In this document: one piece after another, positions 1 to 64,000 of the stretch
Numbering within the stretch: the stretch's first letter is position 1
Layout: each line of letters begins with the position of its first letter
From: Alphaproteobacteria bacterium
Lineage (GTDB): Bacteria; Planctomycetota; Phycisphaerae; UBA1845
Assembly (NCBI GenBank): GCA_028285105.1
Contig: JANQQE010000030.1
Span: 1 to 64,000, forward strand
DNA length: 64,000 nucleotides
Direction: 5' to 3'
Program-made: the position numbers and the translations under genes
The notes under the pieces: generated by a model
What the model saw: only the letters and a program-made list of their open reading frames with translations
The model's database searches: none
Told to the model about the DNA's origin: nothing

Positions 1-422
1 GCGTCATTCACGCAATTGTCGCAGGCATCACCAACACCGTCGCCATCGCTGTCTCCCTGGTCAGGATTGTCGGCGTTTGGACAGTTGTCTTCCTCGTCAA
101 CAACACCGTCACCATCGGCATCGGGTTCGACATCTTCGACAACAGGGTCGTCGCCCTCAACTGGCTCTTCACCTTCACCAGGCTCATCCCCCTCACCGGG
201 TAATTGGGGTTGGCCAGGATCATTGCCACCGCCCCCTTGATCGTCGCCATCGTCATTGGCCGGCTCATCTTGTGGTTGCGGCGCATCGCCATCTGGCAAG
301 CCGTCCCCGTCGCCATCCGCACCGTCATGTGTCGCTGGCGTACCGCACCCCGTCATATTCGGCACCGCCACCAACATCGACATCCCCATCAACAGCAGCA
401 AAACATCCTTCGTTCGTAACAT
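1..422 (-). CDS. Lipoprotein with thrombospondin type 3 repeats (partial, C-terminus beyond left edge)
   Basis: The reading frame is open from the ATG at 422 to the edge, so about 140 residues are visible. The N-terminus (MLRTKDVLLLLMGMSMLVAV, then PNMTGC) is a lipoprotein signal peptide with a lipobox ending at the Cys, so the protein is probably lipid-anchored outside the inner membrane. Next comes a low-complexity stretch rich in Asp, Gly, Glu and Pro, then the motif DADGDGVVDEEDNCP and DSDGDGVGDACDNC, which is the calcium-binding thrombospondin type 3 pattern. The family usually uses these repeats as calcium-rigidified stalks; the working domain, if any, lies outside the window. Function is unknown. 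An overlapping minus-strand frame at 8-328 is a shadow of these repeats and was ignored. The call of repeat type is firm, the role is not. Confidence 0.8.
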   Translation of the reverse strand, partial: MLRTKDVLLLLMGMSMLVAVPNMTGCGTPATHDGADGDGDGLPDGDAPQPQDEPANDDGDDQGGGGNDPGQPQLPGEGDEPGEGEEPVEGDDPVVEDVEPDADGDGVVDEEDNCPNADNPDQGDSDGDGVGDACDNCVND

Positions 423-747
423 TGAATTCCTCGATTCTTTTGAAACTGCACCCACCGTATTGACACCGCCCCCCGCGGCCCCTCACGATTTGCGAAGCCC
501 CGTGGCTTCGGCTGCTACTCACACCTCCCCCCTGTGGAAAAGCTGTGATAACGTTTGCCAGGCCATTTCGTTTTTGGACACAAATCTGGCCTGGGCTGCC
601 CCCAAACGACCGGAATTCACACCCCTGCGAATCCGGCCGCTGTGATCGCCCATCTGTGGAAAATCACAGTTCGTTTTCGTGAATCTCACATCCTTTCAAT
701 TCATCCCCAATCTTTCCCAACCCATGCCCGGGGTGTATGATCCGGCC
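423..747. other. Divergent intergenic region without a gene
   Basis: This 325-base stretch separates the minus-strand lipoprotein from the plus-strand gene at 748. I see no convincing coding region. It must hold promoters for both sides. Two copies of TGTGGAAAA (about 535 and 656) resemble DnaA boxes with one mismatch but are too few to mean an origin. Confidence 0.5.
713..741 (+). promoter_or_regulatory. Promoter giving a leaderless transcript
   Basis: A -10 hexamer TATGAT lies at 736-741, with a weak -35 (TTTCCC, 713-718) 17 bases upstream. Exactly six bases separate the -10 from the ATG at 748, so transcription would start on or next to the start codon. No Shine-Dalgarno sequence precedes the ATG. 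Same spacing as at 1723 and 2895. Confidence 0.5.
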
Positions 748-1680
748 ATGAGCACTTCATCACTGACGCGTAATCCTCTGCCGGATTCCGCCATAAATAT
801 GGCAAATTGTTTGGTCGATCTCGCCTGCGATGCCGGAACAGGCATCGATTGCGATGCGGTTCTGACGGCGTTGGGTGCTGGGATAGGGTTTTTCTTCACG
901 CAGTCAGCCGACGACGATTTGCCGGGTTTCGCTGAGTGTCACGATTTTGCCCTGATGGAAACCGCCGCACTGTTTGGCGTTCGCATAAGGGCGATGCATC
1001 CGCCGCGGGCGCGACATCGGCTGTCCGAGTCAGAGGAATTTGCGGAGCACTTTACCGACAGTTACGTTCCGCTCATCGAACGGGCACTGGATAACAATCA
1101 ACGTGTGCTGGCGTTTCGCGGCTGGTCATCCGAGGCCGGGGCGACATGGGGAATCGTCGATCGCCATGACAATGATAGCGATGCGCTTTGGGGGCGCATT
1201 CCCGACTGCGCGGAGCCGATACGCCTTGATCAGCCGGCACTGCAATGTTATGTGGTTGAAGAATTGCAATCGGTGAAACCGAATGCGAAAGATATATTGA
1301 CGCGCGGTGCGATGACGGCTGTCGAGTTGCGCGAGCGCGGTTCGCAGGTGTACCCGGAATTGTTGCAAACGCTGGTCGTCTTTGAAGAACTCATACGCAA
1401 GGTCGAAGTCGATACGAACACGGTATCGATCGATGAGATCGTTACGTTATTCAAACGGATGGAGCAGCGGCGCAGACTGACCGTTCGATTTCTGGCGAAA
1501 AATGTTGCCGAGTTGGAAGCAATTAAACGCATGCCCAATCTGCTGTTCCTAACCGAAAATGATGCCGTCGCATGCAGACGTTTCCTCAAGAATGCGAACC
1601 ATGCGACGTTGAAGAAAACGCTCGTAGAACGACTTGAAATCAATCGCGAAATTGAAGGCCTTTTGGCATCATTCGTATAA
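748..1680 (+). CDS. Hypothetical protein of unknown function
   Basis: The product is 310 residues with no signal peptide or membrane segment, so it is probably cytoplasmic. I do not recognise the family. The N-terminal part (CLVDLACDAGTGIDCDAV, ALGAGIGFFFTQS) and a middle part ending WGIVDRH have a loose feel of papain-like/BtrH-type folds with a late His, but this is only an impression. The C-terminal third is helical and charged (ELRERGSQVYPELLQTLVVF, KRMEQRRRLTVRFL). The start at 748 is chosen because a TATGAT -10 element ends six bases upstream; frames beginning at 679 or 724 would start upstream of the predicted transcription start. It is transcribed in the same direction as the next two genes, but each of those has its own close promoter, so an operon is not needed. 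Confidence 0.6.
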   Translation: MSTSSLTRNPLPDSAINMANCLVDLACDAGTGIDCDAVLTALGAGIGFFFTQSADDDLPGFAECHDFALMETAALFGVRIRAMHPPRARHRLSESEEFAEHFTDSYVPLIERALDNNQRVLAFRGWSSEAGATWGIVDRHDNDSDALWGRIPDCAEPIRLDQPALQCYVVEELQSVKPNAKDILTRGAMTAVELRERGSQVYPELLQTLVVFEELIRKVEVDTNTVSIDEIVTLFKRMEQRRRLTVRFLAKNVAELEAIKRMPNLLFLTENDAVACRRFLKNANHATLKKTLVERLEINREIEGLLASFV

Positions 1681-1722
1681 TCGCGAAATACGCAGCGTCG
1701 CAACCAATTGGTTCGAACGGTG

Positions 1723-1728
1723 TACAAT
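1723..1728 (+). promoter_or_regulatory. -10 element TACAAT of a leaderless promoter
   Basis: TACAAT ends six bases before the ATG at 1735 and no Shine-Dalgarno is visible, so the mRNA probably begins at the start codon. The -35 is poor. Confidence 0.45.
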
Positions 1729-1734
1729 AGAAAT

Positions 1735-2850
1735 ATGAGCATGCGAAACACGATCACGTTGGGTTGCTTCACTGCGCTGCTTTCAGTGCCTGCCATCCTC
1801 GCGCAGTCCGAACCGCAACCCATCAAACCGGTTTATCCGGAAACACCACCGCGCGCCCGCCGGTCGCCACCGCCCGAGCTTCCGCCCATGCAACCGGACC
1901 CGTACAGCGACCCGAAGTTGCTCGACGGGTTCTGGCCGACCGACCCAATGATCGAACTCTTTGTCAAACGCTCCATCGAACAAGCCACCGAAACGTACGA
2001 TCTGCGCCCGGAGCAAGCCGAACGACTTCAGCAAAGCATGGTCAATCGCTGGACGAAGTTCATGCACGACAACCGTGCCGATATTCAACCGCTGATGAAC
2101 GAATACGCATCTGCAAACCTCGCGAATGAACCGCCCTCACCCGACAAAGTTTCTGACTGGGCGGCGCGGGCGACTCCGGTTTATCGATTGGTGCTGGGCA
2201 AACTGCTTGAAGGCGAATTTGAGTTTCGAGCGGCGCTCGATCCCGATCAACAGGCACTCTTCGATGAACAGCGGGTCGAACGGCGCGAAGCACTCGAACG
2301 ATTTCAAAGTCGGCTGCGTCGTTGGAGTGTGGGCAATTTCGAAGAGAAGGAATGGTGGAACCCAGATGGGCAGGCCATGCCCGAAGGCCTCGACCCAACT
2401 GGGAGATGGTTCGCGCAAATCAAGACAAACAACAAGAAGAGCGACGACTTCAAGCGGGCAGCGATCAAACAGTTCCCGCAGCGTGTCAAGAACGAATTCG
2501 CCGCCTGGGAGCAATACGTCCGCAACTATTGCGATCATTTCGAACTCGATCAAAGTCAGCGTAACACGGCAATGTCGATGCTTCGAGAAATGCTCAACCG
2601 GGCGTTCGATCATGTCTACAAACGCCGCGATCTCATCGCCAAACTTGAAATGAAAATCGCCAACCCCGAGGGCGTCGATCCCAACAAGATCGAGCAGGAC
2701 ATGGTCGAATTGTATGGCCCCCTCGATGCATTGTTTCGCGAGTTATCGGCTCGCATCGAACGCCTGCCCACCCGAAACCAGCGATCCCGAATCGTGAACC
2801 GGCAGAACGCATATACCGCCCCAACCGACGCCAATTCGTCCGGCAAGTAG
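1735..2850 (+). CDS. Exported helical protein of unknown function
   Basis: The 371-residue product starts MSMRNTITLGCFTALLSVPA followed by ILAQ, a cleavable signal peptide, so it is exported, likely to the periplasm. After a Pro-rich linker (about residues 25-60) the rest is predicted helical with many Gln, Arg and Glu. Segments such as LRPEQAERLQQSM and LDPDQQALFDEQ recall the LTxxQ pattern of CpxP/Spy-like periplasmic proteins, but length and sequence differ and I do not claim membership. The start at 1735 follows a TACAAT -10 box by six bases; a frame starting at 1708 would lie upstream of it. Neighbours (unknown gene before, mnmA after) give no clue. Function unknown. Confidence 0.65.
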   Translation: MSMRNTITLGCFTALLSVPAILAQSEPQPIKPVYPETPPRARRSPPPELPPMQPDPYSDPKLLDGFWPTDPMIELFVKRSIEQATETYDLRPEQAERLQQSMVNRWTKFMHDNRADIQPLMNEYASANLANEPPSPDKVSDWAARATPVYRLVLGKLLEGEFEFRAALDPDQQALFDEQRVERREALERFQSRLRRWSVGNFEEKEWWNPDGQAMPEGLDPTGRWFAQIKTNNKKSDDFKRAAIKQFPQRVKNEFAAWEQYVRNYCDHFELDQSQRNTAMSMLREMLNRAFDHVYKRRDLIAKLEMKIANPEGVDPNKIEQDMVELYGPLDALFRELSARIERLPTRNQRSRIVNRQNAYTAPTDANSSGK

Positions 2851-2894
2851 CATTCCAAGCTGTTGGCGGCGATGGAAGATCGACTCCCAATCAC

Positions 2895-2900
2895 TACAAT
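2895..2900 (+). promoter_or_regulatory. -10 element TACAAT of a leaderless promoter (mnmA)
   Basis: TACAAT is followed by GGGGGC and then the mnmA ATG at 2907, the third case of a six-base gap between -10 and start codon in this window. The G-run could instead act as a weak ribosome binding site but is too close to the ATG. Confidence 0.45.
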
Positions 2901-2906
2901 GGGGGC

Positions 2907-4031
2907 ATGGTTGGTTCGACCGACAAATCAAACAAGCCCAAAGTCCTCGTCGCGATGAGTGGCGGGGTCGATTCGAGCGTCACCGCATGCCTGTTGCGGG
3001 AGCAAGGTTACGAAGTGATGGGCTTGTTCATGCGCGTCGGTGCGGAGATGCCCGAAGACCAGGCTTGTTCCACCGATATCGAAAGCCCGAAGCGATCGCA
3101 TCAAGGTTGCTGTAGTGCATCCGATGCTGCCGATGCACGGTTCGTCGCCGGAATGCTGGACATCCCCTTCTATGTGCTGAATTTCAAACCCGACTTCGAA
3201 CGGTTGATCGACTATTTCGCCGACGAATACGCTGCCGGTCGCACACCCAATCCGTGTGTCCAGTGCAACACCTGGCTCAAATTCGGAAAACTCGTCGAAT
3301 ATGCCGACATGCTCGGCTGCAAATATGTCGCCACCGGCCACTATGCCCGTCTCGACCGCGAGGGTGGCCGCACGCGATTGCGCCGCGGTATCGATCATCG
3401 AAAAGATCAATCGTATTTTCTGTTCGGCGTCCGTTCGGAGATGCTCGACCGTGCGATGTTTCCCATCGGTCATTTGCAAAAGGATGAGGTACGGAAGGAA
3501 GCCGAGCGTTTTGGGTTGCCGGTTCACAACAAACCCGATTCGGTGGAAATCTGCTTTGTACCCGATCGCGACTATGCGCGGGTGGTTCGCGAGCGACGAC
3601 CAGACGCCTTCAAACCGGGCAACATCGAAGACGCCGAGGGCAAAGTGCTGGGCGACCACGACGGCGTGGCCAATTTCACAATCGGGCAGCGCCGGGGTCT
3701 TGGCGTGGCGGCTGGCAAACCTGTTTACGTCACGCAACTCAATGTCTTGAATAACACCGTCGTGCTGGGCGAGCGGGCAGACCTGATGCACAAGAACCTG
3801 ATTGCAAACGAGGCAAACTTCGTATCGACACCACCCACGGATTCCATCCGCTGCGAAGGTCAAATCCGATACCAGCACCAAGCCGCCACCTGCACCGTGA
3901 CCGCATCTCCTGATGGCACATTGGATGTCGAATTCGACGAACCCCAATCGGCGATCACACCCGGACAAGCGCTGGTCCTCTACCACGGCGACGAAGTCAT
4001 CGGCGGTGGCTGGATCGATCGCGTGCTTTAA
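2907..4031 (+). CDS. mnmA: tRNA-specific 2-thiouridylase MnmA
   Basis: MnmA thiolates U34 of Lys, Glu and Gln tRNAs to 2-thiouridine in the cytoplasm, using ATP to adenylate the base and a relayed persulfide. The 374-residue protein has the expected length. The PP-loop SGGVDSS is at residues 18-24; the first catalytic cysteine lies in NPCVQCN and the second in SVEICFVPDRDY; ATGHYAR and KDQSYFLF are also typical. The C-terminal barrel region (TIGQRRGLG, GEVIGGGWID-like end) is complete. A Cys-rich insert (QACSTD...GCCSAS) after the first strand is also found in relatives from many bacteria. It is the last gene of the left plus-strand group and is followed by a palindromic repeat that could help end transcription. 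Confidence 0.96.
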   Translation: MVGSTDKSNKPKVLVAMSGGVDSSVTACLLREQGYEVMGLFMRVGAEMPEDQACSTDIESPKRSHQGCCSASDAADARFVAGMLDIPFYVLNFKPDFERLIDYFADEYAAGRTPNPCVQCNTWLKFGKLVEYADMLGCKYVATGHYARLDREGGRTRLRRGIDHRKDQSYFLFGVRSEMLDRAMFPIGHLQKDEVRKEAERFGLPVHNKPDSVEICFVPDRDYARVVRERRPDAFKPGNIEDAEGKVLGDHDGVANFTIGQRRGLGVAAGKPVYVTQLNVLNNTVVLGERADLMHKNLIANEANFVSTPPTDSIRCEGQIRYQHQAATCTVTASPDGTLDVEFDEPQSAITPGQALVLYHGDEVIGGGWIDRVL

Positions 4032-4060
4032 GAGCGATTGTTCCGCGTGAATTCGACTCC

Positions 4061-4132
4061 GTGGGGTCCGCTGTGCGGACCATTGCCAACAATAATCACG
4101 CATTAGACCGCGGTCCGCACAGCGGACCCTAC
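4061..4132. repeat. Paired palindromic repeat (REP-like), complete copy
   Basis: Two inverted arms, GGGTCCGCTGTGCGGACC (4064-4081) and GGTCCGCACAGCGGACCC (4112-4129), lie 30 bases apart just after mnmA. Each arm is itself a hairpin (GGTCCGC/GCGGACC around a 3-base loop). A near-identical pair occurs at 48472-48545 and a decayed single arm at 25549-25568, so this is a dispersed genomic repeat. It could act as a transcript end or be a REP-type element. Confidence 0.85.
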
Positions 4133-4321
4133 ACTTTCACAACGTACACTCTGGGTCGCATGGATTGATTAGGGAATCTATGCAGTTCATTACAGGTTTG
4201 ACGCTGCTATTTAAGCGTAGACCGCCCAACTCCGACGATGTATTGCGACTTCAAATCATCCCTTCAAGTCTATTTCAAACACCAGCCGATAACAGGATGT
4301 AACCCAAACCCATAGCAACCG

Positions 4322-5263
4322 ATGCAAGAAGCCCCCATGCAAAAAACAAGAGTACCTCCAAAACCAAGGCACAAGTCACCAGACACCCACGAGAATACCG
4401 ATACTGCATCTGGGCAATCGGCATCCCAAAGCGCCGATCAGTCGCATGTTTCCAGATCGCCGCATATATCCGGATCAACTCATTCAGCGAAGTCCTCGCA
4501 ACTTAACACCACCGAACTGCGCTTGCAGGAACAGTTCGATCAGCTTGAAGCTCAGTTCGATTTGCTCAAAGATCAGACGCGTCAGGCTCAGAGACTGGCA
4601 TCGCTGGGAACGGCGGCGACGATGCTGGCCCATGAGTTCAATAACCTGATGTCGCCGGTGGTTGGATATGCCCAGTACGCGATCGATTCTCAAGATCCCG
4701 AGTTGATGGCCAAGGCCCTTCGGATCACGTTGAAGCAGACGGGAATTATGACGGCCATGTCAGATCGGATTCTCGGTCTGGCGGCAAATGAATCCGGATC
4801 GGTGCAACGGGTCAACATCAAAGAGGCGATCAACGACGCCCGGGAGTGTTTGATCCGCGATCTCTCCAAAGACAACATCGAATTCGTTACCGATATCGAC
4901 GAATCGCTGACATTTCTCGCCGACCCAAGGCAGATGCAGCAGGTGTTCTTTAATCTGCTATCTAACGCCCGGCAGGCGATCCAGCATCGTCATGGCCGCC
5001 TCACGATAACAGCTCAGAGAATCGACGACGAGATGGTTTCGATCAGCTTCCGCGACAACGGATCGGGTATTCCCGAAGGCTCGCTCGATGCCATCTTCCA
5101 GGAATTCTACACGACAAAAAAAGACCGACCCGGAAAGAGCGGAATCGGTCTGGGCTTGTCGATGTGTCGCGACATCATTGAAGAACATCGCGGGACCATT
5201 CAAGTTTCGAGCACGGTCGGTGAAGGTACGATCTTTACGATTAAACTACCGTCTGGCGATTAG
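4322..5263 (+). CDS. Soluble sensor histidine kinase
   Basis: The protein (313 residues) autophosphorylates a His and passes phosphate to an unidentified response regulator. After a Ser/Thr/Gln-rich, probably unstructured N-terminus (1-60) and a short coiled coil (65-95), the HisKA H-box reads LGTAATMLAHEFNNLMSPV with the phospho-acceptor His at 104. The HATPase_c domain shows the N box (FFNLLSNARQAI), G1 (DNGSGIP), an F box (FQEFYTTK) and G2 (GIGLGLSM). There is no membrane segment or PAS domain, so input must come through a partner or the N-terminal tail. The start at 4322 could equally be the Met at 4337. No response regulator is adjacent; the HTH-receiver protein at 24903 is the only one in the window. 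It converges with the DUF3179 gene at 5312. Confidence 0.88.
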   Translation: MQEAPMQKTRVPPKPRHKSPDTHENTDTASGQSASQSADQSHVSRSPHISGSTHSAKSSQLNTTELRLQEQFDQLEAQFDLLKDQTRQAQRLASLGTAATMLAHEFNNLMSPVVGYAQYAIDSQDPELMAKALRITLKQTGIMTAMSDRILGLAANESGSVQRVNIKEAINDARECLIRDLSKDNIEFVTDIDESLTFLADPRQMQQVFFNLLSNARQAIQHRHGRLTITAQRIDDEMVSISFRDNGSGIPEGSLDAIFQEFYTTKKDRPGKSGIGLGLSMCRDIIEEHRGTIQVSSTVGEGTIFTIKLPSGD

Positions 5264-5311
5264 AGACGTCACGCCGCTATTTCGCAGCGACTCCACGGCA
5301 TTTGAAAGACT

Positions 5312-6124
5312 TCATCCGCTTGACTTCGCCTCATGCGCGGACTTTGAACCCAATAGCACCTTGGTGTTCGGATGATTCTTTCGCCATTCGCCGAGCGAAA
5401 CCGGAGCGGGTTCCGCAAGAAATGAAATGGTTTCGCCTTTTCTCTTTCCGCTGATTGCCGTCCACTTCTCGTTGTCAAGCGGATACCAGAGACTTTGGGT
5501 CTTGTAGTCGTAGATCAGGAATACATCCTTGTAAACAAACCCGCTGACGCCAAATGAATCATTCTTGCCGTTCGATTCGCGTCCGTGAACCACGGACAGT
5601 TTGGCCAACGGTCACCATCCGACCGTTACGGGCTTACCGCCAATCGTATCGTTGACCAACTCATGCCGATCGAGCAGGGAAATCGGGTAGGCCCGAACAT
5701 CGTCACCTTCAACCCAACCAATTACCATAATGTCTTCCACTGTCTCGGGGCGCTCGTCCTTTCGGTATGGACTGACCGGGACACCCATGAGTCGCTTGTC
5801 GTCGGGGTTAACGTACAAAGGATCGTCAATGGCAACGATGCGATACTTGCCGATTCCAAATTGAAGTTCAGCCGCATCGATGGGCGAACCCGTGAAATCG
5901 TACCATTCTTCCTCGCCGGTTTTGGGATTCGTCCCGCCCCACACATGCGTCTTGTCGCCATCGACTCGAATCTTATTGCTGTCCGGCCCAATGATTCCGC
6001 GGTACGTCGGGGTTGCTTTCGCATCACTTTCTGGTTTGGGCGCATCAGCATGCGAAGTCGTTGGGCTACAAACGAAGATGCCTACAATGATGGCGAACTT
6101 CAGCGCAAGCAAACGCTTGAACAT
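5312..6124 (-). CDS. DUF3179-family protein, candidate selenoprotein with in-frame UGA
   Basis: Read through one in-frame TGA (5614-5612), this is a 270-residue exported protein. A signal peptide (MFKRLLALKFAIIVGIFVCS, then PTTSHA) is followed by a domain that I recognise as DUF3179: RAYPISLLDRHELVNDTIGG, KPVTVGW, then the TGA, then PLAKLSVVHG and, further on, FGVSGFVYKDVFLIYDYKTQ and SLWYPL...EWRKNHPNTKVL. In DUF3179 proteins the TGA position is normally a Cys (the C of a YCPL or WCPL motif), so the codon fits selenocysteine (residue 171). Both halves are in the same frame with no gap and the downstream half is conserved, which argues against simple decay. A perfect hairpin follows the TGA. 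The start at 6124 is set by GAGGAG eight bases upstream. Function of DUF3179 is unknown; a redox role is inference. The alternative is a nonsense mutation. Confidence 0.75.
5581..5597 (-). promoter_or_regulatory. Candidate bacterial SECIS hairpin
   Basis: On the minus strand, GUCCGUG-GUU-CACGGAC forms a perfect 7-bp stem with a 3-base loop, extendable by one U-G pair. It starts 14 bases after the UGA, so the loop begins about 21 bases after it, within the distance usual for bacterial SECIS elements, and the loop begins with G. It lies inside the coding sequence, as bacterial SECIS elements do. No bulged U was identified. Confidence 0.6.
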
Positions 6125-6217
6125 GACCACACTCCTCAAAAAATCGCCCGGGACATTCGACAAGGATAGAGCTGATGGCTGACGAAGTCTAACCAAGCTT
6201 GACCTCAATGGATGAAT

Positions 6218-7258
6218 CTACCAATCCAATCCAAGAAAAAGGCAGTTCAGACCGCTGCCAATTCCGCAGAAACCGACCCGGTGACCCGCTTGCAGGAATC
6301 CGCGTTCGTCGGCCATCGCTGCCGTCATGGGTAGCGATGCCGTCCCGATGTTGCCGAGGTGCGAGAACGTCACATAGTCGCCATCACTTGGGAATTCGAA
6401 TGCTTTTAAGATCGCGTTGCGATGCCATGAACCGACTTGATGGCACACAATACGATCGGGCGCGTTTTCATTCCAATCCAGGAGCGTCTTGAATTCGCGC
6501 CATGTTTCCGCGCCCAATTTGACGCCATGTTCCAATACGGCGGCTGCATCGGTTTCCATTTCCATCGGTGCGTTTGCAGATACACCCGTTGCAGGCCCCC
6601 ATCGACATAGATGGTGAAAACTCGGTGCGCTGCGGGCAACACCACCAAGCAATCTGTGTCCTTCTTTACCGAATGAATCGTCGGTCAGCAGCACCCCAAC
6701 CGCCCCGGAACCGCCCGTCATCGTTGCCAGCGATTTCTTGAATTTCACTGGGTCGGGGTTATCGAGCAACCGCTTGATCGTGACCTCTACGATTTCACGG
6801 GCCGACTCGCATGCCACGACCAAACCGGCTCGCGTTTGTCCCAGTTCGATCGCGTTTGATACTCGAACCATTCCGGACAAGACACCTAGACACGCACTTG
6901 AAACGTCAAACACCTCAGCCGCCGGACCCACGCCAAGATTGTCGGCGGCTGCACATGCTGTTGCGGGCTCGAGGTTGTCCCGACAAACGCCAGCGTAAAT
7001 GAAGATACCGATATCGGAAGGTGAAACGTTCGATTGATCGAGTGCTTTCTTGCCAGCTTTTGCGGCGGGAACCCAGATGGGCAAACCCGGTTCCCAAAAA
7101 CGCCGTTCGGTTACACCGGTCAGACGCTCCAGCTGGCCGCGGCGCAGGTTGTACGCCTCGTACAGCGGCGCCAGATCCTCTTCAAGTTCTGACGATGTGA
7201 CCACGTTGGGTGCGAGTTCGTACCCGATGGAAGCTAGCTTAACCTTGTTGTATCGCAT
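6218..7258 (-). CDS. OleA-like beta-ketoacyl synthase III
   Basis: This 346-residue thiolase-fold enzyme resembles OleA, which joins two fatty acyl chains head to head to give a beta-keto acid, more than ordinary FabH. Visible support: ERRFWEPG, then CRDNLEPATA with Glu97 matching the OleA general base, the catalytic Cys123 in FDVSSACLG, His273 in CHQVGSW, Asn303 in HLGNIGTASLP, and the closing GIGSGLNCLFLGLDW, a signature end of OleA. It lies 27 bases after pfaC on the same strand and is probably the last gene of the pfa operon. The inferred job is to condense or offload the polyene chain made by the Pfa proteins. No oleB, oleC or oleD is in the window. A plain KASIII that primes the synthase is the alternative. 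Confidence 0.85.
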   Translation of the reverse strand: MRYNKVKLASIGYELAPNVVTSSELEEDLAPLYEAYNLRRGQLERLTGVTERRFWEPGLPIWVPAAKAGKKALDQSNVSPSDIGIFIYAGVCRDNLEPATACAAADNLGVGPAAEVFDVSSACLGVLSGMVRVSNAIELGQTRAGLVVACESAREIVEVTIKRLLDNPDPVKFKKSLATMTGGSGAVGVLLTDDSFGKEGHRLLGGVARSAPSFHHLCRWGPATGVSANAPMEMETDAAAVLEHGVKLGAETWREFKTLLDWNENAPDRIVCHQVGSWHRNAILKAFEFPSDGDYVTFSHLGNIGTASLPMTAAMADERGFLQAGHRVGFCGIGSGLNCLFLGLDW

Positions 7259-7285
7259 GAATAAATGAGTGCTCGGTGCCTACTA

Positions 7286-10200
7286 CTACTGACCATCCGA
7301 CACCAATGATACGCCAAAATCGACCATTTCGTAAATGGTGATTCCGTCCACACTCAACCAACCATTGGCCCGAACCGTGGGCGATGAACCTTGCCCGTCT
7401 CCAGCTTCGATCGCAATGATGTCGGCGATGACCTCAACGCGATGGTTGGCTGGTATGATTTGTCCACGATACGACCAAGTGTGCTTCGCGCCAACGATAT
7501 TCGGCGTGAAATGACAGTTGGATACAACGTCCGACCCGAATCGCTCGATGGCTACGATTTTCAACAATTGCAACATCGATTCAAGCCCGAGCGAACCGGG
7601 GCACACCGGATCCTGATAAAAGTGAGCCGCGAAGAACCACTCATCGGGATCGACATCCTTCGAGCCTTGTATCAAACCCAGACGTTTCGACCCGCCATCG
7701 GGAACGTAGAGATCGACCCGGTCGATCATCTGAAACGCCTTGCCTGGCAGCATCGCTCCTTTGGCGGGAATCGTCGCAGATTCGTTCGGCGTATGCGGGG
7801 CACAGGGTTCCACAGCAACTGAGATGGCCCGAGATTGTTCGGAATCTTCCGGTACGTGGATTTTGTTTTTGGGATCGGTGATACCGACTTGTCGAGCGAG
7901 GGCTTCCTTGGTGAAGAAACCGAACGCAGTATTGCCATCGTAGATAGTCTGCTCGCCCTGCCAGACTTGCATGTCGAACTTCTGGATGAGCATTCCGCCG
8001 GCTTTTGATACTTGGGTCATTCTGGCGCGAACGGTAAGCGTCCCCGCATCTGGGAAGACTTCGCAATATAGCGTTGCGTCACCGTCAAGATTACGGAACT
8101 TCAAATCCTGTTCGTTGGCCAACGCCGAGCCCTTGTATGCAGCCAACCATCCGCACGGCTGAAGCGCGATCTCGAGCAAGACGGCGAAGGGCATGCTGCG
8201 CTGGCGGTTCGCGCCGAAGTACCATGCATCTGTCGGCACGTCGTATTGGGTTTCAATCCAACCGTTCGAATTCAATTCCCATGGTTCGGCATGGACTTCC
8301 GTTACGCGGTCGAGGAACTGAAACGGTGGTCCTGGCAGGCGAGCGATGCGCCGCTGCTGGTCGAATATTTTGTAGCGATCGCCGAACGCCTCGGAAGGGT
8401 TGCCAACCGAAAATGCAAGAATGCGATCGTAGTCAAAGATGGCCGGCTTGGGATTCACAGACATTGCGATCTCACCGATGGGCGTCACCGCGATCTGCTT
8501 TTCATCGTTTGGTTCAATGGGGCCATGGGCAGCAGACCAAAGTTGCGTCAATTGTTGCTGCGTTGTCCCGGTTAACTTCAATGACATATCGATGAAGCGC
8601 ACAATCTTTTCGCCATCGCCATACATTAGGGCATCGGCAATCACATACGGTTCCGGACCGTATCCCATCTCCTTAATGTGCAATTCGTAGGTAACCACCT
8701 TGGTCGCCCGCGTCACGGGGCCGCGACACCTAAGCGCACTCGAAACACCGATCACCGGTTCATGGGCGATCGAGTCATGTTCCGCCACCCAGCCAATACG
8801 CATCAGGAAAATCCGCAGCGTCTGCACGCAGCAGTCGTACATCAGTGTGCCTGGCATCACCATGTCGTCCACAAAATGGCACGTCAGGAACCAGTCGTCG
8901 GGATGAATGTCGGCTTCTGCGCGGATGAGGCCCTTACCGAAACGACCGCCACCTGTATTCAATTCGGTGACGCGATGAACCAGACGCATCTTGCCCGAAG
9001 GCAATCGAATCGGATCGTTCACCGGTAGCCCAACAAACGCCTCGCCAAAACACGCGGCAAGATCGCCCGCCCGCAACGCATCGACTTGCTGCTCGTCGTA
9101 CGATTCAATGTCACGACATGGCACCAGTTCGTCGAGGCCGTCTAGCGGTACACCCGGTTTGTCGGCCAACTCCTCAGCCGTCTCGATGATACCGCCCGAT
9201 CCGCGAATCTCGGCTTCAGTAAAGAACCCCGCACATCCGCCGGACATGCTCAGAAGCGGCTTGCCGTTGATTGTGCCTTCAAAAGCGAAGAAGAACAGGT
9301 ACGTCTCGCCCTGTTGCACGAATCGGTCGATGCGGATGTCGTAGCGAATCACTTCACCCGGAACCGGCAGACCGCGATGAAACTTCACGGTTGCATCGAG
9401 CAGGCGATACGACCGCGTGCCTTTTACTGCGTGGTCGATGCCAAGGTATGAACAGAGGAACAGGTCGGCTTGTCCCGATTCGACGGTGATCGAAATCGGC
9501 ATCCGCCCGCCATCGAGATACCAATCCCCGGCATTCACATCCTTTTCGGTCACCACCCTGCCACCACCGAGCGATCGCTTGATGCCTTCAACTTGCAAGA
9601 TGCGATCGACGAGCATCAGCGGCTCATCGGGCAGGCGAACACGCACCGGATATTGATCGACCACTGCGAAATCCGGGCCGAGTACATTTGCGACTTGACC
9701 GATGGCAAACTCCATGCACTTGGCGCGATCGAACGCGACGGGCACTTCAGGAGTCATGACTTCAGTTGGCGGTGTCACAACGTTATCGCTGACTGCATCT
9801 GCGTTGCCAACACGTTCCGGAATCGCCACGCCGGACATCTGGCTCAACAATTCCTGCCGCGTGGTCAGCGCTTCGGCAAGATCGGTCATGGCCGTTTGCG
9901 AGAAACGCAGAAACGCATCGTGGGCGTCGGTCGTGGCTTTGTTCGTTGCCGCCATCGTGGCAATCAGTTGATTTTGCATCGAGTCCTCGACACTTGATGG
10001 TGAATCGTCTGCCACCTCGGTTGTTGCCAAAGCGGGCACGGTCGGTGCTGGCGGTGTTGATTTAATATGATCTGGGTTAATGGATTGACGACTTGCCGAT
10101 TCGAATGGCGTTGGCGTTGCGACCGTTGACTTGACGGGTCTCGGTGGATCATACTTCGGTCCGCCCGTCGCAATGGTTACAACCGGTCGGTCAGCAGACG

Positions 10201-13200
10201 TCGCCCGTTCTGCGCGCCTGCCATCCGACAGGAAAATGCCATCGAGATTTTCATTGACGCCATGCGCAATCAGTGCTGCAATCAGATGCATCAGTGGCGT
10301 TCGTTCGTCGTCGGCCTGCCCACTTGCAGAAGCTGCGAAATAGTCGCGCTTCCCCAGGATGCTGCGAACCATGCGCGTGCAGGTCGCCTGCGGACCAACT
10401 TCGACAAAGTATCGCACGCCATCTTCGTAGGCCTGCTCGATCAACTTCGCGAAATCGAATCCGTCGGTCGCCTGCGCAGTGATCGAATTGGCCGCCGCCT
10501 CGCGCGTTACCTCATATGCCTTTGCCCACGCCGCACTGTAAAACCGAATACCCTGCGGAACGGTCGTCTCCAGTTGATGCAACTCGCGGTATTGATCGAC
10601 GACATCCTGAACCACCGGGCAATGAACGGCTGACGCTCCGGATAGTTCGACGCCTTCGCAACCCAGCGCGGCGATCAGACGTTCAACCTGTTCACGTTGT
10701 CCACCGACCACGCATTCACCCGGCGCGTTTACAATGAGCAGATACGCTCTGTCGAAATCTGCAAGGGCTGCGCGCACGCGATCAGATGGTTGGTTCAATG
10801 CAAATACGGACCATGCCACGGATTCGCTTTTACTTAGCTTCCAATGACGCGATGCTGCACTGCACTTTCCTGCCAACTCGGTGGCGAACAGGGGCGACTT
10901 CGTCAGACGGTCGGCCATCGCATCGCGGTCGGGCCATACACCGAGTGCGATCAAGCTCGTCGTTTCGCCGAGGCTATACCCAATCGCCGCGTCTGGACGG
11001 ATGCCCGCATCTTGCAGAATCTCCGTCACCAGCGAACCGTACGACACCTGCGACATGATCGTCCGCCGCGTGTCTGACGAAAGTTCGGTGTACGCTTGCC
11101 GTTTCCAATTGCCCGCGTAATCAAGCCGGCGAGGCATCACCCATTGGGGCAAAAACTGATCGAATCGCCCATCGAGTCGCTGCGCAACGCCCGGCCAATC
11201 GAGAAGATGCTGCCTTCCCATGCCCACTTGATGCACACCGCTTCCGGGATAGACCAATGCAAGCTTACCGCCGTCGATTCGCTCGGGCACATAGTAAGCA
11301 CCCAGGTCACCATTGATCGCTTTGGTGGTTTCAGATTGAATTCGCGCTTTGGTAGAGGCGATCGATGCACGCAACGATTGAATATCGCCAGCGACGATGG
11401 CAACAACCTTATCGCCCGATCGATTTTTTTCCTGATTTTCGTGCCAAAATTTGCCCAAGCTGGAAATGTCGCCCGCACGATCTTCGATCATTCGATCCAA
11501 TTCGCTGAATCGATGGGACAGATCAGCGACTGTCGATCCATTCAAACAAAAAACGGTCGCCATCGCATCACATTGACGTCGATGATTGACCGATGTTGGG
11601 GAGGCATCTGCTTCTTCCAATACCACGTGAGCGCACTCGCCGTGAAACGAAATACCGCTGACGCATGCGCGGCGAGGGCCTTGCGATCGATTTCGCAACC
11701 AGGGCTGACATTGTTTTGCGACGAAGAAGTGCTTCGATTGAGTCAGCGCTTTGATCGGTTGACCGAATTCCGCAATGGGTGCGATCGATTGTTTGTGCAA
11801 ACTCAACGCAGCGCTGACTACCGATGCCAGTCCCGACGCAGCGTGGGAGAATCCAACCGTCGAGGCTGAGGACACGATCGCGCACTGTAATTCGCTGTCC
11901 GACAAATGCGAGGATAGCGCTTCCGCCTCGATCGCATCGAATCCAGGCCGCCCTGCTCCTGCGACTTCAATGACGCTTACGGAATTGGCATCGACGCGAG
12001 CATCTTGATATGCACGCTCAAGCGCCGATACATATGCGTACTTTGAAACCTGTCCCGGTGGGTTTCCACTGGCGAATCCGAAACCCTGCAATTCTGCGTA
12101 TCGACGAACGGCCGATGCATCGTCAGATCGCTTCAACACCATCGCCACCGCCCCATCGCTTGGCGACGTACCTTTCGATTGGGCGTCCATGGGCGTGACG
12201 TGTTGCTGCTCGACATAGATTCCGCGATCTCCTAAAACGCGCCGCACGTCGCACGACAGATCGACCGCACCGATCACAACGCCATCCAACTCACTGCGTT
12301 CGAGCATACGAGCGCCGAGTTCTAGTGCCCGCAATCCGGAGTTGTCGTCAGCCGACATCGTCAGGCTCGGTCCGCCAATTCCGAACTCACGGGCGATGCG
12401 ACTTGCGACCATGCCGCCAAGCGAACCCACTACGCGCCCGGACGTCAGTGGCGGACTGGCTTCGTTTTGCAGATCAGCGACCCACGCATCGAAATCATCA
12501 TCAGATAATTCCAAACCCAGCGTCGCCGCCCATCCACGGGCAAGTTCGGGAATCGCCCACCGCAAATGATAGTTCGACGCATTCGCATCGAGCGACATGC
12601 CAATGATGCAGCCGAATCGCGGGCCCAACGCACTTCGCGAAATGCCCGCATCGTCGAGCGCTTCGGCGACGACCTTGAGCATTAGCATCTGCTGCGGTAA
12701 CGACTCGCGAATCTCAGCCGGCGGAACTTTGAACTCGCCGATCGGCACGCTGACGTTGTCGATAAACGCACCGTTTACGCCATCAAGTTGATCCGACGAA
12801 TCGACGACGCCGCGCCAACGCTCGACAGTTCGATGGATCGTTGCATTCGCACCGGAGAAAATCGCTTGCTCGAATTCGTCGATCCCAGCGATCGATCCGA
12901 AGTATGCCGACATTCCCACGATGCTGGCTGATGATTTCACCGGCATCGCTGACGGCGCAGTCGAAGCCTTTCGCGTTTGAGCCCCGTTGAATTCTTCGAG
13001 CAGCAAATGAGCATTGATTCCACCGAAACCGAACGCACTGTTCGCTGCCCGTCTGGGCGTTTTGGAATCGCGCAGCTTCCATTCCGCAGGTTCGGAAATC
13101 ACGCGAAACGCACTCGATTCAATATTGAGTTTCGGCGAAGGGGTTTCAAAGTTTGCAGATGGCGGCAGCGTTTTCGCGTTCATCGCCAAGATCGTCTTGA

Positions 13201-14368
13201 GCAGTCCGGCGATGCCTGCACCGGTCAGCAAATGCCCGACGTTCGACTTGACCGAACCCAACACACACTGCCCCGGCGACCACTTGTCGTTGGACCAAAG
13301 TTCGCAAAGGCTTCCAAATTCGACCGCATCTCCCAACGGAGTGCCAGTGCCATGACACTCGACCACATCCACATCCGAAGGCGACCAGCCGCTCTGTTCA
13401 TACGCCTGACGCATCGCCCGAAGTTGCCCTTCGGAATCTGCCGCGAGCAAACTGCCTGCAACATCGTTCGACAGACCGACGCCGCGAATCACGCCGTATA
13501 CCCGGTCGCCATCGCGAACCGCATCATCAAGACGCTTGAGCAGCACCGCCCCCGCACCCTCACCGACCATCAGTCCATCGGCGGCAGCATCGAAAGGCCG
13601 ACATCGACCACTTCGCGAAAGGGCTCGAAGCTGCGTGAAACCGGTCTGCGTATAAAGGCAGTCGGGTCGATTCACCCCACCGGCTAACATTGCATCGGCG
13701 CGGCGAGCATGAAGTTCGTCGCACGCGAATTTGACCGCGTAGAGACTCGACGCACACGCCGCGTCCAAAGTGAAACTTCCGCCGCCCAAACCCAGCCCGG
13801 CACAAACGATTCCGGCAGGCAACCCGACCGCGCGGTGGTTGATCGGATGGGTTTCGCCTTCGATTTGCGACCCGCGCACGGTATCTTCGCCCAGCAAGCA
13901 TTTCTCAAACGAGCGTCCCAACGTCTCGCGCGTCAATGCCGATGTCGCATCCGTCGGAAGTGCAATCGCCGCCACCACCGCGCCGATGCGACGCGGATCA
14001 ATCGACGTGATATTGCAGTCTTGTAGCGCCGCCCGACTGGCATGAAGAATAAATTGAAACGTTGGATCAAGCTTGCTCAAGAGTTCGGAGGGGAGGCTGT
14101 ATCCGGTGGGGTCGAATGCGAAGTCATCGATGTAGCAACCGCGTGAATGAAACGGGCGGTCTTCTGTTAGTTCCGCCGAACAAATCCTCGCGGGTTCAGC
14201 CGCCCAGCGTTCACGCGAAACCTCGCGCGACGTATCGGTTCCGCTTAATATAAGCTCTAAGAATGCATCCAGCGTCGGGGCCTGCGGAAACAATCCGCCC
14301 AGACCCACGATGGCGATGGGCTGATCCTTGAACGCTGATTGTGCGGATGAAGCGGACATTTGCTGCAC
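7286..14368 (-). CDS. pfaC: PfaC-like PUFA/secondary lipid synthase (KS-CLF-AT-DH-DH)
   Basis: A 2360-residue iterative synthase subunit. Order of domains: ketosynthase (1-450; PIAIVGLGGLFPQ, active Cys in LDAACASS near 200); a second KS-like domain (about 490-900) in which the active-site Cys is replaced (LTMSADDNSG near 668), i.e. a chain-length factor; an acyltransferase (about 1030-1330; LVYPGSGVHQ and active Ser in GYSLGE near 1130); a linker; then four hot-dog modules in two pairs. In each pair the first lacks and the second has the FabA-type His (CHFVDDMVMPG near 1830, AAHFYQDPVCPG near 2245), so they form two dehydratase/isomerase units. The GTG at 14368 follows the pfaA stop directly; ATG at 14359 is an alternative start, and neither has a clear Shine-Dalgarno. 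The arrangement matches myxobacterial pfa3, minus a C-terminal acyltransferase. The product is inferred only. Confidence 0.9.
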   Translation of the reverse strand: MQQMSASSAQSAFKDQPIAIVGLGGLFPQAPTLDAFLELILSGTDTSREVSRERWAAEPARICSAELTEDRPFHSRGCYIDDFAFDPTGYSLPSELLSKLDPTFQFILHASRAALQDCNITSIDPRRIGAVVAAIALPTDATSALTRETLGRSFEKCLLGEDTVRGSQIEGETHPINHRAVGLPAGIVCAGLGLGGGSFTLDAACASSLYAVKFACDELHARRADAMLAGGVNRPDCLYTQTGFTQLRALSRSGRCRPFDAAADGLMVGEGAGAVLLKRLDDAVRDGDRVYGVIRGVGLSNDVAGSLLAADSEGQLRAMRQAYEQSGWSPSDVDVVECHGTGTPLGDAVEFGSLCELWSNDKWSPGQCVLGSVKSNVGHLLTGAGIAGLLKTILAMNAKTLPPSANFETPSPKLNIESSAFRVISEPAEWKLRDSKTPRRAANSAFGFGGINAHLLLEEFNGAQTRKASTAPSAMPVKSSASIVGMSAYFGSIAGIDEFEQAIFSGANATIHRTVERWRGVVDSSDQLDGVNGAFIDNVSVPIGEFKVPPAEIRESLPQQMLMLKVVAEALDDAGISRSALGPRFGCIIGMSLDANASNYHLRWAIPELARGWAATLGLELSDDDFDAWVADLQNEASPPLTSGRVVGSLGGMVASRIAREFGIGGPSLTMSADDNSGLRALELGARMLERSELDGVVIGAVDLSCDVRRVLGDRGIYVEQQHVTPMDAQSKGTSPSDGAVAMVLKRSDDASAVRRYAELQGFGFASGNPPGQVSKYAYVSALERAYQDARVDANSVSVIEVAGAGRPGFDAIEAEALSSHLSDSELQCAIVSSASTVGFSHAASGLASVVSAALSLHKQSIAPIAEFGQPIKALTQSKHFFVAKQCQPWLRNRSQGPRRACVSGISFHGECAHVVLEEADASPTSVNHRRQCDAMATVFCLNGSTVADLSHRFSELDRMIEDRAGDISSLGKFWHENQEKNRSGDKVVAIVAGDIQSLRASIASTKARIQSETTKAINGDLGAYYVPERIDGGKLALVYPGSGVHQVGMGRQHLLDWPGVAQRLDGRFDQFLPQWVMPRRLDYAGNWKRQAYTELSSDTRRTIMSQVSYGSLVTEILQDAGIRPDAAIGYSLGETTSLIALGVWPDRDAMADRLTKSPLFATELAGKCSAASRHWKLSKSESVAWSVFALNQPSDRVRAALADFDRAYLLIVNAPGECVVGGQREQVERLIAALGCEGVELSGASAVHCPVVQDVVDQYRELHQLETTVPQGIRFYSAAWAKAYEVTREAAANSITAQATDGFDFAKLIEQAYEDGVRYFVEVGPQATCTRMVRSILGKRDYFAASASGQADDERTPLMHLIAALIAHGVNENLDGIFLSDGRRAERATSADRPVVTIATGGPKYDPPRPVKSTVATPTPFESASRQSINPDHIKSTPPAPTVPALATTEVADDSPSSVEDSMQNQLIATMAATNKATTDAHDAFLRFSQTAMTDLAEALTTRQELLSQMSGVAIPERVGNADAVSDNVVTPPTEVMTPEVPVAFDRAKCMEFAIGQVANVLGPDFAVVDQYPVRVRLPDEPLMLVDRILQVEGIKRSLGGGRVVTEKDVNAGDWYLDGGRMPISITVESGQADLFLCSYLGIDHAVKGTRSYRLLDATVKFHRGLPVPGEVIRYDIRIDRFVQQGETYLFFFAFEGTINGKPLLSMSGGCAGFFTEAEIRGSGGIIETAEELADKPGVPLDGLDELVPCRDIESYDEQQVDALRAGDLAACFGEAFVGLPVNDPIRLPSGKMRLVHRVTELNTGGGRFGKGLIRAEADIHPDDWFLTCHFVDDMVMPGTLMYDCCVQTLRIFLMRIGWVAEHDSIAHEPVIGVSSALRCRGPVTRATKVVTYELHIKEMGYGPEPYVIADALMYGDGEKIVRFIDMSLKLTGTTQQQLTQLWSAAHGPIEPNDEKQIAVTPIGEIAMSVNPKPAIFDYDRILAFSVGNPSEAFGDRYKIFDQQRRIARLPGPPFQFLDRVTEVHAEPWELNSNGWIETQYDVPTDAWYFGANRQRSMPFAVLLEIALQPCGWLAAYKGSALANEQDLKFRNLDGDATLYCEVFPDAGTLTVRARMTQVSKAGGMLIQKFDMQVWQGEQTIYDGNTAFGFFTKEALARQVGITDPKNKIHVPEDSEQSRAISVAVEPCAPHTPNESATIPAKGAMLPGKAFQMIDRVDLYVPDGGSKRLGLIQGSKDVDPDEWFFAAHFYQDPVCPGSLGLESMLQLLKIVAIERFGSDVVSNCHFTPNIVGAKHTWSYRGQIIPANHRVEVIADIIAIEAGDGQGSSPTVRANGWLSVDGITIYEMVDFGVSLVSDGQ

Positions 14369-17300
14369 TTACGCCGATCGACTCGACACCTTTCCGAATG
14401 CGTCGGCCAACTGTGCGTTGGTCGTCCAGGTGCAGCCGTCAAGCTTGGCGATCAGTTTGCCGCTTTTGTCGCTCAGGTAGGCATCGGCAACGACGCGACT
14501 GGACGACGACTCGCGAACATGAAGCGCACACCGCACCGCCCCCTCGGGGAATCGATCTGCATATTGCTCGAAGTTGGCGACGTAACCCGGTAGCGATAGA
14601 TGCCCCGTCTTGGCGTGCTGCCAAACAATACCGAGTTGCAGAACACCATCGATCACCAGCGGATCGGTCAGCCACGTTCCACGAAGTGGCGAGTCGATCC
14701 AGGCGGCTGGTTTGGGTGCAGCCTTGATGCTCGCGACCATTCCGTCCGATCCGATTCCTTCGACCGTTTCGATCGCGTGGAAGTCCGCGTCGTGGAAGAG
14801 TACGTCGCTGTAAATGGACTGCGCCGTCCCCTTAAAACTTTCGGTTGTCAGACCGCTTGGTTCTTTGATCGAAGGTGCATCGTCGCGTTGATCTCCAAGT
14901 CGCGCGGTCGCCCTGGCATGCAGCACCGATTGCCCATTGGCTTGTCGACTTCGCAATTCGGTCGTCACAAGCAAGTTCGATTGATCGGACTCAGGACGAG
15001 ATACCATGACTTCGACATCGACCGCGTCGTCGCCAACGATCACACCTTTGAACACCCGAAGTTCGCTCAAACCTTTCAGCTTCAAGCCCGGATTGGTGTG
15101 CAGTGCGGCGTGTCCGAGCCACTCGACAATCATTGCCATGGGCAGGACGGCTTTCCCCGACAGTTGATGCGAAGCAAGGAACGGATGATCAGCCACGCTG
15201 ACGCTTCGTTCGAATGCGGTCATCGTTGCTTGACGTCCACCGCTCGCGCTGGCCGATTGATTCGACGGCGCTTGGGCTTGATCGAACCCGCCACCGATGA
15301 GCACTTCCGTCGCCGACGTATCATCGCAGCAAATTTCATCGACCAGACATTTTGCACCAGCTTGCAGCGGGATGAGGAACACACCTTCGCGTTCGAACTG
15401 CTTGCGAAGCGTTGGTGTTACCATGCCTCCGTCCCATGGCCCCCAGTTCATTGCGACGACTTTGCAATCATTCCGGCGACGCGATTCGACGGATGCGATC
15501 TTATTGAGGACTTCGTTGGCCATCGCGTAATCGACCTGACCTTGCCGGCCAAACCGACCGCTGACGGATGAAAACAGAACGATGACACGGGGATCGTCAC
15601 CGGCAGCATTTAGAAGTGCGTCGAACCCTTGCACCTTCGTATCGAACACGCGATCGAATGCGGTTGGATCTTTGTCGGCGATAAATGCGTCTTCAATCAC
15701 ACCTGCACCGTGGATCAAACCGCGAATGGGTCCGCGACTCTTGCGAACGTCGCTTATAACGCCCGCCACCTGATCGCGATCGCACACATTCACCGAGCGA
15801 TACTCAGCCGTTCCGCCTACGCTTTGAATGCGATCTAGCGTCGCGTTAATTTCGCGGTTGGCAGCATGACGTCGATACGCGGCTTCCAATTCGGAAGGAC
15901 TCGGTTTTTTTGAACTGGCGAATTCGTTTTGCAGCACCGCCCGTTTGAGTAGACCCTCATCGGTCAGACCTGCCGCCCATGCGGGTTCTGCGAAAGGTTC
16001 GCTCGAACGCCCCAAGAGTACAAAGTGTGCCTTCGACGCTTCAGCCAGTGCGATCGCCGTTTCACCGGTTACGCCGCGAGCCCCGCCGCTGACCACCACG
16101 ACATCGCCTTTTACGAGCGGCATCGGTTTGACGGCGACTTTTCGTTCTTCGAGGTCGAGTCCGAAGCGACCGTCGGAAGTCACGCCGACTTCGATCGGGC
16201 CTGGCGCACTCAATTCGCATATGATTCGCTCGGCGACATCCGCCCCCTGCCCCATCGATGCGTCCACATCCAGCGATCGACAATGAACGTCGGGCCATTC
16301 GATGGCGCACGTCTTCGCTAGGCCAGCCAGTCCACCTTGATTCGGATCGAATTGCGACTCGGTCAACCCGAATGAGCCGTCCATCCGCGAAACCGTCGCG
16401 AGAAGTGCCCCGCCTTCTTTGGCCGCCGCTTGAATGTCTGCGGCCAACTCTTTGGTCATGCGAAACGCATCTTTGACTTGTTCGGTGACGGACGTCATCA
16501 AACCTGACTCGTTGTACGATGCCGGACCGACCACGTGAATGACGCCACCGACCGGGGCACATGCTTCTCCGTCGACAGGGTCGGACGAACCGACCACGCG
16601 GGCAGCGATGCCTTGTGCGGTTAACTTCTCGGCGATCGATTTTGAAAGCGACGTGCCGTCATCGATGATCCACAATTCATAACCTGCCGCGATGCAGATC
16701 GGTTGCCCGACAGCTGGTTCGAGTACTCTGGCAACCAGGACCTGTCGCGCGACTTCCGCACTTTCGACGATCGATTCAGCGTTTGCGGTTGTGCTTTCGG
16801 TCGCGACCGGCGACGAGACGACAGTCGAACTTCCGCCATCCAGTTGGGCGATGATGTCACGAAGCGTTCGCATTGAACCAAGTTCGGACGAATCGACGCT
16901 CTTGAGCGAGGGCTCGCGTTCCTGCACGCCAGCCAGGATCTCGACCCGTTTGATCGAATCGATACCCAAGTCGGCTTCCAGGTCCATGTCCATGTCGAGC
17001 ATTTCAACCGGGTATCCGGTCAACTGACTGACGACATCGAGCAAGACGCTTTGGACTTCGCCGCTTGATTCGCCCGTTGCATGCGCGGGAGCATCTTCAG
17101 ATTGCACTGCATCCGACGCGGAAGCCTCAGCCCCGAATTGTTTGAGGATGTCTTCGAGCGTTCGGAGACTGCCAAGTTCGGATGAATCGATGGCTGCAAG
17201 TTCCGGTTGACGTTCCTGGACGGCTGCTAATATCTCGACGCGCTTGATCGAATCGATGCCCAGATCGGCTTCGAGGTCCATGGTGACGTCGAGCATCTCG

Positions 17301-20300
17301 ACCGGATATCCCGTCAGTTCTGCAACCACATCCAATAGCACACCACGAATCGGCGACGACGCGACGCTTTCGGTTGGCGCAGATTCTGCGGGCACTGCTT
17401 GAGTTGTCGAAGCCGGCGATGCATTCGAATCCGCAACGCCCATTTCCGAGAGAATATCTTGAAGCGTTCGAAGGCTACCCAGTTCGGATGAATCGATCGT
17501 CGAAAGATTGGGCATTCGTTCTTGAACCGAAGCAAGTATTTCAACACGCTTAATCGAATCGATGCCGAGGTCGGCTTCCAGGTCCATGCTGACATCGATC
17601 ATTTCGGTCGGGTATCCGGTGAGTTCGGATACGACTTCGAGAAGCGTCGTTGCCACTTGGTCGTTGGCACTGGATACCGCGCTCTTGGCTTCGACCTGCT
17701 CGGCAGGTTGTTTTTGTTCCACTTGTTTGTGTTCGGCAACAGCGCGCAACGATTCGGCGACCGGCTCTGCGACAGGTTTGACCTTGGTTGCAGTTGCTGG
17801 CGTTGGTGCGGTTGGCGCTTGGACCGGCGCTTGCACGGGTCGCGCAACGACTGGCGCTGGCATCGCCGGTGCTTGCTGCGCTGTTTGCGAAGCCATTCCA
17901 GCTGCCCCGCCCATCTGAGCGAACATCTGCTGCTGACTTTGGATGACTTTTTGGAAACTTCGCTGGGCCTCTTCCTGCCCTTCAAGGAATCGCTGGTGCG
18001 CGGTGGCGGTCTGCTGCTGAAGCGACTGCATCGCCCGAATGCCTTCTTCGACCACCTTGAACACATCCGAAAGGTGCTGCGAAGACGGCGCATTGGACTG
18101 TGATGCCGGCGTACTTGCGGGCACGTGTTCAGGCACGTGCGAGTGATTTTGTGGCATGGCTTTACTCTCAGTGTGAACTGGGCGACCGATTGAGACTTCG
18201 GTCGATGCAACTGGTTTCGTAGGCTGCACTGTTTCTCTTGGCGGCACCGGGTTTGAGTGCATAGGTTGCGTTTTCGATTTTGGCGCGGCCGGTGGCAATT
18301 CTTTGTATGGAGCGCGGTAGTTGATGCCATGAATCGGGATGGCCATCTTTGCTTTGCGCGTTTCCTGCGGCTCGTCTTCCCATCCTGACAACTCGACCGC
18401 ATGACCCTGCGCTGCCAACTGCCCGATTGCACACGCCAGATCGAACACGCCGTCCTTTCGTGAGCTCGAATCGTCCACTGCGATTGTCTTGTGATTTCGA
18501 TCACCCAGGATCGACTTGATCAACCCGCACAGCACACGCTTCGGGCCGACCTCCAAAAACGTCCGCACACCGCTGGCATACATCGCTTCGATCTGCTCTT
18601 CAAAACGAACCGTCGCATCCAGTTGGCCAGCAAGCACATCAAGCGCCGCTGTTTTCGCATCCGGATAAACACCGCCAGATCGATTCGCGTACACCTCGAT
18701 CGAACCATTGTGAAACTCAATGCCGTCAAGCACTTTGCGAAACTTGATCGCGGCATCTCGCATGAGCGGGCTATGAAACGCTGCCGCAACATCGATCTTG
18801 GAGACGCGCCATTCACGTTGACGACAGGCGTTTGCCGCTTTTTGGATGCCTTCTTTCGTTCCAGAAAGAACCACCTGCTTGGGACCATTGCAGTTGGCGA
18901 GGACGACATCGATTTTTTGATCTTCGATAAGCTCTGCAACCGCGCCAGCCGACGCATGGACTGCCAGCATCGTGCCGCGATCGCCATCGCCTTCTCGCAT
19001 GAGTTTGCCGCGCTGCCTTGCTAGCTGACACAACGTGTCATCGTTGATGCGACCTGCCGCCCGAAGCGCCGTTAGTTCACCGAAGCTATGCCCTGCCACC
19101 GTGTCCGCTCGAACGGCGAAGTTTTCGAGAATGCGGAGATACGCCAACTCCGCGGCTGCTAGTGCTGGCTGGGCGACATCGGTTTGACGAAGCGAGTCGT
19201 TGTCCGCATCGCGTTTGGCCGCGTCGAAACTTGGTGGCGGGCAAATGAACGAGCCGATCGGTTGGTCCATGCCATCGGGCTGAATCGCAAACGCATCGAG
19301 CGATTCCGGAAATACGCAGGCCATGTCGCTTGCCATCCCGATGTATTGGCTGCCCTGTCCCGGGAACACGAACGCAAGCTTGCCCGGTTTTGAACCAGAT
19401 GCGTAATACGCGGTGCTTCGATTCCATGAACTGGGACTGTCCGGCGACTGAAGTTTCGTCGTGACATCCGCAAGCAAATCTTTGGCCTTCGATAAGTCGT
19501 CGATCACGACAACCAACCGATGAACGTGTTTTGAATCGAACGCTCTGCGCGATTCGCTTGCTTCGCGAGCAAACTCTGCCGGCTTGACGCCTTGCGATAA
19601 TCGCGATCGCCAAGTTTCAACTTCCTTTTGCAATGTCGTCTTGACATTGGCGGATAGTGCCAGTATTTCGACCGAACCATCCCATGCCGGTTTGCGATCA
19701 GTCTGCGGATATTCTTCCAAGACCGCGTGAAAATTGCTGCCGCCGAACCCGAACGAACTGACTGCCGCACGCCTGAGTTGATTGTCTTTGGTCAACCACG
19801 GGCGCGTTTCGGTATTAATATAGAAGGGACTGTCACTGTCTGTCATTTTTGGATTGGGGGATTCGACTTTGATCGTCCCGGGCAAAACGCGGTTACGCAG
19901 CGCGATCACCGTCTTCACCAGACTCGCAGCGCCAGCCGCGGCTTTGGTATGACCGATCTGCGATTTGACCGAACCCACCGCACACCAGGGTGCGACATCT
20001 GCGTTCTGATTAATCGACTCTGAATAAACTGTCTTGAGCGCTTCAAACTCGGTCGCATCGCCGACCTTCGTACCGGTTCCGTGCGCTTCAACCAACCCAA
20101 CCTGCGATGGTTGAACGCGCGCACGTCTGTACGCATCACGAAGCGCCCGAGCCTGTCCCGATGCACGCGGAGCATAAATGCTTTGCGAACGACCATCGCT
20201 CGACGTTCCCACACCCTTCAGCACAGCATGAATCGTGTCGCCGTCGCGCTCGGCGTCGGCCAATCGCTTCATCACCAAGACGCCTGAACCTTCACCGATC

Positions 20301-21145
20301 ACCGTACCATCAGCATCGCGATCGAACGGACGCGCGTTGCCAGTCGCCGACAATGCCTGCGTCTTGCTGAAACACATGAACATGAAAATATCGTTGAGCG
20401 AATCGATACCACCGGTCACGACCATGTCGCTCTTACCGGTGGCCAACTCCATCGCCCCGAGATGCAGCGCACTTAGCGAACTCGCACACGCCGCATCGAC
20501 GACGCAGTTCGTGCCATGCAAATCCAAGCGGTTCGCAATGCGGCCAGCCACCACGTTACCCAGCAGACCGGGGAACGAATTTTCCTGCCATCCGACGTAA
20601 CTATTCGAAATGCGTTTGACGACATCGTTCGCGACGGAATCTTCAACGCCTGCATCCTTGAGCGCCTTGCGCCAGTGCGGATGCCCGAGGCGCGCCCCCA
20701 GCGGAATCACCAGTTCAAGCGTACCGGTCACACCCATGATCACGCTGGTACGCGAATGATCGTGCCCTTCGCGATCGTAGTAACCGGAGTCCTCAAGAGC
20801 GGCCTTGGCGGTGACCAATCCCAGCAATTGCGCGGTATCGGTCGCTTCCAGAATGCTCGGCGGAATTCCAAACTCGGTTGGATCGAAATCGACAGCCGAC
20901 AAAAACGAACCACGCTTGCAGTAGGTCATGTCCGGCGCTTTGGGATCGTCATCAAAGTACGAATCGATCGGCCAATGCGTATCGGGCACGTCGGTGACGG
21001 CATCTTCCAGCCCGCGAATCAATCGCCAGTAGTTCTTAACGCCAGCCGCCTTCGGAAACAGGCAGGCCATCCCGACAATCGCGATGGGCTCCGGCGATTC
21101 GATCGATCCGTTTGCGGCGGTCGGATGTTGGTTCTTTTTCGACAA
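14369..21145 (-). CDS. pfaA: PfaA-like PUFA/secondary lipid synthase (KS-AT-3xACP-KR-DH)
   Basis: About 2258 residues. Ketosynthase at 25-460 with active Cys in VVDAACASS near 215; malonyl acyltransferase at about 550-870 (FVFPGQGSQYIGM, GHSFGE near 685); a long Pro/Ala/Gln-rich linker; three tandem acyl carrier domains, each with LEADLGIDSIKRVEIL, the phosphopantetheine Ser falling near 1195, 1297 and 1398; ketoreductase from about 1680 (VVVSGGARGVTGE); and a C-terminal polyketide-type dehydratase with HPFLASHQLSGKAVLPMA near 1983. Marine PfaA proteins often carry five or more ACPs, so three is low. The TTG at 21145 is preferred as start because GGAG lies eight bases upstream; the frame is open to 21190. 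It sits between pfaD and pfaC, touching pfaC. A phosphopantetheinyl transferase (pfaE) must be supplied from elsewhere. Confidence 0.93.
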   Translation of the reverse strand: MSKKNQHPTAANGSIESPEPIAIVGMACLFPKAAGVKNYWRLIRGLEDAVTDVPDTHWPIDSYFDDDPKAPDMTYCKRGSFLSAVDFDPTEFGIPPSILEATDTAQLLGLVTAKAALEDSGYYDREGHDHSRTSVIMGVTGTLELVIPLGARLGHPHWRKALKDAGVEDSVANDVVKRISNSYVGWQENSFPGLLGNVVAGRIANRLDLHGTNCVVDAACASSLSALHLGAMELATGKSDMVVTGGIDSLNDIFMFMCFSKTQALSATGNARPFDRDADGTVIGEGSGVLVMKRLADAERDGDTIHAVLKGVGTSSDGRSQSIYAPRASGQARALRDAYRRARVQPSQVGLVEAHGTGTKVGDATEFEALKTVYSESINQNADVAPWCAVGSVKSQIGHTKAAAGAASLVKTVIALRNRVLPGTIKVESPNPKMTDSDSPFYINTETRPWLTKDNQLRRAAVSSFGFGGSNFHAVLEEYPQTDRKPAWDGSVEILALSANVKTTLQKEVETWRSRLSQGVKPAEFAREASESRRAFDSKHVHRLVVVIDDLSKAKDLLADVTTKLQSPDSPSSWNRSTAYYASGSKPGKLAFVFPGQGSQYIGMASDMACVFPESLDAFAIQPDGMDQPIGSFICPPPSFDAAKRDADNDSLRQTDVAQPALAAAELAYLRILENFAVRADTVAGHSFGELTALRAAGRINDDTLCQLARQRGKLMREGDGDRGTMLAVHASAGAVAELIEDQKIDVVLANCNGPKQVVLSGTKEGIQKAANACRQREWRVSKIDVAAAFHSPLMRDAAIKFRKVLDGIEFHNGSIEVYANRSGGVYPDAKTAALDVLAGQLDATVRFEEQIEAMYASGVRTFLEVGPKRVLCGLIKSILGDRNHKTIAVDDSSSRKDGVFDLACAIGQLAAQGHAVELSGWEDEPQETRKAKMAIPIHGINYRAPYKELPPAAPKSKTQPMHSNPVPPRETVQPTKPVASTEVSIGRPVHTESKAMPQNHSHVPEHVPASTPASQSNAPSSQHLSDVFKVVEEGIRAMQSLQQQTATAHQRFLEGQEEAQRSFQKVIQSQQQMFAQMGGAAGMASQTAQQAPAMPAPVVARPVQAPVQAPTAPTPATATKVKPVAEPVAESLRAVAEHKQVEQKQPAEQVEAKSAVSSANDQVATTLLEVVSELTGYPTEMIDVSMDLEADLGIDSIKRVEILASVQERMPNLSTIDSSELGSLRTLQDILSEMGVADSNASPASTTQAVPAESAPTESVASSPIRGVLLDVVAELTGYPVEMLDVTMDLEADLGIDSIKRVEILAAVQERQPELAAIDSSELGSLRTLEDILKQFGAEASASDAVQSEDAPAHATGESSGEVQSVLLDVVSQLTGYPVEMLDMDMDLEADLGIDSIKRVEILAGVQEREPSLKSVDSSELGSMRTLRDIIAQLDGGSSTVVSSPVATESTTANAESIVESAEVARQVLVARVLEPAVGQPICIAAGYELWIIDDGTSLSKSIAEKLTAQGIAARVVGSSDPVDGEACAPVGGVIHVVGPASYNESGLMTSVTEQVKDAFRMTKELAADIQAAAKEGGALLATVSRMDGSFGLTESQFDPNQGGLAGLAKTCAIEWPDVHCRSLDVDASMGQGADVAERIICELSAPGPIEVGVTSDGRFGLDLEERKVAVKPMPLVKGDVVVVSGGARGVTGETAIALAEASKAHFVLLGRSSEPFAEPAWAAGLTDEGLLKRAVLQNEFASSKKPSPSELEAAYRRHAANREINATLDRIQSVGGTAEYRSVNVCDRDQVAGVISDVRKSRGPIRGLIHGAGVIEDAFIADKDPTAFDRVFDTKVQGFDALLNAAGDDPRVIVLFSSVSGRFGRQGQVDYAMANEVLNKIASVESRRRNDCKVVAMNWGPWDGGMVTPTLRKQFEREGVFLIPLQAGAKCLVDEICCDDTSATEVLIGGGFDQAQAPSNQSASASGGRQATMTAFERSVSVADHPFLASHQLSGKAVLPMAMIVEWLGHAALHTNPGLKLKGLSELRVFKGVIVGDDAVDVEVMVSRPESDQSNLLVTTELRSRQANGQSVLHARATARLGDQRDDAPSIKEPSGLTTESFKGTAQSIYSDVLFHDADFHAIETVEGIGSDGMVASIKAAPKPAAWIDSPLRGTWLTDPLVIDGVLQLGIVWQHAKTGHLSLPGYVANFEQYADRFPEGAVRCALHVRESSSSRVVADAYLSDKSGKLIAKLDGCTWTTNAQLADAFGKVSSRSA

Positions 21146-21253
21146 GACTACATCTCCAAATAAAACGCGTCGGCCAATGCCTCCCTGCAAATCGTCGCAA
21201 GACCGTTCAACCAGTGCACAGTGTCACGACGTGGCACGCGGGTTCTTGTAAAC

Positions 21254-22897
21254 TCATACCGCCAATCGCGGTTTGTACTGCATTGCCTCTGGCGGAACAG
21301 GAACGCCTTGAGCGCGAAGCATGTTGGCTCGCGTCAGGACGGTTGCTCCGTTCATTAAGTTTTTTGCTACGGTGACAGCTTTGCGGTTCTCGGGCACTTC
21401 CAACTCGGTTCCGCGAACCCATTCGTTAAACGCACCCATCGACGGACCGCACCAAACCTGAAAGTCGGCTTGTCTCGATGCGTCACCGGAGTTCGCCCAG
21501 TTCGACGACTGCCCCAGATACGATCTGAAAATAAGCGCCATCTTGTGCTTGGGATCGCGCTCGGCTTTTTGAATTTGTGCGGGATCGCGCGTTGCAAAGT
21601 ACGCGACGGTGTTTTGCCACGCTTCGTCGATCGTGCAGCGCAGGTAGTCGCGTTCGAGCGACGCCTTATTCGCAGGCGGTATTTCATCCAAACTTGCAAA
21701 CGTGCGGTACCATTCGTAGAGCTTTTTCGCGCGCATCGCGAACATCGTGCCACGCTTGAGTACCTGCACCTGCACGCCCATTTCAAACATGTCAGCCGCC
21801 GGGGCCATGATGACGTCGGCTTGGCTGGCGTCGGCGAGCATCTTTCGCACGAGGTCGCACGTTCCCGATTCGACGCACGCCTGATTGATCGTACCCGTCA
21901 GCACATAGGCAGCCCCCATCGCGAAGGCGGCTGCCACCGACGATGGTGTTGCAATTCCGCCTGCCGCTCCGACGCGTAACGATTGACGATAGCCATGTTG
22001 CTGCTGCATCGTGTCTCGCAGTGCGAGCATCGTCGGCAAGAGCGCGAGGGCTGGACGGTTGTCGGTATGTCCGCCGCTGTCTGCTTCTGCGGTGATGTCG
22101 CTGGCGACGGGAATCTCGCGGGCCATATCTGCCTGCGCCTCGGTGATGTCTCCACTTGCGACGAGTTTTGCAAGCATGTCATCGGGCGGCGGTGCGAGAA
22201 AGCGCTTCGCCACTTCGACGCGCGATACTTTCGCAACCACGCGATTCGGTGTGACGACCATTCCATCAGCGTCTCGCGAAATGCCAGCCACCCGATACCG
22301 AATCAGCGGTAAGGTCAAACCGAGGAATGCGGCTGCACTGACGCAACGCACGCCGTACTGCAAATAGAGGTCAACAATCCGCGACTCGAGCGCCGCATCG
22401 TCGGGACTGTGAATCAGATTGAAACCGTACGGCTGATCGCCGATTTCAGATTGAATCGTTTGGATCGCCTTCTCGACGCGCTCGGGACTCAGACCTGCCG
22501 CCCCAAAGAAACCCATCATGCCCGTGCGGGACATCGATATCACCAATCGCTCAGAGGCAATCCCGTTGGCCATCGCTCCGGAAACGTATGCTAGCTTCAC
22601 GCCCATCTCTTCGCGAAACGTTGCATCGCCAAGTTGCTCGGGGGCTACCGGTGGAACGTACGCAATGATTCGATGCGGCGCACCGTTCGACTCACTTCCC
22701 AAGGTGGCCGTACCAGAATCCGTCACACCAACTTGCCCATCGACATCAACGACAAAGATCGGTTTATCTGAATTGTGCAAGAGTGCCGTCAACGCATCGG
22801 CACCGAATTGGATATCACCGGGCTCGCCATTCCAAACCCCGCGCGCCTGCGTGGATGCAGTTTGGTTAGACGATTGAGTAGAAGAAAGCGTTAGCAC
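21254..22897 (-). CDS. pfaD: PfaD-like FMN enoyl reductase
   Basis: A 547-residue flavin TIM-barrel protein of the PfaD/2-nitropropane dioxygenase-like group, the stand-alone enoyl reductase of PUFA synthases. Recognisable pieces are DKPIFVVDVDGQVGVT, YVSGAMANGIASERLVISMS, GMMGFFGAAGL, PYGFNLIHSP, SDITAEADSGGHTDNRPALAL, VGAAGGIATPSSVAAAFAMG, AAYVLTGTINQAC and APAADMFEMGVQVQVLKRGT. The complete C-terminal domain (WQVWCGPSMGAFNEW-like) is present. It is the first gene of the operon; the GTG start at 22897 has AGGAA about nine bases upstream. The pfaD-first order equals the myxobacterial pfa1-pfa2-pfa3 layout, unlike the marine gammaproteobacterial order. ispH ends 95 bases upstream on the same strand, so some read-through is possible. 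Confidence 0.95.
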   Translation of the reverse strand: MLTLSSTQSSNQTASTQARGVWNGEPGDIQFGADALTALLHNSDKPIFVVDVDGQVGVTDSGTATLGSESNGAPHRIIAYVPPVAPEQLGDATFREEMGVKLAYVSGAMANGIASERLVISMSRTGMMGFFGAAGLSPERVEKAIQTIQSEIGDQPYGFNLIHSPDDAALESRIVDLYLQYGVRCVSAAAFLGLTLPLIRYRVAGISRDADGMVVTPNRVVAKVSRVEVAKRFLAPPPDDMLAKLVASGDITEAQADMAREIPVASDITAEADSGGHTDNRPALALLPTMLALRDTMQQQHGYRQSLRVGAAGGIATPSSVAAAFAMGAAYVLTGTINQACVESGTCDLVRKMLADASQADVIMAPAADMFEMGVQVQVLKRGTMFAMRAKKLYEWYRTFASLDEIPPANKASLERDYLRCTIDEAWQNTVAYFATRDPAQIQKAERDPKHKMALIFRSYLGQSSNWANSGDASRQADFQVWCGPSMGAFNEWVRGTELEVPENRKAVTVAKNLMNGATVLTRANMLRAQGVPVPPEAMQYKPRLAV

Positions 22898-22992
22898 CGT
22901 TACAGATTCCTGATTTTTTTAGTGATTGCTTAACTGCGGATTCTTGCGTGTACTTGTCCCGCGCCGGAACCACTGCACGCTTTTTAAGGTTT

Positions 22993-23958
22993 TTATTTTG
23001 TCGCCGGTTGACGATCCGGGAAATTCGCTTCGGCTTCTTTAAGCACAAGCGGAAGTTGAAACACCACGTTTTCTTCAGCCGTGGTACACATGCGAACGTC
23101 ACCCGCGCCGAGTTCTTTCAAACGCATAATCACCGATTGCACGACTTCGTCCGGCGTACTCGCGCCACCGGTGAGTCCGACGAGATCCACGCCTTCAAGC
23201 CATGCAGGATCAAGTTCACTTGCGTTGTCGATGCGATAACCCGGCACATTGCGCCGCTCAGCCACCTCCACCAATCGAGCCGCATTGCTCGAATTGTGCG
23301 ACCCCACCACCAACAGCAGTCCTATGCCCGTCTCGCACATTTCCTTTACCGCATCCTGGCGGTTCTGCGTGGCATAGCAGATGTCTTCGGTCGGTGGTAA
23401 TTCAAGATGCGGATAGCGCTCGCGCAACGCATTGACCACAACCTTGGTGTCATCAACGCTAAGCGTCGTTTGCATCAGCACCATCAACTTCTTATCCAAC
23501 GGTAACTCGACGGTTCCGGCTTGCTCGACGTCTTCGACCAACGTCATGTCCTTGGGAGCATGACCCATCGTGCCCTCGACCTCTTCGTGACCTTTGCGGC
23601 CAATGAACGCGATGTGATACCCTTCCTTCACAAACCGCAGCACCTCAAGATGAACTTTCGTCACCAACGGACACGACGCATCGATCACCCGAAGTTCGCG
23701 ATCCTTGGCCTCTTCATGAATCGAAGGCGCAACCCCGTGGGCACTGAACACCACCAGCGACGCTTCCGGCACTTCGGAAAGTTCTTCAACGAAGACTGCA
23801 CCGAGTTCGCGCAGGCGATTCACCACGAACTGGTTATGGACAATTTCTTTGCGAACGTAGACCGGCGCACCGAACGTCTCTATCGCCAGTTCCACAATCT
23901 GGACAGCCCGATCAACTCCGGCGCAGTAACAACGTGGATTGGCAAGCAGGATATCCAT
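22993..23958 (-). CDS. ispH: 4-hydroxy-3-methylbut-2-enyl diphosphate reductase
   Basis: IspH (LytB) carries out the last step of the MEP isoprenoid pathway, reducing HMBPP to IPP and DMAPP with a [4Fe-4S] cluster. The 321-residue protein keeps the three cluster cysteines: Cys in NPRCYCAGVDRA, in DASCPLVTKVH, and the Cys of ENVVFQLP-preceding region (RMCTTAEENVVFQLP lies after the third; the third ligand is in EDICYATQNRQ). VRKEIVHN, FSAHGVAP and GSHNSSNA are also diagnostic. The Met at 23958 is chosen because the sequence begins MDILLANPRC as in relatives; the frame is open to 24012. The partner pathway gene ispF is at 41916. The tRNA-Leu gene lies upstream on the same strand. Confidence 0.95.
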   Translation of the reverse strand: MDILLANPRCYCAGVDRAVQIVELAIETFGAPVYVRKEIVHNQFVVNRLRELGAVFVEELSEVPEASLVVFSAHGVAPSIHEEAKDRELRVIDASCPLVTKVHLEVLRFVKEGYHIAFIGRKGHEEVEGTMGHAPKDMTLVEDVEQAGTVELPLDKKLMVLMQTTLSVDDTKVVVNALRERYPHLELPPTEDICYATQNRQDAVKEMCETGIGLLLVVGSHNSSNAARLVEVAERRNVPGYRIDNASELDPAWLEGVDLVGLTGGASTPDEVVQSVIMRLKELGAGDVRMCTTAEENVVFQLPLVLKEAEANFPDRQPATK

Positions 23959-24117
23959 CAGTCTCTCGTGTGAGGCACCAGACCCGGTCAAGGACGTGCC
24001 GGGCCCGGGCACTCTCTCGGTGGGCCGTTATTTCGAATCAGGCATCAAATCAAACTTCGAACTCAAACATCTGTGGCCGGATGCATCCGATTCGATCGCG
24101 CTTCCGGTTTGTCTTAT

Positions 24118-24201
24118 TGCCGGAGGTGGGAATCGAACCCACACTCTGTTGCCAGAACAGGATTTTGAATCCTGCGCGTCTGCCAATTCCGCCACTCCGG
24201 C
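24118..24201 (-). tRNA. tRNA-Leu(CAA)
   Basis: The reverse complement folds as a class II tRNA: acceptor GCCGGAG paired with CTCCGGC, discriminator A, D-arm GCGGAATTGGCAGACGC, anticodon stem CAGGA/TCCTG with loop TTCAAAA (anticodon CAA, reading UUG), a long variable arm, and T-loop GGGTTCGATTCCC. The 3' CCA is not encoded. Length 84. Confidence 0.95.
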
Positions 24202-24902
24202 TGATGCCCGAACCGTCGCGCCAATTCGTCGCCGGCACACCACATTGGGCTCATGTCTGACAAGGACTTACGTCGATCCCGGCGAACCGGTGGATTGGCA
24301 CCGCACTCAAGCTGTACCGCCACCCCGCCTAAGCCCCGGTACTCTATCGCAGGCAGTCAAAAACGTAAAGGATTGCCCGGATTGCAACTTTCCCAAATTC
24401 ACCCCTTACCCGACCCTTCCGATGCCGTCATCTCACAAGGCCATCGGGCAATTGGTGCCCTGTTAGACGCGATTTTGATGCATTGCCTGCGGTGGGACGA
24501 ATCTTGTCGCGATCGGTTCTACTCTCGCAGGCTCATTGGTGTTCGCAACCGCTCGTCATTTTGCGATTCGGTACGCAACCTTTTGCTACTGCTTTCCTTT
24601 GGCCATATGGCTGCCTAGCATCAGATGGTGGTCGCACTGCTGCAATGGGCGGAGGCAGCGCAATCATGCCGAACCCTTTGATCCGATCTCACATTGTTCC
24701 ATCCAGGTGAACGAGAAGTAACAACTTCGCACGGGCCAACCGTCTTCGGTATCCCTGCGCGCGAGCAACTAATGTCGCCGCAATATGAGCCGATAGCGAA
24801 CCATGGGCGAATAACCCGCACGAACTGCACAGATGGTGCAGACAGATGAGGCAGACGATTGCGCCGCTTGGTCGTTTTGGCGCGTCAATCGAATGGAAAG
24901 CA
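24202..24902. other. Intergenic region without a supportable gene
   Basis: About 700 bases between tRNA-Leu (minus strand) and the HTH-receiver gene (plus strand). Several open frames cross it on both strands but none has a plausible protein composition, start signal or recognisable motif. I see no repeat or RNA gene in it. It may hold the tRNA promoter and a long leader of the downstream gene. Confidence 0.45.
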
Positions 24903-25535
24903 ATGGGTAATACGCAAGACAACAAGCTGTCTCGACCGGCCAACGGCACCAGTCGGAAAGCCGTCCTGACCACTGGCCAAGTGGCGAAAATTTGCAGTGT
25001 CGCACCGCGTACCGTTTCCAAATGGTTCGACAGCGGGCAGCTTCGCGGATATCGCATCCCCGGCAGCAAGGATCGCCGCATTCCCGTTGATCAACTCGTG
25101 CGCTTCATGAAGGAACATGGCATCCCAACCGACGGTCTGGAACTCGATTCGCTGAATGTGTTAATCGTAGACAACGATGCCGGATTTTCATCCGTACTGA
25201 CCGAAGCACTCAGTGCCGGAGGAGACTATTCCGTCAACGTCGCCGACAGCGCCTTCGAAGCCGGTATCCTCGCCCAGCAACATCACCCGTCCGTCATTGT
25301 CGTAGACGTTTCACTGCACGACGTAGACGCCAAAAACATCGTCAAGACGCTCCGCTCCAACGAGCAACTAACCGACGCCAAACTCATCGCCGTAAGCGGC
25401 GCCCACACCGAAGGCCAATGCCAAAACCTGCTACAAGAAGGCTTCGCCGGCTTCCTCCGCAAACCCTTCGAAGTCAAACAACTCCAACAACTCATCGAAA
25501 AAGTAACAGCCAACGGCAGCACGCCGCACGCATAG
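24903..25535 (+). CDS. Response regulator with N-terminal excisionase/MerR-like HTH
   Basis: A 210-residue cytoplasmic regulator with the DNA-binding domain in front. Residues 20-75 (LTTGQVAKICSVAPRTVSKW, FDSGQLRGYRIPGSKDRRIP) are a helix-turn-helix of the excisionase/MerR kind. Residues 85-200 form a receiver domain: acidic pair in LIVDND, phospho-acceptor Asp135 in VIVVDVSL, the Thr/Ser position in AVSG, and Lys187 in FLRKPF. This HTH-first order is the reverse of the usual REC-HTH layout. The start at 24903 has GGAAAG just upstream; the frame is open to 24846. A cognate kinase is not adjacent; the soluble kinase at 4322 is a remote possibility only. Its target genes cannot be told from the sequence. 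Confidence 0.85.
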   Translation: MGNTQDNKLSRPANGTSRKAVLTTGQVAKICSVAPRTVSKWFDSGQLRGYRIPGSKDRRIPVDQLVRFMKEHGIPTDGLELDSLNVLIVDNDAGFSSVLTEALSAGGDYSVNVADSAFEAGILAQQHHPSVIVVDVSLHDVDAKNIVKTLRSNEQLTDAKLIAVSGAHTEGQCQNLLQEGFAGFLRKPFEVKQLQQLIEKVTANGSTPHA

Positions 25536-25548
25536 CTCTAGCCCCCCT

Positions 25549-25568
25549 TAGGATCCGCTGTTTGGACC
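25549..25568. repeat. Decayed single arm of the palindromic repeat
   Basis: TAGGATCCGCTGTTTGGACC matches the left arm of the elements at 4061 and 48472 with two changes that weaken the hairpin. No second arm follows. It lies 13 bases after the stop of the HTH-receiver gene, again a gene end. Confidence 0.6.
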
Positions 25569-25583
25569 ATTTGTGAATGCAAA

Positions 25584-26732
25584 TCAGGTTACGCGGCGCC
25601 GCAGTGCGACAATGCAGCCCAGTGCCAGCAATAAGAATGTCGCTGGTTCTGGAATGGTCGCAATCCATGCTTCCGAGTTCCCCATTGAGTTTATTCCGTT
25701 TCCTACAATCGTCGTTCCATCGGCGGAAATCCCGATTGCGTCGGACAAGTGCCAGCCCGTCAAGTCGAGTCCAAAGTCGGAGACCAAAATATCCTGGATC
25801 GAACGCATACCATTCACGATGTCCCAGATGAATGCTATCTGGCCGGACGCGGTACCAACGATGATCGACCCGTCTGCTGACAAACCCTTCGCTTCGCTAT
25901 GGAAGCTTCCACCTGGTAAATCTCCCAAACCGATCATTCCTTCTGTTTCGGTCCATTGAAACGCCTCGATCCCCGAAGCAGAAATGCTCCAGCCAACCAC
26001 GACTCCGCCGTCCGCAGATATGGCGGCGGGACGGCTTGCTGGAACTCCGCCAGGCAAATCACCCAATCCGACCATTCCACCGTCTGCCGTCCACCGAAAT
26101 GCGTTAGAATCAGAAACGCCTACGATGACAGAGCCGTCAGCCGAAACAGAAATTGCATTACTATGATTATCTGAAGCGTTGAGGCGGCCTAGGCCAACGA
26201 TACCGCCCCCATCTGTCCAACGAAATGCCTCACTGCCGGAATCGTTACTGCCCTGTCCGACCACAATTGAACCATCAGCTGAGACGCCATTTGCCACGCT
26301 ACCATATCCGCCGCCCGGAAAGTCGCCTAATCCCTCCATCCCGCTGTCGGCTGTCCAACGGAATGCTTCATAGCCCAACGCGGAATGGCCTTGTCCTACT
26401 ACTATTGAACCATCCGCAGATGTGGCATTCGCCCAACTGATTGTGCTGCCACCCTGCAAATCTCCCAAGCCAACCATCCCGCCATTGGCAGTCCAGCGAA
26501 ACGCTTGAGTCCCAGGAGTTGATACTTTTCCAACCACGACAGAACCGTCCGCCGACACTGCGTTCGCAGAGCTTACGTAGTGCACGGGCCCATCACCAAG
26601 TCCATGAAAACTCGCTACACCAGCCATCGCAGGATTCGGCAACAGCACACCAATTAAAACCAAAAATAGAATCCAATTTGCAGCTGAGTAAGTGTAGTGA
26701 AAAAGACTGAAATACCCTGTTGATCGAGTCAT
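25584..26732 (-). CDS. PEP-CTERM protein with HAF repeats
   Basis: A 382-residue exported protein. It has a long signal segment (ILFLVLIGVLLPNPAMAG), at least six repeats of the form AFRWTADGGMVGLGDLPGG followed by SADGSVVVG, which is the HAF repeat family (probably a beta-propeller-like exterior domain), and a C-terminal sorting tag VPEP-type: IPEPATFLLLALGCIVALRR plus basic end. The tag predicts processing by an exosortase and attachment or secretion outside the cell. Start at 26732 has GGAAG six bases before ATG; the frame is open to 26807. No exosortase is in the window. The second PEP-CTERM protein is at 40392. It lies after pdxA on the same strand with a gap of about 145 bases, probably its own unit. 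Confidence 0.9.
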   Translation of the reverse strand: MTRSTGYFSLFHYTYSAANWILFLVLIGVLLPNPAMAGVASFHGLGDGPVHYVSSANAVSADGSVVVGKVSTPGTQAFRWTANGGMVGLGDLQGGSTISWANATSADGSIVVGQGHSALGYEAFRWTADSGMEGLGDFPGGGYGSVANGVSADGSIVVGQGSNDSGSEAFRWTDGGGIVGLGRLNASDNHSNAISVSADGSVIVGVSDSNAFRWTADGGMVGLGDLPGGVPASRPAAISADGGVVVGWSISASGIEAFQWTETEGMIGLGDLPGGSFHSEAKGLSADGSIIVGTASGQIAFIWDIVNGMRSIQDILVSDFGLDLTGWHLSDAIGISADGTTIVGNGINSMGNSEAWIATIPEPATFLLLALGCIVALRRRVT

Positions 26733-26877
26733 TTGGTTCTTCCCAGCGAAGCTCAGCAACGCTTTTCCAGAAATCGACGAAAAAGCCGTAGAATCTTCTA
26801 CCGACAATTCTATTCTACTTGTCGGATTCCGTGATAATCAAGATGCGGCTAGGCATGTCGATTACAAATCCCGAACT

Positions 26878-27987
26878 TTAATTCTCATAAAGATGTTGTT
26901 GTATTGATTTTGTTTTTGGGGTTGGGTTGCGTTTGATGACTTGCTTCATGGGCGATGTTGCCAGATCGCATGCCAGCTTTAGTGCGGCTTTCATACTGCC
27001 TTCGTTGGCTTTGTTTTTGCCGGCTATGTCGTAGGCGGTGCCGTGGTCTACGCTGGTTCTGATGACAGGCACGCCGAGGCTTACGTTTACGGCTGAGTCG
27101 AAGTGCAGGAGTTTGACCGGGATCAGGCCCTGGTCGTGGTACATCGCCACGACGCCGTCGTACTTTCCCTTTGCGGCTTCAATAAACAGGGTGTCGGCTG
27201 GGAACGGGCCTTCGACATGGATGCCCACTTCGCCGGCTTGCACCATCGCGGGTTCGATGATTCGTCTTTCCTCATCGCCGAACTGCCCTTCCTCGCCGGC
27301 ATGGGGGTTCAATCCACACACCGCGATCCGGGGTCGTTCGATGCCCATGAATCTTCGCAGCCAATCATCCAGCAGATCGATCGGTTGGAACACGCGGCCG
27401 ATGGTGAACGAATTGCGCAACTCGAACAATCCCACGTGCGCACTTACGAGCGCCACCCGCAGCGGTCCGCCTACGAATGCCATCGTCACGCGGCGGCAAC
27501 GATACGCATCGGCTAAATACTCCGTGTGCCCAGGGAATCGAACGCGGGCCATCTTCCAACTGGTCTTGTTGATCGGTGCGGTCACCATCGCATTAACGAA
27601 GCCCGACTTGTTTGCGGCGACGGCTGCGTCGAGGAATTGTTTCGAAGCGGCCCCACCTTCGGGCGTCGGACATTTGGAAAACGTTGCGGGCAGTTCGTCG
27701 AAATCAGCCACGACCACGCCGCTGCGGACTTCTTCGATTTCGTCGTGCGGGAGGCGAAACCAGTACGGTGCGATTTCGGCTTGACCGGCTGCGTAGAGGA
27801 GCATCTCTTCCAGACCGTACACAATGAACCGCCCCAGCTTGCGAATCTCCGGATCGGCAAGGGCTTTGACGATAACCTCCGCACCGATTCCGCCCGGATC
27901 GCCCATCGTGATCGCGATCAACGGTTTGTTGGCCGCGTCACCGTTTTCGTTGGCTACGATATTCGGTTTGTCCGGTGGACGGTGCAT
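26878..27987 (-). CDS. pdxA: 4-hydroxythreonine-4-phosphate dehydrogenase
   Basis: PdxA oxidises 4-phosphohydroxy-L-threonine with NAD in pyridoxal phosphate synthesis. In the 369 residues I see KPLIAITMGDPGGIGAEVIV at the start, TAPINKTSWKMA, FPGHTEYLAD, the metal/substrate site CGLNPHAGEEGQFG, GPFPADTLF, VVAMYHDQGLIPVKLL and TSVDHGTAYDIAGK, all characteristic. The start ATG shares its A with the stop of ribE (TGATG), so the two are translationally coupled. An N-terminal tail of about 20 residues precedes the conserved start. Coupling of a B6 gene with a B2 gene makes sense as cofactor supply but is not a known pathway link. Confidence 0.95.
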   Translation of the reverse strand: MHRPPDKPNIVANENGDAANKPLIAITMGDPGGIGAEVIVKALADPEIRKLGRFIVYGLEEMLLYAAGQAEIAPYWFRLPHDEIEEVRSGVVVADFDELPATFSKCPTPEGGAASKQFLDAAVAANKSGFVNAMVTAPINKTSWKMARVRFPGHTEYLADAYRCRRVTMAFVGGPLRVALVSAHVGLFELRNSFTIGRVFQPIDLLDDWLRRFMGIERPRIAVCGLNPHAGEEGQFGDEERRIIEPAMVQAGEVGIHVEGPFPADTLFIEAAKGKYDGVVAMYHDQGLIPVKLLHFDSAVNVSLGVPVIRTSVDHGTAYDIAGKNKANEGSMKAALKLACDLATSPMKQVIKRNPTPKTKSIQQHLYEN

Positions 27988-28631
27988 CAGATGAATCCAT
28001 GCTCGCGAAGTGAATCCATCGTCATCGATTCGTTTGAATTGCCCATTCGCCTAAGATGGCACACGACCGTTCGGGCGACGATGTCGGATTCGATGTTGAC
28101 GCGGTCGCCGATGGACCGTTCAGAAAGATTTGTATGCTCCAACGTCGTCGGGATGATTGCGACGGAGAATGTATCGCCTTCAACTTTGGCGATGGTCAGC
28201 GAGATACCGTCGATCGCAATTGAGCCCTTTGGGATGACAAAATCGCGAACGGTTTCATCGGACTGAAGCCACAGCACCCATTCCTTATCCGACGCGATTT
28301 TCTTGACCACCTTGGCGATACCGTCCACATGCCCCTGTACGAAGTGTCCGTCCATTCGGGATTCGGGTTTGAGCGCGCGCTCGAGGTTAACGTTGCTGCC
28401 AGTCTTGAGCGAACCGAGATTCGTGCGGTCGAGCGTTTCGGTGATGACGTCGAAGCCAAGCCGCGAGTTGTCGATGGATGTGATCGTCAGGCAGACGCCG
28501 TTGATTGCGATGCTGGCACCAAGTTTGGCGTCGGATGCAAGGATGCCGGCATCGATGGTGATCCGCCGCCCCCCCGCGACGGTTGTCGTGGACGCAACCT
28601 TGCCCGTAGTTTCGATAATGCCCGTGAACAT
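27987..28631 (-). CDS. ribE: Riboflavin synthase, alpha chain
   Basis: This enzyme dismutates two 6,7-dimethyl-8-ribityllumazine molecules to riboflavin. The 214-residue protein shows the two tandem lumazine-binding barrels: MFTGIIETTGKV at the very N-terminus, SIAINGVCLTI, FDVITETLDRTNLG, ESRMDGHFVQGHVDG, then the second copy with SIAIDGISLTIAKV and IIPTTLEHTNLS. The Met at 28631 is preferred because the family begins MFTGII; the frame is open to 28649. It is the first gene of a ribE-pdxA pair. A TATGAT -10-like box about 18 bases upstream of the ATG suggests a short leader; no FMN riboswitch is seen. Confidence 0.95.
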   Translation of the reverse strand: MFTGIIETTGKVASTTTVAGGRRITIDAGILASDAKLGASIAINGVCLTITSIDNSRLGFDVITETLDRTNLGSLKTGSNVNLERALKPESRMDGHFVQGHVDGIAKVVKKIASDKEWVLWLQSDETVRDFVIPKGSIAIDGISLTIAKVEGDTFSVAIIPTTLEHTNLSERSIGDRVNIESDIVARTVVCHLRRMGNSNESMTMDSLREHGFI

Positions 28632-28771
28632 TTGCAGTCCCGTATTCAAATCATATAACGCTATCAGATGCTAGGAGCGCAGAGGCGAGTGTCAATGCGC
28701 TAATCAGTCCTCCACCCTACCGCTGCGATCAAGGATCGGGCACCAGACCGGCAAAGTAGCGTGTATGCAGA

Positions 28772-30301
28772 TTAACCTTCTTTGATTGCGGAGATTAATT
28801 CGAGGATGGCTTTCTTGCCGTCACCGAACATCATCAGTGCGTTATCGGCGGCAAAGAGCGGGTTGGGGATGCCGGCGAAACCGGGGCTTAGGCTGCGTTT
28901 GACCACGACGACGGTGCGACACTTGTCGACGTCGATGATCGGCATGCCGGCGATTGGCGAATTGGGATCGGTGCGGGCGACAGGGTTGACCACGTCATTG
29001 GCGCCGATGACCAGCGCGACATCGTATTGTTCCAATTCGGGGTTGATGTCGTCCATTTCGCGGAGGCGGTCGTAGTCGATGTTCGCCTCGGCCAACAACA
29101 CGTTCATATGACCGGGCATGCGACCCGCCACCGGATGCACAGCGAAATCGACATGGCATCCGCGCGATTCGAGTAAGTTCGAAAGATCGCGAACGGCGTG
29201 CTGTGCCTGCGAGACTGCCATCCCGTATCCGGGAACGATGACGGCTTTTTGCGCGGAGTCGAACAGGATCGCCACTTCTTCCGGCGATGAACTCTTGACG
29301 GTTTTGTAAACTTCATCGGCATCGGGCGTGTCAGCCGACGGTCCCATCGTTCCAAAAATCACGTTGCCAAGAGATCGGTTCATCGCCTTGCACATGATGC
29401 CGCAAAGGATCAATCCTGACGCACCGACCAGCGAACCGGCGATGATGAGTACCGAGTTGCTGATGACGAAACCCGTCGCACATGCGGCCAACCCTGAATA
29501 CGAGTTAAGCAGCGCGATGACCACCGGCATGTCGGCACCGCCGATAGGAGTTGTCAGCGTGATACCGAGAACGCATGCAACAATGACAATCAGCCAATAG
29601 GCGATGTAATACGTTGACCCTGTTCCAGCGGATTTGACGAGCCACCACGACAGCAACATCGCAACGAATACAAGGGCAGCATTGACCAGTTTCTGCGCCG
29701 GAAGAATCGCCCCATCCGGCATCCACTTGAGACCTTGCAATTTGGCGTATGCGACCAGGCTGCCCGTTAACGTCACCGCGCCGATGAAACCGGAAGCGGC
29801 TGTCGCAACCGATCCCGAGACGGTGACCGATTCGTAAATCATCGCCGCACCAGCAACGAAGACCGATGCCACACCCCCGAAGCCGTTGAACAGTGCAACC
29901 ATTTCGGGCATCTCGGTCATTTCGACCTTGACGGCTTTGTATGCACCGATGCCACCGCCAACGATTAAACCTGCAAATATCACGCCATACGACAGTCCTC
30001 CCGCACCGAGCGTGAAGACCACTGCCAGCAACATTCCAAGCGCTGCCAAGAGATTACCGCGTACAGCCGTTCGCGGATGGGTCAGCCCCTTGATGCCGCG
30101 AATAAACATCACCGCCGCAATCAAGTAAACAACGTTGATGACGTTCGGCGAGAAAAGCGCTGCACCGCTTTCAGATGCAACCGTTTCTTCAGAACTCTGC
30201 GTTGTGGTCGGCGCCGGCGATTCAGTCAGAGCGTCCTCGCCGAGTACGGGCGTTTGCGCCAAGAACAACAATGGCAATAAGATATATACGTATTTCAGCA
30301 T
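28772..30301 (-). CDS. pntB: NAD(P) transhydrogenase beta subunit
   Basis: PntB carries the NADP-binding domain III and part of the membrane domain of the proton-translocating transhydrogenase, which reduces NADP with NADH. The 509-residue protein has many membrane helices (NVVYLIAAVMFIRGIKGLTH, GMLLAVVFTLGAGGLSYGVI, ALLNSYSGLAACATGFV) and the C-terminal domain with VPGYGMAVSQAQHAV, FAVHPVAGRMPGHMNVLLAEA, VALVIGANDVVNP and AGMPIIDVDKC. Unusually, an extra N-terminal signal-like helix (MLKYVYILLPLLFLAQTPV) and a Thr/Ser/Glu-rich linker precede the first conserved helix. It is third in the pntAa-pntAb-pntB operon, 16 bases after pntAb. Confidence 0.95.
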   Translation of the reverse strand: MLKYVYILLPLLFLAQTPVLGEDALTESPAPTTTQSSEETVASESGAALFSPNVINVVYLIAAVMFIRGIKGLTHPRTAVRGNLLAALGMLLAVVFTLGAGGLSYGVIFAGLIVGGGIGAYKAVKVEMTEMPEMVALFNGFGGVASVFVAGAAMIYESVTVSGSVATAASGFIGAVTLTGSLVAYAKLQGLKWMPDGAILPAQKLVNAALVFVAMLLSWWLVKSAGTGSTYYIAYWLIVIVACVLGITLTTPIGGADMPVVIALLNSYSGLAACATGFVISNSVLIIAGSLVGASGLILCGIMCKAMNRSLGNVIFGTMGPSADTPDADEVYKTVKSSSPEEVAILFDSAQKAVIVPGYGMAVSQAQHAVRDLSNLLESRGCHVDFAVHPVAGRMPGHMNVLLAEANIDYDRLREMDDINPELEQYDVALVIGANDVVNPVARTDPNSPIAGMPIIDVDKCRTVVVVKRSLSPGFAGIPNPLFAADNALMMFGDGKKAILELISAIKEG

Positions 30302-30317
30302 TACCGTTCCGTAACGT

Positions 30318-30590
30318 TTACTTTCGTTTGAACATGCTCAACATGCGGTGCGTCACCATGTACCCGCCGACCACGTTGATTGTCGCGAACACCACCGCCA
30401 GAAAACCCAATACCTGCGTTTGCCAACCGGGATGGCCGGCGGCCAACACCGCACCGACCAACGTGATGCCCGAAATTGCATTCGACCCCGACATCAACGG
30501 CGTGTGCAGCGTCGGCGGTACTTTCGTAATGATCTCGAAACCGATGAAGATCGCGAGTACGAAGATCGTGATTCCGGTGATCAGTGTCAT
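30318..30590 (-). CDS. pntAb: NAD(P) transhydrogenase alpha subunit, membrane part
   Basis: A 90-residue membrane protein with three to four helices (TLITGITIFVLAIFIGFEII, AISGITLVGAVLAAG, LGFLAVVFATINVVGGYMV) ending THRMLSMFKRK, which is the usual end of the small alpha-2 subunit. It forms part of the proton channel with PntB. Its ATG overlaps the pntAa stop by four bases (ATGA), so translation is coupled. Splitting alpha into two proteins is common outside enterobacteria. Confidence 0.93.
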   Translation of the reverse strand: MTLITGITIFVLAIFIGFEIITKVPPTLHTPLMSGSNAISGITLVGAVLAAGHPGWQTQVLGFLAVVFATINVVGGYMVTHRMLSMFKRK

Positions 30591-31819
30591 GATTTGTCAC
30601 CTTCCGATGATTTTGACGATTCGCTGACGGGTTGCGATTCAGCGGCAGCCGGTTCGGGTTTCTTGAGTTCAGGCAGTTGCATCAATTCGCGAATGCGCGG
30701 ATGCACCACCTCACCGCGCGTCGTCACCACGCAGCCAGCCGTGATCTCATCGTCCATATCCAGATTGAGTGATCCGTCTTTGACCAGATGCAAGAGCAGC
30801 GTCTGAATGTTTTTCGAGTACATCTGGCTGGAATGGAATGGTACGGTGCCCGGCAGATTTGACGGCCCCATGATTGTGACGCCATGTTCGACTATGGTCT
30901 TATCGCATTGGGTCAGTTCGCAGTTACCACCGCGCTCTGCGGCAAGATCGATGATCACTGATCCTTCGGGCATGACTTTGACCATGTCGGCTGTGATGAG
31001 AACCGGTGATTTTTTTCCAGGGATGGCCGCCGTGGTAATCACGACGTCATGCTCGGCGACAACCTTGGTCATCATTTCGCGCTGTTTGCGAATGAATTCG
31101 TCGCCCATTTCCTTGGCGTATCCGCCTTTGTCTTCTGCACCGCCGGTCGCAAGTTCCATTTCGACGAATTTACCGCCGAGACTTTCGACCTGCTCGCGAA
31201 CGGCTGGTCTTACGTCATATCCGCTGACAACTGCGCCAAGGCGCTTGGCTGTTGCGATGGCCTGCAAACCAGCGACGCCAGCTCCGATGACAAATACTTT
31301 TGCCGGCGAAATCGTTCCAGCAGCTGTCATCATCATCGGGAATATCTTGGGTAGATGCGTTGCAGCGAGGAGGACGGCTTTGTAACCGGCGATATTGGCC
31401 ATCGACGAGAGTGCGTCCATGCTTTGAGCGCGGGTAATACGCGGGATCATCTCCATGCTGACGGCAGTCACCTGCTTTGCGGCCAGCTTCCGGAGTCGAT
31501 CGAATTCGGTCAGCGGATCGAGAAACGTGATCAGCACGCCACCAGACTTGACCATTTCGATTTCATTTTGACCTGCGGAATCGACATTCGGGGGCGCAAC
31601 TTTGACGACTATATCGGCATTTGCCCATAGCGTTGAGGCGTCGGACTCAACGGTTGCGCCGGCTTCGGTGTACTCGTGATCGGTATGACTCGACGCAAGC
31701 CCAGCGCCCTCTTGAATGACGACATCGATGCCGGCCTTCTTCAGCTTGGCACATGCGTCGGGAATGAGGGCTACCCGATTCTCGCCTTCTTGCAATTCTT
31801 TTGGTACTGCGACCTTCAT
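30587..31819 (-). CDS. pntAa: NAD(P) transhydrogenase alpha subunit, NAD-binding part
   Basis: The 410-residue soluble subunit binds NAD(H) and is related to alanine dehydrogenase. Visible features: MKVAVPKELQEGENRVALIP, the Arg-Gln loop region, SMEMIPRITRAQSMDALSSM, the Rossmann motif VFVIGAGVAGLQAIATAKRLGA with VSGYDVRPAVREQVESLGG, and FVEMELATGGAEDKGGYAKE, followed by TTAAIPGKKSPVLI. A Pro/Glu/Ser-rich tail of about 25 residues ends the protein. The Met at 31819 matches the conserved start; the frame is open to 31852. It is the first gene of the operon. Confidence 0.95.
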   Translation of the reverse strand: MKVAVPKELQEGENRVALIPDACAKLKKAGIDVVIQEGAGLASSHTDHEYTEAGATVESDASTLWANADIVVKVAPPNVDSAGQNEIEMVKSGGVLITFLDPLTEFDRLRKLAAKQVTAVSMEMIPRITRAQSMDALSSMANIAGYKAVLLAATHLPKIFPMMMTAAGTISPAKVFVIGAGVAGLQAIATAKRLGAVVSGYDVRPAVREQVESLGGKFVEMELATGGAEDKGGYAKEMGDEFIRKQREMMTKVVAEHDVVITTAAIPGKKSPVLITADMVKVMPEGSVIIDLAAERGGNCELTQCDKTIVEHGVTIMGPSNLPGTVPFHSSQMYSKNIQTLLLHLVKDGSLNLDMDDEITAGCVVTTRGEVVHPRIRELMQLPELKKPEPAAAESQPVSESSKSSEGDKS

Positions 31820-32196
31820 ATTCTCAACCCGAAGTGAGGCGTCGTTGCCCAAACCTCATTTGCACGAACCTCAAGGGTAGACCGAACAAAATGCGTTGGC
31901 TGCAACCGAACAGGATTCACAGTCTGCCTGACATTCGCCGATTGCCGACCGCTCAGCAATACTTGACGAATCTCAAGTAAGCGGCGAGTGTAGCCAAGAA
32001 CCCGGCGGAAGCAACCGAGCCACCGCCCGAATCAACACAACAATTGCTCAAATTCATTGACGATTTGGGCAAGCTTTTCATCTGTGTAACTCATCGTGCG
32101 AACGAATGAGCGGTCTTGACAATTCTTTCTAACTTTGTCATAGAAAACCGCGTTTTTGGATGCTGAATACGTCGTTTTCCAGAGAAATATGACGCC
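31820..32196. other. Divergent intergenic region with a plus-strand promoter candidate
   Basis: A 377-base region between pntAa (minus) and the ABC ATPase gene (plus). On the plus strand TTGACA (32116-32121), a 17-base spacer and CATAGA (32139-32144) form a promoter candidate about 50 bases before the ATPase start. Nothing else is recognisable; a minus-strand frame running from 32763 into it is the shadow of the ATPase. Confidence 0.5.
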
Positions 32197-33141
32197 ATGA
32201 TCGAAGTCAAAAACCTCTCGAAGAAATACGGTAGCTTTCGGGCTGTTGACAACATTTCCTTCGACGTGGACGAAGGCGAGATTGTCGGGTTCCTCGGGCC
32301 AAACGGTGCCGGTAAAACCAGCACAATCCGCATCTTGACCTGCTATCACCCAGCCACCTCGGGAAACGCCACTGTCGGTGGGTATGACGTCTTTACCCAG
32401 TCGATGGAAGTCCGCCGAATGATGGGTTACTTGCCCGAGGCGACCCCCCTCTACCCTGAAATGCGGGTCCGCGAGTATTTGCAGTTTCGCGGGAAGCTTC
32501 ATGGCCTCGACCGGGGCGAACGGATCTCGGCAATTTCGCAGGTGACCGATCGATGCTGGCTTGGCGAATTCGTGGATCGACCGATCGGGCAACTGTCCAA
32601 GGGCATGAAGCAGCGCGTGGGGTTGGCTGACGCTCTGCTGTGCGACCCAAAAGTTCTGGTCCTCGACGAACCGACCATCGGACTCGACCCAACACAAATT
32701 CGCGAAACGCGAAACCTGATTAGGCAGCTCGGCGAGCATCACACGATTCTGTTCAGCTCGCACATTCTCAGCGAAGTCGAGCAGACTTGTACCAAAATCA
32801 TTTTAATCGCCAAGGGCAAAGTACTCGCCCAGGGCTCACCGTCAGAACTTCGCGAAAAAGTCAGCGCCGATTCCAAAATCTTCGTCGAAGTGAAGGGTCC
32901 ATCGAAGGAGATTCAGTCGGCGATCGACAATATCGAAGGCATCCGCGAGATCGAACAGGATGCATCCGTGACCGGCGACTGGACACGCTTCGCCATCACC
33001 GGTGACGGCAAGCGCGACGTCCGCGAACCGGTCGCCCGTGTGATTCAGGACAAGGGCTGGGGGCTGCGTGAACTTCGCCGTGAAGTGGCCAGTCTCGAAG
33101 ACTTCTTCGTCAAGATCATCGCCGAACAGAAAAAATCGTAA
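32197..33141 (+). CDS. ABC transporter ATP-binding protein (GldA-like)
   Basis: A 314-residue ATPase of the ABC-2 exporter type. Walker A is GPNGAGKTS near residue 37, the Q-loop lies in YLPEATPLYPEM, the signature is LSKGMKQRVGLA (Lys in place of the usual Gly, typical of the NatA/GldA type), Walker B is VLVLDEPTIGLDP and the switch is SSHIL. A C-terminal extension of about 90 residues (KIFVEVKGPSKEIQSAI onward) is also usual for GldA-type proteins. It drives the permease encoded 39 bases downstream. Together with the next three genes it resembles the Gld ABC set first described in gliding Bacteroidota; in other bacteria the cargo is not known. Gliding is not implied. Confidence 0.93.
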   Translation: MIEVKNLSKKYGSFRAVDNISFDVDEGEIVGFLGPNGAGKTSTIRILTCYHPATSGNATVGGYDVFTQSMEVRRMMGYLPEATPLYPEMRVREYLQFRGKLHGLDRGERISAISQVTDRCWLGEFVDRPIGQLSKGMKQRVGLADALLCDPKVLVLDEPTIGLDPTQIRETRNLIRQLGEHHTILFSSHILSEVEQTCTKIILIAKGKVLAQGSPSELREKVSADSKIFVEVKGPSKEIQSAIDNIEGIREIEQDASVTGDWTRFAITGDGKRDVREPVARVIQDKGWGLRELRREVASLEDFFVKIIAEQKKS

Positions 33142-33180
33142 GTCGAAACCGTACCTCGCTAAGGAGCAATTGAAACAACC

Positions 33181-33897
33181 ATGCGAAACGTTTCGCCAGT
33201 GATGCAAAGAGAATTGGGCGCGTTCTTTTACAGTCCCATCGCATACGCCGTGTTGACGATCTTCCTGATCCTCTTGGGAATTTTCTTCACCGCGACGACA
33301 TTCCAACCGGGCGGACAGGCGTCGCTTGAAAGACTTGCGGAACTGATGCCGATTGTCTTCGTAGTTTTTCTGCCCGTACTCACGATGCGTTTACTAAGCG
33401 ACGAATACCGGACCGGAACCATTGAAACCTTAATGACGGCGCCCATTGGCGAGACCGACGTGGTCATCGGTAAGTTTTTCGGAGCGCTCGTATTTCTCGT
33501 GGTGATGCTGTCGACGACGTTGCTCTACGCATTCGTGGTCAATGTTTACGGCCGACTCGATTGGGGCATGCTGGCGTCGACCTATCTGGGTATGCTCCTG
33601 CTAGGGGCATTGTACTTGTCAGTCGGATTGTTTTTCAGTGCTTGCACAGGCAACCAGATCATCGCCGCAGTCAGCAGCATGGTTCTATTGTTGGTCTTCA
33701 CTTTTCTAGCTGAATACTTGGCAAATGAGGCGAGCGGCGCATTGAAATTAGTCCTTCGCCATCTCTCGATACGCGAACATTTTCGAGGCTTTACCCGTGG
33801 GATATTGGACGGCAATGACATCGTGTTTTTCGTCACATCCACAGGACTGTTTCTCTTCCTGACGGTTAAAGTGTTGGAGTCACGACGATGGCGGTAA
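33181..33897 (+). CDS. ABC-2 type permease (GldF-like)
   Basis: A 238-residue membrane protein with six predicted helices (SPIAYAVLTIFLILLGIFFT, LMPIVFVVFLPVLTMRLL, FFGALVFLVVMLSTTLLYAF, YLGMLLLGALYLSVGLFFSA, IIAAVSSMVLLLVFTFLAEY, FVTSTGLFLFLTVKVL). The cytosolic loop LLSDEYRTGTIETLMTAPI is the typical ABC-2 coupling region. It forms the channel for the preceding ATPase. The last ten bases overlap the next gene, so the two are translationally coupled. Confidence 0.92.
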   Translation: MRNVSPVMQRELGAFFYSPIAYAVLTIFLILLGIFFTATTFQPGGQASLERLAELMPIVFVVFLPVLTMRLLSDEYRTGTIETLMTAPIGETDVVIGKFFGALVFLVVMLSTTLLYAFVVNVYGRLDWGMLASTYLGMLLLGALYLSVGLFFSACTGNQIIAAVSSMVLLLVFTFLAEYLANEASGALKLVLRHLSIREHFRGFTRGILDGNDIVFFVTSTGLFLFLTVKVLESRRWR

Positions 33898-36047
33898 ACA
33901 AAAATCGAGATACAAACCAAGATACAAATGCTGTGCAATACACACAGAGATCGAACTGGCTTGTCGGGCTCAATGTGGTGTTGATGGTAGCACTGTCTGT
34001 CGCGTTGGTCGCCGGGCTTCAATGGCTCGGAATGACTCGGCTGGGACGTGTCGATATTACAGCCTCCGGAATCAACAGTCTGACCGCACCGACTGAGGCG
34101 CTCCTCAAGGGCATCGATCAAAAGGTCACGTTGACGAGCCTGTATTTCAAGACCGACATCGAAAACAAAGATCAGGATCGCTATCGATCAACGGTTGATG
34201 ATTTGCTTGAGTTGTACCGCGTCAGCAATCGCAGCAAGATCGAGTTTGAATCGATCAACCCTTTGCAAGATCACGAAAAACGGTCAGCGCTCCTAACGCG
34301 ACTTGCCAATCGGAAACTCTACAAGGAACAGGCTGCAGGTCATGTCAAAGCCGTTAATCGTTTTCAAGAAGAATTCGCAGAACGTATCACAGAACTTCTG
34401 GGCGAAGACTTGGCTCAGATTCAAACGTTCGGTGAACTCTCGGGGAATGCTGCGCAGCTAACGAATGAAGTCAAGGAAATGTTCGTCAGGCTCGGGCGTG
34501 ATGTCAGGACAGCAGATCAACAGATCAAAGACGCATTGGCGTCGGAAGTCCCAGCATATAGCGTGGCAACGAGTCGGCTGCGTAAATCATATTCCGATAT
34601 CAGTAGAAGCCTCGAAAACATCGTGATAGTGGGTGCGCAGTATACACAAAAACCAGACGAATTTCCACCGCCAGTCCAACAGTTCTTCGTTGACGCAAGT
34701 TCTCGCTACAACGCTCTAATCGGTGATCTTAAGACTGAGAACGAGACCATAAGTCAGCTGCCGGTGTTGGATCTCGATCAGATTATTCGTGAACTTGCCG
34801 GTCCAAAACCCAATCCAATCCTGATCGAAACTGAAGATCAAGCCGTTGTCATTTCATTTCAAGAAATCTGGCCACCCATCGATGGGCAATCGTTAGATGC
34901 GAGCTTTGAGGAACGCTCGTTTCAAGGTGAACAAATGTTGACTTCGGCAATCCTGAAACTCACTCAAACGACCACCACAGCCGTTGTGTTTGTGCGACAT
35001 GGTGGATCGCCGTTAATCGCGTCCGCCAATGCGATGAACCGTCAACCTGCCGGACCATTCGCACGAATGCGTGCGCAACTGGAAAATGTAAATTTCAGAA
35101 TCTATGAGTGGGACCTTGCCACCAGTAGCGAACCGCCCGCGATCGATTCCGAAGCATTGCGCACAATATTCGTCGTTGATCGTCCCACACCACCACGACC
35201 AAATCCTCTTCAACAAGGCCCGCAAGATCTTGAATTTACTCCGGACAAACTGGATGTACTAAAAAGAGCCTTGGGCGATTCGCCGCGTGCGATCTTTCTT
35301 GGAGGCTTCCTTCCCGATGCAACTGGAGCTCCTGCACCATATGAATTCAAAGATTACTTAGAGACCGATTGGGGCATCCTGACTGATAACAATCGCGTGT
35401 TGCTGTTTATCGAACCGGTTGCGCCGGGCAAATATCGATTCGTACGATTTCCGCTGAACATGTTTGGTGCGAGTTTCAGCGACCACCCAATTTCTGCGAG
35501 TCTCTCAGCGATGCAAGCGATGTTTCCCTTGGTCGCACCGACCAGTATTTCCGAAACGCCCCCGGAAAACGTCAAACACCATCGGTTGGCATGGATGGAT
35601 CGCTCTGATTCAATTTGGAACGTCAGCGATGCCCAGTACTACTTTGATCAACAAACCGAAGAGTTCATTGTACCTGCTGACGGTGACTACCAAGGCGAAT
35701 TTATGTTTGGTGTTGCCGCAGAAAAAGACGAATCCAAGGTCGTTTTGATCAATTCAACGCAGTTTGCAACCGATCGATTTGCGCAAGAGCAACAACGGGT
35801 GATTACACCGCATGGACTTGACGCCATTCCTATCAATCCCGGTAACGCGACATTGTTTATCAATGCCCTTCATTGGCTCAATGACAATGTCGCAATGATG
35901 AACCTCGGTTCGCCCATCGATTATTCAACGCTGAATATTAAGAAAGGCGCGACGTCCACGCTGGCCGTTCAGGTCTTCGCCACGGCAGTTTGGCCGCTGC
36001 TTGCTGCAGTGTGCGGTTTGGGCGTGTACTTCGCGCGGCGGAGATAG
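33888..36047 (+). CDS. GldG-like ABC-associated membrane protein
   Basis: A 719-residue protein with one N-terminal helix (LVGLNVVLMVALSVALVAGL), a large exported domain and one C-terminal helix (VFATAVWPLLAAVCGLGVYF) followed by ARRR. The segment after the first helix (RVDITASGINSLTAPTEALL) matches the start of GldG/IFT52-type proteins ('DLT..K.ysLs..t...L'). The middle holds coiled-coil-like helices and ends in a region (FAAEKDESKVVLINSTQFATD) of the GldG sort. It overlaps the permease gene by ten bases and is followed six bases later by the DUF4340 gene. It probably forms the periplasmic part of the exporter; substrate unknown. Confidence 0.82.
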   Translation: MAVNKNRDTNQDTNAVQYTQRSNWLVGLNVVLMVALSVALVAGLQWLGMTRLGRVDITASGINSLTAPTEALLKGIDQKVTLTSLYFKTDIENKDQDRYRSTVDDLLELYRVSNRSKIEFESINPLQDHEKRSALLTRLANRKLYKEQAAGHVKAVNRFQEEFAERITELLGEDLAQIQTFGELSGNAAQLTNEVKEMFVRLGRDVRTADQQIKDALASEVPAYSVATSRLRKSYSDISRSLENIVIVGAQYTQKPDEFPPPVQQFFVDASSRYNALIGDLKTENETISQLPVLDLDQIIRELAGPKPNPILIETEDQAVVISFQEIWPPIDGQSLDASFEERSFQGEQMLTSAILKLTQTTTTAVVFVRHGGSPLIASANAMNRQPAGPFARMRAQLENVNFRIYEWDLATSSEPPAIDSEALRTIFVVDRPTPPRPNPLQQGPQDLEFTPDKLDVLKRALGDSPRAIFLGGFLPDATGAPAPYEFKDYLETDWGILTDNNRVLLFIEPVAPGKYRFVRFPLNMFGASFSDHPISASLSAMQAMFPLVAPTSISETPPENVKHHRLAWMDRSDSIWNVSDAQYYFDQQTEEFIVPADGDYQGEFMFGVAAEKDESKVVLINSTQFATDRFAQEQQRVITPHGLDAIPINPGNATLFINALHWLNDNVAMMNLGSPIDYSTLNIKKGATSTLAVQVFATAVWPLLAAVCGLGVYFARRR

Positions 36048-36053
36048 GCTTCA

Positions 36054-38429
36054 ATGAACTTCAAAACCACAGGGATTCTCTTCGTCCTCGTTGCGATTGT
36101 CGCGGTGGTGATCTTTGCGCTGCCCGAACAGAAAATCACCGCACCTGAAAAACCCGGTTCGCAATCGGTGGCGGCAGATTCCGTCTCCGAAGAACTCATC
36201 GATAATCTGGGCGATTTGAAGCATGTCAGCGTCAAACAACCCGAAGCACCTGAATGGACCTTCAACGTCGCTGCGACAACTGAAGCGGGTGACCTTTGGA
36301 TGATGATGCATCCGTACGTCCTCAAGATCAACGAGTGGCAGGTTGGATCGATCACCAAGAAACTGTTGAACCTCAAGTACACCAGCAAGCATGACGGTAC
36401 GACCGGCAGCGTCACGGCATCAAACGCCGGATTGGAACCGCCGCGCGCGACAATCGCTTTGACCGATCGAGACGACAAAATCGTGACTGTTCATGTCGGT
36501 CGCGATGAGGGAACGAACGAGGCGTACGTTTCGCTGAACGACGACCCGACGATCTACCGCGTGAATGCATCGCTCAAGACGCTACTGAAAGAAGACGCCC
36601 TCGCCTACCGCGATAAGAAGATGTTTGATTTTGAAACCGGCGAAGTGGCGCGTCTGGAGATTCGCGAGCCCAATGGCGACGGCGGTGTCGATACGTACGT
36701 GATGGTCAAGTCAGGTGCGGAATGGCGTTTTGAAAAACCCACACCAGCCAAGGGCCATGCCGATCAGATTCGCAAGCTGTGCAGAACCCTGACAGCCCTC
36801 CGCGCCCAGAATTGGATCGCGGGCAACGTCAGCGACATGGCGCAATACGGACTTGAAACGAACACCCGCACAATCGTTGCAACCGTCAATCAATCGGAAG
36901 AAACCAAAGTCAGCGATGCCGACTCCAACGGTCCCCCGCCGGAACCCAAGATCGTCACGTCTGAACACCTGCTGCACCTATCCAGCGTCAGCCCCATCGG
37001 TGAAGACACCAAAGTCTACGCCCGCATCGATAACGAAAAAATCGTCGCAACGGTGGCCAAAAGTCTCGCCGAGACATTTGCCCCGAATCTCAAAGACTGG
37101 CGAGACAACCGGCTCATCGAAGGCGACACGACCAAAGCCCGCTCGATCAGCCTCACGGTCAACGGACTGGAAACACGTTTTGAACGCAGCGGAAACGACT
37201 GGCGCTTTGCCGAGTCGCAGGCATTGGCGGACAGGATCGAAATTCACAAGCTGCTCAACGCGATCAAGGACCTTAATGCCGTCAACTTTGTACCGACCTC
37301 GTCGGCAGATGATGAAGGTTTTGGCTTCATTGATCCCAAGGGCATCGTGGCGCTTGACTTCGACGAGGACGAAGGCAACACCACGTTTACGATCGGTACG
37401 TTTACGGACTCGGCATCGAAGCGGCTGACTTACATCCGTGCGAATGACACGATCGCGAAAGTCAATACGGCTGACCTTACGACGCTGCTGCGAAGCGAAA
37501 CGGTTTATCGCGATTCAACCATCGTCGCCCAGCCGAAGGAACGCCTGCAATCCATCACGATCCACCGGGCAGCCGGTGCATTAAGCGGATCGGAACCGGC
37601 GATTTCGGTGACGATGAAGCAAACCGATGGCGAGTGGCTGATCACCGATCCGGTCGAAAGCAAAGTTGACGACGCGCAGTTGCAACGACTGCTCAGCACG
37701 CTGTCGAACTTACGGGCAAAAAGCATCATCGACGTTGCGGAAGGCGACGACCTCTCGAAGTATGGCCTGGACAATCCAGCCGTTCGATTCGCGTACACGG
37801 TGATTCCGCCGAAGGCCTATCGCGTGCTCGATGACGACGTAAACAGCAACGGGTCCAACCGCTTGGAGAAAATCCAGCCACCGGCTGAAACGTATGAGTT
37901 GCTGATCGGCCAGGCGAACGGCCGCGGCTATGTCCAGCGCTTGGGCACGCCGGAGTACGTGTATATCATCGCCGACACACTGCTGCCGGACTTCCTCGCC
38001 GAGTATCGCAAGAAGCAAATTTTCGCGTTTGAAGCCGACGATGTCTCAGCGGTTGCATTCACCGATGGCGACACGACGATGGGCTTGGCGAAGGAAGACA
38101 GCGATTGGCTCTATGCTCAGGAACCGGATGTGGCACTCGATCAATCAAAGGTCGCCAACTACGTTCTACGGGTAAAGAATGCGTCGATCGCGCGGGTGGT
38201 TGAGTACGGTGCACCCGACGTTGCGGCGTACGGTTTGGACCAACCGCGCTATCGACTGAACGTCACGCTGGCAGCCGGCGAACTTCCATCGCTTTTGATC
38301 TCCGACAAAACCGACAATAATGGCAATCACTTCGCCGCGTCGGAAGGCAACAGCGATGTGTTCGCGGTGCCGGCAGAGACGATCCCGCAGGTGGCGATCA
38401 ACGTTCATGAATTCGTGCAAGGCGGTTAG
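36054..38429 (+). CDS. DUF4340 domain protein
   Basis: A 791-residue exported or membrane-anchored protein with one N-terminal helix (TTGILFVLVAIVAVVIFAL). It contains several copies of the DUF4340 pattern: AYRDKKMFDFETGEVARLEI, VYRDSTIVAQPKERLQSITI and EYRKKQIFAFEADDVSAVAF, each followed by a strand-rich stretch with WRFEKPTPAKGHADQ-like or WLITDPVESKVDDAQ-like text. The DUF has no known function but is commonly encoded next to GldA/F/G-type genes, as here, with a six-base gap. I infer a periplasmic partner of the transporter. metG follows after 32 bases. Confidence 0.88.
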   Translation: MNFKTTGILFVLVAIVAVVIFALPEQKITAPEKPGSQSVAADSVSEELIDNLGDLKHVSVKQPEAPEWTFNVAATTEAGDLWMMMHPYVLKINEWQVGSITKKLLNLKYTSKHDGTTGSVTASNAGLEPPRATIALTDRDDKIVTVHVGRDEGTNEAYVSLNDDPTIYRVNASLKTLLKEDALAYRDKKMFDFETGEVARLEIREPNGDGGVDTYVMVKSGAEWRFEKPTPAKGHADQIRKLCRTLTALRAQNWIAGNVSDMAQYGLETNTRTIVATVNQSEETKVSDADSNGPPPEPKIVTSEHLLHLSSVSPIGEDTKVYARIDNEKIVATVAKSLAETFAPNLKDWRDNRLIEGDTTKARSISLTVNGLETRFERSGNDWRFAESQALADRIEIHKLLNAIKDLNAVNFVPTSSADDEGFGFIDPKGIVALDFDEDEGNTTFTIGTFTDSASKRLTYIRANDTIAKVNTADLTTLLRSETVYRDSTIVAQPKERLQSITIHRAAGALSGSEPAISVTMKQTDGEWLITDPVESKVDDAQLQRLLSTLSNLRAKSIIDVAEGDDLSKYGLDNPAVRFAYTVIPPKAYRVLDDDVNSNGSNRLEKIQPPAETYELLIGQANGRGYVQRLGTPEYVYIIADTLLPDFLAEYRKKQIFAFEADDVSAVAFTDGDTTMGLAKEDSDWLYAQEPDVALDQSKVANYVLRVKNASIARVVEYGAPDVAAYGLDQPRYRLNVTLAAGELPSLLISDKTDNNGNHFAASEGNSDVFAVPAETIPQVAINVHEFVQGG

Positions 38430-38461
38430 TCTGCTTGGCGAGAGAGTCAACGAGGCCCCCT

Positions 38462-40198
38462 ATGAGCAAACGACAATTCCTGGTCACTTCCGGACTGCCC
38501 TACTCGAACAATCGCCTGCACGTCGGGCATATCGCCGGTGCGTATCTGCCGGCAGACATCTATGTGCGGTATCTGCGAACCCGCGGCGACAACGTGCGGT
38601 TCATTTGTGGCAGCGATGACAACGGTGTCGCCGCCCTCAAGAGCGCTCGCGAAGAAGGCATCAGCGTCGAAGAATTAACCGCGAAGTACAACGCCTCGCA
38701 GCAGGAATCGTTCAAAGGACTCGGCATCGAGTTTGACATCTACGGCGGCACGCATCAACCCGAGTTCGTCAAAACCCACGAACGCCTCAGCCAGGCGTTT
38801 TTTTTGAAGATTCACGACAAGGGCTACTTCACCAAGCGTACCACCAGTCAGCTCTACGACACCGAAGCCAAGCAGTTTCTGCCGGACCGTTACGTCAAAG
38901 GCACCTGCCCGACTTGCAAGTCGGATGGAGCCCACGGCGATCAATGCGAAAACTGCGGCCGCTCGCTGGATCAAACCGATCTGATCGATCCTGTCAGCAC
39001 CATGACCGGAACATCACCGGAACTTCGCGAGACGACACACTGGTTTCTGCGATTGGACCAACTTCAACAGCCGCTAGCCGATTGGCTTCGCAGCAAGAAG
39101 GAGGGTGCAGGCGGCGTGCGATGGCGCGACATCGTCATCAATCAATCGCTCGGTCGCATCGATGCCGAAGGCCTGCCCGAACGAGCAATGACCCGCGACA
39201 TGAGTTGGGGCATTCCCGTTCCGCTCGACGATCCCGACGCGGGGGGCAAAGTACTATACGTTTGGTTCGACGCACCGATCGGATACGTATCGTTTACCGA
39301 AGAACTTGGCCAGCGACTTGGCGAGGGTGAGGACGCTTACAAAAACTGGTGGCGAAACCCTGATTGTAAAATCGTCAACTTCATCGGCGAGGACAACATC
39401 GTATTCCACGCGATCACGTTCCCAGCGATGATGCTGGCCACCCATGACAGCGACAACGTACAAGGCGATGCCGGTGAGTTTCAGCTTCCGCATAATGTTG
39501 TCGCCAACGCCTTCGTCAACTTCAAGATGCCCGGCAAAGACGAAGAGAAAATGAGTAAGTCGCGCGGGACGGCGATCTGGATTGAAGACTACCTCAAAGA
39601 CTACGACCCCGACCCGCTTCGCTACTATTTGACAGCCATCGCCCCGGAGCAGCAGCGCTCGGCGTTTGAGTTCGACGACTTCATCGCCCGCAACAACGGC
39701 GAGTTGTTAGCCGCCTTGGGCAACTTCGTGAATCGCACCATGACGTTTGCTCATAAGTACTTTGACGGACAGGTACCACCAGCCGGCAACCGCGAACAAA
39801 TCGATCTCGATCAAATACAAGCCTGCAAGGACGTCGCCAAACGAACGGCTGATGCGCTCGAGGAGTACCGCTTCAAGTCAGCCCAGGAAGAAATGATGAG
39901 CCTCGCCCGCGCCGGCAACGGTTACTTCGACAACACCAAACCATTCCAAACCCGCAAGACCGACATGGAAGCCTGCGGAAGAGCCATCAACGTCTGCCTG
40001 CAAACCGTAAGAACGCTAACCACCATCATGTCCCCCTTCCTGCCAAACATCGCCAGCAAATGCCGTGACATGCTAAGCCTCGCCGATTCGGCCAAGAAAT
40101 GGGACACCGCGTGCGATACGCTCGTGGACGGACATTCCCTGGACAAGGCTCAGTATCTGGTTCAAAAGCTTGATCCACTTGAACTGTCAGCGAAATAG
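38462..40198 (+). CDS. metG: Methionyl-tRNA synthetase
   Basis: Class I aminoacyl-tRNA synthetase charging tRNA-Met; cytoplasmic. In 578 residues I see the HIGH-type motif in NNRLHVGHIAGAYLPADIY, CGSDDNG, the zinc knuckle CPTCKSDGAHGDQCENC, WFDAPIGYVSF, NFIGEDNIVFHAI and the KMSKS motif in KDEEKMSKSRGTAIW, then the anticodon-binding helical domain (PEQQRSAFEFDDFIARNNGE, LGNFVNRTMTF). The optional C-terminal Trbp111-like domain is absent. The ATG at 38462 has GAGG close upstream; the frame is open to 38435. It may be co-transcribed with the Gld-like genes. Confidence 0.96.
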   Translation: MSKRQFLVTSGLPYSNNRLHVGHIAGAYLPADIYVRYLRTRGDNVRFICGSDDNGVAALKSAREEGISVEELTAKYNASQQESFKGLGIEFDIYGGTHQPEFVKTHERLSQAFFLKIHDKGYFTKRTTSQLYDTEAKQFLPDRYVKGTCPTCKSDGAHGDQCENCGRSLDQTDLIDPVSTMTGTSPELRETTHWFLRLDQLQQPLADWLRSKKEGAGGVRWRDIVINQSLGRIDAEGLPERAMTRDMSWGIPVPLDDPDAGGKVLYVWFDAPIGYVSFTEELGQRLGEGEDAYKNWWRNPDCKIVNFIGEDNIVFHAITFPAMMLATHDSDNVQGDAGEFQLPHNVVANAFVNFKMPGKDEEKMSKSRGTAIWIEDYLKDYDPDPLRYYLTAIAPEQQRSAFEFDDFIARNNGELLAALGNFVNRTMTFAHKYFDGQVPPAGNREQIDLDQIQACKDVAKRTADALEEYRFKSAQEEMMSLARAGNGYFDNTKPFQTRKTDMEACGRAINVCLQTVRTLTTIMSPFLPNIASKCRDMLSLADSAKKWDTACDTLVDGHSLDKAQYLVQKLDPLELSAK

Positions 40199-40277
40199 CT
40201 GCAATCCCGGACCTATTGATTTTTCGGGTTCTACTCTGAGATTACAGTGGTTTGAGCTTATCTGTGGCGATTCGCCA

Positions 40278-40306
40278 TTGAATCGTGCCATCACGTTCGA
40301 TATGCT
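40278..40306 (+). promoter_or_regulatory. Promoter of the PEP-CTERM gene
   Basis: TTGAAT (40278-40283), a 17-base spacer and TATGCT (40301-40306) make a good sigma-70-type promoter. The leader to the ATG at 40392 is about 80 bases. Confidence 0.55.
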
Positions 40307-40391
40307 AAAGAGCCTGAGAGAGTCATAGGAGCGTTCCATCATAGCCGAATGAATACGGCTGAACCGAATCGCTGCTCGAAAGGAATCGCAA

Positions 40392-41120
40392 ATGCCGAAT
40401 CTAAAGGATTCAATCTTTCTTGCAACAGCAATGCTGATCGGCGGTGTATCGGTATCGGTGAATGCATCACAGCTCTCTTTGCGGTTTGCAGGCCCAAGTG
40501 CATTCGATGACCAGAGTGCGGGAACTTGTATCAATTGCGGTCCGGTTCACGTCGAAGTCCTGTGGACACAGACTGCCCAGGAAGCACAAAATGGCTTAGG
40601 AGGCTTAACGTTTTCGCTAACCGCCGCACCGGAGAACCCTAATCCCGGGGTGCAGGGTGAGAACGTTCCGGACTTCGACCTTGACGTTTCAAACTTTTCA
40701 ACACCTCTGCCCAATTGGGTAGTTTCGCCAGCGCCTGGCGATATCGGCGCAGGTAACTTTTCGGCATTTGCAAGCCTTGCATCTGAAAGTCTGACAACAC
40801 CGGGTACAACTGTGATTGCAGAATTTGATATCTGGCTGAACTTTCCTGGCGTATTGACTCACGAATTCTACATTCGTAGGTCATTTGCCGATTTTACACC
40901 GGACGTCGTGTCGGCGATTGGCTCTAGCTACACATTCAACCCGACAAATCCAGATGGATATTATGGCTTCTATGATATCGGTAATGGCTATGCGGGTGAC
41001 CATGATGGAACTGGTTCGCTGCCAATGACTATATATGACCTGGTTCCGGAACCGGCATCGTTCACTTTGGTTGCCTTCGGAGCAATGGCACTTCGGCGCA
41101 AGACGCATGGACGAAGCTAA
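40392..41120 (+). CDS. PEP-CTERM protein of unknown function
   Basis: A 242-residue secreted protein. The signal peptide covers about residues 1-25 (DSIFLATAMLIGGVSVSVNA), the mature part is beta-strand-like, rich in Ser, Thr, Gly and aromatic residues, and contains CINCGPVHVEV near residue 45. The C-terminus VPEPASFTLVAFGAMALRRK is a clear PEP-CTERM exosortase tag. The mature domain (ending in FDIWLNFPGVLTHEFYI) is not one I can name. It has its own promoter at 40278. Unlike the HAF-repeat protein at 25584 it has no repeats. Confidence 0.85.
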   Translation: MPNLKDSIFLATAMLIGGVSVSVNASQLSLRFAGPSAFDDQSAGTCINCGPVHVEVLWTQTAQEAQNGLGGLTFSLTAAPENPNPGVQGENVPDFDLDVSNFSTPLPNWVVSPAPGDIGAGNFSAFASLASESLTTPGTTVIAEFDIWLNFPGVLTHEFYIRRSFADFTPDVVSAIGSSYTFNPTNPDGYYGFYDIGNGYAGDHDGTGSLPMTIYDLVPEPASFTLVAFGAMALRRKTHGRS

Positions 41121-41195
41121 TTATTCGGGTACGAAGCAATAACCCGCCAGCCCCCCATCGACAGCTTTTGCGAGAATCAATTGGCTATTCGAGCT

Positions 41196-41672
41196 CTACA
41201 AGTCCGTTAGCTCGTCAAGTTGCGCTGCCAGAGCTTCATTCGACAGACTCGCTCGATCAATCGCCATCATTCGCTCAATCTTCAATTTGATGCGCCCAGC
41301 GATTCTCTTGCAGAATTCGAGTTGCTCTTCTTCGTCGCCTGGGAATTGCGACGGGTCGGGCAGGGGCCAATTGACTTTGACGCCACCTCCTGGGAATACC
41401 GGGCAGGTTTGGGCGGCTGAGTCGCATACGGTGATGGCGATGGCGATGTCCTGTTCGAGGAACTGATCCCAGCTTTTGGATTCGAGGTCGTCAGTGGGGA
41501 TGCCCATCGATTCGAGCGTCATCAGCGACAGCGGGTGGACGAAACCGGCTGGGTGGCTGCCGCAACTTAGGAATTCGAACTGATCGCCTGCGACGCTTCG
41601 CCCGATCGCCTCGGCCATCTGCGATCGGCAGCAGTTTCCGGTACACACGAAAAGCACTTTCGGCTTTGTCAT
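41196..41672 (-). CDS. arsC: Arsenate reductase / low-molecular-weight phosphotyrosine phosphatase family
   Basis: A 158-residue cytoplasmic protein with the P-loop VLFVCTGNCCRSQMAEA (CX5R signature) at the N-terminus and WPLPDPSQFPGDEE with the acid Asp. The extra pair of cysteines in VCDSAAQTCPVFPGG is the mark of the thioredoxin-coupled arsenate reductase branch, which passes a disulfide along three Cys residues. No arsenic transporter or arsR regulator is adjacent, so a phosphatase role remains possible. It is a single gene on the minus strand, divergent from ispF. Confidence 0.9.
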   Translation of the reverse strand: MTKPKVLFVCTGNCCRSQMAEAIGRSVAGDQFEFLSCGSHPAGFVHPLSLMTLESMGIPTDDLESKSWDQFLEQDIAIAITVCDSAAQTCPVFPGGGVKVNWPLPDPSQFPGDEEEQLEFCKRIAGRIKLKIERMMAIDRASLSNEALAAQLDELTDL

Positions 41673-41915
41673 ATTTGCATCCCTTTGCGACTATTTCCCA
41701 TTGCGAGTCCGCCACCCTCTTAAAGTCTAACACCGTTGTGTTCGATTCGCATTAGGCACGTCAATCGCGATGGAGGTCGTCTCGTGCGGGGCAAGGGTTG
41801 ATTTACCGCCGGGTGTTGAATAGCTTGCCCCCTCGTCGTCAGATCGGTTTGAATCGACCGACGCCTTGTGGCCGACGACCGTTGATCGTAACGACCCGAG
41901 CAAGGGTGCGGGAGA

Positions 41916-42419
41916 ATGACATTGCCAACGGCCGATGGGCTTCGAGTCGGGATTGGATACGACATACACAGGCTTGCGGAGGGTCGCGAGCTTGTCCTCG
42001 GTGGCGTCAGCATCCCGTCGGATAAGGGGCTGGTCGGTCACAGCGATGGTGACGTTGTGCTGCACGCGATTACCGACGCTCTGCTCGGCGCGTGCAGCCT
42101 GCCCGATATAGGCGATTTGTTTCCCGATACGGACCCGATGTACAAGGGGATCGACAGCAAGATTCTCACCGAGCGGGCGATGGAGAAGGTGAAAGCCGCT
42201 GGCTTTCGACCGGGCAACATCGACTGCATCGTGCATGCCGAGAAACCAAAGCTAACGGCATTCAAGAAAGCGATGGCCGAATCGATCGCTTCGATCATCA
42301 GGATTCCCGTGAACACCGTCAACGTCAAAGCCAAAACCAACGAAGGCATGGGCCCGGTCGGATCGTTCGACGCCATCGCCACAACCGTCGTGGCAACCGT
42401 CATACCCATCAACCCATAA
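41916..42419 (+). CDS. ispF: 2-C-methyl-D-erythritol 2,4-cyclodiphosphate synthase
   Basis: IspF closes the cyclodiphosphate in the MEP pathway; it works as a trimer with zinc. The 167 residues contain RVGIGYDIHRL (metal Asp and His), GHSDGDVVLHAITDALLGA, DIGDLFPDTDP, and near the end VNVKAKTNEGMGPVGSFDAIA. In this last motif the family usually has a Gly-Arg pair after the Gly-Xxx-Gly; here it reads GSFD, a mild variation. The stop is 11 bases before cysS, so they form an operon. ispH, the other MEP gene of this window, is 18 kb away. Confidence 0.95.
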   Translation: MTLPTADGLRVGIGYDIHRLAEGRELVLGGVSIPSDKGLVGHSDGDVVLHAITDALLGACSLPDIGDLFPDTDPMYKGIDSKILTERAMEKVKAAGFRPGNIDCIVHAEKPKLTAFKKAMAESIASIIRIPVNTVNVKAKTNEGMGPVGSFDAIATTVVATVIPINP

Positions 42420-42430
42420 GCGAAGCGAAC

Positions 42431-44116
42431 ATGCCGATCCGCATCTACAACAGCCTGAGCAACTCAAAGGAAGATTTTGAACCGATCGAACCGGGCAAGA
42501 TCGGCATGTACCTTTGCGGGCCGACGGTTTACAAACCGTCGCACATTGGACATGCGGTGGGTCCGGTTATCTTCGACGCAATCAAACGCTACCTGACGAC
42601 GTTTCACGGTTTCGATGTGACCTGGGTCGTGAACATCACCGACGTGGAAGACAAACTCATCGCCGAAGCCAATGTGCAGGGTATCGGCGTCTTCGAGTTG
42701 GCCGAGCGCGTCGAACAGAATTACCACGACGCACTCGCCGCTCTTGCGGTGACCGGTGTCGATCACTTCCCGAAGGCATCTGAGAATATCGCCGAAATCA
42801 TTGAGATGATCGAAACGCTCATCGAATCGGAATATGCCTATGTCGTCGGCGGAGACGTCTACTTCAGCGTTACGCAAGACGACGATTACGGCAAACTCTC
42901 CAACCGAAACCCCGACGACCAAGCCGGTCATCGCGAACTTGCCAGCGGACCGAAAAAGCATCCAGGCGATTTTGCACTTTGGAAGCAGGCCCGAGAGAAC
43001 GAACCGGATGACGTGAAGTACGGTTCGCCATGGGGTAAGGGTCGGCCCGGATGGCACATCGAATGCTCGGCGATGTCCAAGCGAATTCTCGGCGACACAT
43101 TCGACATTCATGGCGGTGGACTCGATTTGATGTTCCCGCATCACGAAAACGAAATCGCTCAGTCGGAAAGCTGCACGCACAAACCGTTTGCAAAGTATTG
43201 GGTGCATCATGGGCTGACGCGATTCAATACGAAAAAGGTCAGCAAGTCCGACCCGGAGATGCAAGCCGCCCTGACAGCGATGACGCTCAGCAATCTGCTA
43301 CAAGAGTATTCCGGCGAACTTCTACGATTCTTCATCCTGTCCACGCAGTATCGCCGCCCCATCGAGTATTCGCCCGAAGAACTCGCCAACAAGAAGAAAG
43401 GGTTGAACTCGTTCCACCGCTTGTTCAAGCGCGTGAATGAGCTAGGCGTTGGCGATGTGTACGATGCGCCGTCGGCGGCTGACGCGGCAACGTTTCACTT
43501 GGAACCCGACGGACTCTGCGACGAAGCGGTTGAACTTTCAAACTCGGTCGCGGATGCGCGCGATCGATTCCAAGCCGCGATGGACGACGATTTCAATACG
43601 GCTGTCGCGACGGCGGTCTTGTTTGAACTGACCAACGACGTGAACCGATTCATCGAATCGAAGGGTCTGGAATCGTCAGACGATGGAGCGGCAAAGACAT
43701 TCGCATTTAATTCCGCCCGTGCTCTCGTTTCATTGGGGCAATCGCTGGGCATTTTTCTTGCTGCACCCGAATCGGCATCGGGTGGCGACGCATTGGTCGG
43801 GCAACTCATCGACACATTGCTCGAAGTAAGAACTACCTGTCGAGCGGAAAAGTGCTTCGACATCGCCGATACCGTCCGCGACCAATTGAGCGGCCTTGGT
43901 GTTACGGTCGAAGACAAACCCACCGGTGCCACATGGTCCATCGAAAAAGCGTCGGACGAATTGCAGGAAAATCTAATCCAAGCTCACATTCAAACGCGAA
44001 CCGCATGCAAAACCGCGAAGAACTTCGCTCTCTCCGACATGATCCGCGATCGGCTAGCCACGATTGGTGTGGCGCTGAAAGACCGCCCCGGCGGAACGGA
44101 TTGGGAATTGACTTAA
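42431..44116 (+). CDS. cysS: Cysteinyl-tRNA synthetase with duplicated C-terminal segment
   Basis: A 561-residue class I synthetase charging tRNA-Cys. It shows MYLCGPTVYKPSHIGHAVG (zinc Cys and HIGH), VNITDVEDKLI, GWHIECSAMSKRILGDTFDIHGGG, FPHHENEIAQSE and the KMSKS site in NTKKVSKSDPEM, where Val replaces Met. The DALR-type helices follow (LNSFHRLFKRVN). The end holds two similar units, LIDTLLEVRTTCRAEKCFDI...GVTVEDKPTGATW and LIQAHIQTRTACKTAKNFAL...GVALKDRPGGTDW, about 52 residues apart; normal CysS has one. The ATG at 42431 is chosen since the family begins with a short strand before LYN; the frame runs open from 42092 but upstream sequence is ispF antisense-frame shadow. Confidence 0.94.
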   Translation: MPIRIYNSLSNSKEDFEPIEPGKIGMYLCGPTVYKPSHIGHAVGPVIFDAIKRYLTTFHGFDVTWVVNITDVEDKLIAEANVQGIGVFELAERVEQNYHDALAALAVTGVDHFPKASENIAEIIEMIETLIESEYAYVVGGDVYFSVTQDDDYGKLSNRNPDDQAGHRELASGPKKHPGDFALWKQARENEPDDVKYGSPWGKGRPGWHIECSAMSKRILGDTFDIHGGGLDLMFPHHENEIAQSESCTHKPFAKYWVHHGLTRFNTKKVSKSDPEMQAALTAMTLSNLLQEYSGELLRFFILSTQYRRPIEYSPEELANKKKGLNSFHRLFKRVNELGVGDVYDAPSAADAATFHLEPDGLCDEAVELSNSVADARDRFQAAMDDDFNTAVATAVLFELTNDVNRFIESKGLESSDDGAAKTFAFNSARALVSLGQSLGIFLAAPESASGGDALVGQLIDTLLEVRTTCRAEKCFDIADTVRDQLSGLGVTVEDKPTGATWSIEKASDELQENLIQAHIQTRTACKTAKNFALSDMIRDRLATIGVALKDRPGGTDWELT

Positions 44117-44122
44117 TGCGCT

Positions 44123-44185
44123 TAGGGTGAGCCGTGCCCACCGCCGTTCGAGCGCCATCGACATGGTGGGCACGACCTACCCTAC
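44123..44185. repeat. Second type of paired palindromic repeat
   Basis: TAGGGTGAGCCGTGCCCACC (44123-44142) and GGTGGGCACGACCTACCCTA (44165-44184) are inverted copies (16 of 20 positions pair) around a 22-base loop. It lies between the convergent cysS and glycosyltransferase genes and could end both transcripts. The core differs from the GGTCCGC element, but the outer TAGGGT/ACCCTA ends are shared. Confidence 0.75.
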
Positions 44186-44189
44186 GCGA

Positions 44190-44909
44190 TTATCCGCTGC
44201 GAATACTTTTGCGAAGCGTCCACAATTCATTAAACGCTCGTAGAATCACCCGGATGTTTCCGCCGGAACTTTCGCCAGACTTACGCGAATAATGCGTCAC
44301 GCCGGTCTGCACGATGTCATACCCTTCGCGTTCCGCACGAGCGAGCATTTCGGTATCGATCAGCGCCCCATCGCTTTTCAAATCCATCCGATCGATCAGC
44401 GCCTTCGGATACAGCTTGAAAGCACAATCGATGTCCTTAACACGCAGGCCAATCATCACTCGGATCAACCGGCCCCAAAGCCAACCATTGAGCCTGCGAA
44501 TCGCCGAATCCTGCCGATTGATGCGATAAGGACTGACCACGCGCGCTTCGGAAGCCAGGGCAACGACCTTATCCAACTCATTCAAATCGAATTGCCCATC
44601 GCCATCGGTATAGAAAATCCAATCCTTCGTCGCACTGCGAAATCCAAGTTTCAGCGCCGAGCCATAACCGCCGTTCGATTCGTTATGGACGGCACGCACA
44701 GTTTCCGGATACGCTGCGGCCAACTGATCGATCAGTTCAGCCGTCCCATCCGTACTGCCATCGTCAACCAGAATGACCTCAAGGATATCCGCATGCTTTC
44801 GTCCTACTTCGATCGCCGACCGGGCCAACGCCTCGACATGATCCGCTTCATTGTAGAATGGGAAGAAGATCGTAAGGCTCGAAAGTCGAAATGGACCAGT
44901 GGTTGTCAA
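44190..44909 (-). CDS. Family 2 glycosyltransferase (polyprenyl-phosphate sugar synthase type)
   Basis: A 239-residue GT-A enzyme: LTIFFPFYNEADHVEAL, VILVDDGSTDGTAELID with the nucleotide-binding Asp pair, NGGYGSALKLGFRSA, and the DXD motif in YTDGDGQFDLNEL; DIDCAFKLYPKALI and IDTEMLARAEREGYDI follow. It has no membrane segment. Closest in feel to dolichol/undecaprenyl-phosphate mannose or glucose transferases. The start is a TTG at 44909 with GAGG about 12 bases upstream; no ATG lies in frame before the conserved strand, so the exact start is unsure. Sugar and acceptor are not deducible. The gene is alone on its strand here. Confidence 0.88.
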   Translation of the reverse strand: MTTTGPFRLSSLTIFFPFYNEADHVEALARSAIEVGRKHADILEVILVDDGSTDGTAELIDQLAAAYPETVRAVHNESNGGYGSALKLGFRSATKDWIFYTDGDGQFDLNELDKVVALASEARVVSPYRINRQDSAIRRLNGWLWGRLIRVMIGLRVKDIDCAFKLYPKALIDRMDLKSDGALIDTEMLARAEREGYDIVQTGVTHYSRKSGESSGGNIRVILRAFNELWTLRKSIRSG

Positions 44910-44993
44910 TGAACAAGCGCGCCTCTAATAGGACTGAGTAAGAACAACTGCCCAATGATAATCGACGAGCGAGATTGAAAGTAGGCAACGCGA

Positions 44994-45827
44994 TTATTTC
45001 GAGGAAGCTGTTGACTTGCGGCGAGTGCTGATGGCTTTGATGGTCTTTGGCTTGTCGGCTGGGGTAGATGCGCTTGAAGATGACTTTGTGGTAATTTTCT
45101 TCACTGTTTTCTTTTTTGTGGCTGCCTTTGATGCAATGGATTTTCTGGTGGTTACTTTCTTTGCAGCAACTTTTTTGGTTGCAGCTTTCTTCTTGGTGGT
45201 TTTCTTGGCGACCGAATTCTTGGCCGATGGTTTCTTTGCTGGCAACTCTGCCGCTTTCGCATCTGCTGTCGCGATGGTCGTTTTCTTATCAGCGCTGGTC
45301 GTGCTTAACTTCTTGACTCCGTTCGATGCCGTTGATCTGGCGCTCGCCTGGGCTGGCGCAACCAATTCTGCAGGTTTTGTGTCTTCGGCTATTTTGTTGG
45401 TTGGGCGAATTTCGCAGTATCCGTCAAACTTTGCGCCTTGCACCACGATTAATGATGTGGCTTTCAAACTGCCTTCAAGCGAACCGGTGGAGGCAACTTC
45501 AACTTTGCCCCGCGCTTCTACTTTACCATTGACCTTACCTTTGACCGTCAAACTGTTGGATTGAATCGGTGCCGCGACGCGCCCGCGCTTTTCGACCGAC
45601 ACATCTCCGCAAGTCGCGTAACCTTTGACGGCTTGGTAGGATTTAATGACGTAGTTTTCGAGAATGAGACGCTTGCGGCAGTGAGCGCAGAAGACCGACA
45701 TCGCCCGGGCGGCGACCTCATTGGCCCCACCGCAATGCGTGCAATTGACGATTTTGGTTTTGGCTGTCCTTAGCCCACCCACCGGTATCCATCCCGGGTC
45801 ATGGCGATTCGCCCTCGCGCAACGCAC
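44994..45827 (-). CDS. Zinc ribbon-bactofilin protein with histone H1-like tail
   Basis: An up to 277-residue protein with three parts. First a zinc ribbon: CTHCGGANEVAARAMSVF then CAHC. Second a short bactofilin beta-helix (about residues 70-140: SNSLTVKGKVNGKVEARGKV, GSLEGSLKATSLIVVQGAKF, DGYCEIR), the polymer-forming cytoskeletal fold. Third, about 120 residues of Ala/Lys/Thr/Ser-rich sequence (AKKTTKKKAATKKVAAKKVT, KAATKKKTVKKITTK) as in eukaryotic histone H1 tails and bacterial Hc1-like proteins. The combination suggests a polymer that can hold nucleic acid; this is inference. The start is uncertain: GTG at 45827 or GTG at 45782. It lies 171 bases after a plain bactofilin on the same strand. 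Confidence 0.8.
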   Translation of the reverse strand: MRCARANRHDPGWIPVGGLRTAKTKIVNCTHCGGANEVAARAMSVFCAHCRKRLILENYVIKSYQAVKGYATCGDVSVEKRGRVAAPIQSNSLTVKGKVNGKVEARGKVEVASTGSLEGSLKATSLIVVQGAKFDGYCEIRPTNKIAEDTKPAELVAPAQASARSTASNGVKKLSTTSADKKTTIATADAKAAELPAKKPSAKNSVAKKTTKKKAATKKVAAKKVTTRKSIASKAATKKKTVKKITTKSSSSASTPADKPKTIKAISTRRKSTASSK

Positions 45828-45998
45828 GATTAGGCATTCACGACTGCGTGCTTACCCCAGCCTCGCAGGTCGCCTATCCATCAATAACAGGGGAAATCCC
45901 CCGTGACAAGCACAATCTTGCAGCCATTCGCATATACAGACCGCAGAAAATCTCGAAATCAGAACTTGCCTACAGGGCAAAGTCCCCAGCGATTCAGC

Positions 45999-46424
45999 TT
46001 AGCGCTTACCGGCGACGGCTGGCTCCGGTGCGGACTTGCCCTTCGATGCCGGGGCTGATGCCGCCTGTCCGTTACCTTTGCTAGCCCCATCTTTGGCACC
46101 GACCACCACATGGCCGCTGAACATCGCACCGTCAGCCACTTCCAGCCGGGCGGTTCGCATGTCGCCTTCGAGATGGGCGGAAGCGCTCAACTTGACCTTG
46201 CCAGCCGCTTCAAGATTTCCAGTCATCACGCCGTCAATCTTGACGGTGCCAGCTTTCACATCGCCAGCCAGGTTCGCACCTTCGGCAATAAGCAGATCAC
46301 CCTTGCTGTCGATCTCGCCCTCGAATTTTCCGAGCAGGCGCATTCCTTTTTGGAATTTGAGTTCGCCCTTGAAAGAAGCGTCGGGACCGATGACGGTGGG
46401 ATAGTCGTTATTGGGATCAGCCAT
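45999..46424 (-). CDS. Bactofilin
   Basis: A 141-residue bactofilin (polymer-forming cytoskeletal protein, formerly DUF583). The core repeats are TVIGPDASFKGELKFQKGMR, LLGKFEGEIDSKGDLLIAEG, ANLAGDVKAGTVKIDGVMTG, NLEAAGKVKLSASAHLEGDM and ARLEVADGAMFSGHVVV, making a right-handed beta-helix. The C-terminal tail is Ala/Ser/Lys-rich and ends PEPAVAGKR. Bactofilins form filaments that help place cell-wall or surface structures. AAGGAGG nine bases before the ATG at 46424 sets the start, and a good promoter lies at 46511-46540. The second bactofilin-like gene follows downstream. Confidence 0.93.
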   Translation of the reverse strand: MADPNNDYPTVIGPDASFKGELKFQKGMRLLGKFEGEIDSKGDLLIAEGANLAGDVKAGTVKIDGVMTGNLEAAGKVKLSASAHLEGDMRTARLEVADGAMFSGHVVVGAKDGASKGNGQAASAPASKGKSAPEPAVAGKR

Positions 46425-46510
46425 GTCTTCAAACCTCCTTGTTTGGAGCAAATAGATTGGTGTGTGGGCCAATCAACCCGACCCTGCTGGAGTTGTTGCC
46501 CAATGGTCCA

Positions 46511-46540
46511 GTTATAGCTTGCTTCACCACCTTACGTCAA
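46511..46540 (-). promoter_or_regulatory. Promoter of the bactofilin gene
   Basis: On the minus strand TTGACG (46540-46535), an 18-base spacer and TATAAC (46516-46511) form a strong-looking promoter, with a leader of about 80 bases to the ATG at 46424. Confidence 0.6.
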
Positions 46541-46687
46541 CGCCTTGAACACACCAACTTCGCGCGAAGATCAAACAATTGTCCGCCGGTTGCGCAGACA
46601 AATTCAATTCTCGATTCAACGTTGGTTTATTGACATTGTGAGTTGTTGAAACGCCTTGCGCGAAGGAACGTGTTTCGCTGCGTTTTT

Positions 46688-47152
46688 CTAACCGCCTTGC
46701 GGGTTCGGACCGCCCTGTTGCGGCGATCCGGGGTTCGGTGGTTGAGGTCGCGATTTGGCGCGCATCACGTGGAGTCGTGCCTCGCGAAGCAACTCCCCAT
46801 TGGACAGCAATTGCACGCGATATTGTCCGGCTTCTGGAAAAACCAGTCCGTGAAATTGAAGGGCTAGATTGGCCACTGCGAGCGGCGATTGGAATTCGAC
46901 CTTGCCCTGCCCCTGGACCAGCGGCTGACGGGTCTCGTTGGTATCGACGATCCGAATCATCAAATCCACCGAACCGTGCCCACTCGTCAGCGAGGTATAG
47001 ACGGAAAGCTGCGGATGGTTCACGGGGAAATTTGACGCATGGATCGCACTAAAAATGCCAATCAACGACTGCTTTCCGGTCACGCGATCGGTGATGATCT
47101 GATCGCAGACGACCAGCGACAACACTTCGGGTTGCGGTTGGATTTCTTCCAT
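46688..47152 (-). CDS. DUF6941 family protein
   Basis: A 154-residue protein of the small DUF6941 family: VLSLVVCDQIITDRVTGKQS, LIGIFSAIHASNFPVNHPQL, SVYTSLTSGHGSVDLMIRIV, then LALQFHGLVFPEAGQYRVQL and LSNGELLREARLHVM. The fold looks like a single beta sandwich. A Pro/Gly/Gln-rich tail ends the protein. No signal peptide, so probably cytoplasmic. Function unknown. The start is ATG at 47152 (MEEIQPQPEV), preceded by a TAGAAT -10 box seven bases upstream, i.e. likely leaderless. It diverges from sucC. Confidence 0.82.
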   Translation of the reverse strand: MEEIQPQPEVLSLVVCDQIITDRVTGKQSLIGIFSAIHASNFPVNHPQLSVYTSLTSGHGSVDLMIRIVDTNETRQPLVQGQGKVEFQSPLAVANLALQFHGLVFPEAGQYRVQLLSNGELLREARLHVMRAKSRPQPPNPGSPQQGGPNPQGG

Positions 47153-47159
47153 GGGTTCG

Positions 47160-47165
47160 ATTCTA
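47160..47165 (-). promoter_or_regulatory. -10 element TAGAAT of a leaderless promoter
   Basis: Reading the minus strand, TAGAAT is followed by CGAACCC and then the ATG at 47152, a seven-base gap with no Shine-Dalgarno. This is the fourth close -10/ATG pair in the window. Confidence 0.45.
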
Positions 47166-47311
47166 CGACATCTCTGCCGAAATGCACATCGCCGAAGGAC
47201 ATTTCCGTGACGGGTGCATCTCAACCGTTGCGTTCATGGCTATTCTTGTCAAAATGCCGATCGAACTAAATACCCAACAATATTTTCGCCACCGACTCAG
47301 GAGCGACAGCG

Positions 47312-48475
47312 ATGAAAATCCACGAATATCAAGCCCGAGACCTCTTGAGCGATGCCGGCGTGCCGGTTCCACCGTCTTCCGTCGTTGAAACCGTCGAGGA
47401 GGCTGTCGCGGCGTTTAACAAGATCAAGTCTACCGTTGTCGTCAAAGCCCAGGTCTTCGCTGGCGGTCGCGGGAAAGCCGGTTTTGTCAAGCTCTGCAAG
47501 TCGGCTGACGAGGTGAAAGATGCGGCTCAGTTCATGCTGACCAATCGCATGATTTCGAATCAGACCGGTGCGGAAGGCATCGCCGTAAAGAAACTTCTGA
47601 TCGCCGACGCCGTGGACATCGAGTCGGAATACTACGTCGCCGTCGTGCTCGATCGGGCCAAGCGTGCCCCGGTGGTGATGGTGTCGCGCGAGGGTGGCGT
47701 TGAGATCGAAGTTGTCGCCGAGAAGAATCCTGATGCCATCGTCAAGAAGTGGCTGGACCCGCACCTCGGGCTGATGAATTTCCAGACGGCTCAACTCGTC
47801 GAGGCGTTGGGCTTTACCGACAAGCAGCAAGCCAAGGATGCGGCTAAAGTGATTCGCGGACTCGTCAAGGTTTTCCTCGAAAACGATTGCAGCCTAGCCG
47901 AGATCAACCCGCTGGTCCGCACGCCCGATGGAAAAGTGTTGGCGATTGATGCGAAGATGAATTTCGACGACAGCGCCCTCTTCCGTCATCCCAATCTCGT
48001 TGAGATGCACGACAAGTCTGAAGAGAACCCCGCCGAGTTGCGTGCCAAGGAACACGACCTGACTTACATCGCCCTAGACGGCAACATTGGCTGCCTGGTT
48101 AACGGGGCTGGCTTGGCGATGGCCACCATGGACATCATCAAGCTACACGGCGGCGATCCTGCAAACTTCCTCGACGTCGGCGGTAGCGTGACCAAAGACG
48201 GTGCAATCGAGGCGTTTAAGATCATCCTCGCTGACGACAAGGTGAAGGGCATCCTCGTCAACATCTTCGGCGGCATCGCCAAATGCGACACCATCGCCGA
48301 AGCCCTGATCGCTGCCGCCCGAGAAATCGGCTTCAAAGTGCCGGTGGTCGTGAGGTTAGAAGGCACCAACGTGGAACGAGCCCGCGAGCTATTGGCTGAA
48401 GCCAACATCGACGTCTTGGTGCCAGCCGACGATCTGACCGACGCAGCCAAAAAAGTCTGCGCCCAAGTGGCGTAG
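47312..48475 (+). CDS. sucC: Succinyl-CoA synthetase beta subunit
   Basis: SucC is the nucleotide-binding ATP-grasp subunit of the TCA-cycle enzyme that makes ATP or GTP from succinyl-CoA. The 387 residues match the usual length: MKIHEYQARDLLSDAGVPVP, VVVKAQVFAGGRGKAG, EINPLVRTPDGKVLAIDAKM, NGAGLAMATMDIIKLHGG, PANFLDVGG and NIFGGIAKCDTIAEAL. The start has AGGAG nine bases upstream. The partner sucD, normally next door, is not present; a palindromic repeat and a transporter gene follow instead. The TAG stop is part of that repeat. Confidence 0.95.
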   Translation: MKIHEYQARDLLSDAGVPVPPSSVVETVEEAVAAFNKIKSTVVVKAQVFAGGRGKAGFVKLCKSADEVKDAAQFMLTNRMISNQTGAEGIAVKKLLIADAVDIESEYYVAVVLDRAKRAPVVMVSREGGVEIEVVAEKNPDAIVKKWLDPHLGLMNFQTAQLVEALGFTDKQQAKDAAKVIRGLVKVFLENDCSLAEINPLVRTPDGKVLAIDAKMNFDDSALFRHPNLVEMHDKSEENPAELRAKEHDLTYIALDGNIGCLVNGAGLAMATMDIIKLHGGDPANFLDVGGSVTKDGAIEAFKIILADDKVKGILVNIFGGIAKCDTIAEALIAAAREIGFKVPVVVRLEGTNVERARELLAEANIDVLVPADDLTDAAKKVCAQVA

Positions 48476-48545
48476 GGTCCGCTGTGCGGACCGTCCGTTG
48501 AACGATTGCAACCGGCGCACCAATGGTCCGCACAGCGGACCCTAC
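48472..48545. repeat. Paired palindromic repeat (REP-like), complete copy overlapping sucC stop
   Basis: Arms GGGTCCGCTGTGCGGACC (48475-48492) and GGTCCGCACAGCGGACCC (48525-48542) match the element at 4061-4132 base for base over the 18-base cores; the inner spacer differs. The first arm begins with GTAGGG, whose TAG is the sucC stop codon. The second arm ends 15 bases before the next gene's ATG. Confidence 0.85.
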
Positions 48546-48560
48546 ATCTACGAATCTACG

Positions 48561-49259
48561 ATGACTGCGTCCAACGAACTTCTATTTTTCCTGCACGCAA
48601 TCATCGGCGGAATCGTCCTGCTGATCGCCGCGCGGTTGGGCCGCCTTTACGTCGTCGGGGCGATCGTCACCTGCACCATCCTGATGAACATCGCCGTTCA
48701 GAAACAGATGTCGCTGTTCGGCATGACCGTGACCGGCGGGAACGTGTTGTTCGGGCTGGTGTTTCTGGGTGTGGATATTCTCAACGAGCATTACGGCAAA
48801 CGCGTCGCCCGAAACGCCGTGTTCGTCGGGTTCGCAGCCAACCTCTTCGTCGTGCTGATGATGCAATTCGTCCTGCGTTACACACCCATCGAAGGCGACC
48901 CCGCCCAAGAACCGATGATGTTCTTCTTCAACGCAACAGCCTACCCCCGCATCGTCTGCGCATCGATGGCCAGCTACCTGCTGTCGCAACTGCTCGACGT
49001 GCAAATCTACCAAGCCCTCCGCAAACGAACCGGCGAAAGAAAATTGTGGCTTAGAACCAACGCGTCAACCTGGCTGGCCCAAGCCTTCGACACTACGTTC
49101 TTCACGTTCGTAGGACTATGGGGAACGGTCATAACCACTTGGCCGGAATTCCGCGACGCAGTTCTGTTCGCGTACATCATCAAGGTAGCCGTAGCCCTGC
49201 TGGACACGCCGTTCTTGTATCTGACAAAAGTTCGACCAATACGTCCAAGAGATGTGTAG
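48561..49259 (+). CDS. yhhQ: Queuosine precursor transporter (YhhQ/DUF165 family)
   Basis: A 232-residue inner-membrane protein with about six helices, of the family that imports queuine precursors such as preQ0/preQ1. Diagnostic pieces are MNIAVQKQMSLFGMTVTGGNVLFG, FLGVDILNEHYGKRVARNAV, the amphipathic loop, SYLLSQLLDVQIYQALRKRT and LWLRTNASTWLAQAFDTTFF, TFVGLWG. The ATG at 48561 is used; upstream codons in frame lie inside the palindromic repeat. With MnmA, this links the window to tRNA wobble-base modification, but they are not neighbours. The queuosine pathway genes are not present here. Confidence 0.9.
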   Translation: MTASNELLFFLHAIIGGIVLLIAARLGRLYVVGAIVTCTILMNIAVQKQMSLFGMTVTGGNVLFGLVFLGVDILNEHYGKRVARNAVFVGFAANLFVVLMMQFVLRYTPIEGDPAQEPMMFFFNATAYPRIVCASMASYLLSQLLDVQIYQALRKRTGERKLWLRTNASTWLAQAFDTTFFTFVGLWGTVITTWPEFRDAVLFAYIIKVAVALLDTPFLYLTKVRPIRPRDV

Positions 49260-49302
49260 TGTGCGGCTCGCCGCACCGCATTAATTCAACACTGCACAAT
49301 GC

Positions 49303-50061
49303 CTAGCCACAACCGCCCCGACCGCAACATGGAAACACCGGCTCATTGTTTGAAGTCTTACCCTTTTTCAATAAAATGTAGCGGTTTTCCAGGAACCAAG
49401 GAATCCATTTGGACACGAATTCGTCGGTGTCTTCCACGTCGGATGCATCGAACCCCCACTCTTTGTTGAAGTTGAGCTTGAGCAAAACGTGTTGTGCAAG
49501 TTCCCCGATGTCGCGGTGGAGTGCATTCATCGCGTATGCCTTGGAATTAAGCAGCAGTGTCAATTCATCCACGCCGCGTGGATGATCAAACCGCGCCAAC
49601 CAAGCAGCCGCGAAGACGCGGGGGAATCCTTCATCCACGTTATCGAGGACATACTCAAACCAGCCGGCGTCTGCCTTCTCATTGGCATGATAGAAGCATA
49701 GGATGATGTACATCTTGACGTCATAACACTCTCCCGAATACATCCATTTCTCGTCGTCGATCGATTTGAATCGCTCGAATAGCATTCTGAGCAACTCCGG
49801 CGTCAGTGTTTCTTTGGATTGCCAAAGTCTGTTGGCGGCGAAGTGTGCAGTCTCTATGTCTTTTTCGTCGATTTGAGCAATTAGGGATTTCAAATCACCT
49901 GTCTCGACCAGAGCCTCACTACGTTCTGAACGCTTATCCAAGGATTCAGCTTCGGATTGCGTCTCGCCCTCCTTCGGATCACTCTGCGCGAATAGAAGGG
50001 CGCAGACTACTGCCAATAGAATTGGAATAGTTCGGAGAAGCCGTATGCGCGTGATTGCCAT
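49303..50061 (-). CDS. Exported hypothetical protein
   Basis: A 252-residue protein with a signal peptide (RLLRTIPILLAVVCALLFAQ) after MAITRI. The mature part is acidic and helical, with a pattern of helix pairs that may be HEAT-like (IAQIDEKDIETAHFAANRLW, FPRVFAAAWLARFDHPRGVD, ELTLLLNSKAYAMNALHRDI). It ends in a Cys/Gly motif PCCGRGGCG. I do not recognise the family. The start at 50061 has GGAG nine bases upstream; the frame is open to 50091. It lies alone downstream of the ppiC-type gene on the same strand. Confidence 0.65.
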   Translation of the reverse strand: MAITRIRLLRTIPILLAVVCALLFAQSDPKEGETQSEAESLDKRSERSEALVETGDLKSLIAQIDEKDIETAHFAANRLWQSKETLTPELLRMLFERFKSIDDEKWMYSGECYDVKMYIILCFYHANEKADAGWFEYVLDNVDEGFPRVFAAAWLARFDHPRGVDELTLLLNSKAYAMNALHRDIGELAQHVLLKLNFNKEWGFDASDVEDTDEFVSKWIPWFLENRYILLKKGKTSNNEPVFPCCGRGGCG

Positions 50062-50169
50062 CGTGAATCTCCAACAGGTGCGGCAAGCCACACCCTATAC
50101 TCGTTCGTTGGCGTCACTTCTGTGCTGGTTGTACGGACTACGAATCAGTTGGTTCGAATTAAACTATTG

Positions 50170-51396
50170 CTACGACGCCAATTCGCCGGGTTTCGGGGCG
50201 GCTTCTACTACTGCTCTTAGAAATCTGCCTGGGTTGGTGGGTTTCACGTCGGCGTTTTCGTATTGCTTGGCAATTAGTTCGCGGGTCAGGTAATCAAACT
50301 GGCGGGTTTTGAATTTTTGGATGAGGTCTTTTTGGATATCGACAAAGCTTTGGGGTTCGGTGCGTTCCATGTCGGTGCATTTGACAATGAAGAACACCCC
50401 ATCGGATTCGACCACTTCGCTGATGCCGCCGGCGTTTAGCGCATAGAGGGCGTCGATCGCCGGCTGCCATCTTTCTCTTGCGCCGTCTTTGGAGACCCAG
50501 TCCCAATCGCCGCCGGTCGCTGCGTAGATTCCTTTTGAAACATCCTTGGCGACGATTGCAAAATCTTCACCGCCTTTGACGCGACGCAGTGCGGCTTCTG
50601 CGTTTTGCCTTGCGTCGGATTTTTTGACGGCAGGGAACAGTCGCTCGCCTACTGCATCCACCCTGCCGAACGGAATGTCAATCAGTGACATTCTTCTGCG
50701 ATTGCCCACCTTCAACTCGGCGAGGTACTGCTCGTAGAATTCTTCGATTTCGCGGCGGGTGGGTTCAGCCACCTTGTGCCCGACCGATCTTTGCAGATGT
50801 GCGATAATCATCATGTCGCGGCGGATGCGTTGGCGATCTTCCAACATCGACACACCGCGATCACGTAGCCATTGCTCATACCGCGTTTGTCTACCGCCAT
50901 GATCCTTGTTGATGACTTCACGAATGCGGGCATCGACGAACTGTTCGAGCTTTTCCATCTCTTCGTCATGCAGCCGCCGTTTTGCCGCCTGTTCCAGCAG
51001 CACGCTTTCGGCTTCTGAGCGCACTTGCCTGCGCAGCACCTCGATCATCTGCCGTTGGTATTCCTGCGGCGGAAGTTCGCGAGCAAGTTTCGCAAGGTCG
51101 TAACGCACCCACTTGAGCACATCGTCCGCACGTATCGCGATGCCATTGACAAACAGCGTTGATACCGGAGACACGTCGTTGATGTCGTCGTTTTCCGATT
51201 CGAGCATCGCCTCGGACTTTGCCAGACGGATCGCACGTTCATCCTTCGGCGGTCGCTTGGTTTTGAGTTCATCGGGATTGCGTCCGTACCGATCCTGATG
51301 GCTGCAACCGGACGCAGCGATCGAAAAAATCACGCAAGACAACAGACATGTGGCGATTGTTCGGTTTGAATTGAAAGTGAAGGTAGCAAACATCAT
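50170..51396 (-). CDS. Lipoprotein peptidyl-prolyl isomerase (PpiC/SurA-like)
   Basis: A 408-residue putative periplasmic foldase. The signal peptide ends in a lipobox (IFSIAASGCSHQD), so the mature protein is lipid-anchored. A helical chaperone-like part (about 80-230: VLRRQVRSEAESVLLEQAAK, DARIREVINKDHGG) is followed by a parvulin-like rotamase region (about 230-345: RRMSLIDIPFGRVDAVGERL, GGEDFAIVAKDVS, GGDWDWVSKDG, LNAGGISEVVESDGVFFIVK). The ATG at 51396 overlaps the mfd stop (ATGA), so translation is coupled; it is preceded by the mfd end. SurA relatives help fold outer-membrane proteins. The isomerase activity is uncertain because the usual His residues are not clear. Confidence 0.85.
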   Translation of the reverse strand: MMFATFTFNSNRTIATCLLSCVIFSIAASGCSHQDRYGRNPDELKTKRPPKDERAIRLAKSEAMLESENDDINDVSPVSTLFVNGIAIRADDVLKWVRYDLAKLARELPPQEYQRQMIEVLRRQVRSEAESVLLEQAAKRRLHDEEMEKLEQFVDARIREVINKDHGGRQTRYEQWLRDRGVSMLEDRQRIRRDMMIIAHLQRSVGHKVAEPTRREIEEFYEQYLAELKVGNRRRMSLIDIPFGRVDAVGERLFPAVKKSDARQNAEAALRRVKGGEDFAIVAKDVSKGIYAATGGDWDWVSKDGARERWQPAIDALYALNAGGISEVVESDGVFFIVKCTDMERTEPQSFVDIQKDLIQKFKTRQFDYLTRELIAKQYENADVKPTNPGRFLRAVVEAAPKPGELAS

Positions 51397-54300
51397 TGAA
51401 CCGTTTCCGTTGGCGTCGGTGTTTTCGAGAGCATTTTTCGCAGACATGCCAGAAGCGTCGGCCCTTCAAAATAACTCGAACGCAAACGCACGTAAATGGT
51501 TTTCGGATCGGGCATGCGAACCGTACCGGGCGCATCTGCAAATGCGGCTTGTGCCACCGACAAATCGCGCACCGAAAAGATCAGATCCGGCTCATCGGCA
51601 ACGATCGACCGAATCTCCCACTGGCGGGCCAGCACACGGATTTCAGCGAGGTCGAGAAGCGTTGAAACCGCCTTGGGGCTTGGGCCATACGCATCGGCAA
51701 GGTCAGCCGCCAACCGTTCCAACTCGTCGAGTTTCTGACACAAAACCACCCGGCGATAGATGTCGATGCGGGCACGGGCGCTCGGGATGTAGCTTTTGGG
51801 AATAAACGCACTAACGCCGATTTCCAAATGCACTTGCGCCAGGTCCGGTTGCGGTTCACCGCGCAGGTCGCAAACCGCTCGTTCCATCAGTTTGCAATAC
51901 ATTTCGTAACCGACGGCGGCGATGTGGCCGCTCTGCTGCGGTCCGAGGATGTTGCCCGCGCCGCGAATCTCCAGATCGCGCATGGCGATGCGAAACCCGG
52001 CGCCGAGTTCGCTGAATTCTTCGATGGCTTTGAGACGACGGGCTGCTTTCGGAGTAATCGTTCGCTTCTTGGGTAGCATCAGGTAGCAGTACGCCCGATG
52101 GCTTCCCCGCCCGACGCGACCACGAAGTTGATGCAAGTCTGACAAACCGTATCGGTCGGCGATGTTGATGAAAATCGTGTTGACCGATGGCAGGTCGATG
52201 CCACTTTCGATGATCGTGGTTGCAACAAGAACGTCAGCCTCCCCGTCTATGAAACGGCGCATCACCGTTTCGAGTTCGCGATCCTTCATCTGACCGTGAC
52301 CGACCAGCACTTTGCAATCGGGCACAATGCGGCGGATGTCGTCTGCCACACCTTCGATGTCGCGGACGAAGTTATGAATAAAATACACCTGCCCGTCGCG
52401 ACTGAGTTCGCGGATGATGCCCTGGCGGATGAGGTCTTCGTTGTAGTGGCAGACTTCGGTGGCGATGCTGCGACGATCGACCGGTGGGGTTTGCAATGAC
52501 GAGATATCGCGAATGCCCAGCATCGACAGGTGCAAAGTTCGCGGAATCGGCGTCGCCGAAAGCGTCAGCACTTCGACGGTAGAGCGCATCGATTTGAGGC
52601 GCTCTTTGTGCTCGACGCCGAAGCGTTGTTCCTCATCGATGATGAGCAGTCCCAAGTCGGCGAACTTGACATCTTTGCTGAGCAGGCGGTGCGTACCGAT
52701 GACAATATCGACGCGCCCCTTGCTGGTTTCTTCGATGAGTTTTTTCTGCTCCTTGGGCGTACGGAAGCGCGACAGACATCCGACCGTAAACGGATAGTCG
52801 GCCATCCGTTCGCTGAACGTTTTGAAATGCTGCTCGGCGAGAACGGTCGTGGGTACGAGGACAGCCACCTGCTTGCCGAACTCAGCCACCTTGAATGCTG
52901 CCCGCATGGACAGTTCCGTCTTGCCATACCCCACATCGCCGCAAAGCAAACGATCCATCGGCTGCGATCGCTGGAGGTCTTTGTTGATTTCATCGGCGAC
53001 GACGATTTGATCGTCGGTTTCATCGTATGGAAAAGCATCTTCAAACTCGCGCTGCCACGATGTATCGGGTGGATAGCTCGTACCTTCATGGGCTTCACGG
53101 GCAGCTTGCGTGCGGAGTAAGGCTTCAGCCAACTCGTTGACTGCCTCGCCTGCTTTCTCTTTCGACTTCTTCCAGCGCGTCCCACCCATTTTCGAGAGCG
53201 TCGGTTTATGCGCACCGGCACCAACGTAGCGCTGGACGAGATCGATCTGCGACGACGGAACGTGTAGGACGGCTTTTTCATCAAACTCCAGGGTGAGGTA
53301 TTCTTCGGTCTTGTCCGAATTCTCCCGGCGCATGGTTTCCATCTTCAGGAACCGGGCGATGCCGTGGGTGGCGTGAACAACAAGATCGCCCGGTTCCAGT
53401 TCCATCCAGCCGTCGAGTGGATGCGACGCAACGGCTTTTCGGATTCGGCGACGCTGACGGGATCGGTGGAAGACTTCGTGATGACCGACGACGACAGTCT
53501 CAGCATCGACCCAGTCGAATCCGCGATGGACAAAACCGAGCCGCGTTTCAATGTTCTTGGCAGATTCGCGGGCGGATTCGTTGAGTAGTTCCAGCAGTCG
53601 CGATTGCTCGCCATCGTTTTCGCAAACGACAATCACCTTGCGATCGGATGCAAGGTCGAGCAACTCCCCCACCGCCTCTGCCGATCGGCCTTCAAAACGC
53701 GACAGCGATCGAACGGGAAAGTGAATGCCTTCATCGCTTTGCACAGCCGCCACACCAAAACGCCACGACTGCACCGACGCAAACTTTCCGAGGTCCACAA
53801 GCAACTCCCCCGTTTCGAAAAGGGCTTGCTGACCGCCGGTGCGTTCGCGATACAAGTCGGCGAGTTCCTGAATCTCAGCCGGATTGTCCAAAAAAACGAT
53901 CGCATCATTCGGAAGCAGATCGATGAAGCATGCCGCTTCCGGATTGGCTTTGTCGGCCACATGCGTCGCCGCGCAAATCGAAACCGATTCAAGTCGTTCG
54001 ATGGACCGTTGCGTGCTGACGTCGAACAGGCGGATCGACTCAACCGTGTCGCCGAACAACTCGATGCGGATCGGATGGGTGCGATCGGCATCGAACACGT
54101 CGAAGATGTCGCCGCGTCGCGCGAAGTCGCCCGGGGCTTCGATCAGATCCAACCGGGCGAAATCGTGATCGACGAACCAGGACGTCAACGCATCGAGTTC
54201 GATCTGTTGGCCGACCTTGATCGAGATCGTGTGGGCATGCAGAGACTTGACCGACGGGACGGGCTGAAGCAGTGCCTGAATCGATGTCCCAATGATCGCT

Positions 54301-54635
54301 GGTGCCTCGCCATTGGCCAACGAAACACACAACCGGCGTCGCTCGGCATGAATCTCGCCCGCAGCAGGCCCATCGCCCGGAAGCGTTTCCCACGCGCTGA
54401 GCAGCCCGACCGAATCCTCGCTGAAGAACTCAAGGTCTTCACGGACGTTCTCGGCTTCGGTGAGGTGGGCAGAAACGTACAGAATTGCCCGTTTGGTGCG
54501 GTGTGTGAGGTCGGCTACGACCATCGGCGCAGACGATCCCCACAACCCGGAAACCGCGACCACCTCTTTCCGGTCGGTGACTTGCCGGGCAAGTTCTGCG
54601 AGTTTGATGTCTGCGGCGATCTGCCGGATCACCAT
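51393..54635 (-). CDS. mfd: Transcription-repair coupling factor Mfd
   Basis: Mfd (1080 residues) removes stalled RNA polymerase from DNA lesions and recruits UvrA. Domains in order: UvrB-like N-terminal region ([40 protein letters not shown]), the RNA polymerase-interacting domain ([19 protein letters not shown]), the RecG-like helicase with Walker A in [23 protein letters not shown] box in [33 protein letters not shown], and [20 protein letters not shown] with [16 protein letters not shown], then the TRG motif region and the C-terminal domain. Slightly shorter than the E. coli protein. The start codon lies ten bases after a TAGCAT -10-like box. It is the first gene of a pair with the PpiC-like gene. 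Confidence 0.97.
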
Positions 54636-54862
54636 GACGTTTCACATGCTATCGGCCGCGCGACGCGAGGCAAGTTTCTAAATAACAACGTGTAGGATCG
54701 TCACATTCGGACTTGAGTTGCGAGACAATATCCAACAAGATTCAACATCAAGGTGGTGGTAACCGACCGATAGCGCTTATATTGTCAATTGGTGGATGCA
54801 AAGGTGGTCGCGGTGCAAGGCGGGCCCGCATGCCGTTATCAGCAATTGTGCAGGAGGCATTG

Positions 54863-56722
54863 GTGTTTCGACCTCGAATAACAGCCCATAGACGGTTCAT
54901 CAGGAACTGCGCGTTGATGGCTTTGCTGACGCTGTTGGCAAGCCCCGCAGTCGCGGAATCGAAGAAGCCATCCCTCGCCAACTATGTGCCCGAAGATGTT
55001 TGGATGTTCTCGCACACCTGGCGGACCCCTGAACGGGACCGGATCGTTGACTATTGGGATGAAGTGATCGCCGCCCTCAAAACCTGCGGAATCGAAGACG
55101 AAATCCGCAAAGCCATCTACACCACCGTTCCAGAAGAAAAAAAACCAACGTTTGAAACGAAGTGGAATGAAATCTCAGAAGCGTTTGGAGCGATCGAGTG
55201 GGTCGATCTGTTCTGTAACGAATTTGTCTTTGCCGAACGCTTCAAGTCGGCAATGCCCGATATCATTATCATCTCGCGGCCCAAGCCCGAAACACTCAAG
55301 CAAAACGTCAATGGCCTGATCGGTTTCTTCGATTTGTTCAATTCGTATGCGACAGGTTCGCCACGCCCGGCAAAAGTTCATGGCCCACTCCGCACATGGT
55401 CGATCGAATCCGACGAAGGCGATGTTGGTCTGCATTTGTTGCACATGAATGACACAGTCGCTTTGACGTTTGGTCAGGGTGCATTGAATGACGTGCGGTC
55501 GCTTCTACTCGGCGAAACGAAGGTCACGAGTATTCAGGCCAGCGCGCGGTTCAAGAAGGCGATGTCTGAGGTTCCGAAACCCGAGTTTTCGGTAACATTC
55601 ATGGACATCGACCGGGTGGTTCAATGGGTGTCGCGTCTTCCCGATCTCATTCTCGGAAAGCACGAACACACCGCCCCGGTTCAAACGATCAGCGGAATCA
55701 TCGCAGCCGTCACCGAAAAGCTCGATTTCTTCGACTACGTCATTATGTCGCAGGAGGTGAAAGAAAACCGCCAGATCCAGCACACGGTGGCACGCATCAA
55801 ATCGAGTTGTTGCCAAAAAGACTGCGCGAGGGCACTCTCGCAGCAGAAGCCCGTTAAGAACTTCACACGTTATGTTCCGGTTGAATCCAAATCGTACTTC
55901 GTGTCCGCGATGTTCGATCTGCGCGTTTTCTATGACACGATGCTGGAAATCATCGAGAAGGAAGTTCCCGATGGACCGAGCGTCCTTCAAGAGTGGGACG
56001 ACATTCAGCGCGACGTTCAGTTCAATGTGCGGGGCGATCTGCTGGACTGGATCAGTGGTGAAATGATCGCAGTCGCCTTCCCGCCCGTTAAGCCGTCATC
56101 ATTCGCTCAGGAAGACGGCGCGATGATGCTCCGCATACGCGACGTCGAATTGGCGAAGAGTAAGATTCCGATGCTCGTGAATCGGGCGACGACTTTCTTC
56201 GAAAACAGCGGTCAACAACTGACGGTCTCACCAGCTTCGACGTTACCAGTCGATGGGTTTCAGAAGGTTTCCATTCCCACGATGATGATGTTTATCGGTA
56301 CGCCATGTTTTGGCATATGGGATGAGTGGTTCGTGATCGGAACGTCCGAAGAGGCTGTCGCACTGATTATGAAAACGGCGGCAGGCGTACACCCCTCGAT
56401 CGTCACCAGCGAACGCTTCAAACGCGAAGGTCTATCGACAGACAAACCCGTCGTCGGTGCCAGCTTCGCCGACCTGAGTAACATCGGTCAGGAACTGTCC
56501 GCCGCGTTTTTCGGATTCGGATTCGCGGCTGGCATGATTCCCAACGAACCGGAAGCCGCACCCGTCAAAGCCATCCTCAGTTCGCTCGTCCGCCTCGGAC
56601 CGGTGGTCAACAAGATCAACTTTCTGAGTTCATCAAGCACGCTGACAACGTTTAAAGACAACGCCTGGCACGCCAAGAGTGTCACTACATATAAATCCAA
56701 TCCCGATTCGAATAACAAGTAG
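54863..56722 (+). CDS. Exported hypothetical protein (DUF3352-like feel)
   Basis: A 619-residue protein. The GTG at 54863 is chosen as start because AGGAGG lies five bases before it and a signal peptide follows (NCALMALLTLLASPAVAES); the frame is open back to 54713. The mature part alternates strands and helices, e.g. SLANYVPEDVWMFSHTWRTP at its start, FMDIDRVVQWVSRLPDLIL in the middle and TPCFGIWDEWFVIGTSEEAV, ALIMKTAAG near the end. This last motif (a value read at a 'window' then compared) is usual in large exported planctomycete proteins of the DUF3352 type, but I hold the family name weakly. Two CC-containing stretches (SSCCQKDCAR) are present. The DUF4288-like gene follows after eight bases. 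Confidence 0.7.
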   Translation: MFRPRITAHRRFIRNCALMALLTLLASPAVAESKKPSLANYVPEDVWMFSHTWRTPERDRIVDYWDEVIAALKTCGIEDEIRKAIYTTVPEEKKPTFETKWNEISEAFGAIEWVDLFCNEFVFAERFKSAMPDIIIISRPKPETLKQNVNGLIGFFDLFNSYATGSPRPAKVHGPLRTWSIESDEGDVGLHLLHMNDTVALTFGQGALNDVRSLLLGETKVTSIQASARFKKAMSEVPKPEFSVTFMDIDRVVQWVSRLPDLILGKHEHTAPVQTISGIIAAVTEKLDFFDYVIMSQEVKENRQIQHTVARIKSSCCQKDCARALSQQKPVKNFTRYVPVESKSYFVSAMFDLRVFYDTMLEIIEKEVPDGPSVLQEWDDIQRDVQFNVRGDLLDWISGEMIAVAFPPVKPSSFAQEDGAMMLRIRDVELAKSKIPMLVNRATTFFENSGQQLTVSPASTLPVDGFQKVSIPTMMMFIGTPCFGIWDEWFVIGTSEEAVALIMKTAAGVHPSIVTSERFKREGLSTDKPVVGASFADLSNIGQELSAAFFGFGFAAGMIPNEPEAAPVKAILSSLVRLGPVVNKINFLSSSSTLTTFKDNAWHAKSVTTYKSNPDSNNK

Positions 56723-56730
56723 ACGATACG

Positions 56731-57109
56731 ATGGGTCGCCCACCCAAGAAACGATTCGCTGCTCAATTGCTCTTCCAGTGGCGAGTGACGATCGACGGCG
56801 TCTCCGGAAAGATGCGGAAAGATGCGCACTTGCGAGGAACGGATTATTCACATCGAGGCGGCATCTGCAGAAGAAGCTTATGATATTGCGCAGGGCAAGG
56901 GGAAGTCTGCCAAGTTTCGCTACAAGAACGATGAAGGGAATCCGGTGTTCTTTGAGTTCGTTGAGATAAAGGAATTACTTTGCCTCGGCTCCGAATGCGG
57001 CTCAGATGAGTATTGGTATGACACTAAGACGTATTTGCTCCCAATGGAGCAAAAGCACAAACACATCCCTCCCAAGAAACAACTGAATGCAATTCGAATT
57101 GGAGATTAA
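56731..57109 (+). pseudogene. DUF4288-like gene frameshifted by a 10-bp tandem duplication
   Basis: From the ATG at 56731 the frame reads MGRPPKKRFAAQLLFQWRVT then IDGVSGK and runs out of register; from 56822 a second frame reads MRTCEERIIHIEAASAEEAY and ends at 57109. The joint holds GGAAAGATGC twice in a row (56806-56815 and 56816-56825). Removing one copy joins the parts into one 122-residue frame, IDGVSGKMRTCEERIIHIEA, which looks like a DUF4288 protein (AAKLLFRF... then CEERIVLIEA...EEA). Function of that family is unknown. The change is probably recent since the rest is intact. A sequencing error or phase variation by repeat slippage are alternatives. The gene nearly touches the convergent ATP-grasp gene. 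Confidence 0.75.
56806..56825 (+). repeat. Tandem duplication of 10 bases
   Basis: GGAAAGATGC occurs twice without a gap. The net +10 bases shifts the reading frame of the host gene. Two copies could be lost or gained by slippage, so the state may be reversible. Confidence 0.9.
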
Positions 57110-57111
57110 GC

Positions 57112-57972
57112 TCACTCATTCCTCTCTCCAAGTCTCTCTATCATTGTGACGAATCTCTCGAGCGCCGCCGGGCTATGATCGAAGAACAGCGACGGTTCCA
57201 TCAATTCCAATTCTGAAAGCACCGGCCCTTCATTGGTTTCGACCATATCCGCACGGGCATAGTGTATTTTGTGCGGTACGGCGTGAATGGCTGCTTCGGC
57301 GATTTCGAGTTCTTGCTGTGTTGGCGGTTCGCTGGCATCGACACTTTCATCCTGTCCTTCAAATCGAGGCCGCTTGCGCACCGCGTGGGTCCATTCGCCG
57401 TCAATCCAAACCAGCGACCGCTCACCGGGGTTTTCAAATCCTGCGATGTGAGGTTGTACTAAGACGTGGTTGTCTCGAAGAATTGCCGAGGCATGGGAAA
57501 GCGCCGAAGCACTTTCTGTCTTTGCAAATCGTCTGGCATTGAATGAACCGGCTCCAATCGCCGGTTTGATTACAACATCGCCAAACTCGGCGATCGCAGC
57601 TACAATGGAATCTCTATCGCGCATTCGCACCAAGCGCGTGGGAACGGTTGGAACACCTGCGGATTCCAACTCTATCAGATAATTTTTGTGGTGGTTCCAC
57701 TTCACGACATCCGGCGAGTTAATCACCGGCGCACATTCGTTTGCTTCGAGAATCCAGACGAGAAAATCAGTGGGCGCAGTAAAGTAATTCCAGGGCGAAC
57801 GAATAACGATGATATCCAGATCCGCGTAGGCGGCGTCTTCGAAACGAATCGCAGTATCGTCCCACGCCAGCATGACCGGTTCATGTCCATGTTCCCGCAG
57901 CGCCGCATCCAGCGGAGCAGCATCGGGATCGGGTTCCGGAAGCACTTTGCAGGTGATCAATCCGACGCGCAT
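57112..57972 (-). CDS. ATP-grasp protein (RimK/glutathione-synthetase-like)
   Basis: A 286-residue cytoplasmic ligase-like protein. The N-terminal domain starts MRVGLITCKVLPEPDPDAAP, and DLDIIVIRSPWNYFTAPTDF is typical of a group of ATP-grasp enzymes with a YRSPWDY-like motif. The ATP-grasp part has VVIKPAIGAGSFNARRF (phosphate loop and Lys), VLVQPHIAGFENPGERSLVW, and metal/ATP residues in PVLSELELMEPSLFF. Known relatives join an acid to an amine using ATP, but the substrates of this group are not established. GGAG eight bases upstream supports the start at 57972. It converges with the broken DUF4288 gene, with two bases between the stops. Confidence 0.87.
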   Translation of the reverse strand: MRVGLITCKVLPEPDPDAAPLDAALREHGHEPVMLAWDDTAIRFEDAAYADLDIIVIRSPWNYFTAPTDFLVWILEANECAPVINSPDVVKWNHHKNYLIELESAGVPTVPTRLVRMRDRDSIVAAIAEFGDVVIKPAIGAGSFNARRFAKTESASALSHASAILRDNHVLVQPHIAGFENPGERSLVWIDGEWTHAVRKRPRFEGQDESVDASEPPTQQELEIAEAAIHAVPHKIHYARADMVETNEGPVLSELELMEPSLFFDHSPAALERFVTMIERLGERNE

Positions 57973-58217
57973 TGTTTACACTCCAAATCAACTTCAGTTC
58001 ATACTCATTCCACGTTTCTGCCCAACCAAGCGTGATCGGTGTGAATCTAGGCAATCATCGACACCCATCACCGGTCGCCAACGGTGGCGTTTATTCTTGC
58101 GAATCGCCCTGGGCAGGGTTAGCATCTTTGGCGGCAATTGCCTTCTCCCCCCAAGTTGGACACGGGCCACCTCGTACAACCGAAGCATACACAGTTCAAC
58201 CAACAGGAGTAGAGATC

Positions 58218-59867
58218 ATGTCCAGAAGTAAGCGAAGCTTTTCCTGGTTAGCAATTATGTCCATCGCGCTTCTTGCGGGGGGCGGATACCTCATCACCGC
58301 ATGCGTTCCACCTGACACCGGCGACAACGGTCAATCGGGGGACAATGGCGACGACGTCAACACGAACGGTCCATCCGACAACGGTGACGATGGTGACACG
58401 AACACCAACGGAGAAGAAGTCGCGTGCAGTCAATCCGACACGGAAGGAAACGAATTCGAGACGGACGTCAGCACCATGTCTGCTCAAGGCAAGATGCTGA
58501 CCATGAACCGAAAAGTCATTACGTCACCCGAGATGAATGACAGCCTGCGGGTGGAAACGGAAATCCTCTCCGACGGCGCACTGGTGATGCGAATCGTTAC
58601 CACCGACGATGGCATGGGCAAGATCGAAGTCAACGTCGAATATGGCGACGAAATTCCTGGTGTGGACACGGCCAACATCGTTTTGGAAAACGGCATGATC
58701 GGAGGAACGATTGACGGTCGGGATATCAATGAGATGGAAGCCGACGGTGTAGACCCCAGCAGCACGACGTTCGTCGACGGTCTGCCTGCGCCCGAAGACG
58801 GAGCCAGCGATGACCTTAAAGATGCGCTGGGCGATCTGTTTGCCAAAGCGCAATCCGCCGGCGAAGGATGCGAACCCCAACCCATCGACGATACCGACAC
58901 CAACGGCATGGGAACCAACGGCGCGCAACAGGCGAAGATTCTCGGCCTGCCGCCTCAAGATTCCGGACACGATAGCGACCCCGAAGAAACGAGCGGTTGC
59001 ATCGGTTGCTGGGCAGGTTGCAGCACGGGGGCTGTTGGTTGCATAGCAGGCGTTTCGGTCGCCTGTGCAGCCGCAACCGTGTTCTACGCTGTTTGCGAAG
59101 TTGCGGCCGTCGCAGGTTGTGCGGCTGCGTACCTTGGCTGCGTTGGCGGTTGTAACGCGGTGGGTGCGCCGTGCTGTCCGGTCAGTTGCGGTTCGGTGGC
59201 GTGTTGTTTAACGGAGGAATCGTGTCTTAACGCTCAGATCGGTTTGTGCTGCGATCCCGGAAAGTCGCCTTGCGTCGGCGAAAACTGCTGCGCTGCAACC
59301 GAGACTTGCATTGACTCGGGTCCGAACGCGGGCATCTGCTGCGAGCCGGAACAGATTTGCGGCAATACCTGCTGCGAAGCCACCGACACCTGCATCGAAG
59401 ACGCGAATCTGTGCTGCCCCGAAGGTGAGGCCCCATGCGATGACAAGTGCTGCGGCGAGGGCGAAGAGTGCCTCGGCGATGGCGTTTGCTGCGGACCGCC
59501 CAACATCTCTTGCGGTACGGCATGTTGCGACGAACTCGCCAATTGCAACGAGTCAACGAACACATGCTGCGGTTTTGCGCAGTCACCGTGCGGTACCGGA
59601 TGCTGCGCCGTGGGCGAAACGTGCATCGGTAGTTCATGTTGTCCCGACGCTCGCGCATGCGGCAATATTTGTTGTCCGGCTGGCAACTTCTGTCAGGAAG
59701 ATACATTGACTTGCGACGCCTGCCCGAATGCAACCGATACACCGTGCAACGTTGGCGGTTGCTGTCCTGCGGGCATGACATGTCAGGATGTCGAGGGCAT
59801 CTGCTGCATGCAGGGTGAACTCTTCTGCAACGGTGCATGCCGACCGTTTGGCGAGTGCATCCAGTAG
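58218..59867 (+). CDS. Cys-rich lipoprotein with granulin-like double-Cys repeats
   Basis: A 549-residue surface lipoprotein. The lipobox is in ALLAGGGYLITACVPP; then comes an Asp/Asn/Gly/Thr-rich linker and a domain of about 150 residues rich in strands (NRKVITSPEMNDSLRVETEI, GKIEVNVEYGDEIPGVDTAN). The last half has a Gly/Ala/Cys-rich helix-like stretch (CIGCWAGCSTGAVGCIAGVS, CEVAAVAGCAAAYLGCVGGC) and about ten units of the form CC-x(3-6)-C-x(2-4)-CC, e.g. ICGNTCCEATDTC and PCDDKCCGEGEECLGDGVCC. Such double-Cys arrays recall granulins and are likely all disulfide-bonded outside the cell. Function unknown. AGGAG nine bases before the ATG at 58218 sets the start. A strong terminator follows. 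Confidence 0.85.
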   Translation: MSRSKRSFSWLAIMSIALLAGGGYLITACVPPDTGDNGQSGDNGDDVNTNGPSDNGDDGDTNTNGEEVACSQSDTEGNEFETDVSTMSAQGKMLTMNRKVITSPEMNDSLRVETEILSDGALVMRIVTTDDGMGKIEVNVEYGDEIPGVDTANIVLENGMIGGTIDGRDINEMEADGVDPSSTTFVDGLPAPEDGASDDLKDALGDLFAKAQSAGEGCEPQPIDDTDTNGMGTNGAQQAKILGLPPQDSGHDSDPEETSGCIGCWAGCSTGAVGCIAGVSVACAAATVFYAVCEVAAVAGCAAAYLGCVGGCNAVGAPCCPVSCGSVACCLTEESCLNAQIGLCCDPGKSPCVGENCCAATETCIDSGPNAGICCEPEQICGNTCCEATDTCIEDANLCCPEGEAPCDDKCCGEGEECLGDGVCCGPPNISCGTACCDELANCNESTNTCCGFAQSPCGTGCCAVGETCIGSSCCPDARACGNICCPAGNFCQEDTLTCDACPNATDTPCNVGGCCPAGMTCQDVEGICCMQGELFCNGACRPFGECIQ

Positions 59868-59917
59868 CCGGACCGCATGAATTCTTGAATTTCTGCTGGT
59901 AGTCTATCGCAACAAAT

Positions 59918-59955
59918 AGGGACGCACGGAAGATCGAAATCTTCCGTGCGTCCTT
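59918..59955. terminator. Strong intrinsic terminator
   Basis: GGACGCACGGAAGAT (59920-59934), loop CGAA, and ATCTTCCGTGCGTCC (59939-59953) form a perfect 15-bp stem followed on the plus strand by TTTCT. It sits 50 bases after the Cys-rich lipoprotein stop, before the convergent gene ending at 60055. On the minus strand the T run is weaker. Confidence 0.85.
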
Positions 59956-60054
59956 TCTACATGGCAGGATGGGCTGCCAGTTGGGGTTACATCCTTTCTG
60001 GCCCGACTGCCGGTCGATTCGACCGAATCAGCCCGTGCAACTTGCGTATCGACC

Positions 60055-61485
60055 TTACGGGTTGTAGCGCCACAACTGGCCACCTTCGCCGGCTGCCAGG
60101 ATCGTACCGTCGTCGAAGTACCAGACGTTCGATAGCAGGTTGGCGACAAAGTCGTCGTTCTCATCGACCGGTGAGATGTCCGACCAGGTCTGGCCACGAT
60201 CCATACTGTAGACCACGAAGCCCTTGTTGTTCGGGAACGTCTGACCGACGAGGACCACTTCGTCGCCGCGGACGGCCATCTTCCATGCGCCACCTTCGTA
60301 GAGGATGCCGGAGTTGAACAGATCGATCTTCGCCCAGTTCGACGGTTCGCCCGGATCGCCCGAAAGCTTGTGAATCAGCGGGAAGTCCAGCGACTGATCG
60401 AATCCGATGACCAGTGCATCAGTCTCGCTCCACAAGTAGATGTCGTGGAGTTCGCCGTCGCGGGTCGAGGGCTGCACTTCGACCTTCTTCATGTGGTACG
60501 TCGCACCTGGTTCGTTCGACGGATAGTAGACGGTGCCCGGACGATTGATGACGCTGCCAACGCCCCAGAAGCGGTTGTTGAAGCCGATCACACGCGACAT
60601 CTGCTCTGACGGATTGTCCTCACCGACCAACGCGTCGTCGAGGTGCGTTTCCAGTTCCATGAATTCTGTAGCGCCGGCTGCACGGTATGCAGTCTGCGTT
60701 CCGGTCAGACTGTCAATGAACAGTTGTCCGTCCGCGGTGATGGCGATGTTTTCGCCCTGCGATACTGCGGTGAACGCACTGTTGCTGCTCTGATACTGTC
60801 CAACCAACTGACGCACCGGACCGGATTCGTCGATGATGAACACTTCGTGACTGTCCACAGTGTCGGTACCGGTTGCGTAGAGCGTCCCATTCGAGTCGCG
60901 ACGGATGTCGTTGATGCGTGCACCGTTAAAGAGTGGTTGCGATTCCCAGGTCTCTCCGCCGTCTTCGGTGACGTACAGTCCGAAGCCTGCCGCATTATCG
61001 CCACAACCGATGTAGCCATCCATGCGCGAGTCGAACCAGAATGCATTGGTGCGGGTTCCGCCACACGGCTGCGTCAACTGGCTCCACGTTCCGCTGACGG
61101 GCTGATCGTCCGGCACTTCGTCGTCGATCCCGTCGGTGTTGACATCCTCGCCGGTGTCATCCCCGTTGTCGTCGCCCGTATTGTTGTCGTTGTCATCCCC
61201 TGTGTTGTTGCCCTGGTCGTCGTTACCGGTGTTGCCCGTGTCATCGCCAGTATTGTCGCCCGTGTCATTGCCAGTGTTGTCGCCGGTATTGTCACCTGTG
61301 TTATCGCCGGTGTTGTCGCCAGTATTTCCGTCGTTCGAACCATCGTTGTTTCCGGAACCGTCCTGCGACGTATCGCCGCCCATGCTACCGCCATCTCCAC
61401 TGTCGCCGGTCATCGTTTCGCAACCGGCTGTCCAACACATGGTCAACAGTAACATCGTCATCTTCATCAATCGATTCGTTTTCAT
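60055..61485 (-). CDS. Lipoprotein with NTGD repeats and BNR/Ycf48-like propeller
   Basis: A 476-residue surface protein. The signal peptide ends in LLTMCWTAGCETMT (lipobox), then about 100 residues of very low complexity with repeating DNTG, GDNT and related units, then a domain starting SGTWSQLTQPCGG. This domain has BNR-type (Asp-box) motifs, LYVTEDGGETWESQPLFNGA near its start and YSMDRGQTWSDISPVDEN near its end, plus GYIGCGDN and ILAAGEGGQLWRYNP, as in Ycf48/sialidase-like beta-propellers. The role is unknown; Ycf48 itself is a photosystem factor and is not implied. GGAGG five bases before the ATG at 61485 sets the start. Confidence 0.87.
   Translation of the reverse strand: MKTNRLMKMTMLLLTMCWTAGCETMTGDSGDGGSMGGDTSQDGSGNNDGSNDGNTGDNTGDNTGDNTGDNTGNDTGDNTGDDTGNTGNDDQGNNTGDDNDNNTGDDNGDDTGEDVNTDGIDDEVPDDQPVSGTWSQLTQPCGGTRTNAFWFDSRMDGYIGCGDNAAGFGLYVTEDGGETWESQPLFNGARINDIRRDSNGTLYATGTDTVDSHEVFIIDESGPVRQLVGQYQSSNSAFTAVSQGENIAITADGQLFIDSLTGTQTAYRAAGATEFMELETHLDDALVGEDNPSEQMSRVIGFNNRFWGVGSVINRPGTVYYPSNEPGATYHMKKVEVQPSTRDGELHDIYLWSETDALVIGFDQSLDFPLIHKLSGDPGEPSNWAKIDLFNSGILYEGGAWKMAVRGDEVVLVGQTFPNNKGFVVYSMDRGQTWSDISPVDENDDFVANLLSNVWYFDDGTILAAGEGGQLWRYNP
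61237..61327 (-). repeat. 12-bp tandem repeat encoding NTGD units
   Basis: About seven degenerate 12-base units (around TTGTCGCCGGTG on the plus strand) encode the repeated Asp-Asn-Thr-Gly of the lipoprotein. Units differ mainly at third positions, so the repeat is old, and copy number may vary between strains. Confidence 0.75.
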
Positions 61486-61838
61486 CACAACCTCCAAATA
61501 CCCAAATGCGTCCAAGAACCCACGACCGCCCATCACTCGACGGGTCGCGTCTGTATTCACCCCGATGCCTGGACTCTGGCCTGTCCCATCCATCCAAAAA
61601 CATCGCCCCACCGGGAACTCCCCGGCAGGTAGCAGGACCGTCCTGCCACCCCAAGACGCGAACTCCTCCCGAGGTAGGGACAATAAAATCTTGGAAATTA
61701 TGAGATAAAGTCGGAAACCTTGATTTCAGCAACACTTACGTTCAGACAAGTCATGGCCAATCGTGCGGTGAAACTCTATCATGGGTTCAGGGAAAGGCCG
61801 TCTGATCCCCTTCTTGCGTTGAATGCGTTTCGCGAAAC
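61486..61838. other. Divergent intergenic region
   Basis: About 350 bases between the BNR lipoprotein (minus) and the sigma factor (plus). It contains a palindrome around GCAGGACCGTCCTGC (about 61630) and, on the plus strand, a TATCAT box at 61777-61782 that could be the -10 of the sigma factor promoter with a leader of about 50 bases. I see no gene. Confidence 0.45.
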
Positions 61839-62411
61839 ATGTCTGACGAAAAGTTTGAACCGGTTACTGAGCACCTGAAGCGGATTCAGGCTGGCGATGC
61901 ACTCGCTGCCGATTCGCTGCTTCCGCTTGTCTACGATGAGTTGCGAGCGCTGGCTGGGGCTGCATTTCGGATGGAGCGGTCTGACCACACCTTGCAACCA
62001 ACCGCCATCGTGCATGAGGCGTATCTGAAACTCGTCGACCAAAAGGATTCCGATTGGAAGAACCGTGCCCACTTTCGAGCCGTTGCGGCGCAGGCGATTC
62101 GAAGAATTCTAATTGATCACTCGCGCAAACACCGTGCAGCGAAGCGCACCCCACCGACTTACATCAGCATCGATCTCTCGTCCGATCATCCGCAGGAAAC
62201 GCAAGCCGACCTGGAACTGCTCGAAGTCGCGATGAAGAAACTTGGCCAACTCAACAAGCGCCAGGCCAAAGTCGTCGAGATGCGATTCTTTGCGGGAATG
62301 ACCGTTGAGGAAACCGCCGTCGTACTCGGCGTGTCGCAAGGGACAATCAAGGGTGATTGGCGGATGGCCCGCGCATGGCTGCAACGCGAACTCGAATCGG
62401 AAATCGAATAG
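61839..62411 (+). CDS. ECF-type RNA polymerase sigma factor
   Basis: A 190-residue sigma-70 family protein with region 2 (DSLLPLVYDELRALAGAAFR, HTLQPTAIVHEAYLKLVDQK, FRAVAAQAIRRILIDHSRKH) and region 4 (QLNKRQAKVVEMRFFAGMTV, EETAVVLGVSQGTIKGDWRM). The HTLQPTA/VHEAYLKL motif marks the ECF subgroup common in Planctomycetota and Acidobacteriota, in which the sigma gene is usually next to a kinase gene. No anti-sigma gene is present. Its stop (TAG) is immediately followed by the ATG of the kinase, so the two are one operon; phosphorylation may control it. Confidence 0.93.
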   Translation: MSDEKFEPVTEHLKRIQAGDALAADSLLPLVYDELRALAGAAFRMERSDHTLQPTAIVHEAYLKLVDQKDSDWKNRAHFRAVAAQAIRRILIDHSRKHRAAKRTPPTYISIDLSSDHPQETQADLELLEVAMKKLGQLNKRQAKVVEMRFFAGMTVEETAVVLGVSQGTIKGDWRMARAWLQRELESEIE

Positions 62412-64000
62412 ATGGACTCCGCGCGATACAACCGCATATCCGAAATCTTCGCGCAAGCCATGGACATGCCAGCCGACCAGCGCACGCAATTTCTGAAATC
62501 CGAATGCGGCAACGATCAGGCGCTATTGGATGAAGTCAACGACCTGCTCCACCGCGACGAAAAGCCAGCCGCCGTCGATACGCCCGTCATCGATCAAAAC
62601 GTCACCCACAAACTGCTGACCGATTCATTTTCAGACGCCATCACCAAACCGAAGGAGATCGGACCGTACGAAATCATCGACGTGCTTGGCGTTGGCGGCA
62701 TGGGCACTGTCTATCGCGCGAAGCAGCAATACCCCAGTAGAACGGTCGCCCTGAAGGTCGTTCAAACGCCGCTGTATTCGCGTTCGATGACGCGGCGCAT
62801 TGAATACGAAGCGCAGGTACTCGCCCGGCTGCAGCACGTCGGTATCGCCCAAGTGTATGAAGCGGGAACGGCCAAGCTTAATGGGGTAACGGTTCCGTTC
62901 TTTGCGATGGAGTTGGTCGAAGGGCGCACGCTGACCAGCCACGCGGAAACCTACAATCTCAACACGCGAGAGAAGTTGGAGGTGATCCGTCGCGTCTGTG
63001 CGGCTGTCCAACACGCACACCGGCAAGGCGTCATCCATCGCGATCTCAAGCCGGCCAATGTACTGATCACGAATGACGGACAGCCCAAGGTCCTCGACTT
63101 TGGTATTGCCCGCGTCACCGATTCAGACATTCAAACCACCACGCTTCACACCGATGTCGGGCAACTTGTGGGAACGGTCGCCTACATGAGTCCGGAGCAG
63201 GTGGCTGGCGATTCGTCGAACATCGATACCCGCAGCGACGTCTACGCGCTCGGGGTTCTTGCGTTCGAACTACTGACGGGGCAGCTACCGCACGCGGTTG
63301 GCGGAAAGACGATTGCAGAAGCCGCTCGCATCATTCAACACGAGAATCCACGAACGCTCCGCGGATTCAGCTCGGAGTTTCAGGGCGATTTGGAAACGGT
63401 AATTTTCAAGGCGTTGGAGAAGGATCGCGAGCGGCGATACGGGTCAGCCGCGGAATTCTCTGCCGACCTCAGGCGATACCTCGACAACGAGCCGGTCATC
63501 GCACGACCGGCTAGTCTGACATACCAGTTGAGCAAATTCGCCCAACGCAATCGCAGCCTGGTCGCCTCTATCGTCGCAGCATTTGTGCTGTTGATTGTTG
63601 CGGTCGCAGGAACCTCATATGGCTTGGTAAGATTGCAGAAATCCAACGATCTTCTCGCTAACGAATCACGAAAACTGGTAGAAGCGAACACATCGCTTCA
63701 AGAAGCAAAAGAAGCGGTTGAGGAAGAAACGAAGAAGATGACAGCCGTGAATACGTTTCTTGGTCGAATGCTGCGCGCGCCGGACCCGATGGGAGACGAA
63801 GGTGGACGGCGCAACATGACTGTCGTCGAAATGCTCGATCGCGAAGTTGGCAACATTGAAGAAGCGTTTAAGGATCAACCGGCTATCGAGTCGGCTGTTC
63901 GGACCACGATCGGTTCGACCTATGCGGGACTTGGACGATATCCCGAAGCCGAAGTTCAATTGAAGATTGCTCTTCAGAAGCACAAGCAATCGGGCGGACC
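62412..64000 (+). CDS. Ser/Thr protein kinase with membrane anchor and TPR tail (partial, runs off right edge)
   Basis: At least 529 residues are visible. After about 90 residues of helical lead, the kinase domain begins PYEIIDVLGVGGMGTVYRAK (Gly loop), Lys in TVALKVV, the catalytic loop VIHRDLKPANVLI with Asp211, DFGIARV, and the APE-type SPEQVAGD. After the kinase come a transmembrane helix (SLVASIVAAFVLLIVAVAGT, near residue 390), a coiled coil rich in Glu, Ala and Lys, and the start of TPR-type repeats (STYAGLGRYPEAEVQLKIAL). In relatives the tail is outside and senses an unknown signal. It starts directly on the sigma factor stop, so the pair is co-expressed and the kinase probably signals to that sigma factor. 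Confidence 0.93.
   Translation, partial: MDSARYNRISEIFAQAMDMPADQRTQFLKSECGNDQALLDEVNDLLHRDEKPAAVDTPVIDQNVTHKLLTDSFSDAITKPKEIGPYEIIDVLGVGGMGTVYRAKQQYPSRTVALKVVQTPLYSRSMTRRIEYEAQVLARLQHVGIAQVYEAGTAKLNGVTVPFFAMELVEGRTLTSHAETYNLNTREKLEVIRRVCAAVQHAHRQGVIHRDLKPANVLITNDGQPKVLDFGIARVTDSDIQTTTLHTDVGQLVGTVAYMSPEQVAGDSSNIDTRSDVYALGVLAFELLTGQLPHAVGGKTIAEAARIIQHENPRTLRGFSSEFQGDLETVIFKALEKDRERRYGSAAEFSADLRRYLDNEPVIARPASLTYQLSKFAQRNRSLVASIVAAFVLLIVAVAGTSYGLVRLQKSNDLLANESRKLVEANTSLQEAKEAVEEETKKMTAVNTFLGRMLRAPDPMGDEGGRRNMTVVEMLDREVGNIEEAFKDQPAIESAVRTTIGSTYAGLGRYPEAEVQLKIALQKHKQSGG

Follow-up and report, generated by a model that had tools for sequence, protein, structure and literature searches.

A predicted DUF3179 selenoprotein from a mostly planctomycete branch in which selenocysteine lacks a partner cysteine

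An in-frame TGA in a DUF3179 gene

In a 64,000-nt stretch of DNA from a bacterium of the Phycisphaerae lineage (hereafter the window), a DUF3179 gene carries a TGA at 5614-5612 of the reverse strand, in the midst of its reading frame, and the question raised by this locus is whether the codon ends the protein or is read as selenocysteine (Sec). The first-pass annotation, made from the letters of the window, had favored Sec. It placed the TGA where DUF3179 proteins have the Cys of their CPL motif, described an unbroken frame on either side and a perfect 7-bp hairpin with a G-starting 3-base loop 14 bases past the TGA, and expected standard gene callers to split the gene. These descriptions are borne out by the sequence. 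The frame 6124-5312 (-) translates without interruption except at this codon, whose context is TIGGKPVTVGW-U-PLAKLSVVHG; the hairpin, in which GTCCGTG pairs with CACGGAC around the loop GTT, lies exactly where it was said to lie; and the standard ORF list gives pieces of 198 aa and 98 aa in place of a single protein (Table 1). In a Pfam search, the full translation matches DUF3179 (PF11376) with 99.8 bits over residues 130-260, exceeding the gathering cut-off of 27 bits, with the match spanning only positions 24-150 of the 292 in the model; no NCBIfam model matched the protein. The signal-like N-terminus suggests that the protein is exported.

Table 1. Features of the DUF3179 locus in the window
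Feature	Position	Strand	Basis or remark
Predicted selenoprotein gene, DUF3179	5312..6124	-	Single frame with one internal TGA; 270 residues plus terminator TGA
Start ATG	6124-6122	-	Sequence
Probable ribosome-binding site, GAGGAG	6132..6137	-	Sequence; 7 nt before the ATG
Signal-peptide-like N-terminus, residues 1-26 (MFKRLL...SPTTSHA, then DA)	6047..6124	-	By eye from the sequence; relatives have similar hydrophobic N-termini
UGA codon 171, predicted Sec	5612..5614	-	TGA in 31/31 close homologues; Cys codons at this column in other phyla
SECIS-like hairpin, bacterial type	5581..5597	-	Stem 5597-5591 with 5587-5581, loop GTT 5590-5588; covariation and synonymous-recoding control
Terminator TGA	5314-5312	-	Sequence

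Conservation of the UGA column and of the downstream hairpin

An ordinary stop would make this locus a split or decayed gene, or else the TGA could be a sequencing error; the two-part ORF list is what such a reading expects, and the window genome (4.81 Mb, 97.8% complete) is a draft in 36 contigs. Against this, the same internal TGA was found in all 31 close homologues from 60 related genomes, which were assembled independently, and TGC or TGT in none of them. The two nearest homologues, 80% and 75% identical to the window protein, both carry it, so that the concern raised at the outset, a plain Cys codon in close relatives beside an inactivated copy here, does not apply. A scan of named genome contigs returned homologues mainly from Planctomycetota/Phycisphaerae MAGs; records labelled Acidobacteria, Gemmatimonadales, Sumerlaeota, and Thermodesulfovibrionia contained TGA forms as well. 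Further afield, the column is occupied by Cys, encoded by TGC in Rhodothermaceae and by TGT in Gemmatimonadetes and Bacteroidetes (loci L116, L117, and L138), and likewise in distant members with a CPLC motif. The column therefore alternates between UGA in close homologues and Cys in other phyla, as had been anticipated from the CPL motif. In one homologue (genome G040, loci L041 / L124), an extra in-frame TAG follows the Sec codon, reflecting decay, a frameshift, or an assembly error.

The reading as an ordinary stop is also opposed by the constraint on the protein sequence before and after the codon. Between the genes of G000 and G002, pN is 0.095 after the TGA and 0.127 before it, and pS is 0.69 and 0.78, respectively; synonymous sites are near saturation in this pair, which leaves the dN/dS ratio itself rough and unusable. 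As judged from these sequences, amino acid constraint is equally strong after and before the TGA, which also tells against an inactivated copy.

The hairpin downstream of the TGA provides a further line of evidence against a stop. All 7 pairs of the stem form in 30 of 35 homologues, and another 4 homologues form 6 pairs. In the covariation set (34 sequences), 98.3% of the cells are paired and 4 of the 7 pairs show two-sided changes: the outer stem GTCC/GGAC is replaced by GGCC/GGCC in G050, by GGCT/AGCC in G018, and by GATC/GATC in the paralogues with a WUPSEQ motif. The covariation score of 0.236 compares with 0.112 for shuffled alignments (sd 0.015; reached by 0 of 500), a comparison inflated by kinship, and with at most 0.155 for slid versions of the stem, which retain the kinship and yet score below the real stem. 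When the same peptide was recoded with local codon usage, 7/7 pairs arose in 1.4% of the trials (P 0.014), and the minimum free energy of the hairpin, -17.3, was reached by 2.4% of the recoded versions, both figures referring to the single window gene. The hairpin exceeds chance expectation. Taken together with its conservation and covariation across homologues, this is the outcome that a bacterial SECIS element had been expected to give. In the WUPSEQ subfamily, the stem differs in sequence (GATCGTG) and is intact; other selenoprotein-like DUF3179 subfamilies, of the WUPSEQ or WUHLC type, were seen at L056:3698-4447 (-), L057:3896-4492 (-), L060:3966-4631 (-), and L063:3275-4339 (-).

Selenocysteine machinery and the reading of UGA 171

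The window genome contains the complete set of genes for Sec incorporation, the absence of which had been named as another ground for abandoning the proposal. A tRNA-Sec scores 67.7 bits, above the Rfam cut-off, and is called by ARAGORN as tRNA-SeC with anticodon tca; selB is present with selA directly after it, and selD carries an in-frame TGA of its own, in the motif CAGUAGK. Three related genomes (G027, G033, and G037; 90-99% complete) have neither a tRNA-Sec match nor a full SelA match, and none of the three has a match to the window gene. Several genomes that do carry the gene show no tRNA-Sec match; most of these have selA, and the missing tRNA is most simply explained by an assembly gap or by loss in filtering. 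The selD gene of the window genome (L048:1501-2424, corresponding to C23:120945-121868) makes its selenophosphate synthetase a probable selenoprotein too.

The window gene is, on this sequence evidence, very probably a real selenoprotein gene with UGA 171 read as Sec, because the UGA is conserved, Cys forms share the same column, the hairpin covaries, selection acts on both sides of the codon, and the Sec machinery is complete; each computable check came out in favor of the interpretation. An ordinary stop or a sequencing error appears highly improbable. A genome-wide reassignment of TGA, e.g., to Trp or Gly, would equally place a TGA inside an open frame, and is scarcely credible given that the window gene and several of its orthologues terminate with TGA, that tRNA-Sec, selA, selB, and selD are all present, that the column alternates with Cys and never with Trp or Gly, and that the hairpin is conserved. 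In the reading as a selenoprotein, SelB and Sec-tRNA(UCA) would decode the UGA at codon 171, aided by the hairpin just downstream, and the product would be an exported, mostly beta-strand DUF3179 protein of 270 residues. Standard annotation splits this gene throughout an entire branch within the Planctomycetota.

A known selenoprotein family and a branch with its own motif

DUF3179 (pfam11376) has been catalogued as a prokaryotic selenoprotein family with the motif UxxC/T (PMC9312934, PMC13188914). Both sources are reviews, and for DUF3179 selenoproteins they cite Zhang and Gladyshev 2007, whose study concerned the symbiont of Olavius algarvensis. In RefSeq, a plasmid record likewise calls its product "DUF3179 domain-containing (seleno)protein." The remark in the first-pass annotation that some members are labelled as possible selenoproteins was hence correct, and since such proteins are already catalogued, the finding is less novel than that annotation implied. 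The class of finding is known; the motif of the branch and the missing partner Cys are new.

Like the catalogued members, the window protein has the same Pfam domain, a UGA replacing the first Cys of CPL, and a SECIS-like hairpin after it. Unlike them, it has UPLA in place of UxxC/T and no other Cys in its mature chain. A departure from UxxC/T is the rule among the Sec forms: at position +3, the 53 Sec forms have A (27), V (9), S (6), D (6), E (3), C (2), and T (0), i.e., A/V/S/D/E in 51 of 53, whereas among the 31 Cys forms this position is C in 27. In a quick tree from 133 columns, the window protein falls in a branch of 48 rows, of which 46 are Sec forms, separated from the rest with an SH-aLRT of 98; the motif of this mostly planctomycete branch is UPL(A/V/D/S). 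The closest Cys counterparts are the CPLA forms of a Rhodothermaceae (L116) and a Gemmatimonadetes (L117) record, which are 46-55% identical and share the single-residue motif without a partner Cys, the difference being TGC or TGT there and TGA in the window gene. The first tree nests these two rows among the Sec forms, as a possible Sec-to-Cys reversion in these lineages would; an AU test, however, did not reject the Sec forms as one clade (p 0.68), and it was the tree with this constraint that had the higher score.

A probable lone selenol

From residue 41 onward, 28 of 30 aligned proteins, the window protein included, contain no Cys. The mature chain being devoid of Cys, Sec171 cannot form an internal selenenylsulfide, and a CxxC-type mechanism is therefore excluded for the branch. 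For proteins with Sec as the sole chalcogen residue of the mature chain, this rules out the CxxC/CxxU chemistry that is usually assumed; to complete its chemistry, Sec171 would need a further partner, either an external thiol or bound metal(loid). Other strongly kept residues include His154 (90/92), Asn158, Asp206, and Trp213 (92/92). We consider it more likely than not that the reactive group is Sec171, working as a lone selenol and perhaps with the conserved His154.

The AlphaFold model is confident and mostly beta (pLDDT 91.9, pTM 0.83). Foldseek against the PDB gave no significant match (best E 0.18), and a sequence search of the PDB returned nothing useful (best E 0.59). At first glance, the model could suggest a Rieske-like domain with Sec in place of a cluster ligand, since Rieske ferredoxins head its structural matches (Z 5.0 over residues 140-244). 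The spacing His154-x16-Sec171-Pro-Leu also resembles Rieske motifs, and serves as a lead only. Under closer inspection, the fold similarity is weak, as a Z near 5 may reflect just a common beta arrangement, the best Foldseek E of 0.18 falls short of significance, and in the aligned ranges Sec171 falls before the Rieske ligand loops. The ligand motifs CxH and CxxH are both absent from the window protein sequence, and a comparison of its profile against 28 Rieske domains yields a probability of about 1%, leaving the idea unsupported at that level; a Rieske-like role is very unlikely. Among viral structures, the sole significant match to the DUF3179 model is an uncharacterised giant-virus protein of Indivirus ILV1 (BFVD A0A1V0SD44; E 1.4e-6).

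Linkage of DUF3179 genes to arsenosugar loci

Several Sec forms adjoin a gene for a TIGR04283 arsenosugar glycosyltransferase, and some have ArsS (TIGR04167) or an ArsM-like methyltransferase in their vicinity. Using the genome-wide positions of arsS and TIGR04283 genes in the same 60 genomes, we found 10 of 49 DUF3179 genes within 5 kb of such a gene, with about 0.2 expected when kinship is ignored. By form, these are 6 of 35 Sec forms (0.14 expected from random positions) and 4 of 14 non-Sec forms (0.03 expected); within 20 kb, the counts are 7 Sec forms and 4 non-Sec forms. As a control, with 65 Rieske-domain genes as targets, 1 of 39 DUF3179 genes lay within 20 kb. Further arsenosugar-linked loci were present among the named contigs (L094, L100, L125, and L137), and the linked members are spread over several separate branches of the tree, these being raw counts that ignore kinship. 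At the level of whole genomes, arsS is present in 15 of 26 genomes with a Sec form versus 6 of 34 others (Fisher P 0.002, kinship ignored).

Three genomes (G030, G047, and G056) encode a fusion of Cys-form DUF3179 to AhpC/TSA at about 300 bp from arsS. Like the window protein, these fusions have a DUF3179 domain, and their CPL motif aligns with the column of Sec; they differ from it in having CPLC with Cys and no Sec, a longer DUF3179 part, a C-terminal redoxin, and a place in an arsenosugar locus. DUF3179-AhpC/TSA redoxin fusions were seen in all at L043, L058, L066, and L062 (genomes G030, G047, G056, and G057). In the open-licence papers searched, where absence is not proof of novelty, we found no description of a DUF3179-arsenosugar link, nor any paper connecting arsenosugar to selenoproteins or to clustered arsS/arsM genes.

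Possible roles

The protein could be a periplasmic enzyme of peroxide/thiol redox chemistry in general, without being tied to arsenic in particular, in which case linkage to arsenosugar genes would be a property of certain relatives only. This is a realistic possibility: arsenosugar genes adjoin neither the window copy nor most orthologues of that type, and the AhpC/TSA fusions indicate redox chemistry broadly. Against it stands the linkage itself, which recurs far above expectation in several separate branches and, at G044, L094, and L100, in members of the same type as the window copy. As the most likely biological role we tentatively propose, from the relatives only, the handling or reduction of thiol-reactive species, particularly organoarsenicals, given that family members are found repeatedly in loci for arsenosugar biosynthesis and as AhpC/TSA fusions. 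More specifically, DUF3179 might be a component of organoarsenical (arsenosugar) metabolism, with the present branch acting extracytoplasmically as an exported mono-selenol of a kind not yet characterised, which we regard as somewhat unlikely. The linkage and the redoxin fusions of the relatives nevertheless offer a first concrete, testable role for this domain of unknown function. An arsenical role would apply to at least part of the family, and is weakest for the window copy because that copy lies outside an arsenosugar cluster, with the arsS of its genome on another contig (C10), and because no TIGR04283 gene was found in the window genome.

The neighbors of the window copy are genes for KAS III, a PUFA-type synthase, and a sensor kinase; this arrangement is common to the genus only, and we set it aside as a functional clue. 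Directly upstream of the selenoprotein gene lie the KAS III gene, 6218-7258 (-), and then the PUFA-synthase-like gene, 7286-14368 (-), in an order that is again genus-specific. The domain matches of the latter comprise two ketosynthase, one acyltransferase, and four FabA-like domains.
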